Shown: piece after piece, positions 1-40,241 of the stretch
How the letters are laid out: each line of letters starts with the position of its first letter
How positions within the stretch are numbered: position 1 is the first letter of the stretch
Origin: Candidatus Staskawiczbacteria bacterium
GTDB lineage: Bacteria; Patescibacteriota; Minisyncoccia; Minisyncoccales; Staskawiczbacteraceae
Length of the DNA stretch: 40,241 nucleotides
Assembly: GCA_903835075.1 (NCBI GenBank)
Contig: CAILLM010000007.1
Coordinates: forward strand, 1 to 40,241
Reading direction: 5' to 3'
Position numbers and translations under genes: made by a program
Notes under the pieces: generated by a model
The model's database searches: none
Told to the model about the DNA's origin: nothing
What the model saw: only the letters and a program-made list of their open reading frames with translations

Positions 1-145
1 ACATCATATTTTATTTAAAATATTTATAAACATATAGATATTAATAAAAGAGAGAAGGGGGTAGTGAACAAAAAATAAACAACAACTTCGCCGAACTAAT
101 TAGAATCAAATATGGTTTTGGTTTGGGGGCAAGTTTGAAGCAAAA

Positions 146-1288
146 ATGAAAGTAGAAATATTAAAAGAAAATTTAAAAGCAGGATTAAATATAGTAGAAA
201 AAATTGTGGGTAAAAATCCTTCATTGCCAATTTTAGATAATGTTTTAATAGATACAGAAGATAGTTTTTTAAGTCTTAGTTCTACAGACTTAGAGACTGC
301 TATAAAGTTATGGATTTTAACTAAAATTGTGAAAAAGGGAAAAGTTGTAGTCCCTGCAAAATTTTTTTCAAACTTTGTTTCCTTGTTGCCAAACGAAAAA
401 ATAGTTTTAGAAGAGAAAAATCAAGGGATATATGTGGAGTGTGGAAGCTTTAAGAACCAAATTCAAGGGTTTAATCCCGAAGAATTCCCTTTGATTCCAG
501 AGTTTAATAATTTAGAATTTATTGAGGTGGATAATAGGAAATTCTGCCAAGGCTTGTCTCAGATTGTGGATATAGCAGCACCCTCTCAGTCTAGGCCAGA
601 AATTTCGGGAATTTATTTTATTTTTTCAAAAAATTTAATAAAAATTGTTGCCACAGATAGTTTTAGGTTGGCAGAGAAAAATATTATGATTGAGGGTGAC
701 TTGAGAGACTTTTCAAAAAAAGAAATTTCTTTTATTCTTCCTCAGAAACCAGCAAGAGAATTAATAAATATTTTAGGAGAAAAAGAGGGTAAAGTAAAAA
801 TATATTTTTCAGCTAGTCAGATTATGTTTGAATTTCCAATGAAAGATACACCCCGCCCACAAGTTCAAGTGATATCTAGATTAATAGAGGGGGAATATCC
901 TAATTATGAAGAAATTATTCCTAAAAAATTTAAAACACATGTTATTGTAAAAAGAGACGAATTTTTAAATCAAATTAAGGCTGCGGCGCTTTTTTCTGGA
1001 AAAATTAATGAAATAAAGATAAAGGTTAACCCGCAAAATAAAGAATTAGAAATTTTTGCTCAAGATCAGGGATTAGGAGAAAGCAAATCAAGTGTGCCTG
1101 CTAAAATAGAAGGGGAAGAAATGGAAGTATCATTTAATTATAAATTTTTATCAGATGGATTAATTAATATTAAAAGTTCTGAAGTTATATTTGATTTAAG
1201 CAAAGAAGAGGGGCCATGTATATTAAAACCAGTAGGGGATGCTAGTTACATATATGTGGTTATGCCCATTAAATCTACACAAGCTTAA
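146..1288 (+). CDS. dnaN: DNA polymerase III subunit beta (sliding clamp)
   Basis: Full-length 380 aa ORF with DnaN features (N-term MKVEILKENLKAGLNIVEKIVGKNPSLPILDNVLI; C-term YVVMPIKS). Confidence 0.96.
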   Translation: MKVEILKENLKAGLNIVEKIVGKNPSLPILDNVLIDTEDSFLSLSSTDLETAIKLWILTKIVKKGKVVVPAKFFSNFVSLLPNEKIVLEEKNQGIYVECGSFKNQIQGFNPEEFPLIPEFNNLEFIEVDNRKFCQGLSQIVDIAAPSQSRPEISGIYFIFSKNLIKIVATDSFRLAEKNIMIEGDLRDFSKKEISFILPQKPARELINILGEKEGKVKIYFSASQIMFEFPMKDTPRPQVQVISRLIEGEYPNYEEIIPKKFKTHVIVKRDEFLNQIKAAALFSGKINEIKIKVNPQNKELEIFAQDQGLGESKSSVPAKIEGEEMEVSFNYKFLSDGLINIKSSEVIFDLSKEEGPCILKPVGDASYIYVVMPIKSTQA

Positions 1289-1291
1289 TTA

Positions 1292-1322
1292 AAAAAACAC
1301 CCCCTTAACGGGGTGTTTTTTA
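1292..1322. terminator. Intrinsic, probably bidirectional terminator between convergent dnaN and PBP gene
   Basis: AAAAAACACCCC-CTTAAC-GGGGTGTTTTTT. Confidence 0.85.
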
Positions 1323-1333
1323 TTTGGTAAAAA

Positions 1334-3502
1334 TTAATCTAAGTTATGGTTTATGTCTTGTGTTTGGATGGGGGTGCTTTTGCCAAGCCAGTTATCTATT
1401 CCAGTTTGCCATAAAAAGTATTGGGGGTCATTTGATGGGTTTTGAGGTTGGGGACCTAGGGGATTATTTTTATCTATATAATATAATATTGTATGGCTGT
1501 CTCCTGACGGTAGTTGACCTAGTAATGCTGGGTTCTCATTATTCACAGAGCTTGGTGGGTTGAAATTTTCTGTTGGATGAGAACTGACAATTTTTTGCAT
1601 AACCTTATTCCACATTGGGGCAGCAATTCCAACCCCTTCATCTTTGGTGGGGTGATTATTATTATTACCAGTCCAAACACCCACAACAGCAAATGGAGTA
1701 TATCCCATTGTCCAACCATCAACAAAGTTTTGGGTTGTTCCTGTTTTAGCTGCCACTTGATACCCTGGCACATATAATGGGGAATTGCTTCCAAAAATTG
1801 GAGCCCTAGCATTGTTATCTGATAATACACTATTGATTTGTCTGGCTATTTGTGTGTCTAAAACCTTTGTGGGTTGTTCTTTATTTTCTTCTAAAACATT
1901 TCCGTTAGCATCTGTTATTTTTAAAATACTAACAGCAGGAATATAATTTCCCTCAGTTGCAAAAACCCCATAAGCTGAAGCCATTTCTAATAAATTTACA
2001 TCTCCTCCTCCTAATACTAAAGATAAACCATAATTTTTTGTATCTGTGAGTGTTGTAATTCCTAGGCTTTGAGCTGTTTTTAATGTATCTGGCACGCCAG
2101 CCAAATAAAGAGTTTTTACAGCGGGAATATTTAAAGAACAACCTAGCGCCGTACGTAATGTAACGGGTCCTCGGTTTTTATTATCATAGTCTTGGGGATT
2201 ATAGCAGGCGCTACCGTCTGAGCCAATTTTTGCATCTCCCGATGGGTCACAACTTGGGTTGAATTCAGTTTTTACATCCCATAAAACAGTGCTTGGGGTA
2301 TAACCCTTTTCAAAAGCAGTTATATAGGTAAATGGTTTAAAGGATGAACCTGGTTGCCTTTGTCCCATAGTTGCTACGTCATACTTTGGCTCAAATAAGC
2401 ACTTTCCAGGGCCCTTGTCTTCGCAACCATCTGGGTACGAGGGTGCAAAGTAATCTTTAGACCCTATCAATGCCAAAATTTGCCCTGTTTTAGGGTCTAA
2501 AACAACCATGGCAGCATTATACGCTCCCTTGCCAATATTTGTGGCGTCAGCCTCTTTTATGACTTGCTCGGCATAGTTTTGGATATCCCAATTTAATGAA
2601 GTGTAAACCCTTAATCCTTTTTCTTTTAAATAATCATCTCCATATTTATTGCTTAAATATTTTTTAACATACATTACAAAATCAGGAGCTTTTATAGATT
2701 CTGTATGTTCGTTAAAAACTAGTTTTTCATTTTTAGCATCTGTTAATTGTTGGGCATTGATATAGCCTTGTTTCTGCATCTTCTCTAAAATAATATCTTT
2801 TCTTTGCAATAACTCTGCTTTATTAGGACCATATGGCGAATAATAACTTGGGGCGGGAATTAGTGCTGTTAAAAGCGCAGATTGGGCTATGGATAAATCA
2901 GATGCAGGTTTTCCAAAATATGTTTGGCCAGCAGCCTCAGCTCCATAAGCATTTTCTCCAAAAGGAATTTCATTTAAATACCAATCAAAAATTTGGTCTT
3001 TAGAATATCTTCCATCTAATTCTACGCTTAAAACAATTTCTTTTATTTTTCTGGAAATACTTTTTTGATTTGTTAAATATACAGATCTTACAAGTTGTTG
3101 GGTTAGGGTGGACCCTCCTTGACTTTTTGATTGAGAAGTTAGGTCTACTAAAACAGCTCTAATTAATCCTATAAAATCTAGCCCGCCATGTTGGTAAAAC
3201 CTAGAATCTTCCGAGGCCAAAACAGAATGTTTTAAATTATCTGAAATTTTATCAAAAGAAACAATTTCTCTTTTTTCCTCCCCATAAATATCATATAAAA
3301 GTACTTTTCCAGTGTTGTCATATATTTTAGTAGATTGGATAAATGGAGTTTCTGTAAATTTTTCAGGTCGTGGTAAATTCCAGGTGTAGTATACAAAAAG
3401 TGCGAGGAGTACTGTACACCCACCTAAGAATAAAAGAATTAAATATTTGCCAATAAAAAGAAAAATCTTTTTATTTTTATTAAAAATGTTAAATTTTTTC
3501 AT
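1334..3502 (-). CDS. Class A penicillin-binding protein (transglycosylase/transpeptidase, PBP1A family)
   Basis: N-terminal TM; GT51 motifs EDSRFYQHGG and QGGSTLTQQLVR; transpeptidase GSSFKPF and KTGTT. Confidence 0.95.
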   Translation of the reverse strand: MKKFNIFNKNKKIFLFIGKYLILLFLGGCTVLLALFVYYTWNLPRPEKFTETPFIQSTKIYDNTGKVLLYDIYGEEKREIVSFDKISDNLKHSVLASEDSRFYQHGGLDFIGLIRAVLVDLTSQSKSQGGSTLTQQLVRSVYLTNQKSISRKIKEIVLSVELDGRYSKDQIFDWYLNEIPFGENAYGAEAAGQTYFGKPASDLSIAQSALLTALIPAPSYYSPYGPNKAELLQRKDIILEKMQKQGYINAQQLTDAKNEKLVFNEHTESIKAPDFVMYVKKYLSNKYGDDYLKEKGLRVYTSLNWDIQNYAEQVIKEADATNIGKGAYNAAMVVLDPKTGQILALIGSKDYFAPSYPDGCEDKGPGKCLFEPKYDVATMGQRQPGSSFKPFTYITAFEKGYTPSTVLWDVKTEFNPSCDPSGDAKIGSDGSACYNPQDYDNKNRGPVTLRTALGCSLNIPAVKTLYLAGVPDTLKTAQSLGITTLTDTKNYGLSLVLGGGDVNLLEMASAYGVFATEGNYIPAVSILKITDANGNVLEENKEQPTKVLDTQIARQINSVLSDNNARAPIFGSNSPLYVPGYQVAAKTGTTQNFVDGWTMGYTPFAVVGVWTGNNNNHPTKDEGVGIAAPMWNKVMQKIVSSHPTENFNPPSSVNNENPALLGQLPSGDSHTILYYIDKNNPLGPQPQNPSNDPQYFLWQTGIDNWLGKSTPIQTQDINHNLD

Positions 3503-3553
3503 ATTTTTATATTGTACTCCTAAAAATTGTAAAATTAAAGGATTAATTTAAAT

Positions 3554-3587
3554 AAAAACCCCACCTATTTTGTTGGCGGAGTTTTTA
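3554..3587 (-). terminator. Intrinsic terminator downstream of acidic ORF
   Basis: Minus strand ACTCCGCC-aacaaaata-GGTGGGGT followed by TTTTT. Confidence 0.65.
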
Positions 3588-3597
3588 TTTTATGAAT

Positions 3598-3780
3598 TTA
3601 TTCTTCTTCCTCTTCTGGCTCTGGAGAAACAACATCATCTTCTGCATCTTCATCGTCGTCTAAGTCTTCGTCTAGGTCATCATCATCGTCTTTGGCGTCG
3701 TCGGTAGAACCGTCGTCCCAATTGGTATCTTCAAAATCATCATCTTCGCTAACAAGTTTGCTTAAAAATTCCTCTTCCAT
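3598..3780 (-). CDS. Small hyper-acidic low-complexity protein (60 aa)
   Basis: ORF with about 35/60 Asp/Glu residues; followed by terminator hairpin. Confidence 0.7.
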   Translation of the reverse strand: MEEEFLSKLVSEDDDFEDTNWDDGSTDDAKDDDDDLDEDLDDDEDAEDDVVSPEPEEEEE

Positions 3781-3867
3781 TTTTTTATTATTAATTAATT
3801 TTATTATTATATTTAATCCATTATATTTTTTAAAAAACTATTGTCAAGCACTATTTCTTCACACATG

Positions 3868-4359
3868 CTAATATGTTTTGATTGCGGCACAAATTGCCAA
3901 ACCAATAGCATCAAAGGCATCGTCTTTTTTCCTATTATTTTTTGATAAATCAAAAGATTCTATGTTAACTGTTTTTTTAATCATTTTTTGAACCTGCTTT
4001 TTTTCTGCCCTGCCAAAACCAGCAATAGTCATTTTCATTTGTAGGGGAGTAAACTCATAAACCATTAGTTTGTTTTCTGCCGCTGCTAACAAAATTACTC
4101 CTTTGCTCTGGCTAACTGGCATTACGGTTTTTAGGTTCTTAAAAAAGAAAAGTCTTTCAATAGACATTATGTCAGGCTTATATTTTTTTATTAATTTATT
4201 TATTTCTTTATAAATTTGTTGCAATCCTTCGCCAGTTGTTGAAAACTTATCAGTTATTATGCACCCAAAATCAAGAACTTCTAACTCTTGTCCCGTGTGT
4301 TTTTTGATAATAGAATATCCCACAATTACCGAGCCCGGGTCTACCCCAATAATTATCAT
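3868..4359 (-). CDS. ruvC: Crossover junction endodeoxyribonuclease RuvC
   Basis: IIIGVDPGSVIVGYSII N-term, SIERLFF motif, C-term DDAFDAIGLAICA. Confidence 0.95.
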   Translation of the reverse strand: MIIIGVDPGSVIVGYSIIKKHTGQELEVLDFGCIITDKFSTTGEGLQQIYKEINKLIKKYKPDIMSIERLFFFKNLKTVMPVSQSKGVILLAAAENKLMVYEFTPLQMKMTIAGFGRAEKKQVQKMIKKTVNIESFDLSKNNRKKDDAFDAIGLAICAAIKTY

Positions 4360-5085
4360 TTAGTTTTTCATATTTGAGTAAATATCGTTTACAGCATCAT
4401 TATCATCTAGTGCATCGAATAGTTTTTGAGCTTGTTCTTTTTCTTTTTCTGTAAGCGAAACCTCTTCCTTAGCAACAAAATCTATAGAGGAAGACTCAAT
4501 TTTTATTTGTTTATCTTCCAGGGCTTTTTTTACAACTTCTAAATCTTCGGGCTTTGTATAAATATCTAGAGAATCTCCATTGGAAGAAACATCATCAGCC
4601 CCTAACTCTATTGCCATTAGCTCTACTTCTTCTTGAGACTTGCCATCGGTGTTTATAGTTATTGCTCCTTTTCTTTCAAACATCCATCGCACAGCACCCT
4701 CCCCAGCCATTTTTCCATTGTGTTGGTTTAGAGTGGCTCTTATTTCTCCAAATGTTCTATTGGTGTTGTCAGTAATTCCATTAATAATTAAAGCAATTCC
4801 TCCTGGCCCAAACCCTTCAAAGGATACTTCTTCTAATGTTTCTCCAGCTAATTCGCCAGTACCTTTTTTAATAGCCCTTTCAATGTTTTCTTTGGGCATG
4901 TTAGCACTTTTGGCTTGTTCTATTACTGCCTTAAGTTTAGAGTTTTTTAATGGGTCGCCTGAACCACCCCCATCTTTTACAGCTATTGTAATTAGCCTTC
5001 CATATTTAGAATATATTTTTCCTTTTTTTGCATCATTGGCCATTTTTGTGGCCATAACTGTTTTTGCATGACTATGTCCTGACAT
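4360..5085 (-). CDS. yebC: YebC/PmpR family protein
   Basis: MSGHSHAKTVMATKMANDAKKGKIYSKYGR..., GFGPGGIALI. Confidence 0.95.
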   Translation of the reverse strand: MSGHSHAKTVMATKMANDAKKGKIYSKYGRLITIAVKDGGGSGDPLKNSKLKAVIEQAKSANMPKENIERAIKKGTGELAGETLEEVSFEGFGPGGIALIINGITDNTNRTFGEIRATLNQHNGKMAGEGAVRWMFERKGAITINTDGKSQEEVELMAIELGADDVSSNGDSLDIYTKPEDLEVVKKALEDKQIKIESSSIDFVAKEEVSLTEKEKEQAQKLFDALDDNDAVNDIYSNMKN

Positions 5086-6016
5086 GTTGTTTTTTGTTTT
5101 TAATAAATAATATTATTGTTGCCAATATTATAGCTGTTGATAAAACTATATAAAATAAAAACCAGGGATTATTTTTATTTGTTGCTTGGCTTGTGTTTAA
5201 ATTTTGGCCTGCCTGCGCAGGCAGGCTGATATCAGCCAACCCCTGAGTTGATAAGTCATTATTAACAGAATTTTTTATTTTTGACAAGCCCTTAGTGCTA
5301 GTTGTTGCCACGGTAATTATATTTTTTGTTTCTGGAGTTGGAGTTAGACTCCATTTCCAGCCAGAGTCAACTTTGCTGTAAGATTGTCCCAAAGGAGCTT
5401 TTGTATAATTTACAGAATCAACAATTTTTTTATCAGGCGTTAACAAGTTTATTCCATCAACATCATTGTTCAACATTATTTTTGTGTCCGGTCTTTTAAA
5501 TAACAAAAAACCATTAGCCATAAGTTTTGCGTCTTTTGGAATTGTAAAAGTTTTTGGAGTTCCGCTAATATCTTGAATTTGCCAACCAGTTAAATCAACT
5601 TCTATATTATTAGAATTGTACAACTCAACCCATTCATTTGTTTCATCAGCTCCTGAAGGGTTGGGGAGTAATTCGTTTATAATAATTCCCGATGGATAAG
5701 TTACCGCAGGCGTAGCGGGTTGGTCGTTTGTTTGGCTCGCCGTAGTTTCAACGGAGGTGGCGCACCCTACGCAGGCAACTCCCTGGTCTTTAATTTTTTG
5801 TAAAGTTTTAACCCCTATGCCCTTAACTCTATTTAAGTCGTCAACTGAAGAAAACGGTCTGGCGTCAATTATCCTTTGTGCCATAGCGGGCCCAATACCA
5901 GCAATGATATCTAATTGAGATAGTGTGGCGTTGTTTATATCAACCGTATCGGTGGCTGTAGCAATAGCTGGAAATAATATCGTTAATAATATTAATACGA
6001 AAAATAGGTTCCTCAT
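5072..6016 (-). CDS. Signal peptide + ComEA-type helix-hairpin-helix + lamin-tail (LTD) domain + C-terminal TM protein
   Basis: VDINNATLSQLDIIAGIGPAMAQRIIDARP (HhH); GIIINELLPNPSGADETNEWVELYNSN (LTD); C-term hydrophobic helix. Confidence 0.85.
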   Translation of the reverse strand: MRNLFFVLILLTILFPAIATATDTVDINNATLSQLDIIAGIGPAMAQRIIDARPFSSVDDLNRVKGIGVKTLQKIKDQGVACVGCATSVETTASQTNDQPATPAVTYPSGIIINELLPNPSGADETNEWVELYNSNNIEVDLTGWQIQDISGTPKTFTIPKDAKLMANGFLLFKRPDTKIMLNNDVDGINLLTPDKKIVDSVNYTKAPLGQSYSKVDSGWKWSLTPTPETKNIITVATTSTKGLSKIKNSVNNDLSTQGLADISLPAQAGQNLNTSQATNKNNPWFLFYIVLSTAIILATIILFIKNKKQHVRT

Positions 6017-6096
6017 ATCATTATGATTAATTATTATTGTATTTTACCGCAAATAGAGTATATTGAAAACTGCAATATTAAATTAATTATAATAAC

Positions 6097-6771
6097 ATGG
6101 ATAAAAGAAAAATTTTATTTTCAATAATGTTTACTGTTTTGGGTCTTTTGGCGTTTCAGGTTTCTGTAAGTCAAATAATTGGTTCTACTCAAAAATTTAC
6201 CTTGTTTGAATTATTAGGACCAATTGGTGGAATGTTTTTGGGGCCAATTTTGGGAGCTTTATCAGCTTTTGTGGTGAGGGCCTTAGATATAATATTTACT
6301 CACCAATCTTTGGATTTGTTAACAATAATAAGGTTTTTGCCTGCAATTTGTGCTGCGGTTTATTTTGGATTAAAAAATAAATATACAGCTATTGTTTTCC
6401 CAATTTGTATCGCTTTGTTTTTAATAAATCCAATTGGTAGGCAAGCATGGATGTACTCAGCAATTTGGTTGATTCCTTTTGTTGCCACATTCTTTAAGAA
6501 GAAATTGATTCTAAATAGTTTGGGAGCCACATTTACGGCCCATGCAGTTGGTTCAGTAATTTTCTTATATACTTTTGGCTTAACCCCTGCAATTTGGATT
6601 GGCCTAATCCCAGTAGTATTTATAGAAAGGGGATTTTTTACAGCTGGAATTTGGGCTAGTTGTTTGGCCTTTAACTTTATTTTAGATAAGCTTACGAGCT
6701 TTAAATTTGCCTCAGCCTTAAAGCCATTTGTTAAACAAGAACTACTTTTCAATGCTAGTAAAAGCAATTAA
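6097..6771 (+). CDS. Polytopic membrane protein, possibly ECF transporter S-component-like
   Basis: Several hydrophobic segments; GPIGGMFLGPILGALSAFVVRALD resembles S-component proteins. Confidence 0.45.
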   Translation: MDKRKILFSIMFTVLGLLAFQVSVSQIIGSTQKFTLFELLGPIGGMFLGPILGALSAFVVRALDIIFTHQSLDLLTIIRFLPAICAAVYFGLKNKYTAIVFPICIALFLINPIGRQAWMYSAIWLIPFVATFFKKKLILNSLGATFTAHAVGSVIFLYTFGLTPAIWIGLIPVVFIERGFFTAGIWASCLAFNFILDKLTSFKFASALKPFVKQELLFNASKSN

Positions 6772-7516
6772 AACTAGGTCATTAATCCCACCTCAAGATA
6801 ACTTACTTTCTGTAATTAAAGAAAGTGTTCTTGAGATAAAAGAGAAGTCTGTAATAGTAATTACCTCTAAGGTTGTATCTATCTGGCGAGGAGATTGTCT
6901 GAAGATAAGCCAGATAGAAGATAAAGATAGCCTGATAAAGAAAGAAGCTGATTTATACATAGACCGCACAAATGATCTTCCAGAGAGCGTAATGCTAACC
7001 ATTAAAAATAACATTTTAATTCCAACTTCGGGCATAGATGAAAGCAACGCTAACGGATATTATATTTTGTGGCCAAAAAATCCTGCCAAAGATGCCAAAG
7101 AAATCTATCAATATATAAAAAAAGAGTTTAAGCTAAAAAACTTTGGAGTAATAATTTCAGATAGCCATACTACGCCCTTACGAACAGGAATTATGGGAAT
7201 TGGAATTGCTTATTATGGCTTTTATCCTTTGCGAGATTATAGAAATAAAAAAGATATTTTTGGCAGAAAATTAAAAATGTCTCAAACAAATATAGTTGAT
7301 TCTTTATGTGCCGCAGCAGTTTATGAAATGGGGGAGGGCGCCGAACAAACCCCAATTGCAATTATTGAAGACGCGGGCAACATAAAATTCGAAATCAAAA
7401 CCCACAAAAAAGACCCCTTATTAATTGGAATAGATGAAGATATTTACGCCCCATTTTTAAAAAGCGTAAAATGGAAAACCCTTCGGCGCGACTCATGGCA
7501 AGAAGGCGGAAAATAG
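6752..7516 (+). CDS. Coenzyme F420-0:L-glutamate ligase (CofE/FbiB)-like protein
   Basis: ORF track 6728-7516, start more likely 6752 (MLVKAIKTRSLIPPQD...); VIVITSKVVSIWRGD, ISDSHTTPLRTGIMGIGIAYYGF. Confidence 0.75.
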   Translation: MLVKAIKTRSLIPPQDNLLSVIKESVLEIKEKSVIVITSKVVSIWRGDCLKISQIEDKDSLIKKEADLYIDRTNDLPESVMLTIKNNILIPTSGIDESNANGYYILWPKNPAKDAKEIYQYIKKEFKLKNFGVIISDSHTTPLRTGIMGIGIAYYGFYPLRDYRNKKDIFGRKLKMSQTNIVDSLCAAAVYEMGEGAEQTPIAIIEDAGNIKFEIKTHKKDPLLIGIDEDIYAPFLKSVKWKTLRRDSWQEGGK

Positions 7517-7581
7517 TTTGACAAAAATTGCTCAGGAGCTAAACTTAAAGAAAAATCAATATAATTAAAATAAATAAAAAT

Positions 7582-7953
7582 ATGGGAGAACGTCCAAGAG
7601 ATCAAGAAGAAAATTTAACTCCAATGGAAGCAGAATGTGTCGAAAAAATAAGAACCCTTAAAGAAAAAAGAGTGAAAGATGGGTCATTGTCGCGAACCGA
7701 TGAGGGGTTGTTGAAAATGTGGCAACGAACTTTGGGTTACACTGAAGCTGGAAAGGCTGAAGTGGCCAGACTAGGGGCAACACAAGAAACAATCCCCAGC
7801 ATGACATCTGAGCAAATGGGAGAAATTATAAAAACCGCAGATGATAAGCATGAAGCGGTACAAAGAGAAATAAAAGAGGGCAGTGAGAGGATATACAAAA
7901 AGTTTACCGAAGGGAATGAGAACTTATATAAGAAACTTACTGGTAAAGAATAA
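7582..7953 (+). CDS. Hypothetical protein
   Basis: Intact 123 aa charged ORF followed by terminator. Confidence 0.55.
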   Translation: MGERPRDQEENLTPMEAECVEKIRTLKEKRVKDGSLSRTDEGLLKMWQRTLGYTEAGKAEVARLGATQETIPSMTSEQMGEIIKTADDKHEAVQREIKEGSERIYKKFTEGNENLYKKLTGKE

Positions 7954-7956
7954 ATT

Positions 7957-7988
7957 AAAAAAATCACTCGGTTGAGTGATTTTTTTGT
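7957..7988. terminator. Bidirectional intrinsic terminator
   Basis: AAAAAAATCACTC-GGTT-GAGTGATTTTTTT. Confidence 0.85.
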
Positions 7989-8002
7989 TAGAATAATTTG
8001 CG

Positions 8003-9028
8003 TTAGAATAGTCCGCTTTGCTTGCGTAAGTGGCTAAGTCCTAAATGGCTGTAGGCTAGGGCTGTAGCAACTCGGCCTTTTGGGGTGCGTTCAAGAAGGC
8101 CACATTGCATTAAATAAGGTTCGTAAATGTCTAAAATTGTTTCTTCTTCTTCCATGGCAGCTGCTGCTAATGATTGCAATCCAACAGGCCCTCCGCCAAA
8201 TTTTTCAATTAAAGCTTGCAAAATATTTCTGTCGCTGGGCTCTAATCCCATTAAGTCTACCTCTAACGAGTCTAGCGCGTGCTTGGCAATTTTTTCTGTT
8301 ATAATTTCTGCATTTTGAACTTGGGCAAAGTCGCGCACTCTTTTTACTAGCCTGTTTGCAACTCTTGGCGTAAACCTTGAACGTTCGGCAATTGCGGTAA
8401 TGGCTGCAGGTTCCATTTTTATTTTTAATAAATTTCCCGATCGCTCAATTATTTTTTTAACATCTTCTATATTATAAAAGTTAAGCTGAAAAGTTGCGCC
8501 AAATCTGTTACGTAGGGGGGCAGATAATAACCCTGGCCTTGTGGTAGCTCCAATTAAAGTAAATTTGGGTAATTTTAATTCCATTGTGCGTGCCATTGGA
8601 CCCTTTCCTAAAATTAAATTTAATTTATATTCTTCCAATGCGGGGTATAAATATTCTTCTATGGTTTTATTTATTCTGTGAATCTCATCTAAAAATAAAA
8701 CATCACCTTCTGACAAGTTTGTTAAAATTGCAGCTAAATCTCCCGCTCTTTCTAAAGCTGGGCCCGAGGTAGATTTAATTTTTTTACCCATTTCATTAGC
8801 AACTATGTAGGCTAGAGTGGTTTTGCCTAAGCCAGAGTTGCCATAAAGCAACAAGTGGTCAGGACTTTGACCACGTTGCTTAGCTGCGGTAATAATTACC
8901 TGTATATTTTCTTTAATTTTGTCTTGCCCAACGTAATCATTCCAAGAACTCGGCCTTAAAGCCGAGTCTAGTGTTTCGTCCGGTGCCTCGACAGCGGAGA
9001 GGTCTTTTTTGGGTGAAGGGGTTGACAT
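8003..9028 (-). CDS. ruvB: Holliday junction branch migration ATPase RuvB
   Basis: LRPSSWNDYVGQDKIKENI, LLLYGNSGLGKTTLA, FLDEIHR, FTLIGATTRPGLLSAPLRNRFG. Confidence 0.97.
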   Translation of the reverse strand: MSTPSPKKDLSAVEAPDETLDSALRPSSWNDYVGQDKIKENIQVIITAAKQRGQSPDHLLLYGNSGLGKTTLAYIVANEMGKKIKSTSGPALERAGDLAAILTNLSEGDVLFLDEIHRINKTIEEYLYPALEEYKLNLILGKGPMARTMELKLPKFTLIGATTRPGLLSAPLRNRFGATFQLNFYNIEDVKKIIERSGNLLKIKMEPAAITAIAERSRFTPRVANRLVKRVRDFAQVQNAEIITEKIAKHALDSLEVDLMGLEPSDRNILQALIEKFGGGPVGLQSLAAAAMEEEETILDIYEPYLMQCGLLERTPKGRVATALAYSHLGLSHLRKQSGLF

Positions 9029-9050
9029 ATATATTAAAAAATGATACTAT
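9022..9050 (+). promoter_or_regulatory. Sigma70-like promoter driving the 9057-9214 ncRNA candidate
   Basis: TTGACA (9022-9027), 17-bp spacer, TACTAT (9045-9050). Confidence 0.75.
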
Positions 9051-9056
9051 GGAAGA

Positions 9057-9214
9057 TATTTAGGTTAAACGATTAAGCGGCTCTAGAGTTGGAGGTATTT
9101 ATTTGGACTTACCTCAGCTTCGGATAATTCTGCTCCGGCTCAATTATTCCTCAGGCAAGTCTTTGTTTATGTCCCAGACATAAGAACACCTCCAGCTCTA
9201 AGGCCGCTTTTTGT
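9057..9214 (+). ncRNA. Candidate structured ncRNA with 25-bp basal helix and two internal hairpins
   Basis: 9075-9099 pairs with 9185-9209 (21 WC, 2 GU, 2 mismatches); GACTT.CCT.AG.../...CT.AGG.AAGTC; TTATGTC-cca-GACATAA; TTTTT after basal helix; promoter upstream; no sensible ORF. Confidence 0.75.
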
Positions 9215-9218
9215 TTAC

Positions 9219-10556
9219 TTATTTTGCTAGGTCTGCTGGTTTTGTTTCATCTTCTTCAACAACTCGCAAAACTTCGTCCATTGTGGTTTTACCTTCAACA
9301 ATATCTATTAAACCTGATTGCCACATTGTTACCATTCCTTTTTTTATTGCCAATTCTCTAACAGCAGAAACTGGGGGATTGGTTAAAATAAATCTTTCCA
9401 TTTCAGAGTCTACTAAAAATGCTTCAAATAATCCTTGTCTTCCTTTATATCCTGTAAAGTTGCAAGCTTCGCATCCGCCTTCTTTGGCTTTGGCAATTTG
9501 AACCTTATCAAGGTCGGTAATTTTTATTTCTTTTGGTAAAATTTTTAAACCTTTTTTAATACTGATTAATTCTTCTGCACTTGGAGCCACAAGAGTAGAA
9601 CACTTTTTGCAAACCTTTCTGGTGAGTCTTTGGGCAACAGCCATTTTTAAGCCAGATGCAATGGATGAAGGATCTACGCCCAAGTCTACAAGCCTTGGGA
9701 TGGTCCCAGCTGCGTCATTGGTGTGCAAAGTAGATAATACCAGGTGACCAGTAAGGGCAGCTTGTAGGGCAATTTTAGAGGTTTCTAAATCTCTAATTTC
9801 TCCCACCAAAATAACGTCTGGGTCTTGCCTAACAATAGATCTTAATCCATCAGAGAAGTCATAGCCTTTTTCTGGAGCAACTTGTGTTTGGGAAACTCCT
9901 GTTAAGTGATATTCAATTGGGTCTTCAATGGTAATAATTTTAATTTCTGGGTTTTGAATTTTTTTCAAAAAAGCATAAAGCGTGGTTGTTTTTCCAGAGC
10001 CCGTGGGACCCGTAACAATTATCATTCCATTTGGTTTGTCTATTTCTTTTTTAAAAGTTTCATAAAGATCTGGTCTTAGACCCAAATCATCTAAAGAAAT
10101 TAAACTTTTAGGGTTTAAAATTCTCATAACAATTGATTCACCATATTCTGCTGGCAAACTAGAAGTTCTAACTTCAATAAGCAATTCATCAACTTCAATT
10201 GTAAATCTTCCATCTTGTGGCTTGTCTGTGATGTTTAACTTTAGTTTTGACAAAAGCTTTAAGCGGGAAATTAAATGGTGATAAACGCTTTGTTCGAAAA
10301 AAACAACATCTTGTAAAATTCCGTCTAATCTAATTCTAAGTCTTGCTTCTTTTTCTTGCGGCTCTATGTGAATGTCGGAAACATCTAAAGCAATTGCTCC
10401 ATATAAAATTACATCTAGTAAGTCAGTAACACTGGAAACCAAATATTCTTCGATTTTTTTCTTGAAACCACCAATGTCTTTAACTTGAGATTTTACTTCC
10501 TCAATAATTTTTGGAGAGATTGAAACCGAGCCAAGTAATTTTTTAGTGTCTACCAT
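9219..10556 (-). CDS. Type IV pilus assembly/type II secretion ATPase (PilB/GspE family)
   Basis: Walker A GPTGSGKTTTLYAFL, Asp/His boxes (TIEDPIEYHL, VGEIRDLETSKIALQAALTGHLVLSTLHTNDA), CxxC zinc motifs (CKKC, CEAC). Confidence 0.95.
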   Translation of the reverse strand: MVDTKKLLGSVSISPKIIEEVKSQVKDIGGFKKKIEEYLVSSVTDLLDVILYGAIALDVSDIHIEPQEKEARLRIRLDGILQDVVFFEQSVYHHLISRLKLLSKLKLNITDKPQDGRFTIEVDELLIEVRTSSLPAEYGESIVMRILNPKSLISLDDLGLRPDLYETFKKEIDKPNGMIIVTGPTGSGKTTTLYAFLKKIQNPEIKIITIEDPIEYHLTGVSQTQVAPEKGYDFSDGLRSIVRQDPDVILVGEIRDLETSKIALQAALTGHLVLSTLHTNDAAGTIPRLVDLGVDPSSIASGLKMAVAQRLTRKVCKKCSTLVAPSAEELISIKKGLKILPKEIKITDLDKVQIAKAKEGGCEACNFTGYKGRQGLFEAFLVDSEMERFILTNPPVSAVRELAIKKGMVTMWQSGLIDIVEGKTTMDEVLRVVEEDETKPADLAK

Positions 10557-10560
10557 TTAT

Positions 10561-11250
10561 TTAAAGTGGATTAATATTATTTTTTATTTCTTCTAAATTT
10601 GCACCTTTTTTCATTAATTCAGAAGTTAATTGAAAAATATCTGCGGTAATATTATCTTTGAAGTCATTAGTATAAATTACTAAACCAGTTAAAAGACATT
10701 TTGCAGACTCTGCATTTATATTTTCAGCAAGACCAACAACTATTTCCGAGAGGGAGGTATCTTTTATTAGATTTATTTTACCAAATTTTTGGTTGTCTTT
10801 CGAGTTATCTATGTTTAAAACTGGAGAATCTAGTAAGAATCCAAAAGAATTTAATTTTTCCGATAATTCTTTCTGGTAGTCTTTTATACCAACAGTAATC
10901 ACGAGGTCGGGCTTGGCTTCAGCAAAATAAAAGGAAATATTGTCTTTTTTTATAGTTCCATTTTCAAGAGTTAAATGCACTTTAAGTGCTTGGTCATTTT
11001 TTTCGTAGTAAATTTGTGAAATTTGAGCAACGCTGTTTGGAATAGACATCACAAAGTTTTTTGGATAAGAAATAAAGTCCAAATTAGGTGATAAAAACTT
11101 TAAATTTTCTGGCAAAGTGTCTAACAATAAGTTTACATTTTTGCCTAAATCTTTTAAAGTATAAAAAAGAGCCAGTGTAGAGGTAATTGCCTCTGGCTCT
11201 TGTGAAGTTATTAAATAAATATTTTTTGCTTCTGATATTAAATTTTCCAT
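10561..11250 (-). CDS. DHH phosphoesterase-like protein, probably degenerate
   Basis: ORF track to 11280; start likely 11250 (MENLISEAKNIYLITSQEPEAITSTLALFYTLKDLGKNV...); resembles N-terminal fold of DHH/NrnA-like proteins. Confidence 0.5.
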   Translation of the reverse strand: MENLISEAKNIYLITSQEPEAITSTLALFYTLKDLGKNVNLLLDTLPENLKFLSPNLDFISYPKNFVMSIPNSVAQISQIYYEKNDQALKVHLTLENGTIKKDNISFYFAEAKPDLVITVGIKDYQKELSEKLNSFGFLLDSPVLNIDNSKDNQKFGKINLIKDTSLSEIVVGLAENINAESAKCLLTGLVIYTNDFKDNITADIFQLTSELMKKGANLEEIKNNINPL

Positions 11251-11286
11251 GTTAATATACCCTATAAAATTTAAGCACATAAGTCA

Positions 11287-11718
11287 ATGTTAATAAAGTA
11301 CACAACTACAAGCTATAAAGACACACAAAAATTTGGACAAGAGTTAGCCAAGGATATTCTAGGTTTTCCACTAAAAAAAATTGCAACTGTTTTGTGTTTG
11401 TATGGAGATTTAGGGGTAGGGAAAACAACTTTTTTGCAAGGTTTTGCAAAAGGCCTTGGCATAAAAGAAAAAATATTAAGCCCAACATATGTGGTAATGA
11501 GGCGTTTCGGTTACTTTTATCATTTTGATTGTTACAGATTAAAAGACGAAAAGGATATTTTGGAATTGGGCTGGGAAGAAATAATTTCCAATCCAAAAAA
11601 CATTGTAGCAGTTGAATGGCCCGAGCGTATAAAAAAAGTTTTACCAAAAACCGCAATTAAAATTGAATTTAAAACCCTTGAAGAAAATAAAAGGGAATTG
11701 ACAATGAAAAGATTATAG
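11287..11718 (+). CDS. tsaE: tRNA threonylcarbamoyladenosine biosynthesis ATPase TsaE
   Basis: LYGDLGVGKTTFLQGFAKGLGI, SPTYVVMRRF, HFDCYRL, AVEWPERI. Confidence 0.93.
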   Translation: MLIKYTTTSYKDTQKFGQELAKDILGFPLKKIATVLCLYGDLGVGKTTFLQGFAKGLGIKEKILSPTYVVMRRFGYFYHFDCYRLKDEKDILELGWEEIISNPKNIVAVEWPERIKKVLPKTAIKIEFKTLEENKRELTMKRL

Positions 11719-11753
11719 GGTAGTTTTAAGGGGCTCATTGAAAGGAGAAAATT

Positions 11754-12014
11754 ATGATAATATCCATAGGATTATTATTCCGATTGTTGAATATTGCAAA
11801 CCGCGAGGTTGATGAGAATATCGCTAAGAGCGCAGAGGCTCGGAGCAAAGTAATTGAAAATTATGGACAACTACTTGTTGTTAGAGATTTGATATCGCAC
11901 GCCTTGGAAAATTGCGATATGCTGATTGAACTTTCGCCCAGCAACCAAAGCCTTTTAGAACCTTTTATTGTCAGACATACGCAGGATGCGACGTCGCTGG
12001 AAGCTTCACGGTGA
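11754..12014 (+). CDS. Hypothetical ORFan (86 aa)
   Basis: Preceded by AAAGGAG; composition differs from neighbours; followed by terminator. Confidence 0.55.
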   Translation: MIISIGLLFRLLNIANREVDENIAKSAEARSKVIENYGQLLVVRDLISHALENCDMLIELSPSNQSLLEPFIVRHTQDATSLEASR

Positions 12015-12031
12015 TTTTAGTGATTTGTTTG

Positions 12032-12057
12032 CCCAAAAATTTGGGCTCTTTTTTTAT
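12032..12057 (+). terminator. Intrinsic terminator
   Basis: GCCC-AAAAATTT-GGGC-TCTTTTTTT. Confidence 0.8.
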
Positions 12058-12079
12058 AATTTAAGGGGTATTTTTTTGT

Positions 12080-12097
12080 GGTTGTCATATGACAACC
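12080..12097. repeat. 18-bp perfect palindrome
   Basis: GGTTGTCATATGACAACC. Confidence 0.95.
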
Positions 12098-12120
12098 TTC
12101 GCAATATTGATAGGGGGCAT

Positions 12121-12141
12121 TTTTTCACGTCACGTGAAAAA
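12121..12141. repeat. Perfect inverted repeat, 10-bp arms, 1-nt centre
   Basis: TTTTTCACGT-C-ACGTGAAAAA. Confidence 0.95.
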
Positions 12142-12157
12142 GTATAAACAAAATAAT

Positions 12158-12179
12158 CAGGTTAACCATGGTTAACCTG
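12158..12179. repeat. 22-bp perfect palindrome containing two GGTTAACC palindromes
   Basis: CAGGTTAACCATGGTTAACCTG. Confidence 0.95.
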
Positions 12180-12279
12180 CACGATTAATTTGCTTTAGTG
12201 CTAATATTATAATTTATGCGGTCGTCGTAAATATGATGCTGACTATTTTTGTTGTGTAAAAAATATGATAAAATGAAGA

Positions 12280-13158
12280 ATGGAAAAAAGATTAATTATT
12301 ATTGATTCTAATGCGTTGTTGCACAGGTCATTTCATGCGTTGCCACCTTTAATGACAAAGTCGGGGCAGGAGACAGGAGCTGTTTATGGTTATTTGCTTA
12401 CTTTGTTTAAGGCTATAACTGATTTAAAACCAGATTACGTTGTTGCTTGTTTTGATACGAAGTCGCCAACGTTTCGCCACGAAATGTATAAAGAGTACAA
12501 AGCACAAAGGCCGGTAACTCCCGGTGGAATTGTTTCGCAAATTCCTGTTACAAAAACAGTTGTTGAAGCTTTGGGGATTCCCATTTTTGCAGTTGAAGGA
12601 GTTGAGGCCGATGACTTAATCGCCACAATTTGTGCTAAAAATCCCGACTTGGAGATATTTATTGTTTCGGGAGATATGGATAACACGCAATTGGTTAATG
12701 AAAAAATAAAAGTTTACACGCTGGGAAAAGGAATAAAAGATACTGTTATTTATGACATAGCCAAGGTACAAGAAAGATTTGGGGTGAAGCCCGAGCAAAT
12801 GGTAGATTTCAAAGCTTTAACTGGTGACCCTTCAGATAACATTCCTGGAGTAGAGGGAATTGGTAAAAAAACAGCTGCTGAAATAATTCAAAAATATGGA
12901 AGCGTAAAAAACTTGTACGAAGAGCTGGCAACTGACACGGCAATTTTGAAGCCAAAAGTAAAAGAAGCCTTAAAGCTAAACAAAGAGTCGGCCTTAATGT
13001 CCCGTGACTTGGCTCAAATGAAGGATGACGTAGAAATAGAATTCAAAATTGAAGACTGTAATTTTGGGAAATTTGATGCTAAAAAAGTTGCAGAAGTTTT
13101 TAATAGTTTGGAGTTTTATAGCCTCATTGACCGTTTATCACAATTAGTCTACAATTAA
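12280..13158 (+). CDS. Stand-alone 5'-3' exonuclease (PolI N-terminal domain/FEN-like)
   Basis: LIIIDSNALLHRSFHALPP, VVACFDTKSPTFRHEMYKEYKAQRP, VEADDLIATI, LTGDPSDNIPGVEGIGKKTA; stops before a polymerase domain. Confidence 0.92.
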   Translation: MEKRLIIIDSNALLHRSFHALPPLMTKSGQETGAVYGYLLTLFKAITDLKPDYVVACFDTKSPTFRHEMYKEYKAQRPVTPGGIVSQIPVTKTVVEALGIPIFAVEGVEADDLIATICAKNPDLEIFIVSGDMDNTQLVNEKIKVYTLGKGIKDTVIYDIAKVQERFGVKPEQMVDFKALTGDPSDNIPGVEGIGKKTAAEIIQKYGSVKNLYEELATDTAILKPKVKEALKLNKESALMSRDLAQMKDDVEIEFKIEDCNFGKFDAKKVAEVFNSLEFYSLIDRLSQLVYN

Positions 13159-13190
13159 TTAAAGAATTTTAATTAGTTTAATTTTTAAAA

Positions 13191-13790
13191 TTGATAAAAA
13201 ATATGTACAAAGTTTCATTTAAGGTGGCTTTACCCGTTATCCTTGCGGGAATGTTTGCAATAGTTGTTTTTATAGCATTAAACCCAGAAGGCTTGAGTCC
13301 AAGTTTTTATGTAATTTTATTTTTATTGTCTGTTTTTATCTTTTTTTATGGATTACATGTTGGACAAAGCGTTGCTCAGCCAATTGAAAAAATATTGAAA
13401 AGGGCTGTTGACTTAAGTAAGGGTGACACAAAAGCTAGGTTTTATTTAGAAACTAAAGATGAGTTTGGTGAGCTTGCTCAAATTTTCAATAAAATAGCAG
13501 ATGATATAGAAAATAGTCGTAATAAGGCAGAAAATTCAGAAAAATCAGTTAATATAAAAGTGAAAGCAAAAACTCAAGATTTGGAAGAAGTAATAAGCGC
13601 TTTAGAGCAAAAAGTTAAAAATAGAACAATTGAGGTGGAAAGATTAATGAAACAGCAAGGGTTAGTTACACCTGCTGAGCCCGAAGAAACTCAAGTTACA
13701 GAAATTCCAGCTAAACCAAAAACTCGTGTGTCTAAAAAAACGAGCACCGTAGTAGATGGTGACATTGACGCAACAGATGGTCAAACTTAA
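13191..13790 (+). CDS. Membrane protein with HAMP domain and coiled-coil
   Basis: Two hydrophobic helices, then AQPIEKILKRAVDLSKGDTKARFYLETKDEFGELAQIFNKIADDIE; no kinase or MCP domain. Confidence 0.75.
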   Translation: MIKNMYKVSFKVALPVILAGMFAIVVFIALNPEGLSPSFYVILFLLSVFIFFYGLHVGQSVAQPIEKILKRAVDLSKGDTKARFYLETKDEFGELAQIFNKIADDIENSRNKAENSEKSVNIKVKAKTQDLEEVISALEQKVKNRTIEVERLMKQQGLVTPAEPEETQVTEIPAKPKTRVSKKTSTVVDGDIDATDGQT

Positions 13791-13796
13791 AAAAAT

Positions 13797-14702
13797 ATGC
13801 CAGAATTACCAGAAGTAGAAACAACAGTAAAAGGTTTAAATGCAAAGGTCTGTAACAGGACCTTTGTTTCTGTTTGGTCAGACTGGTCCAAGTTAGTTAA
13901 AAAACCAAAAGATTTTAAAGATTTTGAGAGAGAAATAAAAAATAAAAAAATTAAAAAAATTTGGCGTCGTGCTAAAAATATTATTTTTGATTTATCTGGT
14001 GGATATTCTCTTTTAATTCATCAAAAAATGACAGGTCACATGTTGGTTGGGAAGTGGGTTATGCAAGACGGCCAGTGGAAGCCAGAAAAAGATGGCCCGC
14101 TTAACGATCCGTATAATAGGTTTTTGCATTTAGTTTTTTATTTTGATAATAAAGAAATGATGGCACTTTCTGATGCTAGAAAATTTGCAAAAGTTGAATT
14201 ATGGAAAACTAATGAGTTGTTAAATTCAAAAGAATTTATAAATTTAGGTCCAGAACCTTTAGAAGAAAGTTTTACTTTTGAAGAGTTTAAAAAAGTATTG
14301 TTGGGAAGCCCGCCTTCAGACCCAAAGGGTGCCCCGCTACGGCGAGGCAAGGTAAAACAGGTTTTAATGGTACCACAAATAATAGCAGGCATAGGGAATA
14401 TTTATGCTTCAGAAATTTTGTGGCAAGCAAAGGTGCACCCCGAAAAAAGTGTTGCCAAATTAAACACAAAAGAGTTAAAGTTGATTTATCAAGCTATAAA
14501 AAATGTTTTGGGAAAAGCAGTTAAATTAGAGGGAGACAGTTTTTCTGATTATAGAAAACCAGATGGCAATAAGGGAAATTTTCATGCGGAAAGAAAAGTT
14601 TATAATAGAGAGGGACAAGAATGCAAAAAGTGTAAGGTAAAAATAAAAAGAATAAAATTTGGTGGCAGAAGCACATTTTTTTGCCCAAATTGCCAAAAAT
14701 GA
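13797..14702 (+). CDS. mutM: Formamidopyrimidine-DNA glycosylase
   Basis: MPELPEVETTVKGL N-term; C-terminal zinc finger CKKCKVKIKRIKFGGRSTFFCPNCQK. Confidence 0.96.
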   Translation: MPELPEVETTVKGLNAKVCNRTFVSVWSDWSKLVKKPKDFKDFEREIKNKKIKKIWRRAKNIIFDLSGGYSLLIHQKMTGHMLVGKWVMQDGQWKPEKDGPLNDPYNRFLHLVFYFDNKEMMALSDARKFAKVELWKTNELLNSKEFINLGPEPLEESFTFEEFKKVLLGSPPSDPKGAPLRRGKVKQVLMVPQIIAGIGNIYASEILWQAKVHPEKSVAKLNTKELKLIYQAIKNVLGKAVKLEGDSFSDYRKPDGNKGNFHAERKVYNREGQECKKCKVKIKRIKFGGRSTFFCPNCQK

Positions 14703-14807
14703 TTTATTTTATTTACAACCTTCTATATATTTTTTATAAGATGGTTGCGAGCTGTTTTAGATCTCCCTCTGTGAGTGGTGTATATATTTTTATAAAAATT
14801 TAAACTA

Positions 14808-15791
14808 ATGATAGTCTTTTTATACGGACAAGATTCATATAGGTCAAAAAGAAAATTAGAAGAGATAATTTTAAGTTACAAAGAAAAGCACAAGTCTGGG
14901 CTTAATTTAATTTATGTGGATGCAGTTGATAAAAACTTTGTTGATTTTTATGGCAACTTAAAAATTAATTCAATGTTTGCTGAAAAAAAATTGATAATTA
15001 TACAAAATGTTTTTGTTAATAAAAAATTTCAGGAAGATTTTTTAGAAAATGTTAAAGAATTGGAAAATATAAAAGATATAGTTGTAATTTATGAAGATAT
15101 TGCCCCAGATCAAAGACTCAAAATTTTTAAATTATTACAAAAGCACGCCAAATGCCAAGAGTTTAATTATTTGTCTCCGGCAAATTTACGGAAATGGGTA
15201 ATGAATGAATTTTCCGCCCAAGGCAGACCAGCCTCGGGCTGGGAAAATAATAAATTAAAAATAAATAATGATGCCGTTGATTTGCTCATTAATTTTGTTG
15301 GGAGTGACTTGTGGAGAATGACAAATGAAATTGAAAAGCTGACAAACTATATTGCTGCTTGGGATAATAAAAAAGATTTGATTGTAGAAAAAAGAGATGT
15401 GGAATTATTGGTAAAGCCCAATATTGAAAATGATATTTTTAAAACTATTGATGCATTGGCTTCTAAAAATAAAAAATTAGCGTTGTCTTTGTTGCATAAA
15501 CACCTTGATAATGGAGACGCGCCTTTATATTTGCTTTCGATGATAGCTTATCAATTTAGGAATCTTTTAATTATCAAAGACTTGCAAGAATCACAGACGC
15601 CTTATGGATTTATTGCTAAAAAGTCAGGACTGCACCCATTTGTTGTTCAAAAAAGTGGTTATTTATGCAACCAATTTTCAATGGCTGAATTAAAAAAAAT
15701 ATACCAGAAAATTTTTCAAATAGATTCTGATATTAAGACTGGAAGGGCAGATTCAGAAACAGCCATAGATGTGTTGCTTTCAGAAATTTAA
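14808..15791 (+). CDS. holA: DNA polymerase III subunit delta
   Basis: FLYGQDSYRSKRKLEEII; C-terminal HolA-like features (LLSMIAYQFRNLLIIKDL, KTGRADSETAIDVLL). Confidence 0.85.
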   Translation: MIVFLYGQDSYRSKRKLEEIILSYKEKHKSGLNLIYVDAVDKNFVDFYGNLKINSMFAEKKLIIIQNVFVNKKFQEDFLENVKELENIKDIVVIYEDIAPDQRLKIFKLLQKHAKCQEFNYLSPANLRKWVMNEFSAQGRPASGWENNKLKINNDAVDLLINFVGSDLWRMTNEIEKLTNYIAAWDNKKDLIVEKRDVELLVKPNIENDIFKTIDALASKNKKLALSLLHKHLDNGDAPLYLLSMIAYQFRNLLIIKDLQESQTPYGFIAKKSGLHPFVVQKSGYLCNQFSMAELKKIYQKIFQIDSDIKTGRADSETAIDVLLSEI

Positions 15792-15817
15792 AAACCACCC
15801 AAAAGGGTGGTTTTTTG
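15791..15817. terminator. Intrinsic terminator
   Basis: AAAACCACCC-AAAA-GGGTGGTTTTTT. Confidence 0.85.
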
Positions 15818-15833
15818 TTGCCTTATTTTTTAC

Positions 15834-16103
15834 CTACCTACCGGCAGGCAGGTCTATTAGTTTTGTAAGGCGGGATTTTCTTCTTGAGGCATTATTTTTT
15901 TTGATAACGCCAACTTTAGCTGCCTTATCTAGCGCCCTATAAATGTCTGGAAGAAGTTTTTTTGCTTCTGCAAGATTCTTTTTTGCAACTAGAGCACGGG
16001 CCTCTTTTACTAGAGATTTTATTTTATTTTTATAGACAACATTTCGCTCATTTCTTTTAGCGGATTGTCTGATAGCTTTTTTAGCTGATTTTGTTATTGC
16101 CAT
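15834..16103 (-). CDS. rpsT: 30S ribosomal protein S20
   Basis: MAITKSAKKAIRQSAKRNERNVVYKNKIKSLVKEA. Confidence 0.93.
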   Translation of the reverse strand: MAITKSAKKAIRQSAKRNERNVVYKNKIKSLVKEARALVAKKNLAEAKKLLPDIYRALDKAAKVGVIKKNNASRRKSRLTKLIDLPAGR

Positions 16104-16145
16104 AAATTTTTAGAATTTAGCGTAGTGATATAATTTTGATTTACT

Positions 16146-16172
16146 CATATAAATGGCGACACCATTTCTATG
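16146..16172 (-). promoter_or_regulatory. Leader hairpin upstream of rpsT
   Basis: Minus strand CATAGAAATGG-TGTCG-CCATTTATATG, one mismatch. Confidence 0.45.
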
Positions 16173-16224
16173 AATTTATATAGAATAAAAATACCATATA
16201 AATGCTATTTTTGCAATAGTAGCC

Positions 16225-18189
16225 CTATTTGTTGTTTAGTTTTTCAATCAAGTCTCTAATTTCTGCTGCTCGCTCAAAGTCCATATTTTTTGCTGCAATT
16301 TTCATTTCTTTTTCCAAAAGTTTTTTGTCATTTACAACCCAAAGTTCTGCAGCAACATCTTCTTTCTTTGAGAAGCCCCAATCTCTAATATCAGAGATAA
16401 TTGTTGTTGGGTGGATATTATTCTTTTTATTATAGTCTTCTTGAATTTTCCTTCTGCGGTTAATTTCTGCTATGGCGTTTTTCATGGAAAGAGTTTCTTT
16501 ATCAGCATACAAAATAACGCGTCCATTTAAATGACGGGCGGCTCTTCCCATTGTTTGAATCAGTGTAGTTTCATTTCTTAAAAAACCTTCTTTGTCAGCA
16601 TCTAAAATTGCCACCAAAGAAACTTCGGGCAAATCTATGCCTTCTCTTAACAAATTAATTCCAACTAATACGTCAAATTCACCTTGTCTAAGATTTTTTA
16701 AAATTTCAGGCCTTTCCATTGTTTTAACTTCTGAGTGCAAATATTGCGTTTTAATTCCTCTTTCAGTTAAATAATCTGCGATTTCTTCAGCTAATTTTTT
16801 TGTTAAGGTGACCACAAGTATGCGGTGGTTTTTGTTGATTTCTTTTTTTATCTCTTCCATTAAATCTTTAATTTGGTTTTCTGTGGTTTTGATTTCAATT
16901 GATGGTTCTAAAAGTCCCGTGGGTCTTATCAATTGTTCGGCAATATTTTTTCCAGCCTTTTGTTTTTCAAAGAGGGCAGGGGTGGCAGAAACATAAATTG
17001 TTTGTTTTTGTCTGGCTTCAAATTCAGCAAAAGTCAATGGCCTATTGTCTATTGCTGAGGGTAGCCTAAAACCAAAATCAATTAAAGTTTGTTTTCTGAT
17101 TTTGTCTTGTACTGACATTGCACGGATTTGTGAAACAGAAATATGAGACTCATCAATAAATATTAAATTTTGGGCCTGCCCTGAGCTTGTCGAAGGGTTA
17201 AAATAGTTAAAATAATCAACTAAAGAAAACGGTGGGCTCCCGGGTTTTCTAAACTCCATGTGGCTAGAATAGTTTTCTATGCCCTGGCACCTGCCAGTTT
17301 CAGTTAGCATTTCTATATCATAATTTGTGCGTTGCTCAAGCCTTTCTGCTTCTAAATTTTTTCCTAATTTCTTTAATTTTATTAATTGGTCCTTTAACTC
17401 TAACTTTATATTTTCAATGGCTATTTTCAGTTTATCAGAAGGTGCAACCCAAAAAGTTGCGGGGAATAAAGTAATTTTTTTACCAGAAGATCTATATTTT
17501 TTATCTAAACCAGGAATTGATTCAGAAATATTTTCTATGCTATCTCCTAAAAATTCAATGCGAAATATTTTTTCTCCTGTGACAATGTAAATTTCAATTA
17601 AGTCTCCCCGCACTCGAAAAGTTCCTGGCTTGAAATCAATATCATTTCTCTGGTATTGTAATCCAGCTAACGAAAGTATAAAATTTTTCCTACTTATTTT
17701 TTGTTTTAATTTTACTTCTAAAGATGTCCCACCATAATTTTCTGGTGAGCCAATGTTGTAAATGCAAGAAACAGAAGCAACTACAATAACGTCTTTCCTG
17801 GAAGTTACATCTTGAACTGCAGCGTGACGTAGTCTATCAATTTCTTCATTTATTTTTGCATCTTTTTCTATGTAAGTATCTGAATGTGGGATGTAGGCCT
17901 CGGGTTGATAATAATCATAATAAGAAACAAAATAATGCACTGCGTTATTCGGAAAAAATTCTTTAAACTCCTGGTAAAGCTGAGCGGCCAATGTTTTATT
18001 GGGGCAAATAACAAGTGTTGGTTTTTGGGTTTCTTCTATGACGTTTGCCATTGTAAAGGTTTTTCCAGAACCAGTAACACCCAAAAGCACCTGGTCTTTA
18101 ACTCCATTTTTTAGAGCATCAACCAATTGTTTTATGGCTTTTGGCTGGTCGCCAGTGGGCTTAAATTTTGATTTTACTTGAAATTTCAT
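16225..18189 (-). CDS. uvrB: Excinuclease ABC subunit UvrB
   Basis: FKPTGDQPKAIKQLVDAL, LLGVTGSGKTFTMANVI, beta-hairpin YYDYYQPEAYIP, C-terminal UVR motif. Confidence 0.97.
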   Translation of the reverse strand: MKFQVKSKFKPTGDQPKAIKQLVDALKNGVKDQVLLGVTGSGKTFTMANVIEETQKPTLVICPNKTLAAQLYQEFKEFFPNNAVHYFVSYYDYYQPEAYIPHSDTYIEKDAKINEEIDRLRHAAVQDVTSRKDVIVVASVSCIYNIGSPENYGGTSLEVKLKQKISRKNFILSLAGLQYQRNDIDFKPGTFRVRGDLIEIYIVTGEKIFRIEFLGDSIENISESIPGLDKKYRSSGKKITLFPATFWVAPSDKLKIAIENIKLELKDQLIKLKKLGKNLEAERLEQRTNYDIEMLTETGRCQGIENYSSHMEFRKPGSPPFSLVDYFNYFNPSTSSGQAQNLIFIDESHISVSQIRAMSVQDKIRKQTLIDFGFRLPSAIDNRPLTFAEFEARQKQTIYVSATPALFEKQKAGKNIAEQLIRPTGLLEPSIEIKTTENQIKDLMEEIKKEINKNHRILVVTLTKKLAEEIADYLTERGIKTQYLHSEVKTMERPEILKNLRQGEFDVLVGINLLREGIDLPEVSLVAILDADKEGFLRNETTLIQTMGRAARHLNGRVILYADKETLSMKNAIAEINRRRKIQEDYNKKNNIHPTTIISDIRDWGFSKKEDVAAELWVVNDKKLLEKEMKIAAKNMDFERAAEIRDLIEKLNNK

Positions 18190-18223
18190 ATAGAATTACT
18201 TTAATACGTGATGTATTTAATTT

Positions 18224-18811
18224 ATGATAGCATTTTTAGAGGGGAAAATTATATTAAAAAAGGAAAAGTTTGTAATTGTAGAAGTGGCCGGGGTGGGCTA
18301 TAAGGTTTTTGTGTCTGCTCAGACCCTGTTTAAATTACCCGCCTCCGCCGAGGCTTCGGCGGGCAAGCCAGAAATCGATCACGTAAAACTCTTTATATAC
18401 CATGAGACAAAAGAAGACAAGTCTGATTTATATGGTTTTTTAAATTATGAGGAGCAAGAATTTTTTGAAACTTTAATGGATATTAGGGGAGTTGGGCCAA
18501 GGTCTGCTTTAGACATTTCGGCATTGGGCTCATTAGATAAAATAAAAGACAGAATTTTAAAACAAGACGAAAAAATATTTGAAGGAATTCCCGGTATTGG
18601 TTCTAAGAAAGCAATGACAATAATTTTAGAATTAACTGGAAAAATAAATATTTTAGGTCAAAAGAAAACTTCGGGCGACGAAGCTGAAAGTGCATTAGTT
18701 CAACTCGGCTTTACAAAACAACAAGCCAAAGATGCATTAAGTCGAGTACCGAGTTCTGTAAAAGATTCTGAAGACCGCATAAAACAAGCATTAAAAAACC
18801 TAGGAAGATAA
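18224..18811 (+). CDS. ruvA: Holliday junction DNA helicase RuvA
   Basis: MIAFLEGKI..., VGYKVFVS, DIRGVGPRSALDI, GIPGIGSKKAMTIILEL, C-terminal UBA-like domain. Confidence 0.95.
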   Translation: MIAFLEGKIILKKEKFVIVEVAGVGYKVFVSAQTLFKLPASAEASAGKPEIDHVKLFIYHETKEDKSDLYGFLNYEEQEFFETLMDIRGVGPRSALDISALGSLDKIKDRILKQDEKIFEGIPGIGSKKAMTIILELTGKINILGQKKTSGDEAESALVQLGFTKQQAKDALSRVPSSVKDSEDRIKQALKNLGR

Positions 18812-18812
18812 A

Positions 18813-19244
18813 ATGAAGAAAGGAGAAGATTTTATTGGAGTTTGTGTAACATATTTTTGCCACGATGGAAATGGTAATTTTTTATTTAACAAGCGAAGCA
18901 AAAATTGTAGAGACGAAATTGGAAATTGGGATTGCGGGGGCGGGGGAATAGAATTTGGAGATACGGTTGAAGAAACTTTAAAAAAAGAAATAAAAGAAGA
19001 ATATTGTACAGATATTTTAGGTTATGAATTTTTAGGATTTATGGATGTTCATCGCGAACACAATGGAACTAAAACTCACTGGATAGCATTAGATCACAAA
19101 GTTCTGGTTGATAGAGGAAAAGTAAAAAACGGTGAACCACATAAGTTTGATGAAATAGGTTGGTTTAAATTAGATAATTTGCCAAGCCCTCTGCATTCAC
19201 AAATTATGAATTGTATAAATGCTTATAAAGAAAAGCTATATTAA
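18813..19244 (+). CDS. NUDIX hydrolase
   Basis: NUDIX box GGIEFGDTVEETLKKEIKEEY. Confidence 0.88.
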   Translation: MKKGEDFIGVCVTYFCHDGNGNFLFNKRSKNCRDEIGNWDCGGGGIEFGDTVEETLKKEIKEEYCTDILGYEFLGFMDVHREHNGTKTHWIALDHKVLVDRGKVKNGEPHKFDEIGWFKLDNLPSPLHSQIMNCINAYKEKLY

Positions 19245-20434
19245 TGAATATCAAAGACCATATCAAGAAATATACACCGAAGTTTTTATTGAATGCATAT
19301 TATTTTTGCTGGGCATTTTTGGGCGCAGTTATTTTCAGATTTCCTGGGAAAAATAAAAAAATAAAAATAATCGGGGTCACCGGTACAAGTGGAAAGTCTA
19401 CAACGGTGGATTTTATAACCAGAATTTTCGATGAGGCTGGAGAAAAAGTTGCTTCCGTTTCTTCTATTAGGTTTAAGGTTGCCGATAAAGAATGGGAGAA
19501 TAAATATAAAATGACAATGCCGGGGCGCTTTGTAATCCAAAAACTTCTAAGGCAGGCGATTAGTGCGGGCTGCAAATATGTTATTTTAGAGATTACTTCA
19601 GAAGGCATTAAGCAATTTCGTCATAAGTTTATAAATTTTGACTGTGCTGTTTTTACAAATTTATCACCAGAACACATTGAGAGTCATGGCGGATTTGAAA
19701 ATTATAAAAATGAAAAGCTGAAACTTTTCAAGGCAACAAAAAATATTCACGTCATAAATGTTGATGATAAAAATGCGAAGGATTTTTTAAATGTTCCAGC
19801 TAAAAAGAAAATTGAGTTTGGGTTGAAGGATGTAAAAAACCCGGGGTTTAATTTAAATTTAATTGGGGACTTTAATATTTTAAATGCTCTGGCTGCAATT
19901 TCTGTTGCTAAAGAATATGGAATTAGTTTTGAGATTTGTAAAAATGCCTTAGAAAAAGCTAAGGCAATCCCTGGAAGAATGGAAGTTATAGTGGAAACTC
20001 CAGCTAGAGTAATTGTTGATTATGCGCACACGCCCGAACAGCTTGAATCGGTTTATAAAACTTTCAAAGATGAAAATTTGGTTTGCGTTTTGGGTTCTTG
20101 TGGAGGAGGAAGAGATAAGTGGAAAAGGCCTGTTTTGGGAGAAATAGCAAAAAAATATTGCAAAGAAATCATAATTACAAATGAAGACCCATATGACGAA
20201 AATCCCATGGAAATTATAAACCAGGTGGCAGAAATGGCTGGACCAAATGCCAGAAAAATTTTAGACAGGAAAGAGGCCATAGAAACTGCCATAAAACTTG
20301 CTAAACCAGGTGAAGTGGTTATAATAACAGGAAAGGGGTCTGAGCCATGGATGTGCGTTGAAAATGGACGTAAAATTTCATGGAGTGACAAAAAAATAGT
20401 CAAAGATGCCTTGGAAAAAAATAAAAATAATTAA
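19244..20434 (+). CDS. Mur ligase family protein (MurE-like) with hydrophobic N-terminus
   Basis: IIGVTGTSGKSTTVDFI, VDYAHTPEQLESV, LGSCGGGRDKWKRP, TNEDPYDENP; normal MurE N-terminal domain absent. Confidence 0.85.
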   Translation: MNIKDHIKKYTPKFLLNAYYFCWAFLGAVIFRFPGKNKKIKIIGVTGTSGKSTTVDFITRIFDEAGEKVASVSSIRFKVADKEWENKYKMTMPGRFVIQKLLRQAISAGCKYVILEITSEGIKQFRHKFINFDCAVFTNLSPEHIESHGGFENYKNEKLKLFKATKNIHVINVDDKNAKDFLNVPAKKKIEFGLKDVKNPGFNLNLIGDFNILNALAAISVAKEYGISFEICKNALEKAKAIPGRMEVIVETPARVIVDYAHTPEQLESVYKTFKDENLVCVLGSCGGGRDKWKRPVLGEIAKKYCKEIIITNEDPYDENPMEIINQVAEMAGPNARKILDRKEAIETAIKLAKPGEVVIITGKGSEPWMCVENGRKISWSDKKIVKDALEKNKNN

Positions 20435-20446
20435 CATATTTTAACT

Positions 20447-20785
20447 ATGTGGAGACCATCATCAGTAGAAAGGAGGGAAGGAGAAAACAGTCCTGAAAAT
20501 GCAACAAATTCAGCTATAACAAACCTTGAAAATAAAGAGGCTGTTTCTGATACGCCTTCAACAGTATCAGAAGCTAAATGCCATATTTCAAGGGCTATTT
20601 GTGGCACAACAGGATTTCTTGTTGATCTTGGGAGGGTTTGCACATCTTTGGTCCTTAAAATAACAGGAGGTCTTTTTAAATTTGCTAAAACCGCGATAGA
20701 GAAGAGAGGCAAAATGACTTGGAAAGATGGGATGACAATAGCCAATGAAATGTTTTCTTTTGATGCAAAAAAAGAAAAAAAATAA
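20447..20785 (+). CDS. Hypothetical protein
   Basis: Intact 112 aa ORF in a same-strand run. Confidence 0.5.
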   Translation: MWRPSSVERREGENSPENATNSAITNLENKEAVSDTPSTVSEAKCHISRAICGTTGFLVDLGRVCTSLVLKITGGLFKFAKTAIEKRGKMTWKDGMTIANEMFSFDAKKEKK

Positions 20786-20788
20786 AAT

Positions 20789-21064
20789 ATGGAAGATAAT
20801 CTATCGCAAAATATTTCTCCAAAAGAAGCGGAAATGAATTCGCGGATTTTTGATTTGGTTGTGGTTAGGGTCTTAAAAAAAGCCTATACTGATTTTGATG
20901 AACAAACTAGGAAAGAGATGGATAAGGTTTTTGCCTCAACTGATAATAGCGCAAAAGATAGTTTTATTGAAAAAAATATACCAAATTTTAAAAATATATT
21001 TGAAGAAGAGGCAAAAAAAATTGAAGAGGAATTAAAAATAGAAATAGAAAAAGAAGTAGAATAA
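20789..21064 (+). CDS. Hypothetical small acidic/charged protein
   Basis: Intact 91 aa ORF with coiled-coil C-term. Confidence 0.55.
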   Translation: MEDNLSQNISPKEAEMNSRIFDLVVVRVLKKAYTDFDEQTRKEMDKVFASTDNSAKDSFIEKNIPNFKNIFEEEAKKIEEELKIEIEKEVE

Positions 21065-21086
21065 AAACATTTAATAAAAAAATATT

Positions 21087-22034
21087 ATGAAAATACAAGA
21101 TATACAAAACTTATCAATAAAAATGGGTATGGATGCAGATTTTAGGGGGATAGAGGGTGTAGAGAAATTACTGAAACGTAAGAAGGAATTTTTTGACAAC
21201 CTTTCTCAAAAAGATAAAGAAGATTTCGACCAAGAGGCCTTAACAAACCCTTATATGGATTCAGGAATTTTAAATATTTCTGATGACAAAGAAATTAAGC
21301 GTGTCTTAGTAGGCATTGATATTGAGCCAGCAGAAATATTGCTAGCCAAGCAATTGGGTAATATTGATTTAGCTATTGCTCATCACCCAGAAGGCAAGGG
21401 CTTAGCACAATTAGCAGATGTTATGCATTTGCAAGCTGATGTTCTAAGCCAATATGGAGTGCCAATTAATATTGCAGAGTCTTTAATGAAAATTCGTATT
21501 TCTGAAGTAGCCAGAGGAGTCAATGCCATTAACCATCAAAGAACCATCGATATGGCTAGGCTTTTGGGAATAAATTTCATGAATTCACATACGCCCTGTG
21601 ACAATTTAGTAGCCCGTTTTCTAAAAAATTTAATTGAAGAAAAAAAACCCGAAACTGTTGGAGAAGTAATTTCTTTATTAAAAGAATTACCAGAATATAA
21701 AGAGGCAATGAAAATTGGAGTTGGTCCAAAAATATTTGTGGGAAGTCCAGAAAACAGAGTTGGTAAAATTGCTGTTTCTGAAATTACAGGAGGTACTGAA
21801 GGTTCTATAAAAATGTATGAGAAAATGTCACAAGCTGGAATTGGCACTGTAATTGCAATGCATACTTCTGAAGAGCACAGGAAAGAAGCTGAAGCTGCTC
21901 ACATAAACATTGTAATTGCAGGACATATGTCATCGGATTCTTTGGGGGTTAATTTGTTTATGGATGAATTAGAAAAACAAGGAATTGAGATCGTGCCGTG
22001 TTCGGGGTTTACAAGATTTTCTAGGGCAAAATAA
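21087..22034 (+). CDS. NIF3-like (NGG1p-interacting factor 3 family) protein
   Basis: VLVGIDIEPAEILLAKQLGNIDLAIAHHPEG; IVIAGHMSSDSLGVNL. Confidence 0.75.
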   Translation: MKIQDIQNLSIKMGMDADFRGIEGVEKLLKRKKEFFDNLSQKDKEDFDQEALTNPYMDSGILNISDDKEIKRVLVGIDIEPAEILLAKQLGNIDLAIAHHPEGKGLAQLADVMHLQADVLSQYGVPINIAESLMKIRISEVARGVNAINHQRTIDMARLLGINFMNSHTPCDNLVARFLKNLIEEKKPETVGEVISLLKELPEYKEAMKIGVGPKIFVGSPENRVGKIAVSEITGGTEGSIKMYEKMSQAGIGTVIAMHTSEEHRKEAEAAHINIVIAGHMSSDSLGVNLFMDELEKQGIEIVPCSGFTRFSRAK

Positions 22035-22060
22035 ATTATTTTATGGTGGATATTAATGTG

Positions 22061-22089
22061 TTGACTGGTTTTTAATTATAGAATAAAAT
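22061..22089 (+). promoter_or_regulatory. Sigma70-like promoter driving the 22096-22269 ncRNA candidate
   Basis: TTGACT (22061-22066), 17-bp spacer, TAAAAT (22084-22089). Confidence 0.7.
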
Positions 22090-22095
22090 AATTAG

Positions 22096-22269
22096 TTATG
22101 AGGGGGTGTAAGATTTATTCTTAAGGACATAATAACTTGTAGTGAAGGAGGCAAAAGTATATACTTGTTTTCATTGTCCGAAGACAGGCTCGAGAAACAA
22201 GCTAACGTCATTGCAAATTATTCACCTCCTCCATAAAGGCCGTCCCAATACAATTGGGGCGGTTTTTGT
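22096..22269 (+). ncRNA. Candidate structured ncRNA, rod-shaped, somewhat 6S-like; class unassigned
   Basis: Closing helix TTATG-AGGGGGTG / CACCTCCT-c-CATAA; AATAACTTGTAGTGA / TCATTGCAAATTATT; CTTGTTT/AAACAAG; apical TGTC-CGAA-GACA; ends in terminator. Confidence 0.7.
22240..22269 (+). terminator. Intrinsic terminator of ncRNA candidate
   Basis: CCGTCCCAAT-ACA-ATTGGGGCGG-TTTTT. Confidence 0.85.
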
Positions 22270-22340
22270 TTGAAAATTTTGTGCAGGATGTTAATATAGG
22301 GTTAAGGGTTGTATAAAGAATATATTATAATTATAAAAAT

Positions 22341-22655
22341 ATGAAGAAAACTAAAGTAAAAACTAAAGTAAAGGTTAAAGTTAAAAAGATATTGTCTACT
22401 GACAAAAAGGGAAAATTAATTGGCAGAATAACCCATTATTTTTCTAATATTGAAGTGGCGGTTATAAAATTAGCCTCTCCACTAAAAGTTGGAGAAAATA
22501 TCAGGGTTATTGGAGGGCAGGAAACTGATTTTGACCAAAAAGTAAAATCAATTCAAGTAGATCGCAAGGATGTAAAAATTGGCAAAAAGGGAGAATCTGT
22601 GGGTCTAAAAGTAGAAGAAAAAGTCCATGATGGTTATAAGGTATATAAAATTTAA
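22341..22655 (+). CDS. EF-Tu domain 2-like beta-barrel protein with Lys/Val-rich N-terminus
   Basis: GRITHYFSNIEVAVIKLASPLKVGENIRVIGG...VKSIQVDRKDVKIGKKGESVGLKV. Confidence 0.7.
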   Translation: MKKTKVKTKVKVKVKKILSTDKKGKLIGRITHYFSNIEVAVIKLASPLKVGENIRVIGGQETDFDQKVKSIQVDRKDVKIGKKGESVGLKVEEKVHDGYKVYKI

Positions 22656-22669
22656 TAAATATTTAAATA

Positions 22670-23644
22670 ATGGAAAACATAAAAGAAGCAATTGAAGATA
22701 AGGTTATTGATTGTATTAACACAAACGTAGAGGGCAGGTTGATAGTTTTTAAGCCTCAAAAAAAGGGTCAGGAAGATTATTTGGCTATAGAAAGAAGGGG
22801 TCAGTATAAAGAAGGTAAAATATATTTTCAAGTTAACAGTTTGGTCATTCCTGCTAAAAGTACTGTTTTTGTAAAAGATTTTTTTCAAGAAAGCTTTAAG
22901 GCTGATAAAAATTTTTATTTGCTTTTTGCTTATTTCGATGAAGTCAGGCAAAAGATAGATGATTATGTATGGTTGGTGCCTTCTTCGCAATTCATAGATA
23001 TAGCAGATGTTGTGAAGCCATCTGATGGAAAAAATCTATTAAGATTCGAATCTTCTTCTGATTTTAAGAATAAAAATAAATATTCAAAATTTTTAATTAA
23101 TATCAAAGACTTGGGGGATATAATTTTGAGCTCGCTTAAAGAAAAAAAACCCTTAAGTTTTAAGGCAGTTGATTTTGAGGGAAAATCAACAATAAACTTA
23201 GAAAATTTATTAGATTTTTTGTGCACTGCTCGTCAAAGTATTTATGCATCAGATTCAATGGGCATTGATAACCCAAGGTTATTAGAATCAACGCAATTGG
23301 AATTTCAAAAGGCAAATTATTTTTATCGCGATATATTTTTTGAGGGTAATAAAAAAATTATTGGGCAAGAAGTTATTTATTTAGACTCAAAGCCAGTTTG
23401 GGGCATGAATTATATTGGAGATAAAATAAAAAAAACAGAAGTGAGTTTTTTAAAAGAATCGTTGTTTCACCTGGTAAAAGATTGTCGTTTGGGAAAAAAC
23501 TGCGAATATGAAAAGAGAGAATATAAATATCAAGACCAAGGAGCGGGTGACGTTGACGAATTTTCTGGACAAGAAAAAATCTTTTTAGATGGCAAAAGTA
23601 TATATAAACTAGAATATCAAGGTGGATTAATATCAGATAAATAA
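22670..23644 (+). CDS. Hypothetical protein with DUF5680-like C-terminus
   Basis: EVIYLDSKPVWGMNYIGDKI, and a related C-terminal stretch EKIFLDGKSIYKLEYQGG. Confidence 0.55.
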   Translation: MENIKEAIEDKVIDCINTNVEGRLIVFKPQKKGQEDYLAIERRGQYKEGKIYFQVNSLVIPAKSTVFVKDFFQESFKADKNFYLLFAYFDEVRQKIDDYVWLVPSSQFIDIADVVKPSDGKNLLRFESSSDFKNKNKYSKFLINIKDLGDIILSSLKEKKPLSFKAVDFEGKSTINLENLLDFLCTARQSIYASDSMGIDNPRLLESTQLEFQKANYFYRDIFFEGNKKIIGQEVIYLDSKPVWGMNYIGDKIKKTEVSFLKESLFHLVKDCRLGKNCEYEKREYKYQDQGAGDVDEFSGQEKIFLDGKSIYKLEYQGGLISDK

Positions 23645-24858
23645 TGAAATTTATAGCAGATTTCCATATACATTCAAAATACTCTAGGGCTGTTTCACCT
23701 ATGATGAACTTGGTAAACCTAGATAAATGGGCTGCGATAAAAGGCATTAAGGTGATGGGGACAGGAGACTTTACTCACCCAAAATGGCTTGCTGAGATAA
23801 AAAAAGAATTAAGGCCCGCAGAATTGGGTCTTTTTAAGTTAAATAAATCAAATTCTGAAACAAGATTTATTTTAACTTCAGAAATCAGTTGTATATATAA
23901 AAAAAATGGCAAAGTGAGGAAAATCCACGTGATTGTTTTGGCTCCATCTATTGCAGCTGTTGAAAAAGTAAATTGTGCATTGGGTAAAATAGGCAATTTG
24001 CATTCTGATGGCCGACCAATACTTGGGCTTGATGCAAAAGAACTGGTAAAGATTATTTTAGAAATTGATAAAAATTGCCTAATAATCCCTGCACATGCTT
24101 GGACACCATGGTTTTCCGTTTTTGGGTCAAAGTCTGGGTTTGATTCTTTGGAAGAATGCTTTGAGGAATACGCAAAATATATTTATGCCATTGAAACTGG
24201 GCTATGTTCTGACCCTGCTATGAATTGGAGGTTATCACAATTGGATAAAATTACACTAATATCTAATAGTGATGCACATTCTTTGCAAAAGATTGGGAGA
24301 GAGGCAAATGTTTTTGATACAGAGTTGAGCTATAAAGGAATTGCAGAGGCCATAAAACGACCAAATGGGTACCCCGACAAAAATAAGTTTTTATATACAA
24401 TAGAATTTTTTCCCGAAGAAGGAAAATATTATTATGATGGGCATAGAACTTGTGGAGTGAGTTTAGAGCCCAAAAAATCAAAGCATTACAAAAATATTTG
24501 CCCCAAATGTGGCAAGCCTTTAGTTATAGGTGTTTTAAATAGAATAGAGTCTTTGGCTGATAGGCCAGAGGGGTTTGTACTTAAAAATGCAATTCCGTTT
24601 AAAAGCCTAGTTCCCTTGAATGAAATAATTGCTGAAGCAATTGGAGTTTCTGTTTCATCAAAAAAAGTTTCCAATTATTATAATAATTTAATAAAAAAAT
24701 TAGGTTCAGAATTTAAAATTTTATTAGAAGCAACAGAAAAGGAAATAAGGGATGAATCTCTTGCTAAAATTGCTCAAAAAGTTATAAAAATGCGTGAAGG
24801 AAAAGTTTCTATTAAGCCAGGCTATGATGGGGTTTATGGAAAAATTAAAATAGGTTGA
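23644..24858 (+). CDS. PHP-domain protein, endonuclease Q family
   Basis: DFHIHSKYSRAVSPMMNL, GTGDFTHPKW, IPAHAWTPWFSVFGSKSGFDSLEECF, zinc motif CGVSLEP...CPKCGKPL. Confidence 0.85.
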   Translation: MKFIADFHIHSKYSRAVSPMMNLVNLDKWAAIKGIKVMGTGDFTHPKWLAEIKKELRPAELGLFKLNKSNSETRFILTSEISCIYKKNGKVRKIHVIVLAPSIAAVEKVNCALGKIGNLHSDGRPILGLDAKELVKIILEIDKNCLIIPAHAWTPWFSVFGSKSGFDSLEECFEEYAKYIYAIETGLCSDPAMNWRLSQLDKITLISNSDAHSLQKIGREANVFDTELSYKGIAEAIKRPNGYPDKNKFLYTIEFFPEEGKYYYDGHRTCGVSLEPKKSKHYKNICPKCGKPLVIGVLNRIESLADRPEGFVLKNAIPFKSLVPLNEIIAEAIGVSVSSKKVSNYYNNLIKKLGSEFKILLEATEKEIRDESLAKIAQKVIKMREGKVSIKPGYDGVYGKIKIG

Positions 24859-24918
24859 CATTTTTAATGCAGTGGAATAACATAATACAATAAAAATAAA
24901 ATAAATAAGTTAGTTAAT

Positions 24919-25395
24919 ATGGCTGACAAGATTTTCTACATAACAAGAGGAAAATTGCAGGAGCTAAAAAAAGAGTATGAAGAACTGCTTGATTTTGAAC
25001 ACAAAAAAGCCCTAAGCCAAGAAATGCCAAAGGTTTTTGAGTCAGAAGACTTGAACCCAGAATTTGTGAGCTTTCAAGAAGACATAGGTTTTTTAAGAGC
25101 CAGAATTGATGAATTGAAAGATATTCTTGATCATTATGAGTTGATAAAAAATCCCGCTAAAAGTGTGCAAAACGTTGTTGGTATTGGAGCAAAAGTTAAA
25201 ATAGATGTTAATGGCCAAAGAGACGAATTTATGGTTGTTGGCACGCTTGAGGCAAATCCAGCCTTAGGGAAAATAAGTAATGAATCGCCAGTTGGAAAAT
25301 CTTTATTAGGACATAAGGTTGGAGACGAAGTGGAAATTCCTTCTCCCGTAAAAACAATGTATAAAATCAAAAGCATAAAATACGAGATTAGTTAA
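24919..25395 (+). CDS. greA: Transcription elongation factor GreA/GreB family
   Basis: N-terminal coiled coil and C-terminal ISNESPVGKSLLGHKVGDEVEI. Confidence 0.9.
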   Translation: MADKIFYITRGKLQELKKEYEELLDFEHKKALSQEMPKVFESEDLNPEFVSFQEDIGFLRARIDELKDILDHYELIKNPAKSVQNVVGIGAKVKIDVNGQRDEFMVVGTLEANPALGKISNESPVGKSLLGHKVGDEVEIPSPVKTMYKIKSIKYEIS

Positions 25396-25411
25396 TTTGT
25401 ATATTTAAAAG

Positions 25412-25437
25412 CAGATACAGTGGTGTCTGTTTTTTTA
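25412..25437 (+). terminator. Intrinsic terminator
   Basis: CAGATAC-AGTG-GTGTCTG-TTTTTTT. Confidence 0.75.
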
Positions 25438-25489
25438 TTAAATAAAATTTTATTATGTGGTAAGATGTGTAAATATGAGAAATCAAGAA

Positions 25490-27196
25490 CTATCTAAGAT
25501 ATTTTTTCAAATTGCAGATTACTTGGAAATAGATGGAGTGAGCTTTAAGCCATATGCTTACAGAAAGGTGGCCATGGTTTTAGAAAACTTAAAAGACGAT
25601 GTTGGAGAAATTTATAGAAATGGGGGAATTAAGGCTCTTTGCGAAATTCCTGGGGTTGGTGAAGGAATCGCTAGGGGTATTGAGGAGTATTTAAAAAATG
25701 GAAAAATAAAACATTTTGAAGAAATAAAAAAGAAGCTACCTTTAAAGGTTGATGATTTGCTGAAGGTGGAAAGTCTGGGGCCTAGAAAAATAAAGATTCT
25801 TTACAGAGAGCTGGGCGTTAAAAATTTAAAAGAATTAGAGAAAGTTGTAAAAGCTCACAAAGTTGCTCCATTATTTGGTTTTGGCGAAAAAACGGAGGCA
25901 AATATTTTGCAAGGATTGGAATTTTTAAAAAAAGATAAAGGAAGATTTTTAATCCAAGAAATTTTACCAATCGCAAGGGACGTTGTAAATAAATTAAGTA
26001 AATTAAAAGAGGTAGATGAAATTAGTCTAGCAGGATCTTCAAGGCGAAGAAAAGAAACAATAGGGGATGTTGATATTTTAGTAGTTTCAAAAAAGCCATC
26101 TAAGGTTATGGATTTCTTTGTTAAACTTGATGGTGTAGAAAAAGTTTGGGCCAAGGGGAGCACGAAGTCGTCAATTAGGATGCGGGAAGGTTTTGATATG
26201 GATTTGCGAGTTTTACCAAGAGAAAGTTATGGAGCAGCTTTGCAATATTTTACGGGGTCTAAAGAGCATAATATAGCTACAAGAAAAATAGCAATAGAAA
26301 AAGGATTAAAGTTGTCAGAATACGGAATTTTTAAAGGGGAGAAAATGATTGCAGGCAGAAAAGAGGAAGACGTATATAAGGCAATTGGTCTTCCATATAT
26401 TGAGCCAGAATTGAGAGAAAATGAAGGAGAGATTGGGGCCGCACAAAAAGGTCAATTACCAAAACTTATTGAAAAAAAGGATATTAAGGGGGACTTACAT
26501 TGTCACTCAAATTGGGATGGTGGAGAAAATTCTATTGAAGAAATGGCACAAACAGCAATGAATATGGGGTATGAATATATTGGGATATCTGACCATACAA
26601 AGTTTTTAAAAATTGAGAATGGGTTAGATGAAAAACAGATTTTAAAACAACATGATGCAATTAAAAAGGTTAATGAAAAATTTAAAAAACAAAAAATAAA
26701 ATTCAGAGTTTTACACGGGTGTGAAGCAAATATTTTAAATGATGGCTCAATTGATATTAAAGACGAAGTTTTGGAAAAATTAGATTATGTTATTGCAGGC
26801 GCCCATTCAACTTTAAAAATGGAGAAAAAAGAAATGATGAAAAGAATTGAAAAAGCAATGCGAAATAAAAATGTTGATATTTTGGCTCATCCTACTGGAA
26901 GAATAGTTGGGCAACGAGATGAGTATCAAATTGATTTTGATAAAATTTTACAAATAGCAAAAGAAACTGGGACTATATTAGAGATTAATTCATCTTCGAG
27001 ATTGGACTTAAGAGATTTTTATATCCGCAGAGCAAAAAATGAGGGAGTGAAAATGATAATAAATACAGATAGCCATAGAAAAGAACAGCTAAACCTTATG
27101 GAATATGGAGTTTCTCAGGCGAGGCGTGGCTGGGCGGAGAAGAAAAATATTATAAACACCTTGCCAGTTGAAGAATTATTAAAACAGTTTAAATAA
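25490..27196 (+). CDS. polX: DNA polymerase/3'-5' exonuclease PolX (with PHP domain)
   Basis: ORF track start 25457; HhH (IPGVGEGIARGIEEYL), GSSRRRKETIGDVDILV, C-terminal PHP GDLHCHSNWDGG. Start uncertain: MRNQELSKIF begins in frame shortly after the track start. Confidence 0.9.
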   Translation, partial: LSKIFFQIADYLEIDGVSFKPYAYRKVAMVLENLKDDVGEIYRNGGIKALCEIPGVGEGIARGIEEYLKNGKIKHFEEIKKKLPLKVDDLLKVESLGPRKIKILYRELGVKNLKELEKVVKAHKVAPLFGFGEKTEANILQGLEFLKKDKGRFLIQEILPIARDVVNKLSKLKEVDEISLAGSSRRRKETIGDVDILVVSKKPSKVMDFFVKLDGVEKVWAKGSTKSSIRMREGFDMDLRVLPRESYGAALQYFTGSKEHNIATRKIAIEKGLKLSEYGIFKGEKMIAGRKEEDVYKAIGLPYIEPELRENEGEIGAAQKGQLPKLIEKKDIKGDLHCHSNWDGGENSIEEMAQTAMNMGYEYIGISDHTKFLKIENGLDEKQILKQHDAIKKVNEKFKKQKIKFRVLHGCEANILNDGSIDIKDEVLEKLDYVIAGAHSTLKMEKKEMMKRIEKAMRNKNVDILAHPTGRIVGQRDEYQIDFDKILQIAKETGTILEINSSSRLDLRDFYIRRAKNEGVKMIINTDSHRKEQLNLMEYGVSQARRGWAEKKNIINTLPVEELLKQFK

Positions 27197-27197
27197 T

Positions 27198-27683
27198 ATG
27201 CCAAAAGAAAAATCAGCAGGAGCAATAATATATAGGAAAGAATCCGTTGACACGGCTCAGGGTAAAAAATATAAAATATATTTTTTACTTTTGCATTATT
27301 TTTCTGGACATTGGGAATTTCCAAAGGGTCATATTGAAAAAGATGAAACAGAGGAAGAAACTTTAAAAAGAGAAACATTTGAAGAAACAGGGATAAATGA
27401 CTTAAAAATAATTCCAGGTTTTAAAAAATATATAAAATATTTTTTTAGGCAATATAAAGAAAATGTTTCTGAAGCAGATAGGCGAGCGGGCAAAACTCCT
27501 TGGGTTTTTAAATTAGTTACATTTTTTGTGGCAGAAACAAAAACCAAAGAAATAATAATTTCTCATGAACATAAGGGTTTTATGTGGTTGCCAATTGATG
27601 AGGCAATTAAAAAAACAACATTTAAAAATTCTAAGAAATTATTGAAAGAAGCAAATGATTTTATTCTAAAAGATGGTATATAA
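27198..27683 (+). CDS. NUDIX hydrolase (Ap4A hydrolase-like)
   Basis: HWEFPKGHIEKDETEEETLKRETFEETGI. Confidence 0.88.
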   Translation: MPKEKSAGAIIYRKESVDTAQGKKYKIYFLLLHYFSGHWEFPKGHIEKDETEEETLKRETFEETGINDLKIIPGFKKYIKYFFRQYKENVSEADRRAGKTPWVFKLVTFFVAETKTKEIIISHEHKGFMWLPIDEAIKKTTFKNSKKLLKEANDFILKDGI

Positions 27684-27700
27684 AATTTAATAATAAATTA

Positions 27701-27719
27701 GCACCAGTGGTGCTTTTTT
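27701..27719 (+). terminator. Intrinsic terminator
   Basis: GCACC-AGT-GGTGC-TTTTTT. Confidence 0.75.
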
Positions 27720-27767
27720 GTTTACTTAAATTGAAACTTGTGTTAACAAGAAGGTGTCAACAGTTCG

Positions 27768-28265
27768 TTGAAATTATATTTATCAACCCAAAAGCAGTAC
27801 TTGCAAGATATTATGAGGACCCTATTTAACCTTCTCCAAAGAAAAGACCAGCAAGGATTTATTCTCGCGCTAGGCTATTATGTACAACTAGATCATGAGA
27901 ATGCCGGGATGTTTCCAGCTATCGAAACAGAGTCTCAGGCAATGATTATGACAATAGACATCAATTTGTTAAGGCGCGTATGTCAAAAATTGCCACCTCG
28001 GCAATTTAAACTTGGCATACAGCTTCTTTATGTTAACCCTAAGAGCGGCATGGCTTATTCTATATTTGGTCCAGACAAAAGATCTTTGGTAAAATCAGTC
28101 CCATTTCAAAGCCTTACAATGAAAAGATTTAGGATACTTAGTCGGAAAAAGAACCCTTTTAGCTGGTGTTGGCAGGCACCCAGTAGCTCTCGAGAAGGGA
28201 TTGATCAAAAATTGTTCAATGAAGCTATTAGGAAGTTATCTGCTTCACGCTTTCCAACTGAATAA
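27768..28265 (+). CDS. Hypothetical ORFan (start TTG 27768 or ATG 27813)
   Basis: Intact ORF with distinct composition, followed by GC-rich terminator. Confidence 0.5.
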   Translation: MKLYLSTQKQYLQDIMRTLFNLLQRKDQQGFILALGYYVQLDHENAGMFPAIETESQAMIMTIDINLLRRVCQKLPPRQFKLGIQLLYVNPKSGMAYSIFGPDKRSLVKSVPFQSLTMKRFRILSRKKNPFSWCWQAPSSSREGIDQKLFNEAIRKLSASRFPTE

Positions 28266-28285
28266 AAGATATTAATCTTTGTGAT

Positions 28286-28322
28286 GCCTCTGCGACATGG
28301 TCGTGCGAGGCTCTTTTTTTTG
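28286..28322 (+). terminator. Intrinsic terminator
   Basis: GCCTCTGCGAC-ATG-GTCGTGCGAGGC then T-run. Confidence 0.8.
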
Positions 28323-28326
28323 TAAT

Positions 28327-28348
28327 AAAAAACCGGCCAGAAGGCCGG
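28327..28348 (-). terminator. Intrinsic terminator downstream of rplT
   Basis: Minus strand CCGGCC-TTCT-GGCCGG-TTTTTT. Confidence 0.85.
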
Positions 28349-28354
28349 AATTTA

Positions 28355-28717
28355 TTAAACTGTTTTAGCTTCTCCCCTAACTTCTTCTACTATTTTTATA
28401 AATACTTCAGGATATTCATTTGCTAATTCAGATAAAACTTTTCTATCTATTTCTATATTTTTTAGTTTTAATCCGTTAATGAATCTGCTGTAGGTGATGC
28501 CATTTTCGCGGGCCAAGGCATTAATTTGTAAATTCCATAATCCCCTGAAAGTCCTCTTCTTTACCTTTCTGTCTCTGTATGCATAGGTCCAAGCATGTCT
28601 TAATGCATCTTTGGCTAATTTAAACTTTGATTTTCTGCCGAATGAAAAACCTTTGGCATGTTTCATTAAATGCTTTCTGTGCTTTCTGGCTTGTACGGCT
28701 CGTTTTATTCGTGACAT
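28355..28717 (-). CDS. rplT: 50S ribosomal protein L20
   Basis: MSRIKRAVQARKHRKHLMKHAKGFSFGRKSKFKLAKDALRHAWTYAYRDRK. Confidence 0.97.
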   Translation of the reverse strand: MSRIKRAVQARKHRKHLMKHAKGFSFGRKSKFKLAKDALRHAWTYAYRDRKVKKRTFRGLWNLQINALARENGITYSRFINGLKLKNIEIDRKVLSELANEYPEVFIKIVEEVRGEAKTV

Positions 28718-28735
28718 AGTACTTTATTTATTATT

Positions 28736-28942
28736 TTATTTAGTTAAATATTTTTTAAGATGTTGGGCTTCTACCTTTGAAAGGGGAATCCATTTTCGGC
28801 CCTTTCTTTTTTGTTCACCAGTTTTCTTTGATCTGTAGTGGTTTTGGCCAGTTGTTCTTCTTAAAATCTTACCATTTTTGGTGATTTTAAATCTTTTTAC
28901 TAATGCTTTTTTTGTTTTATTCATGCTATTGTTTGGAGACAA
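28736..28942 (-). CDS. rpmI: 50S ribosomal protein L35
   Basis: KTKKALVKRFKITKNGKILRRTTGQNHYRSKKTGEQKRK. Confidence 0.95.
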   Translation of the reverse strand: MSPNNSMNKTKKALVKRFKITKNGKILRRTTGQNHYRSKKTGEQKRKGRKWIPLSKVEAQHLKKYLTK

Positions 28943-29432
28943 TCATTGTGAAACCTCTTGGCTCACGTTTTAATTCCCTCTCAGTTTTAATTGGTATTAA
29001 TGTATTTAGCTTTTCAAAAAATAATTTAACTTTATCTGTTGCAAATTGTCCCATGGCTTTTTCTCTTCCTCTCAGTGACATGTTTATTTTTACTTTGTCG
29101 CCTTCGTCTAAGAATTTCTTTGCTTGGTTCGCTCTTGTTTCCATGTCGTGTGGGGAAATGTTAAAAGTTAATCTAATTTCTTTTAACTCTCCGCCACGAG
29201 GTTTTGATATTTTCTTTTCTTTCTTTTGTTGTTGATAAAGATATTTTCCGTAATTGGCAATTCTGCAAACAGGTGGCTCAACTTTTTCGGTTACTTGAAT
29301 TAAATCCAGCCCTTTTGATTTTGCTAAATCAATTGCTTGAAATATATTCATAACGCCAAGTTGCTCTCCTGTTTCTGAAATCACCCTAACCTCTTTAGCC
29401 CTTATAAAATTGTTTGTTAGTATTTTGTCCAA
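28926..29432 (-). CDS. infC: Translation initiation factor IF-3
   Basis: NNFIRAKEVRVISETGEQLGVMNIFQAIDLAKSKGLDLIQV; ISPHDMETRANQAKKFLDEGDKVKI; ORF opens at a non-AUG codon (TTG). Confidence 0.95.
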   Translation of the reverse strand: MDKILTNNFIRAKEVRVISETGEQLGVMNIFQAIDLAKSKGLDLIQVTEKVEPPVCRIANYGKYLYQQQKKEKKISKPRGGELKEIRLTFNISPHDMETRANQAKKFLDEGDKVKINMSLRGREKAMGQFATDKVKLFFEKLNTLIPIKTERELKREPRGFTMIVSKQ

Positions 29433-29446
29433 TGTATTTTTGTTAG

Positions 29447-29791
29447 TGGAGATGGCGGTGTTGAAACCGCGTCTGAAAAGTTTTTAAAAGCAATTCTACA
29501 AGTTTAGTCAGTTTTGATGTTCGAGTATTAAATAAATAACTAACAAAATTTTTAATACCTTATCTCCTTAGTTTCGATAATTAGCCAGAGATTCTAATTA
29601 TCTATCCTGATATATAACACCTTCATCCACCTATCAGGAGTGGATGGGGAAGATGCCGCATTAAGCGTATGCTAACGCAGGTTGCTTATTAAATAAATTA
29701 GCAATTATGATTTTTCTTAAAAGATTAATGAGCCTTAAGAAAGCTCAACTTGCCTTACTTGAAAGAACTAGTCATCGAAACAATCATCCCC
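29447..29791 (-). ncRNA. ssrA: Transfer-messenger RNA (tmRNA)
   Basis: Minus strand 5' GGGGATGATTGTTTCGATGAC, 3' AAACTGACTAAACTTGTAG...CAGACGCGGTTTCAACACCGCCATCTCCA; acceptor pairs GGGGATG/CATCTCC; tag ORF GCT...GCGTTAGCATACGCTTAA; adjacent to smpB. Confidence 0.93.
29661..29702 (-). other. tmRNA proteolysis-tag reading frame (candidate ANLFNKQPALAYA-stop)
   Basis: GCT AAT TTA TTT AAT AAG CAA CCT GCG TTA GCA TAC GCT TAA within ssrA; exact resume codon inferred. Confidence 0.7.
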
Positions 29792-29804
29792 GCATTTGCG
29801 GAAA

Positions 29805-30248
29805 TTACTCCGATAATTCGCGCCTAACCTCAAGGTCAGAATCTCTCTTTTTTATCTTCTCTTTTTTATCGTATTTCTTCTTTCCTTTGGCTAATCCGAA
29901 TTCGAGTTTTATTCTACCATTATTGTCGTAAACTTTCAAGGGCACCAGTGAAAAACCTTTAGTTTTAGTCCGCCCCATCAAATAATCTATCTCTTTTTTG
30001 TTCAAAAGAACTTTGCGTGGACGTTCATCATTATAGTCAGCTCCTGCGTTATTTGGTTGGTAGGGAGGCACTTTTACACCCACTAAAAATGGTTCGCCAC
30101 GGTTAAAAGATACATAAGAAGCAGACAAATTAATATGTCCGGTTCTTATAGATTTTACTTCTTGGCCAAACAAAACCAGCCCTGCTTCAAATTTTTCTAG
30201 GATGGCATAGTCATAATCTGCTTTTTTGTTCTCCGAAAAAACTTTCAT
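29805..30248 (-). CDS. smpB: SsrA-binding protein SmpB
   Basis: KKADYDYAILEKFEAGLVLFGQEVKSIRTGHINLSASYV. Confidence 0.96.
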   Translation of the reverse strand: MKVFSENKKADYDYAILEKFEAGLVLFGQEVKSIRTGHINLSASYVSFNRGEPFLVGVKVPPYQPNNAGADYNDERPRKVLLNKKEIDYLMGRTKTKGFSLVPLKVYDNNGRIKLEFGLAKGKKKYDKKEKIKKRDSDLEVRRELSE

Positions 30249-30268
30249 AATGTTAGCTTTTTTACTGT

Positions 30269-30298
30269 GCCCGTCCGTAGCCTTGGCGAAGGAGGGTT
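30269..30298. repeat. GC-rich imperfect palindromic element upstream of smpB
   Basis: CCCGTCCGTAGCCTTGGCGAAGGAGGG in an AT-rich intergenic region. Confidence 0.6.
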
Positions 30299-30353
30299 TT
30301 CAGAAAAGATTTTCATGTTTCTATATATATCATGTTATCACAAAAATTCATTC

Positions 30354-30382
30354 TTGACAACAAAAAATTATTGTGCTAATTT
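30354..30382 (+). promoter_or_regulatory. Sigma70-like promoter upstream of ORFan 30474-30827
   Basis: TTGACA, 17-bp spacer, TAATTT. Confidence 0.6.
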
Positions 30383-30473
30383 AAGAGCACAAAATAGGTT
30401 TACGAACCTTCACAATCTAAAAGGCAACTATGCCTGAAAAATAGCACAACCAACATTACAGAAAACATAAATC

Positions 30474-30827
30474 ATGAAAGCAACCTTTGCTCATGTCAAA
30501 TTAGACTGCATGTCAGGTGAAGTCGAAATTACAAATGCCGTACGGCATGCTCTCAAGTACACCGATATCGTTATTGTAGCATTAAGTCTAAACGAGAGTA
30601 GGCAACAGGCCTGGACCGGTATTTTCGTCGGTAGCAATATTTTGGGAATTGCACTGGAGCGAAAGCAAAGTTCTTTTTACAAAAAAGATATTGCAGAGTC
30701 TAGGAGGCTTGGCGTAGTGGCATTTAATGCAGGGTACCGGGAAGACGGCGTGGTTGCAGGCTATTTTAGGAATATTTTTGCCGAAAGTCATGACGTGCTG
30801 GAACTGACTCCAGTTCCTACGGAATAA
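30474..30827 (+). CDS. Hypothetical ORFan (117 aa)
   Basis: Intact ORF with own promoter and terminator; composition distinct from neighbours. Confidence 0.6.
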   Translation: MKATFAHVKLDCMSGEVEITNAVRHALKYTDIVIVALSLNESRQQAWTGIFVGSNILGIALERKQSSFYKKDIAESRRLGVVAFNAGYREDGVVAGYFRNIFAESHDVLELTPVPTE

Positions 30828-30839
30828 TTGTTTTCATAC

Positions 30840-30879
30840 GCGGGTGGCGGACACTATGTTCGTTCACCCGATTTTTTTT
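30840..30879 (+). terminator. Intrinsic terminator
   Basis: CGGGTG-gc-GGAC-actat-GTTC-gtt-CACCCG then TTTTTTTT. Confidence 0.8.
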
Positions 30880-30954
30880 GCATTAAAAACCTTGCCCCAT
30901 AAGCTTATCGGGGTTTAATTTTCTCTTAATCTATGTTAAATTAAACAAATATAT

Positions 30955-31641
30955 ATGCCAATAAAATCAAAAGAAACAATCATAATTTCATTGGGGGGCT
31001 CGGTAATGGCACCCGACGATATTGATGTAGGATTTTTAAAGAATTTTAAACATACCCTGTCAAAATATTTTGGTGACAAGAGGTTTTTTATTATCGTTGG
31101 TGGGGGGAAAATTGCCAGAGTTTATCAAAAAGCACTTTTAGAATTTGGTGCAAAAAATAATGATAGAGACTGGATTGGAATAAATGTTACCAAGCTTAAT
31201 GCAGAAGTTTTAAAGCAAGTTTTTGCAGGAGATTGCCATAAAGAAACTATTATTGATCCAAACAAAAAAATAAAGGCCAACAATAACGTTGTAGTGGGGG
31301 CAGGATGGAAGCCGGGTTGGTCAACAGATTATGACGCTGTTTTAATTGCCAAAAATCATAACATAAAAACAATAATTAACTTGAGTAATATTGATTATGT
31401 CTATGACAAAAATCCTTCTCATTACCCCGATGCAACACCTTTAAAAGAAATAGATTGGAAGAGCTTTAGTAGAATGATTGGAGACGTTTGGACCCCTGGG
31501 CTTTCAATGCCATTTGACCCACGAGCTTCAAAATTAGCTGCAAGTTTAAAGTTAAAAGTTGTAATAATAAATGGGAAAAAAATAGAACAACTTGAAAATT
31601 ATTTAGACGGTAAGCCATTTATTGGTACAGTTATTAATTAA
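30955..31641 (+). CDS. UMP kinase, archaeal-type amino acid kinase family
   Basis: ETIIISLGGSVMAPDDID, FFIIVGGGKIARVYQ, GWKPGWSTDYDAVLIA. Confidence 0.82.
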   Translation: MPIKSKETIIISLGGSVMAPDDIDVGFLKNFKHTLSKYFGDKRFFIIVGGGKIARVYQKALLEFGAKNNDRDWIGINVTKLNAEVLKQVFAGDCHKETIIDPNKKIKANNNVVVGAGWKPGWSTDYDAVLIAKNHNIKTIINLSNIDYVYDKNPSHYPDATPLKEIDWKSFSRMIGDVWTPGLSMPFDPRASKLAASLKLKVVIINGKKIEQLENYLDGKPFIGTVIN

Positions 31642-31649
31642 ATAATAAT

Positions 31650-32066
31650 ATGAAGAATAATTTTTTCTTAGCATTGATAATTGTTTTAGTAATATTATTA
31701 ATTATTGCAATAGCTGTAGGAGCAACTTTGTTTATAAATAAAAAAAATGTAGGAGAAAGGGTGGCTTTTGTTGTCTCTGATGAAATAAATGGGAGGGATA
31801 CAGAAATAGCCAGAATTGATTTTAGCAATTCCGTAACAGGAGAATTAAAGATAGTTAAATCAGGAGAAAGTTCTAAAAGATTAAAGATTGCTTGGGAAGA
31901 AATAAATAAAAAAACATCTTTATCGTATAATTCTGAAACGCAAGAAAATGGCAAATTAGTAATGTATTCAAAAACAACCAGTAAGAATCAAGAAGATTGG
32001 AAGTGGGCAGTATTCGATTATTTTCAAAAGAATTCTAAATTTGTTATAGATATAGAGAGATTTTAA
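31650..32066 (+). CDS. Hypothetical protein with N-terminal TM anchor
   Basis: MKNNFFLALIIVLVILLIIAIAVGATLFINKK. Confidence 0.6.
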   Translation: MKNNFFLALIIVLVILLIIAIAVGATLFINKKNVGERVAFVVSDEINGRDTEIARIDFSNSVTGELKIVKSGESSKRLKIAWEEINKKTSLSYNSETQENGKLVMYSKTTSKNQEDWKWAVFDYFQKNSKFVIDIERF

Positions 32067-32069
32067 AAA

Positions 32070-33725
32070 ATGATAAAAGACGATATTAAAAAAATAATAG
32101 AAAAAGCGATTGACGGGGAGCTCCCTGATTTTTCGGTTGAAATTCCTATAGAAAAAAAACGTGGGGATTATTCAACAAACGTTGCTTTAATTTTGGCTAA
32201 ACAATTAGGTAAAAATCCCGTTGAAATTGCTGAGTCTATAAAAGACAAAATTGGCGATAACAAGTTGTTTTCTAAAGTGGAAGTTGTGGCGCCTGGTTTT
32301 ATTAATTTTTTTATTGCAGATAATATTTTTATTGATATCTTAAAAAATGTTGATATAAATTATGGTAGGGGTAGGGAGTGGAAAAATAAAAAAGTTGTTA
32401 TTGACTATACAGATCCTAACCCGTTTAAAGAGTTTCATATAGGGCATTTAATGAGTAATGCAATTGGAGAGTCTCTATCTAGAATTTTTGAATTTCAGGG
32501 AGCAAGAATAAAAAGAGTTTGTTATCAGGGTGATGTTGGCATGCATGTAGCAAAAGCAATTTGGGGAAAAATAAATGGCGCAGAGGGTATCAGTTGGGGA
32601 GCAGCCTATGCATATGGTGCACAGGCCTTTGAAGAAGATGAGGGTTCAAAAAAAGATATAACAGAACTCAATAAAAAAATATTCAAAAAATCAGATGCTA
32701 AAATAAATGCATTATATGACGAGGGGAAAAAATCTAGTCTAAAACACTTTGACGAGATTTATAAAAAGTTAGACACCAAATTTGATTATTTTATTTTTGA
32801 AAGTCAGGTTATGGATATTGGAAAAAAGATTGTTGAGGATGGTTTGAAAAAAGGGATTTTTGAAAAAGGAGAAAATGGGGCAGTGATTTTTAAAGGTGAA
32901 AATTATGGTTTGCACACTAGGGTTTTTATAAATTCAGAAGGTTTGCCAACTTACGAAGCAAAAGATTTGGGGTTGGCTGAGGTTAAGTATAAAAAATATA
33001 AGTATGACAATTCGGTAGTTGTTACTGCGAATGAACAAAGCGATTATTTTAAAGTTATGCTTTGTGCAATGGGTAGGGTATTGCCAAAATTAGCAGAAAG
33101 AACAAAGCATATAAGTCACGGGATGCTAAGGTTGCCTGAAGGGAAAATGTCTTCTAGGACGGGAAAAGTTATTACAGGAGAATTGCTGATAGAAAAAGTT
33201 GAAGATTTGGTAAAAGAAAAAATTAAAGATAGAAACTTATCTGAACAAGAGGGAAAAGAAATTATAGGGGCGGTGGCAATTGGAGCTATAAAATATTCGG
33301 TACTGAAGCAGTCAACAGGCTCTGACATTATTTATGATTTTGATAAATCAATTTCTTTTGATGGAGATTCTGGCCCATATCTGCAATATGCATATACAAG
33401 GGCGCAATCTGTGCTGAGAAAGGCAAAAGACGAAGGCATAAAAATGAGTTTTAAAAAGATACCAAGTGAAATCACTCAACTTGAAAAAATGATAAGCAAT
33501 TTTCCAGAAATAGTAATTAGGGCAGAAAAAAGTTATGAACCTCATTTTATAGCACTTTATCTTACTGAGCTTGCTGGAGTATTTAACAATTATTATGCAA
33601 AAAATAAAATTGTAGACAAGGCAGATGAATTTTCTTCTTATAGGGCTGCGCTAGTTAATGCATTCTCTATAGTTATGAAAAATGGAATGTGTTTGTTGGG
33701 AATAAAAACATTAGAAAAAATGTAA
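32070..33725 (+). CDS. argS: Arginyl-tRNA synthetase
   Basis: VVIDYTDPNPFKEFHIGHLMSNAIGESLSRI; RLPEGKMSSRTGKVI; C-terminal DALR domain. Confidence 0.96.
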   Translation: MIKDDIKKIIEKAIDGELPDFSVEIPIEKKRGDYSTNVALILAKQLGKNPVEIAESIKDKIGDNKLFSKVEVVAPGFINFFIADNIFIDILKNVDINYGRGREWKNKKVVIDYTDPNPFKEFHIGHLMSNAIGESLSRIFEFQGARIKRVCYQGDVGMHVAKAIWGKINGAEGISWGAAYAYGAQAFEEDEGSKKDITELNKKIFKKSDAKINALYDEGKKSSLKHFDEIYKKLDTKFDYFIFESQVMDIGKKIVEDGLKKGIFEKGENGAVIFKGENYGLHTRVFINSEGLPTYEAKDLGLAEVKYKKYKYDNSVVVTANEQSDYFKVMLCAMGRVLPKLAERTKHISHGMLRLPEGKMSSRTGKVITGELLIEKVEDLVKEKIKDRNLSEQEGKEIIGAVAIGAIKYSVLKQSTGSDIIYDFDKSISFDGDSGPYLQYAYTRAQSVLRKAKDEGIKMSFKKIPSEITQLEKMISNFPEIVIRAEKSYEPHFIALYLTELAGVFNNYYAKNKIVDKADEFSSYRAALVNAFSIVMKNGMCLLGIKTLEKM

Positions 33726-34297
33726 TGAAATTAAAAAATAAATATTACATAATGCGGCATGGGCAGGCAAAGTCTAACGTTAAGGCAATGTGTTCTTGTT
33801 GGCCAGAAAAATTTCATAATCCGCTTACCACAAAAGGAAAACAAGAAGTTAAAGATTCAATTAAAAAATTTAAAGATAAAGGAAATACAGTTGATCTAAT
33901 TTTTGCTTCGCCATTGTTAAGAGCTCAGCAAACAGCGGAAATTGTTGAAAAATTTTTTGGTGTAAAACATAAAACTGATAAAAGATTGCGCGAAATTGAT
34001 TTTGGTAAATTCAATAATAGAAAACTTGAAGCAATGTGGAAGTCATTTAAAAGTGAGAAAGAAAGAATCAATACCAGAAAAGACGGGGAGGAAACTTACA
34101 AAGAGATTTCAAAAAGAATGACAGAATCTTTAAAAGATATAGACAAAAAATATAAAGGTAAAAATATTATGATAATAAGTCATGAGGGACCGCTAGGATT
34201 GTTGCAGTCAAAAGTTTCTGGCCTTTCTTTAGAAGAATCTATAAACATTCCTTTAGAAAAAAGAATTCATAAAGCAGAAATAAGAGAACTAAACTAA
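33725..34297 (+). CDS. Histidine phosphatase family protein
   Basis: YIMRHGQAKSN, ASPLLRAQQTAEIV, ISHEGPLGLL; start likely 33725. Confidence 0.9.
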   Translation: MKLKNKYYIMRHGQAKSNVKAMCSCWPEKFHNPLTTKGKQEVKDSIKKFKDKGNTVDLIFASPLLRAQQTAEIVEKFFGVKHKTDKRLREIDFGKFNNRKLEAMWKSFKSEKERINTRKDGEETYKEISKRMTESLKDIDKKYKGKNIMIISHEGPLGLLQSKVSGLSLEESINIPLEKRIHKAEIRELN

Positions 34298-34298
34298 T

Positions 34299-37175
34299 AT
34301 GCCATATAATTATTCGGAAGAAGAAAATAAAATATTACAATTTTGGCAAGAAAATAAAATTTTCGAGAAGTCTTTAGAGCAAACCCTTCGGCCAGCTCAG
34401 GGCAGGCGAAAAGACTTTGTATTTTTTGATGGTCCTCCATTTGCTACTGGTGCTCCGCATTATGGCCACTTGCTTCAAAGCGTAATTAAAGATGCAATTC
34501 CCAGATATAAAACTATGAGGGGTTTTTATGTTGCCCGTCAATGGGGTTGGGATTGCCATGGTTTGCCAATTGAAAACATTGTTGAGAAAGAATTGGGCAC
34601 AAAATCTAAAAAAGATATTGTAGCAATGGGAGTTAAAAAATTTAATGACTTGTGTCGAGATAAAATTTTTACTTTTATAAATGAGTGGGAAGAAGTCATC
34701 CCTCGTTTTGGAAGGTGGGCAGATATGGAAAAACCATACAAAACAATGGATTTTGAGTATATGCAGTCAGAATGGTGGGCATTTAAAGAATTGTATAAAA
34801 AGGGGCTTATATATGAAGATTACAGGTCTATGCACATTTGCCCAAGGTGCGAAACAACATTAAGCCAGGGAGAAGTTGCCGAGGGTTATAAAGATATTAA
34901 AGATTTGTCAGCTACAGCAAGGTTTGAAATAATTGGTGAGCCAAACTCTTATTTTTTGGCATGGACAACAACTCCATGGACTTTGATTGGAAATGCTGCC
35001 TTGGCGGTTGGTGCAGATATAAATTATATAAAAGCTAAAATTGGTGAAGATGTTTTTGTTGTAGCAGAAAGTAGGGCTAGTGAGGTTTTTGGTGATAAGA
35101 CGTATGAAATTTTAGAAACGCTAAATGGGAAAAATTTGGTTGGGCTAGAATACAAACCTATATTTGATTATTACTCTAAAGACGCAGGTTTAAAAAATAA
35201 AGAAAATGGTTGGAAAGTTTATGCAGGTGACTTTGTAAATACAGAAGATGGAACAGGAATTGTGCACATAGCACCTGCTTTTGGAGCAGATGATATGGCT
35301 CTTGGCAAAAAAGAAAACTTGCCATTTATTCAGCATGTAAAAATGGATGGCACAATGACGCAAGAAAATGGAGAATTTTCTGGTCTTGATCTTAAGCCTC
35401 GCGCAAAAAACAAGCCTGAAGAAATTCGTGAAGCAGATTTAACCATTGTTCGTTATTTAGAAGAAAATGGATTGTTGTTTAAATACGATAAATATGAGCA
35501 CTCTTATCCTCATTGTTGGAGGTGTGATACTGCATTATTAAATTATGCTACCAGCTCTTGGTTTGTTGCAGTAGAAAAAATAAAACCTGAATTATTAAAA
35601 AATGCTAAAAATATCAATTGGTCGCCTGCCCACATAAAAGAGGGGAGGTTCGGTCAATGGCTGGTGGGAGCACGGGATTGGTCAATTTCGCGCCAGCGTT
35701 TTTGGGCAAATACAATTCCCGTTTGGAGATGTGACAAATGTAAAAAAGAAATTGTTTTTGCCTCAGCTAACGAGCTTGAAAAAGCTAGTGGAATAAAAGT
35801 TAATGACTTGCATAAAGATGTAGTTGATGAAGTTATTTTTAATTGTAGTTGTGGCGGTAAAATGGCTAGGGTCCCAGATGTATTAGACACTTGGTTCGAT
35901 TCTGGGTCTGTACCTTTTGCATCACTTCATTACCCAGTAGAAAATAAAAATAATTTAAAAAAGCGTTTACCAGCAGATTTTATTGGTGAAGCTCAAGATC
36001 AAACTAGGGCATGGTTTTATTACCAGCATGTTTTGGTGGGAGCATTGTTTGGTACAGAAGCTTTCAAAAATTGTATTGTAACAGGAATTGTGTTGGCAGA
36101 AGACGGTAAAAAAATGTCTAAAAAATTAAAGAACTATCCTGATCCAACAGCTGTTATGGAAAAATATGGAGCAGATGCAATGCGTTTTTATATGTTAAAT
36201 TCTCCAGTAGTTCAGGCTGAAAATTTATCTTTTTCTGAAAAAGGAGTTGACGAAATAGCTAAGAAAAATATAAGCAGATTATATAATGTTTTAGCTTTTT
36301 ATGAATTATATGCCGATGGCACAGTTGCTAGCGACAAAAGTAATAATATTCTTGATAAATGGATTCTTTCACGCCTTGGAGAATTAATAAAAATTTCAAC
36401 TGATGGTTATGAGTCATATAAGGTTGACATTGCTGTGCGACCTATTATAGATTTTATAGATGACTTTTCAGCTTGGTATTTAAGGAGAAGTAGAGAAAGG
36501 TTTAAAGAAGATGATAATGATAAGAAAGATGCTTTGGCGACTTTAAGATATGTTTTGCATGTAACTTCAAAAATCATAGCTCCATGTATGCCATTTTTTG
36601 CAGAATATATTTTTCAAAAAACGCGTGACCCTAAAAACAGAGAAAGCGTTCACTTAGAAGATTGGCCGAGTCTAATGAAATCAGACGTTGATTTAATTAT
36701 AGAGATGTCAGAGGCCAGAGAAATAGTGAACTTAGCCTTAGCAGAGCGCTCAAATGTAGGAATAAAAGTCAAACAACCCCTTGCCCTTCTTAGAGTAAAA
36801 AATATTAATTCTAAAATTAAAAATAACAAAGAATTACTAGAGGTGATAAAGGCGGAAACAAATATTAAAAATGTTATTTTTGATGCAACGATTGTTAACG
36901 AAGTAGAGCTGGACATCAATATAACACCGGAGTTAGAAGAGGAGTGGCTGATTAGAGAAATAGTAAGGGCTGTTCAAGAAGAGAGAAAAGAACAAAAATT
37001 AATTCCACAGGATAAAATTTCTGTTAAGCTAGTTGTGCCCCAGAAAGAAAAATTAATAATAGAGAAAAACAGAGGTCTTTTGTTAAAAGAGTTTAGGGCA
37101 ACAGAAATTTTTGTAGAAGAATCTGTGGCATCTGATGGTCAAAAATATTTAATAAAAATTAGTGTTGTAAAGTAA
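34299..37175 (+). CDS. ileS: Isoleucyl-tRNA synthetase
   Basis: FFDGPPFATGAPHYGHLLQSVIKD (HIGH region), KKMSKKLKNYPDP (KMSKS). Confidence 0.97.
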   Translation: MPYNYSEEENKILQFWQENKIFEKSLEQTLRPAQGRRKDFVFFDGPPFATGAPHYGHLLQSVIKDAIPRYKTMRGFYVARQWGWDCHGLPIENIVEKELGTKSKKDIVAMGVKKFNDLCRDKIFTFINEWEEVIPRFGRWADMEKPYKTMDFEYMQSEWWAFKELYKKGLIYEDYRSMHICPRCETTLSQGEVAEGYKDIKDLSATARFEIIGEPNSYFLAWTTTPWTLIGNAALAVGADINYIKAKIGEDVFVVAESRASEVFGDKTYEILETLNGKNLVGLEYKPIFDYYSKDAGLKNKENGWKVYAGDFVNTEDGTGIVHIAPAFGADDMALGKKENLPFIQHVKMDGTMTQENGEFSGLDLKPRAKNKPEEIREADLTIVRYLEENGLLFKYDKYEHSYPHCWRCDTALLNYATSSWFVAVEKIKPELLKNAKNINWSPAHIKEGRFGQWLVGARDWSISRQRFWANTIPVWRCDKCKKEIVFASANELEKASGIKVNDLHKDVVDEVIFNCSCGGKMARVPDVLDTWFDSGSVPFASLHYPVENKNNLKKRLPADFIGEAQDQTRAWFYYQHVLVGALFGTEAFKNCIVTGIVLAEDGKKMSKKLKNYPDPTAVMEKYGADAMRFYMLNSPVVQAENLSFSEKGVDEIAKKNISRLYNVLAFYELYADGTVASDKSNNILDKWILSRLGELIKISTDGYESYKVDIAVRPIIDFIDDFSAWYLRRSRERFKEDDNDKKDALATLRYVLHVTSKIIAPCMPFFAEYIFQKTRDPKNRESVHLEDWPSLMKSDVDLIIEMSEAREIVNLALAERSNVGIKVKQPLALLRVKNINSKIKNNKELLEVIKAETNIKNVIFDATIVNEVELDINITPELEEEWLIREIVRAVQEERKEQKLIPQDKISVKLVVPQKEKLIIEKNRGLLLKEFRATEIFVEESVASDGQKYLIKISVVK

Positions 37176-38272
37176 TGAATATGGATTTGTCATTGTTAAA
37201 AAATATAGATTTTACTAACAGAGATAATATTTTATTTTTAGTTATAGTTCTTATTATATTTGTTGTTGCGGTTTCAATTTTTATCATAATTTTTACAAAA
37301 ATTATGAAAATGTTGAAAAAAATAATTGATAAATTTTTTAGTAAATATATTAAAAAATCAAAACAAAAAAAACCAGAAAATTTGTTACAGAGTACAGAAG
37401 AGAAAAAAGAAGAACCTAGTCCCAAAAATGTAGCAATGGGTAATGTGAGTAATTTACCTAATGGAAATAAAGAAAACAGCGAAGACTCAAAAAATGATTC
37501 TTCAAAAAAAGATGAATCTGCAGGTTTGTCAAAACCTAAGAGCGTGCAAGAATCGGGTGGAAAAATAAGTTTTAAAATTGGGGAGAATAAAACAGATAGT
37601 AAAAGTAAAACACAAGAAACTTATAAGCAAAAAGAAGACAAGAGCATTGCTGAGCATTTGGGAAAATTAAAGGCTAATCCAGATGAGAATAAAGATACGT
37701 TGGCGTCAAAAATGCCCTCAAGAACCGAAGTGCCAGAAGACGTTGCTAGGTTTGAAAAAATAAAAATACCTCAAAGAATGGTTCTTTCGGTTGATAAGGA
37801 GGTTAGGGAGGATGGCTTGGTTGGCGGCACTGGGAAAAGAGATGTTTTTGGTGAGATACCAAATAAAAAGCCGTTAGCAGACAAAAAAGAGCCAGACAAT
37901 AAAGAGGTTTTTAAAAAAGGGTTAAAACAAATAACTTCAAAAAGTTCTAATAAGTCGATAAGTTCCGATAAGTCAATTTTTGAAGGTAAGCCAGAGGTCT
38001 CTAGGATAAAATTAGCTTATAAGGTTAGGATGGACCCAAAGGTCTGGCAAGCAGGTAGGGCAGTTGGCTTACAGCTAAGTCCCGTAGAAAGATCAAATTT
38101 GGTAAAAGAAGTTTTTTCGCCAAAACTTGGGACTAGTATATCTAAAAAAGATTTACAAACAAGTTTGAGGCAACTTAACCGAAAAATGCTTAACACAACG
38201 AATGATCCCAAAACTCATGAAAAAATCAGAAAAGAAATAAAGTTTTTTAAAAAAATTGGCGGCGTAAAATGA
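37175..38272 (+). CDS. Membrane-anchored hypothetical protein with long disordered linker
   Basis: N-terminal TM, Lys/Ser/Glu-rich linker, ordered-looking C-terminal ~90 aa. Confidence 0.6.
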   Translation: MNMDLSLLKNIDFTNRDNILFLVIVLIIFVVAVSIFIIIFTKIMKMLKKIIDKFFSKYIKKSKQKKPENLLQSTEEKKEEPSPKNVAMGNVSNLPNGNKENSEDSKNDSSKKDESAGLSKPKSVQESGGKISFKIGENKTDSKSKTQETYKQKEDKSIAEHLGKLKANPDENKDTLASKMPSRTEVPEDVARFEKIKIPQRMVLSVDKEVREDGLVGGTGKRDVFGEIPNKKPLADKKEPDNKEVFKKGLKQITSKSSNKSISSDKSIFEGKPEVSRIKLAYKVRMDPKVWQAGRAVGLQLSPVERSNLVKEVFSPKLGTSISKKDLQTSLRQLNRKMLNTTNDPKTHEKIRKEIKFFKKIGGVK

Positions 38273-39003
38273 CAACACGATACAAAACCCGAGCCATTGT
38301 TTTTAGGAGGGAGAATGTAAATGAAGCTGATAGAAATTTTTCCGTTTTTACTGATGATTTTGGGCAATTAGATATTTTTGCCAAAGCAATACGAAAGATT
38401 GTTTCCAAATTAAGAAATGGCATTGATATTTTCTTTTTATCAGAAATAGAATTTATACAAGGAAAAAGCAGAAAAACTCTTACTGATGCAAACACAATAA
38501 AAAGATTTGATAATATATTGAGCGACCCTGAAAGATTTAATATTGCCACAGATATTGGGGAAGTGATGGGTGTTTTTATAAAAGGACAGGAGCAAGACCA
38601 AGAATTGTTTAATTTGTTGGAAGAGTCGTTTTGTAAATTGGATGATAACAATTTGCAAAATGGAAAATATTTTTTGGTGTATTATTATTTTTTATGGAAT
38701 ATATTTTCTTTGTTAGGATATCACTCTGAGGTTAAAAATTGCGCAAGTTGTCACGGGAATTTAATTCCAAGCCAAGTTTATTTTTCGGGCAAAGATGGGG
38801 GAGTTATTTGTGAAGATTGTTTTAAAAAAGAGACAGATTCTTCTAATTATGCACAAAAAATAAATTCTGATGTTGTAAAAATATTAAGAATTATTTTATC
38901 TAAAGATTGGCAAACGTTGTCTAAATTAAAAATTGAACCATTAACTAAAAAATTATTATTAGATGTTTCGCAGAATGCAATTAGAGCATTTTGTCCAAAT
39001 TAA
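38269..39003 (+). CDS. recO: DNA repair protein RecO
   Basis: YKTRAIVFRRENVNEADRNFSVFTDDFGQLDIFAKAIRK; zinc motif CASCHG...CEDCF. Confidence 0.9.
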   Translation: MTTRYKTRAIVFRRENVNEADRNFSVFTDDFGQLDIFAKAIRKIVSKLRNGIDIFFLSEIEFIQGKSRKTLTDANTIKRFDNILSDPERFNIATDIGEVMGVFIKGQEQDQELFNLLEESFCKLDDNNLQNGKYFLVYYYFLWNIFSLLGYHSEVKNCASCHGNLIPSQVYFSGKDGGVICEDCFKKETDSSNYAQKINSDVVKILRIILSKDWQTLSKLKIEPLTKKLLLDVSQNAIRAFCPN

Positions 39004-39019
39004 TTATTAAAAAATAAAA

Positions 39020-40192
39020 ATGAAAATAAAAAATCATTATTTCATAAATTTAATCGCTTTAGTCCTGGGTGCTCTATTTTTAAGAATATATATAGAAAAA
39101 TTTCTTGATGATGGCAATCCTGTTTGGTTAAAAATAACAGGGGTGATGGTAATTATTATAGTTGGTGCATTTTTTGTTTTAAAAGGAACAGCAGAAATTA
39201 TAGAAGAAACAACGGGTGTTTTGAGTAGTAGAACAAAAATCGCTAGCGGATTATTGCAATCAATTGGTACTGCATTTCCAGATATGGTGTTGGGTATTGT
39301 GTCTGCAGTAATAAGTTTGGGCTTGGTAAAAGAAAATTATGCTTTGGCAATAAGTTTTGCAATTATAGCTGCTTCAACAACATTTGGGTCTAATATATAT
39401 AATATTGCTCATGCTGCTTGGTGTGTTTATAGGCAAAATCTTTCAAATAAAAAAGGTGCATCTGTGGCTATGTTGCCAGGGGTTAAATCCATGGGCAGAG
39501 TGGTTCCTATGAAGGATCATACTAGAAAGCCATCGTTGAAAGAAATGGATGTATCTTTGGATGTTTTAAATGCATTGTCACTTTTAACAATGTTTGTAGC
39601 AGTATCTATGGTAATTTTTGGCCGAGTTAATAATCCACCCTCAAATATATCGGGTGATGTTTATCAAATGATAATGCCCATTGGATGGTTGGTGTTGTTA
39701 TTGTGTGTTGCTGTAATGTATTTTTTTAGAAATAATAAAAGGGAAGATACATTGAATGAAGCAGAGCATAAAGAAGAACTGTATTTTGAAAAAAAATCAA
39801 CGTTAATAATTATATTTTATTTAGTAGTTTCAGGCATAGCTATATTATTTGCTGCTGAAAGTATGGTAAAGGCAGTACAAGTTTTTTGTTCGGTAACAGG
39901 GACTCCTTTTGTTATAGCGGGAGTTTTGGCTGGTGCCATAGGTTGTATTGGAGAAATGATTGTGGTCCATAACTTTACTGTGAATCCAAAAGGAAGAATT
40001 GGAGACGCTTTAGTTGGAGTTGCCATGGATAATATTGTTACTACAATGGGTGCCGCAGTAGTGGCTATTATAGGAGGAATTTTTTTGGGAGGAAATTCTT
40101 TAATTCTTATTTTTGTAATAATTCTTACACTCAACTCTGTCTTAATAGGGCAAATCTCAAAACTGAAAAATTACTTTTTAAAACAAAATTAG
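39020..40192 (+). CDS. Sodium/calcium exchanger (CaCA) superfamily membrane protein
   Basis: Alpha-repeat-like motifs SIGTAFPDMVLGIVSAVIS...STTFGSNIYNI and AGAIGCIGEMIVV...GDALVGVAMDNIVTTMGAA. Confidence 0.75.
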   Translation: MKIKNHYFINLIALVLGALFLRIYIEKFLDDGNPVWLKITGVMVIIIVGAFFVLKGTAEIIEETTGVLSSRTKIASGLLQSIGTAFPDMVLGIVSAVISLGLVKENYALAISFAIIAASTTFGSNIYNIAHAAWCVYRQNLSNKKGASVAMLPGVKSMGRVVPMKDHTRKPSLKEMDVSLDVLNALSLLTMFVAVSMVIFGRVNNPPSNISGDVYQMIMPIGWLVLLLCVAVMYFFRNNKREDTLNEAEHKEELYFEKKSTLIIIFYLVVSGIAILFAAESMVKAVQVFCSVTGTPFVIAGVLAGAIGCIGEMIVVHNFTVNPKGRIGDALVGVAMDNIVTTMGAAVVAIIGGIFLGGNSLILIFVIILTLNSVLIGQISKLKNYFLKQN

Positions 40193-40241
40193 TCAGTTAA
40201 AAACATGAAGAAAAAAAAATATATATTTATAATTATATTTG

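Follow-up and report, generated by a model that had tools for sequence, protein, structure and literature searches.

Candidate operators for small DNA-binding regulators in a palindrome cluster upstream of a 5' nuclease gene of Candidatus Staskawiczbacteria

What are three perfect palindromes doing within 100 bp of one another, between the terminator of one gene and the start of the next? The question arises in Candidatus Staskawiczbacteria, a member of the Patescibacteria, in which gene regulation has been little studied. The genome (G000) is a MAG assembly with mechanical ORF calls, 794,466 bases in 11 contigs; the window, meaning the whole stretch of 40,241 nucleotides analysed here, is the entire contig C7. 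A sequence-only reading had described the palindromes (P1, P2 and P3) as unrelated and had proposed a multi-regulator operator, a chromosome-organisation site or a cruciform-forming locus. We consider it likely that P1 to P3 are operators for small DNA-binding regulators in the regulatory region of the 5' nuclease gene, with both the binding and the position of the promoter predicted from sequence.

The palindrome cluster and its surroundings

The features of the locus, in window coordinates, are as follows.

11287–11718, plus strand: TsaE-like gene, named by sequence motifs and not by family search
11719–12257, no strand: lineage-specific insertion of ~540 bp that contains the ORFan and the three palindromes; its right boundary is approximate
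11754–12014, plus strand: ORFan of 86 aa, without Pfam or NCBIfam match
12031–12055, plus strand: intrinsic terminator of the upstream ORFan, GCCCAAAAATTTGGGC plus a T-run
12080–12097, no strand: P1, GGTTGTCATATGACAACC; family A palindrome of GTTGTC flavour, predicted site of Gln23-type HTH_17 proteins
12121–12141, no strand: P2, TTTTTCACGT-C-ACGTGAAAAA; family B palindrome, predicted site of a PaaX-like protein
12143–12148, plus strand: TATAAA beside P2, a possible -10 element or a remnant of the outer arms of P2
12158–12179, no strand: P3, CAGGTTAACCATGGTTAACCTG; family A palindrome of GTTAAC flavour, predicted site of Ile23-type HTH_17 proteins
12280–13158, plus strand: 5'-3' exonuclease (PolA-type 5' nuclease; Pfam PF02739/PF01367), presumed first gene of the controlled unit
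13191–15791, plus strand: downstream co-directional genes for a HAMP-domain protein, an Fpg/MutM-like protein and a DNA polymerase III delta-like protein (the last two by sequence inspection)

All three palindromes are perfect, with centres of 0, 1 and 0 nt, and they lie where they had been placed, between the ORFan terminator and the nuclease gene, 101–200 bp upstream of the nuclease start. Four palindromes in the 40-kb window have arms of 9 or more and a gap of 0–1, against ~1.25 expected from dinucleotide shuffles; the whole 794-kb genome holds 63, and only this locus has three within 100 bp. The one other close pair in the genome, an AT repeat aside, combines a P3-like palindrome with P2 (C8:79816/79866). 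Random abundance, which would have spoken against a specific role, is not seen: P1 is unique in the genome, the P2 core has two exact copies with the next best places at 3 mismatches, and the P3 18-mer has four exact copies and one with 2 mismatches—its reversed control has none.

The cluster sits inside an insertion that most close relatives do not have, and this counts against the operator reading. In five relatives (G025, G032, G033, G034 and G035) there is no insertion and tsaE ends within ~25 bp of the nuclease start; in G027, G029, G030 and G031 the junction is occupied by other sequence. The ORFs at the G030 junction are different, yet CAGGTTGTCGCGTGACAACATG and TTTTTCACGCCACGTGAAAAAGTATAAA precede the nuclease there with order kept and spacing similar; in G007, from another genus, a GTTGTC-type site precedes comM and then the nuclease. 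These matches, noticed after the fact, make a regulatory link to the nuclease plausible. Conservation, by which the sequence-only reading had meant its idea to be judged, is mixed: most close relatives lack the exact site and the P1/P2-like pair is found only in G030, but the motifs recur at other genes in these genomes, so that as a family they are not random and not without conservation. As a separate observation, the tsaE-nuclease (11719–12257) and smpB-UMP kinase (30249–30954) junctions between conserved genes hold ORFan inserts that differ between relatives, as if they were insertion hot spots.

A scan of the plus strand at the cluster for the sigma-70 promoter consensus found none. The TATAAA beside P2 was considered as a firm -10 element. 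This view was downgraded since the P2-type palindromes of G030 run on into similar letters; at C8:79866 and at the G030 nuclease locus, GTATAA comes after the P2-type site too.

Two site families and the regulator genes beside them

The palindromes are not three unrelated sequences as had been supposed—the half-site GGTTnnC is common to P1 and P3, which form one family (A), and P2 falls in a second (B). Family A has 13 sites in the genome, and its reversed control pattern has none. In the genome-wide list of palindromes its outer half-site is (TCA)GGTT, and the inner part varies and stays symmetric (AACCATGGTT, ACCATATGGT, GCCCTAGGGC, AACATATGTT, GTCATATGAC). Family B is T-rich, with a T-run in arm 1 and an A-run in arm 2 (TTTTTCACGT-S-ACGTGAAAAA; AACTTTTTTGCCACGTGGCAAAAAAGTT; GTAGTTTTTTGGCTCGAGCCAAAAAACTAC), and each palindrome flavour has 1–5 copies in the genome. 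The two families occur together in the window (C7), at C8:79816–79886 and at C4:127633–127683; mixed clusters are also seen upstream of two other genes, one for a UMP-kinase-like protein in G030 (L143) and one for a small membrane protein in G028 (L136). Across the family's 36 genomes, it is chiefly genera g1, g7 and g9 that are rich in family A sites, and the closer HTH_17 homologues are found there too.

A search for cognate regulators had been suggested and proved productive: genes for HTH_17 proteins (for the family of P1 and P3) and for PaaX-like proteins (for that of P2) are flanked by matching sites. The window's genome has exactly three HTH_17 genes of the subfamily, each adjoining its own family A flavour.

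C5:12455–12640: HTH_17 gene with AACCATGGTT on both sides, the GTTAAC flavour as in P3
C6: HTH_17 gene with ACCATATGGT on both sides
C9: HTH_17 gene with GCCCTAGGGC

P3 has its matching regulator in this genome, the 61-aa C5 protein; the same flavour flanks the HTH_17 gene of G034 (L061). The GTTGTC flavour of P1 flanks HTH_17 genes in G021 (L065) and G030 (L076), and the sole Gln23 protein of the window's genome (C9) pairs with GTTGCC, not with GTTGTC. The best-matching regulators for both P1 and P2 are found in the sister genome G030 and are absent from the window's assembly, which is 98% complete. Homologues of HTH_17 are present in 16 of the 36 genomes, and most of the named relatives that carry the family belong to Candidatus Staskawiczbacteria. 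A palindrome lies up to ~100 bp upstream of most homologues, and many have one downstream too, with a flavour that differs from protein to protein. One HTH gene of G021 has two different sites around it, of which the downstream one precedes a zinc-ribbon gene, as expected of separate operators.

By profile the C6 protein scores 29.6 bits against the HTH_17 Pfam cut-off of 27; the C5 protein scores 25 bits, below that cut-off, and 28.9 bits against TIGR01764 excise (cut-off 28.8). The AlphaFold model of an HTH_17 protein (pLDDT 83) has a winged-HTH fold with residues 22–31 as the recognition helix, and its nearest solved folds are RacA and MerR-type regulator DNA complexes and Xis, at E values of only 0.03 and weaker. 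Searched against the sequences in the PDB, the HTH protein had no meaningful relative, the matches being mainly designed TIM barrels.

Family B sites accompany PaaX-like genes in a similar manner: 15 of the 16 PaaX-like loci in the family have a palindrome on at least one side near the gene, most on both, with a locus-specific sequence. In the window's genome the PaaX-like genes at C3:25593 and C8:46609 are each bracketed by a pair of copies of the family B site particular to that gene, whereas four more distant paralogues are not flanked by such pairs. Near-identical P2-type sites flank PaaX-like genes in G027 (C9, L129) and G030 (C10, L130), not in the window's genome, where 30 bp separate the orthologous neighbours (C4:193233 and C4:194991) and no PaaX gene intervenes, so that the nearest cognate of P2 is missing. 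The PaaX-like proteins are ~180 aa long and score well over the Pfam cut-off for the PaaX_M Cas2-like domain; the full-length PaaX model gives 26.5 bits, far below its cut-off of 264.55. A PaaX-type palindrome, GTAGTTTTTTGGCTCGAGCCAAAAAACTAC in a longer form, lies 32 bp upstream of a GroEL-like gene (G000:C8:11660–11697, L026), which suggests control of a chaperonin by a PaaX-like regulator.

Family A sites are also enriched before genes other than those of the regulators. In the window's genome, 5 of 12 zinc-ribbon genes have such a site in the 100 bp upstream, compared with 4 of the 820 other genes (p 3e-8). This zinc-ribbon family (CQNCK..F) is without a Pfam match and has 12 copies here and 2–19 in g1 genomes. 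A multicopy family of cysteine-rich ~570-aa proteins (CQNCKKDF...), numbering 12 here and as many as 19 in relatives and likewise without a Pfam match, is encoded at G000:C4:46276–53164, at C2:58012–61529 and on C5 and C6, often in tandem, and some of its genes have a family A site in front of them.

Covariation of recognition helix and half-site

The flavour of a family A site follows the recognition helix of the neighbouring protein. Across 32 HTH_17/site pairs from related Patescibacteria, Gln23 goes with GTTG in 8 of 8 cases against 0 of 24 others (table 8/0/0/24, p 9.5e-8), and Tyr27 goes with an altered outer pair, [TC]C, in 5 of 5 against 0 of 27 (table 5/0/0/27, p 5e-6); both residues fall within helix 22–31 of the AlphaFold model. 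The half-sites were typed in manually, in most cases from the upstream site; for L070 and L087 the downstream one was used. The pairings are listed below.

Helix ISRISVFKR: half-site GTTAAC
Helix IS[KR]QSVLKR: half-site GTTG[TC]C
Helix ISKVSVLKR: half-site GTTA[CT]C
Helix ISR[VM]AVLKR: half-site GTTATC
Helix VSRKT[VI]F: half-site GGTAAC
Helix [IV]SR[IV]S[VL]FYR: half-site CTTAAC

One exception is L260, which has ISRVAVFKK with GTTAAC, while L257, with an identical helix, has GTTATC. A partial Mantel test of helix against site, given the rest of the protein, yields 0.713 (p 0.0002), a value from which shared ancestry is not fully removed, being controlled solely via the rest-of-protein distance; the rest of the protein against site, given the helix, yields -0.20. 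Site sequence is specifically paired with the HTH_17 recognition helix, and we read the sites as predicted operators whose binding is deduced from this pairing.

A proposed control region and its alternatives

Among the options first put forward, the multi-regulator operator is favoured by the two regulator families with cognate sites and by the mixed clusters in G028 and G030, whereas the chromosome-organisation and cruciform options gain no support. P1 and P3 would be bound by two proteins of unlike specificity from a 60-aa winged-HTH family (HTH_17; excisionase/MerR-like) and P2 by a PaaX-like regulator. Each regulator most likely binds an operator upstream of its own gene, usually also a second copy just behind it, and would control further genes with a matching site, notably the multicopy zinc-ribbon family; the three sites after the ORFan terminator probably act together as a region through which several inputs control the nuclease gene. 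The sites, their pairing with genes, the covariation and the enrichment are results of computation; dimer binding, autoregulation, repression as the default, the promoter position and the control of zinc-ribbon and nuclease genes are all what we infer. Some downstream sites lie between convergent genes (that of the C5 HTH gene here; that of PaaX in G027) and are not accounted for by promoter operators. Our guess is that repression might act through looping between the pair of sites that flank a regulator gene, which would explain sites in convergent regions.

We found no account of these HTH_17 and PaaX-like regulators or their sites in the searchable literature; however, several known systems are alike in part. 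Autoregulated winged-HTH repressors such as the GntR subfamilies (PMC4494728) share the genomic pairing of regulator and site and the correlation of recognition residues with motif positions; the HTH_17 proteins differ in being only ~60 aa long, without an effector domain and multiparalogous, with many flavours and often two-sided sites. BldC/RacA/MerR-like small winged-HTH proteins (PMC5859096) resemble them in size, predicted fold and the absence of an effector domain, but BldC binds direct repeats as head-to-tail multimers (PMC5859096), and family A sites are perfect inverted repeats. The PaaX-like proteins share the PaaX_M Cas2-like domain with the PaaX repressor family, and depart from it in their ~180-aa length, in scores far below the full-length model cut-off and in their long T-rich palindromes.

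The strongest competitor, still an unlikely one, is that small mobile cassettes account for the palindromes, as their ends or as solo copies: a flanked gene spreads and leaves solo palindromes behind. Such an arrangement of a gene between palindromes plus solo copies is known from REP sequences and RAYT genes, or REPtrons (PMC3733652). HTH_17 and PaaX-like genes are indeed often flanked on both sides, like the Y1-transposase gene of the window's genome; the window cluster lies within an insertion, and the PaaX unit of G027 and G030 is absent between the orthologous genes here. However, the units differ from REPtrons in lacking a tyrosine transposase and in their low copy number and symmetric sites—no REP-associated tyrosine transposase was found next to family A/B sites, the paired genes being HTH_17 or PaaX-like, and neither protein has a known transposase domain. 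There are few copies per flavour (1–5), sites are placed just upstream of particular gene families, the flavour can differ between the two sites of one HTH gene, the palindromes do not mark the limits of the indel at the PaaX locus, and a search of phage and plasmid records with the C5 HTH protein found no homologue. A variant that we hold to be similarly improbable is that these genes together with their palindromes act as regulatory cassettes, each moving as a unit and planting its own operators with no REP-type transposase; if so, the regulons of reduced genomes would be rewired as sites for new specificities spread. The Y1-transposase (RAYT-like) gene itself (C8:99542; G000:C8:99505–100352, L030/L031) has a third, GGTGGGACGTC-type palindrome on both sides, an apparent REPtron in a patescibacterium and an ordinary REP-like contrast case.

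A function at the RNA level, with hairpins that serve as terminators, translation blockers or processing sites, is a good deal less probable. The claim that the palindromes make poor hairpins was wrong, as P1, P2 and P3 fold at -9.0, -6.9 and -10.4 kcal/mol (z ~ -3.3 to -3.7); P3 is terminator-like on the minus strand, and the end of several family A sites is no more than ~25 bp from a start codon. Against this, the sequence of the sites varies in step with the DNA-reading helix of the proteins encoded alongside, a relation not expected from an RNA role. Symmetric centres were dropped as an argument against hairpins, the central 4 bases being asymmetric in several relatives.

We give still less weight to a chromosome-organisation or segregation site with an HTH_17 protein acting like RacA: the RacA-DNA complex is the closest solved fold, but the sites are few and near gene starts, and several paralogues have different specificities. 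SOS boxes of a LexA repressor over a repair operon can largely be dismissed, for although the downstream genes resemble DNA repair and replication genes, a search for the LexA DNA-binding domain found none in the window's genome and was positive in 10 of 14 control genomes.

If the operator reading is true, it would offer a predictable protein-DNA code readable from sequence alone, by which regulators could be assigned to sites in hard-to-grow organisms, along with a testable regulon of a multicopy zinc-ribbon family of unknown function and DNA repair genes.

A further observation, at window positions 5207–5226; 18224–18811; 16225–18189, minus strand; and 34299–37175, concerns a different class of palindrome and a set of peptide inserts. 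The palindromes, GC-rich and of CCTGCCTGCCGGCAGGCAGG type, occur on many contigs and are often intragenic. The peptide inserts SAEASAGKP, STSSGQAQ and LRPAQGR in RuvA-, UvrB- and IleRS-like proteins look like in-frame insertions of palindromic elements, by analogy with the Rickettsia palindromic elements.

Follow-up and report, generated by a model that had tools for sequence, protein, structure and literature searches.

The window, the whole stretch of 40,241 nucleotides that was analysed, constitutes contig C7 of a genome of 0.79 Mb. It contains a segment that had been proposed to encode a structured non-coding RNA and that is flanked by a NIF3-like gene on one side and a small EF-Tu-domain-2-like gene (dn104) on the other. 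The following features frame this segment:

22061-22089, + strand: sigma-70-type promoter of the RNA, TTGACT-N17-TAAAAT (from the sequence and the -35/-10 statistics of the homologues)
22096-22269, + strand: whole predicted transcript, ∼170 nt (from the promoter and terminator positions; conserved in 81 genomes of the order)
22237-22269, + strand: intrinsic terminator (predicted fold; present in 79 of 81 homologues)
22341-22655, + strand: dn104, gene of a small EF-Tu-domain-2-like protein and usual downstream neighbour (from a domain match and neighbour comparison)

Both the promoter and the strong terminator named in the original prediction are present at these positions. In the window, TTGACT (22061-22066) and TAAAAT (22084-22089) are separated by a 17 nt spacer. 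The promoter lies just 5' of P1, the helix that closes the molecule; among the homologues, 70 of 81 carry a perfect TTGACA as -35 element, and the -10 element most often ends 6-9 nt ahead of P1 (mode 7 nt, 81 loci). A promoter score of at least 10 was reached at 71 of the 81 homologous loci, compared to 1 in shuffles, and the terminator found in 79 of 81 homologues (2 of 81 when shuffled) lies nearly always immediately 3' of P1. The RNA segment of the window folds with a minimum free energy of -62.3 kcal/mol compared to -38.4 ± 3.9 kcal/mol for shuffled sequences (z -6.1, 0 of 200 as stable). This stability, together with conservation and covariation far beyond chance, upholds the proposal of a structured non-coding RNA. 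A conserved ORF across the region had been named as one of the observations that would speak against it. The longest ORFs within the RNA are short and vary between genomes, and match lengths are spread evenly over residues modulo 3; a protein-coding alternative was therefore rejected. Since promoter and terminator are conserved and the ORFs are short and dissimilar, the DNA points to a discrete transcript of ∼170 nt. A stand-alone structured non-coding RNA gene with its own promoter and terminator at 22096-22269 is thus strongly supported by sequence comparison.

Conserved fold and pseudoknot

Compensatory changes in P1, P1.1, P2, and P3 were present in the first alignment, which comprised 16 sequences. 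Covariation in relatives, a check that the original prediction had asked for, was found with 71 sequences as double-sided changes in 41 of 43 pairs, with 376 such cells compared to 98 in shuffled alignments; the alignments were tool-built and fitted to the helices of the model, so that these helix counts are biased in that direction, while the two sites A and B discussed below are unpaired in both models and hence unbiased. Sliding the partners by 1 to 3 columns abolished the covariation, for which the whole structure scored 0.428. The elements of the fold are:

22100-22108, + strand: P1 5' strand, pairing with 22223-22231 (covariation; 91% of cells paired)
22110-22122, + strand: P1.1 hairpin, 22110-22113 with 22119-22122 (98.6% paired; compensatory changes in all 4 pairs)
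22125-22129, + strand: pseudoknot strand GGACA, pairing with 22175-22179 (compensated variants)
22132-22145, + strand: P2 5' strand, pairing with 22208-22221 (compensatory changes in every pair)
22147-22152, + strand: GA-rich internal loop (GGAG) and P2b 5' strand, 22150-22152 pairing with 22201-22203 (covariation analysis)
22165-22187, + strand: P3 hairpin, 22165-22172 with 22180-22187, whose loop holds a pseudoknot strand (compensatory changes in all 8 pairs)
22175-22179, + strand: pseudoknot strand UGUCC in the P3 loop (compensated variants)
22201-22221, + strand: P2b and P2 3' strands (covariation)
22223-22231, + strand: P1 3' strand (covariation)

P2 and P2b form an arm that is capped by the hairpin P3. 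Since the P3 loop covaries with the strand after P1.1, both are assigned to a pseudoknot, which is GGACA/UGUCC in most members and occurs in five compensated variants (GGCAGA/UCUGCC, GGCC/GGCC, GGGC/GCCC, GGAUA/UAUCC, and GGCAA/UUGCC). In one locus (L035:1349-1643, genome G008) P1.1 carries an insertion of ∼160 nt, and smaller insertions occur in L031 and L043; the loop of P1.1 therefore tolerates large extensions.

The helices proposed from the window sequence were retained to different extents. Of the 13-bp closing helix with one bulge, which consists of 9 bp (22100-22108/22223-22231) and a further 4 bp (22096-22099/22233-22236) across a bulged C22232, conservation is limited to the 9-bp part. 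The long inner helix corresponds to P2 (22132-22145/22208-22221), conserved and covarying. In contrast, the CTTGTTT/AAACAAG pairing is an alternative in the window sequence only and is incompatible with the fold that the relatives conserve. The apical TGTC-CGAA-GACA hairpin is likewise a window-only alternative; the conserved apical hairpin is P3, with its loop TGTCC (22175-22179) engaged in the pseudoknot. An anti-SD-like motif, CACCTCCT, had been noted in the closing helix, where it is not conserved and most relatives have nnCCCCCTC. A function of this motif or of the SD-like AAGGAGG was rejected, as neither is conserved through the own family. The GGAG internal loop is common in distant relatives and variable inside the own family.

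The original prediction had further described a rod with an asymmetric bubble, possibly 6S-like. A 6S RNA, or a functional analogue of it, would bind RNA polymerase as an open-promoter mimic and be released by product-RNA synthesis. Length, single copy, own promoter and terminator, and the long closing rod would suit such an RNA, as would the result of an RF00013 search, which detected no 6S gene in 23 related genomes, with controls ringing in 5 of 14. However, neither RF00013 nor any other Rfam model matches the RNA at gathering score, and the bubble is not single-stranded: P1.1 and the pseudoknot strand, both covarying, fill the centre. As the RNA is also absent from many nearly complete relatives, we regard a 6S identity as very unlikely.

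An all-Rfam 15 scan of the window and 15 homologous loci gave no match at gathering score and nothing relevant at relaxed thresholds. The best sub-threshold match, L10_leader (25.5 compared to 44 bits), is largely driven by the terminator. A disguised RNase P RNA was dismissed because RNase P RNA is found elsewhere in the genome. For SRP RNA, the search of this genome (G000) with RF00169 was negative even at an E-value of 1, with controls ringing in 13 of 14 genomes; the SRP RNA might be too divergent here or belong to a different type. The RNA described here is unlikely to be the essential SRP RNA in disguise, since it is absent from many relatives. In the same window a tmRNA gene (RF00023, 109.8 bits) lies at 29444-29791 on the minus strand, which was not reported by ARAGORN.

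Occurrence and genomic neighbourhood

The initial DNA search of 58 genomes gave matches in 19, of which 16 (own genome included) were clear copies, most with 69-85% identity. The first covariance model detected the RNA in 22 of the 36 family genomes and in 72 of the 246 genomes of the order; the second, built from the 71 sequences, found it in 81 of 247 genomes of the order, always with one match per genome. This order comprises Staskawiczbacteria, Nealsonbacteria, Wildermuthbacteria, and other Parcubacteria bins, and contigs of the closest relatives are named Candidatus Staskawiczbacteria. Evenly drawn samples contained the RNA in 13 of 383 genomes of the class (12 of them inside the order) and in 2 of 379 genomes of the phylum (both inside the order), and beyond the order these samples yielded no RNA except in one Tagabacteria genome. 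This sole outside match, from a sister order of three genomes whose other two gave none, brings the total to 82 homologues.

Many sister genomes that are nearly complete do not have the RNA; most of the surveyed genomes are metagenome bins. A filter-free search with the full model at 29 loci upstream of dn104, in genomes without a match, returned zero diverged copies. Due to this patchy presence even within the family, the RNA appears to be dispensable on evolutionary time scales. Literature searches returned no description of this RNA, and those on small RNAs of Patescibacteria returned nothing. It is a previously undescribed small non-coding RNA of a large group of tiny uncultured bacteria and would represent a lineage-specific structured RNA family in Patescibacteria.

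The usual gene order is tRNA-Arg, RNA, a SLOG gene in some cases, and dn104; the RNA is also encountered without these protein genes. Most distant members lie 3' of a tRNA-Arg gene (usually with CCG anticodon) and 5' of dn104, often with a SLOG-family gene in between. A cis-regulatory leader of the dn104 operon, either riboswitch or attenuator, would account for this arrangement, in which dn104, or the SLOG gene and dn104, follows in nearly all homologues with a terminator between RNA and dn104. Against a leader, the terminator lies outside the conserved fold (outside P1 in 79 of 81), and no alternation between the two was found. Moreover, a promoter-like sequence follows the terminator at 22270-22297 in the window and in many relatives, weakly above chance (44 of 81 compared to 22 in shuffles), and dn104 is probably a separate transcription unit that is not part of the RNA. 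The association is not constant either. The RNA occurs without nearby dn104 in genomes G106, G082, G105, and G140, and no dn104 is near the RNA loci L049, L175, L176, L183, and L184. Several other genomes keep dn104 and have no RNA. In L187 and L190 the tRNA-Arg gene is directly followed by the dn104 promoter region, a clean absence of the RNA, and genomes G006, G002, G013, and G025 have neither. We therefore consider a leader function very unlikely. Since RNA and dn104 each occur alone, the RNA is linked to its neighbours by position without depending on them, and an action in trans is most likely.

Two observations concern dn104 and its surroundings. Just after its -10 element, a conserved AAAGGTC(G/A) is found in L002, L003, L004, L187, L188, L190, L191, L195, and L199; this possible regulatory or start-site motif is present in many relatives, whether or not they have the RNA, and altered in the window (GGGTTAAGGGTTGTATAAAG, around 22300-22335). 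Adjoining dn104, a gene at 22670-23644 encodes 324 amino acids with a C-terminal DUF5680, the remainder being without Pfam or NCBIfam match.

Self-complementary sites A and B

Two self-complementary sites flank P3, site A between P2b and P3, and site B after P3:

22155-22166, + strand: site A, self-complementary AAGUAUAUACUU, proposed homodimer contact (pairing, covariation, palindrome counts, and duplex energy)
22189-22194, + strand: site B, self-complementary CUCGAG, second proposed homodimer contact (same kinds of evidence)

Site A is GUAUAUAC in the window and GCAGCUGC, GGAUAUCC, GGAAUUCC, GACGUC, GGUACC, GCGUACGC, or others elsewhere. A palindromic hexamer is present at site A in 70 of 81 members (12.1 expected; 25 distinct sequences) and at site B in 58 of 81 (12.9 expected; 23 distinct sequences). 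On a rough tree built from the RNA itself, these sequences changed at least 35 times at site A and at least 38 times at site B. Four nested pairs at fixed columns of site A are standard in 88.9% of cases compared to 58.9% after shuffling, with a covariation score of 0.777, well above the 0.428 of the whole structure and the 0.04-0.09 of slid controls; site B scores 0.407. When all centres along the RNA were scanned, only A and B stood out with most cells paired, with z of 17 and 8.7, respectively, and of 22 and 9.8 when the larger set was used. Mean self-duplex energies are -11.9 kcal/mol for A and -8.6 kcal/mol for B, compared to -4.6 and -4.1 kcal/mol, and reach -11.4 and -9.9 kcal/mol in the window.

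The pattern has exceptions. In 23 of the 81 members site B lacks a palindromic hexamer, and the centre of site A is odd or mismatched in a few (L027, L069, L180, and L184). Five members of one genus (L055, L061, L070, L075, and L080) lack site B and possess a 12-nt site A, for example AAAGGUACCUUU or AAAGGCGCCUUU; here a single contact might have taken the place of two.

The innermost pair of site A consists of adjacent columns (UA 32, GC 20, CG 7). A role of the palindromes as cis hairpins only was rejected, as the innermost bases covary though they are neighbours. Since adjacent bases cannot pair within one chain, their covariation argues for pairing between two copies of the RNA, and homodimerisation by symmetric self-pairing is the simplest reading of the palindromes.

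Alternatively, the palindromes could be bound by a dimeric protein at the level of the DNA, the RNA being monomeric. Such proteins usually recognise sites of this shape; however, ∼25 different hexamers at a fixed place are hard to fit to the specificity of one protein, and the sites sit precisely at both flanks of P3 in the RNA fold, which makes this explanation very unlikely. We judge it equally improbable that the RNA is an antisense small RNA whose sites A and B serve as seeds for pairing to mRNAs. A stand-alone, sRNA-like gene with variable unpaired sites would be in line with such a function, but seed pairing does not predict self-complementarity, and the compact consensus fold is without a conserved single-stranded seed.

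Proposed homodimer and comparison with known RNAs

Taken together, the RNA is probably a single-copy, stand-alone, trans-acting RNA of ∼170 nt that folds into a pseudoknotted structure and pairs with itself through sites A and B. According to this proposal, which rests on sequence comparison, a sigma-70 promoter of its own would drive transcription from a start at P1 or a few nt ahead of it, and the transcript would end at the intrinsic terminator. As covariation shows, the RNA folds into P1, P1.1, P2/P2b, and P3, and the P3 loop forms the pseudoknot with the strand that follows P1.1. Two copies would then be joined in a symmetric homodimer by the palindromes of site A and, in the majority of lineages, of site B. 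If A and B bind different partners, a chain is possible instead. As the most likely role of the dimer, we tentatively propose a two-fold symmetric scaffold for a protein or another partner. One candidate partner is the small protein encoded by dn104, which is related to a domain of translation factors; the RNA persists without dn104 as well.

We consider it likely that this RNA defines a new class, in which small chromosomal RNAs would homodimerise via two fast-drifting palindromic contacts, each lineage having its own self-recognition sequence. If true, the RNA of each species would pair with its own copies and would not recognise the RNAs of other species. Functional RNA homo-oligomers are seldom documented, and the natural bacterial ones recently resolved are large (PMC12286853, PMC7357161). 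The RNA described here has 82 divergent homologues and a structured part of ∼130 nt; it would offer a small, easily handled system in which evolution itself provides evidence for quaternary structure.

With 6S RNA (RF00013) it shares the size class, own promoter and terminator, and a long closing helix; it differs by lacking a model match and an open central bubble, by its pseudoknot and two self-complementary sites, and by its patchy presence. The palindromic loop contacts of 4-6 nt in the HIV-1 DIS and the hatchet ribozyme can form kissing or strand-swapped dimers (PMC7357161), but these belong to a viral genome or a ribozyme with an unrelated fold. GOLLD and ROOL are homo-oligomers partly held by kissing contacts, and ROOL often lies near tRNA islands (PMC12286853). 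In contrast to the RNA described here, which is small, single copy, and in a bacterial chromosomal context, they are multimeric cages of much larger size, with ROOL encoded in phages or prophages (PMC12286853). The window and its homologues match neither of them, nor OLE, at the Rfam 15 gathering score. Covariance at immediately adjacent nucleotides supported symmetric kissing loops in both the OLE dimer and the GOLLD cage (PMC12286853). Like OLE, a bacterial structured RNA with a symmetric self-pairing loop, the present RNA combines a self-complementary contact with covariation at positions unable to pair in cis, here deduced from sequence. Whereas OLE comprises 577 nt in Clostridium acetobutylicum and occurs mainly in extremophilic bacteria (PMC12286853), this RNA presents two palindromic sites within ∼130 nt of structure.
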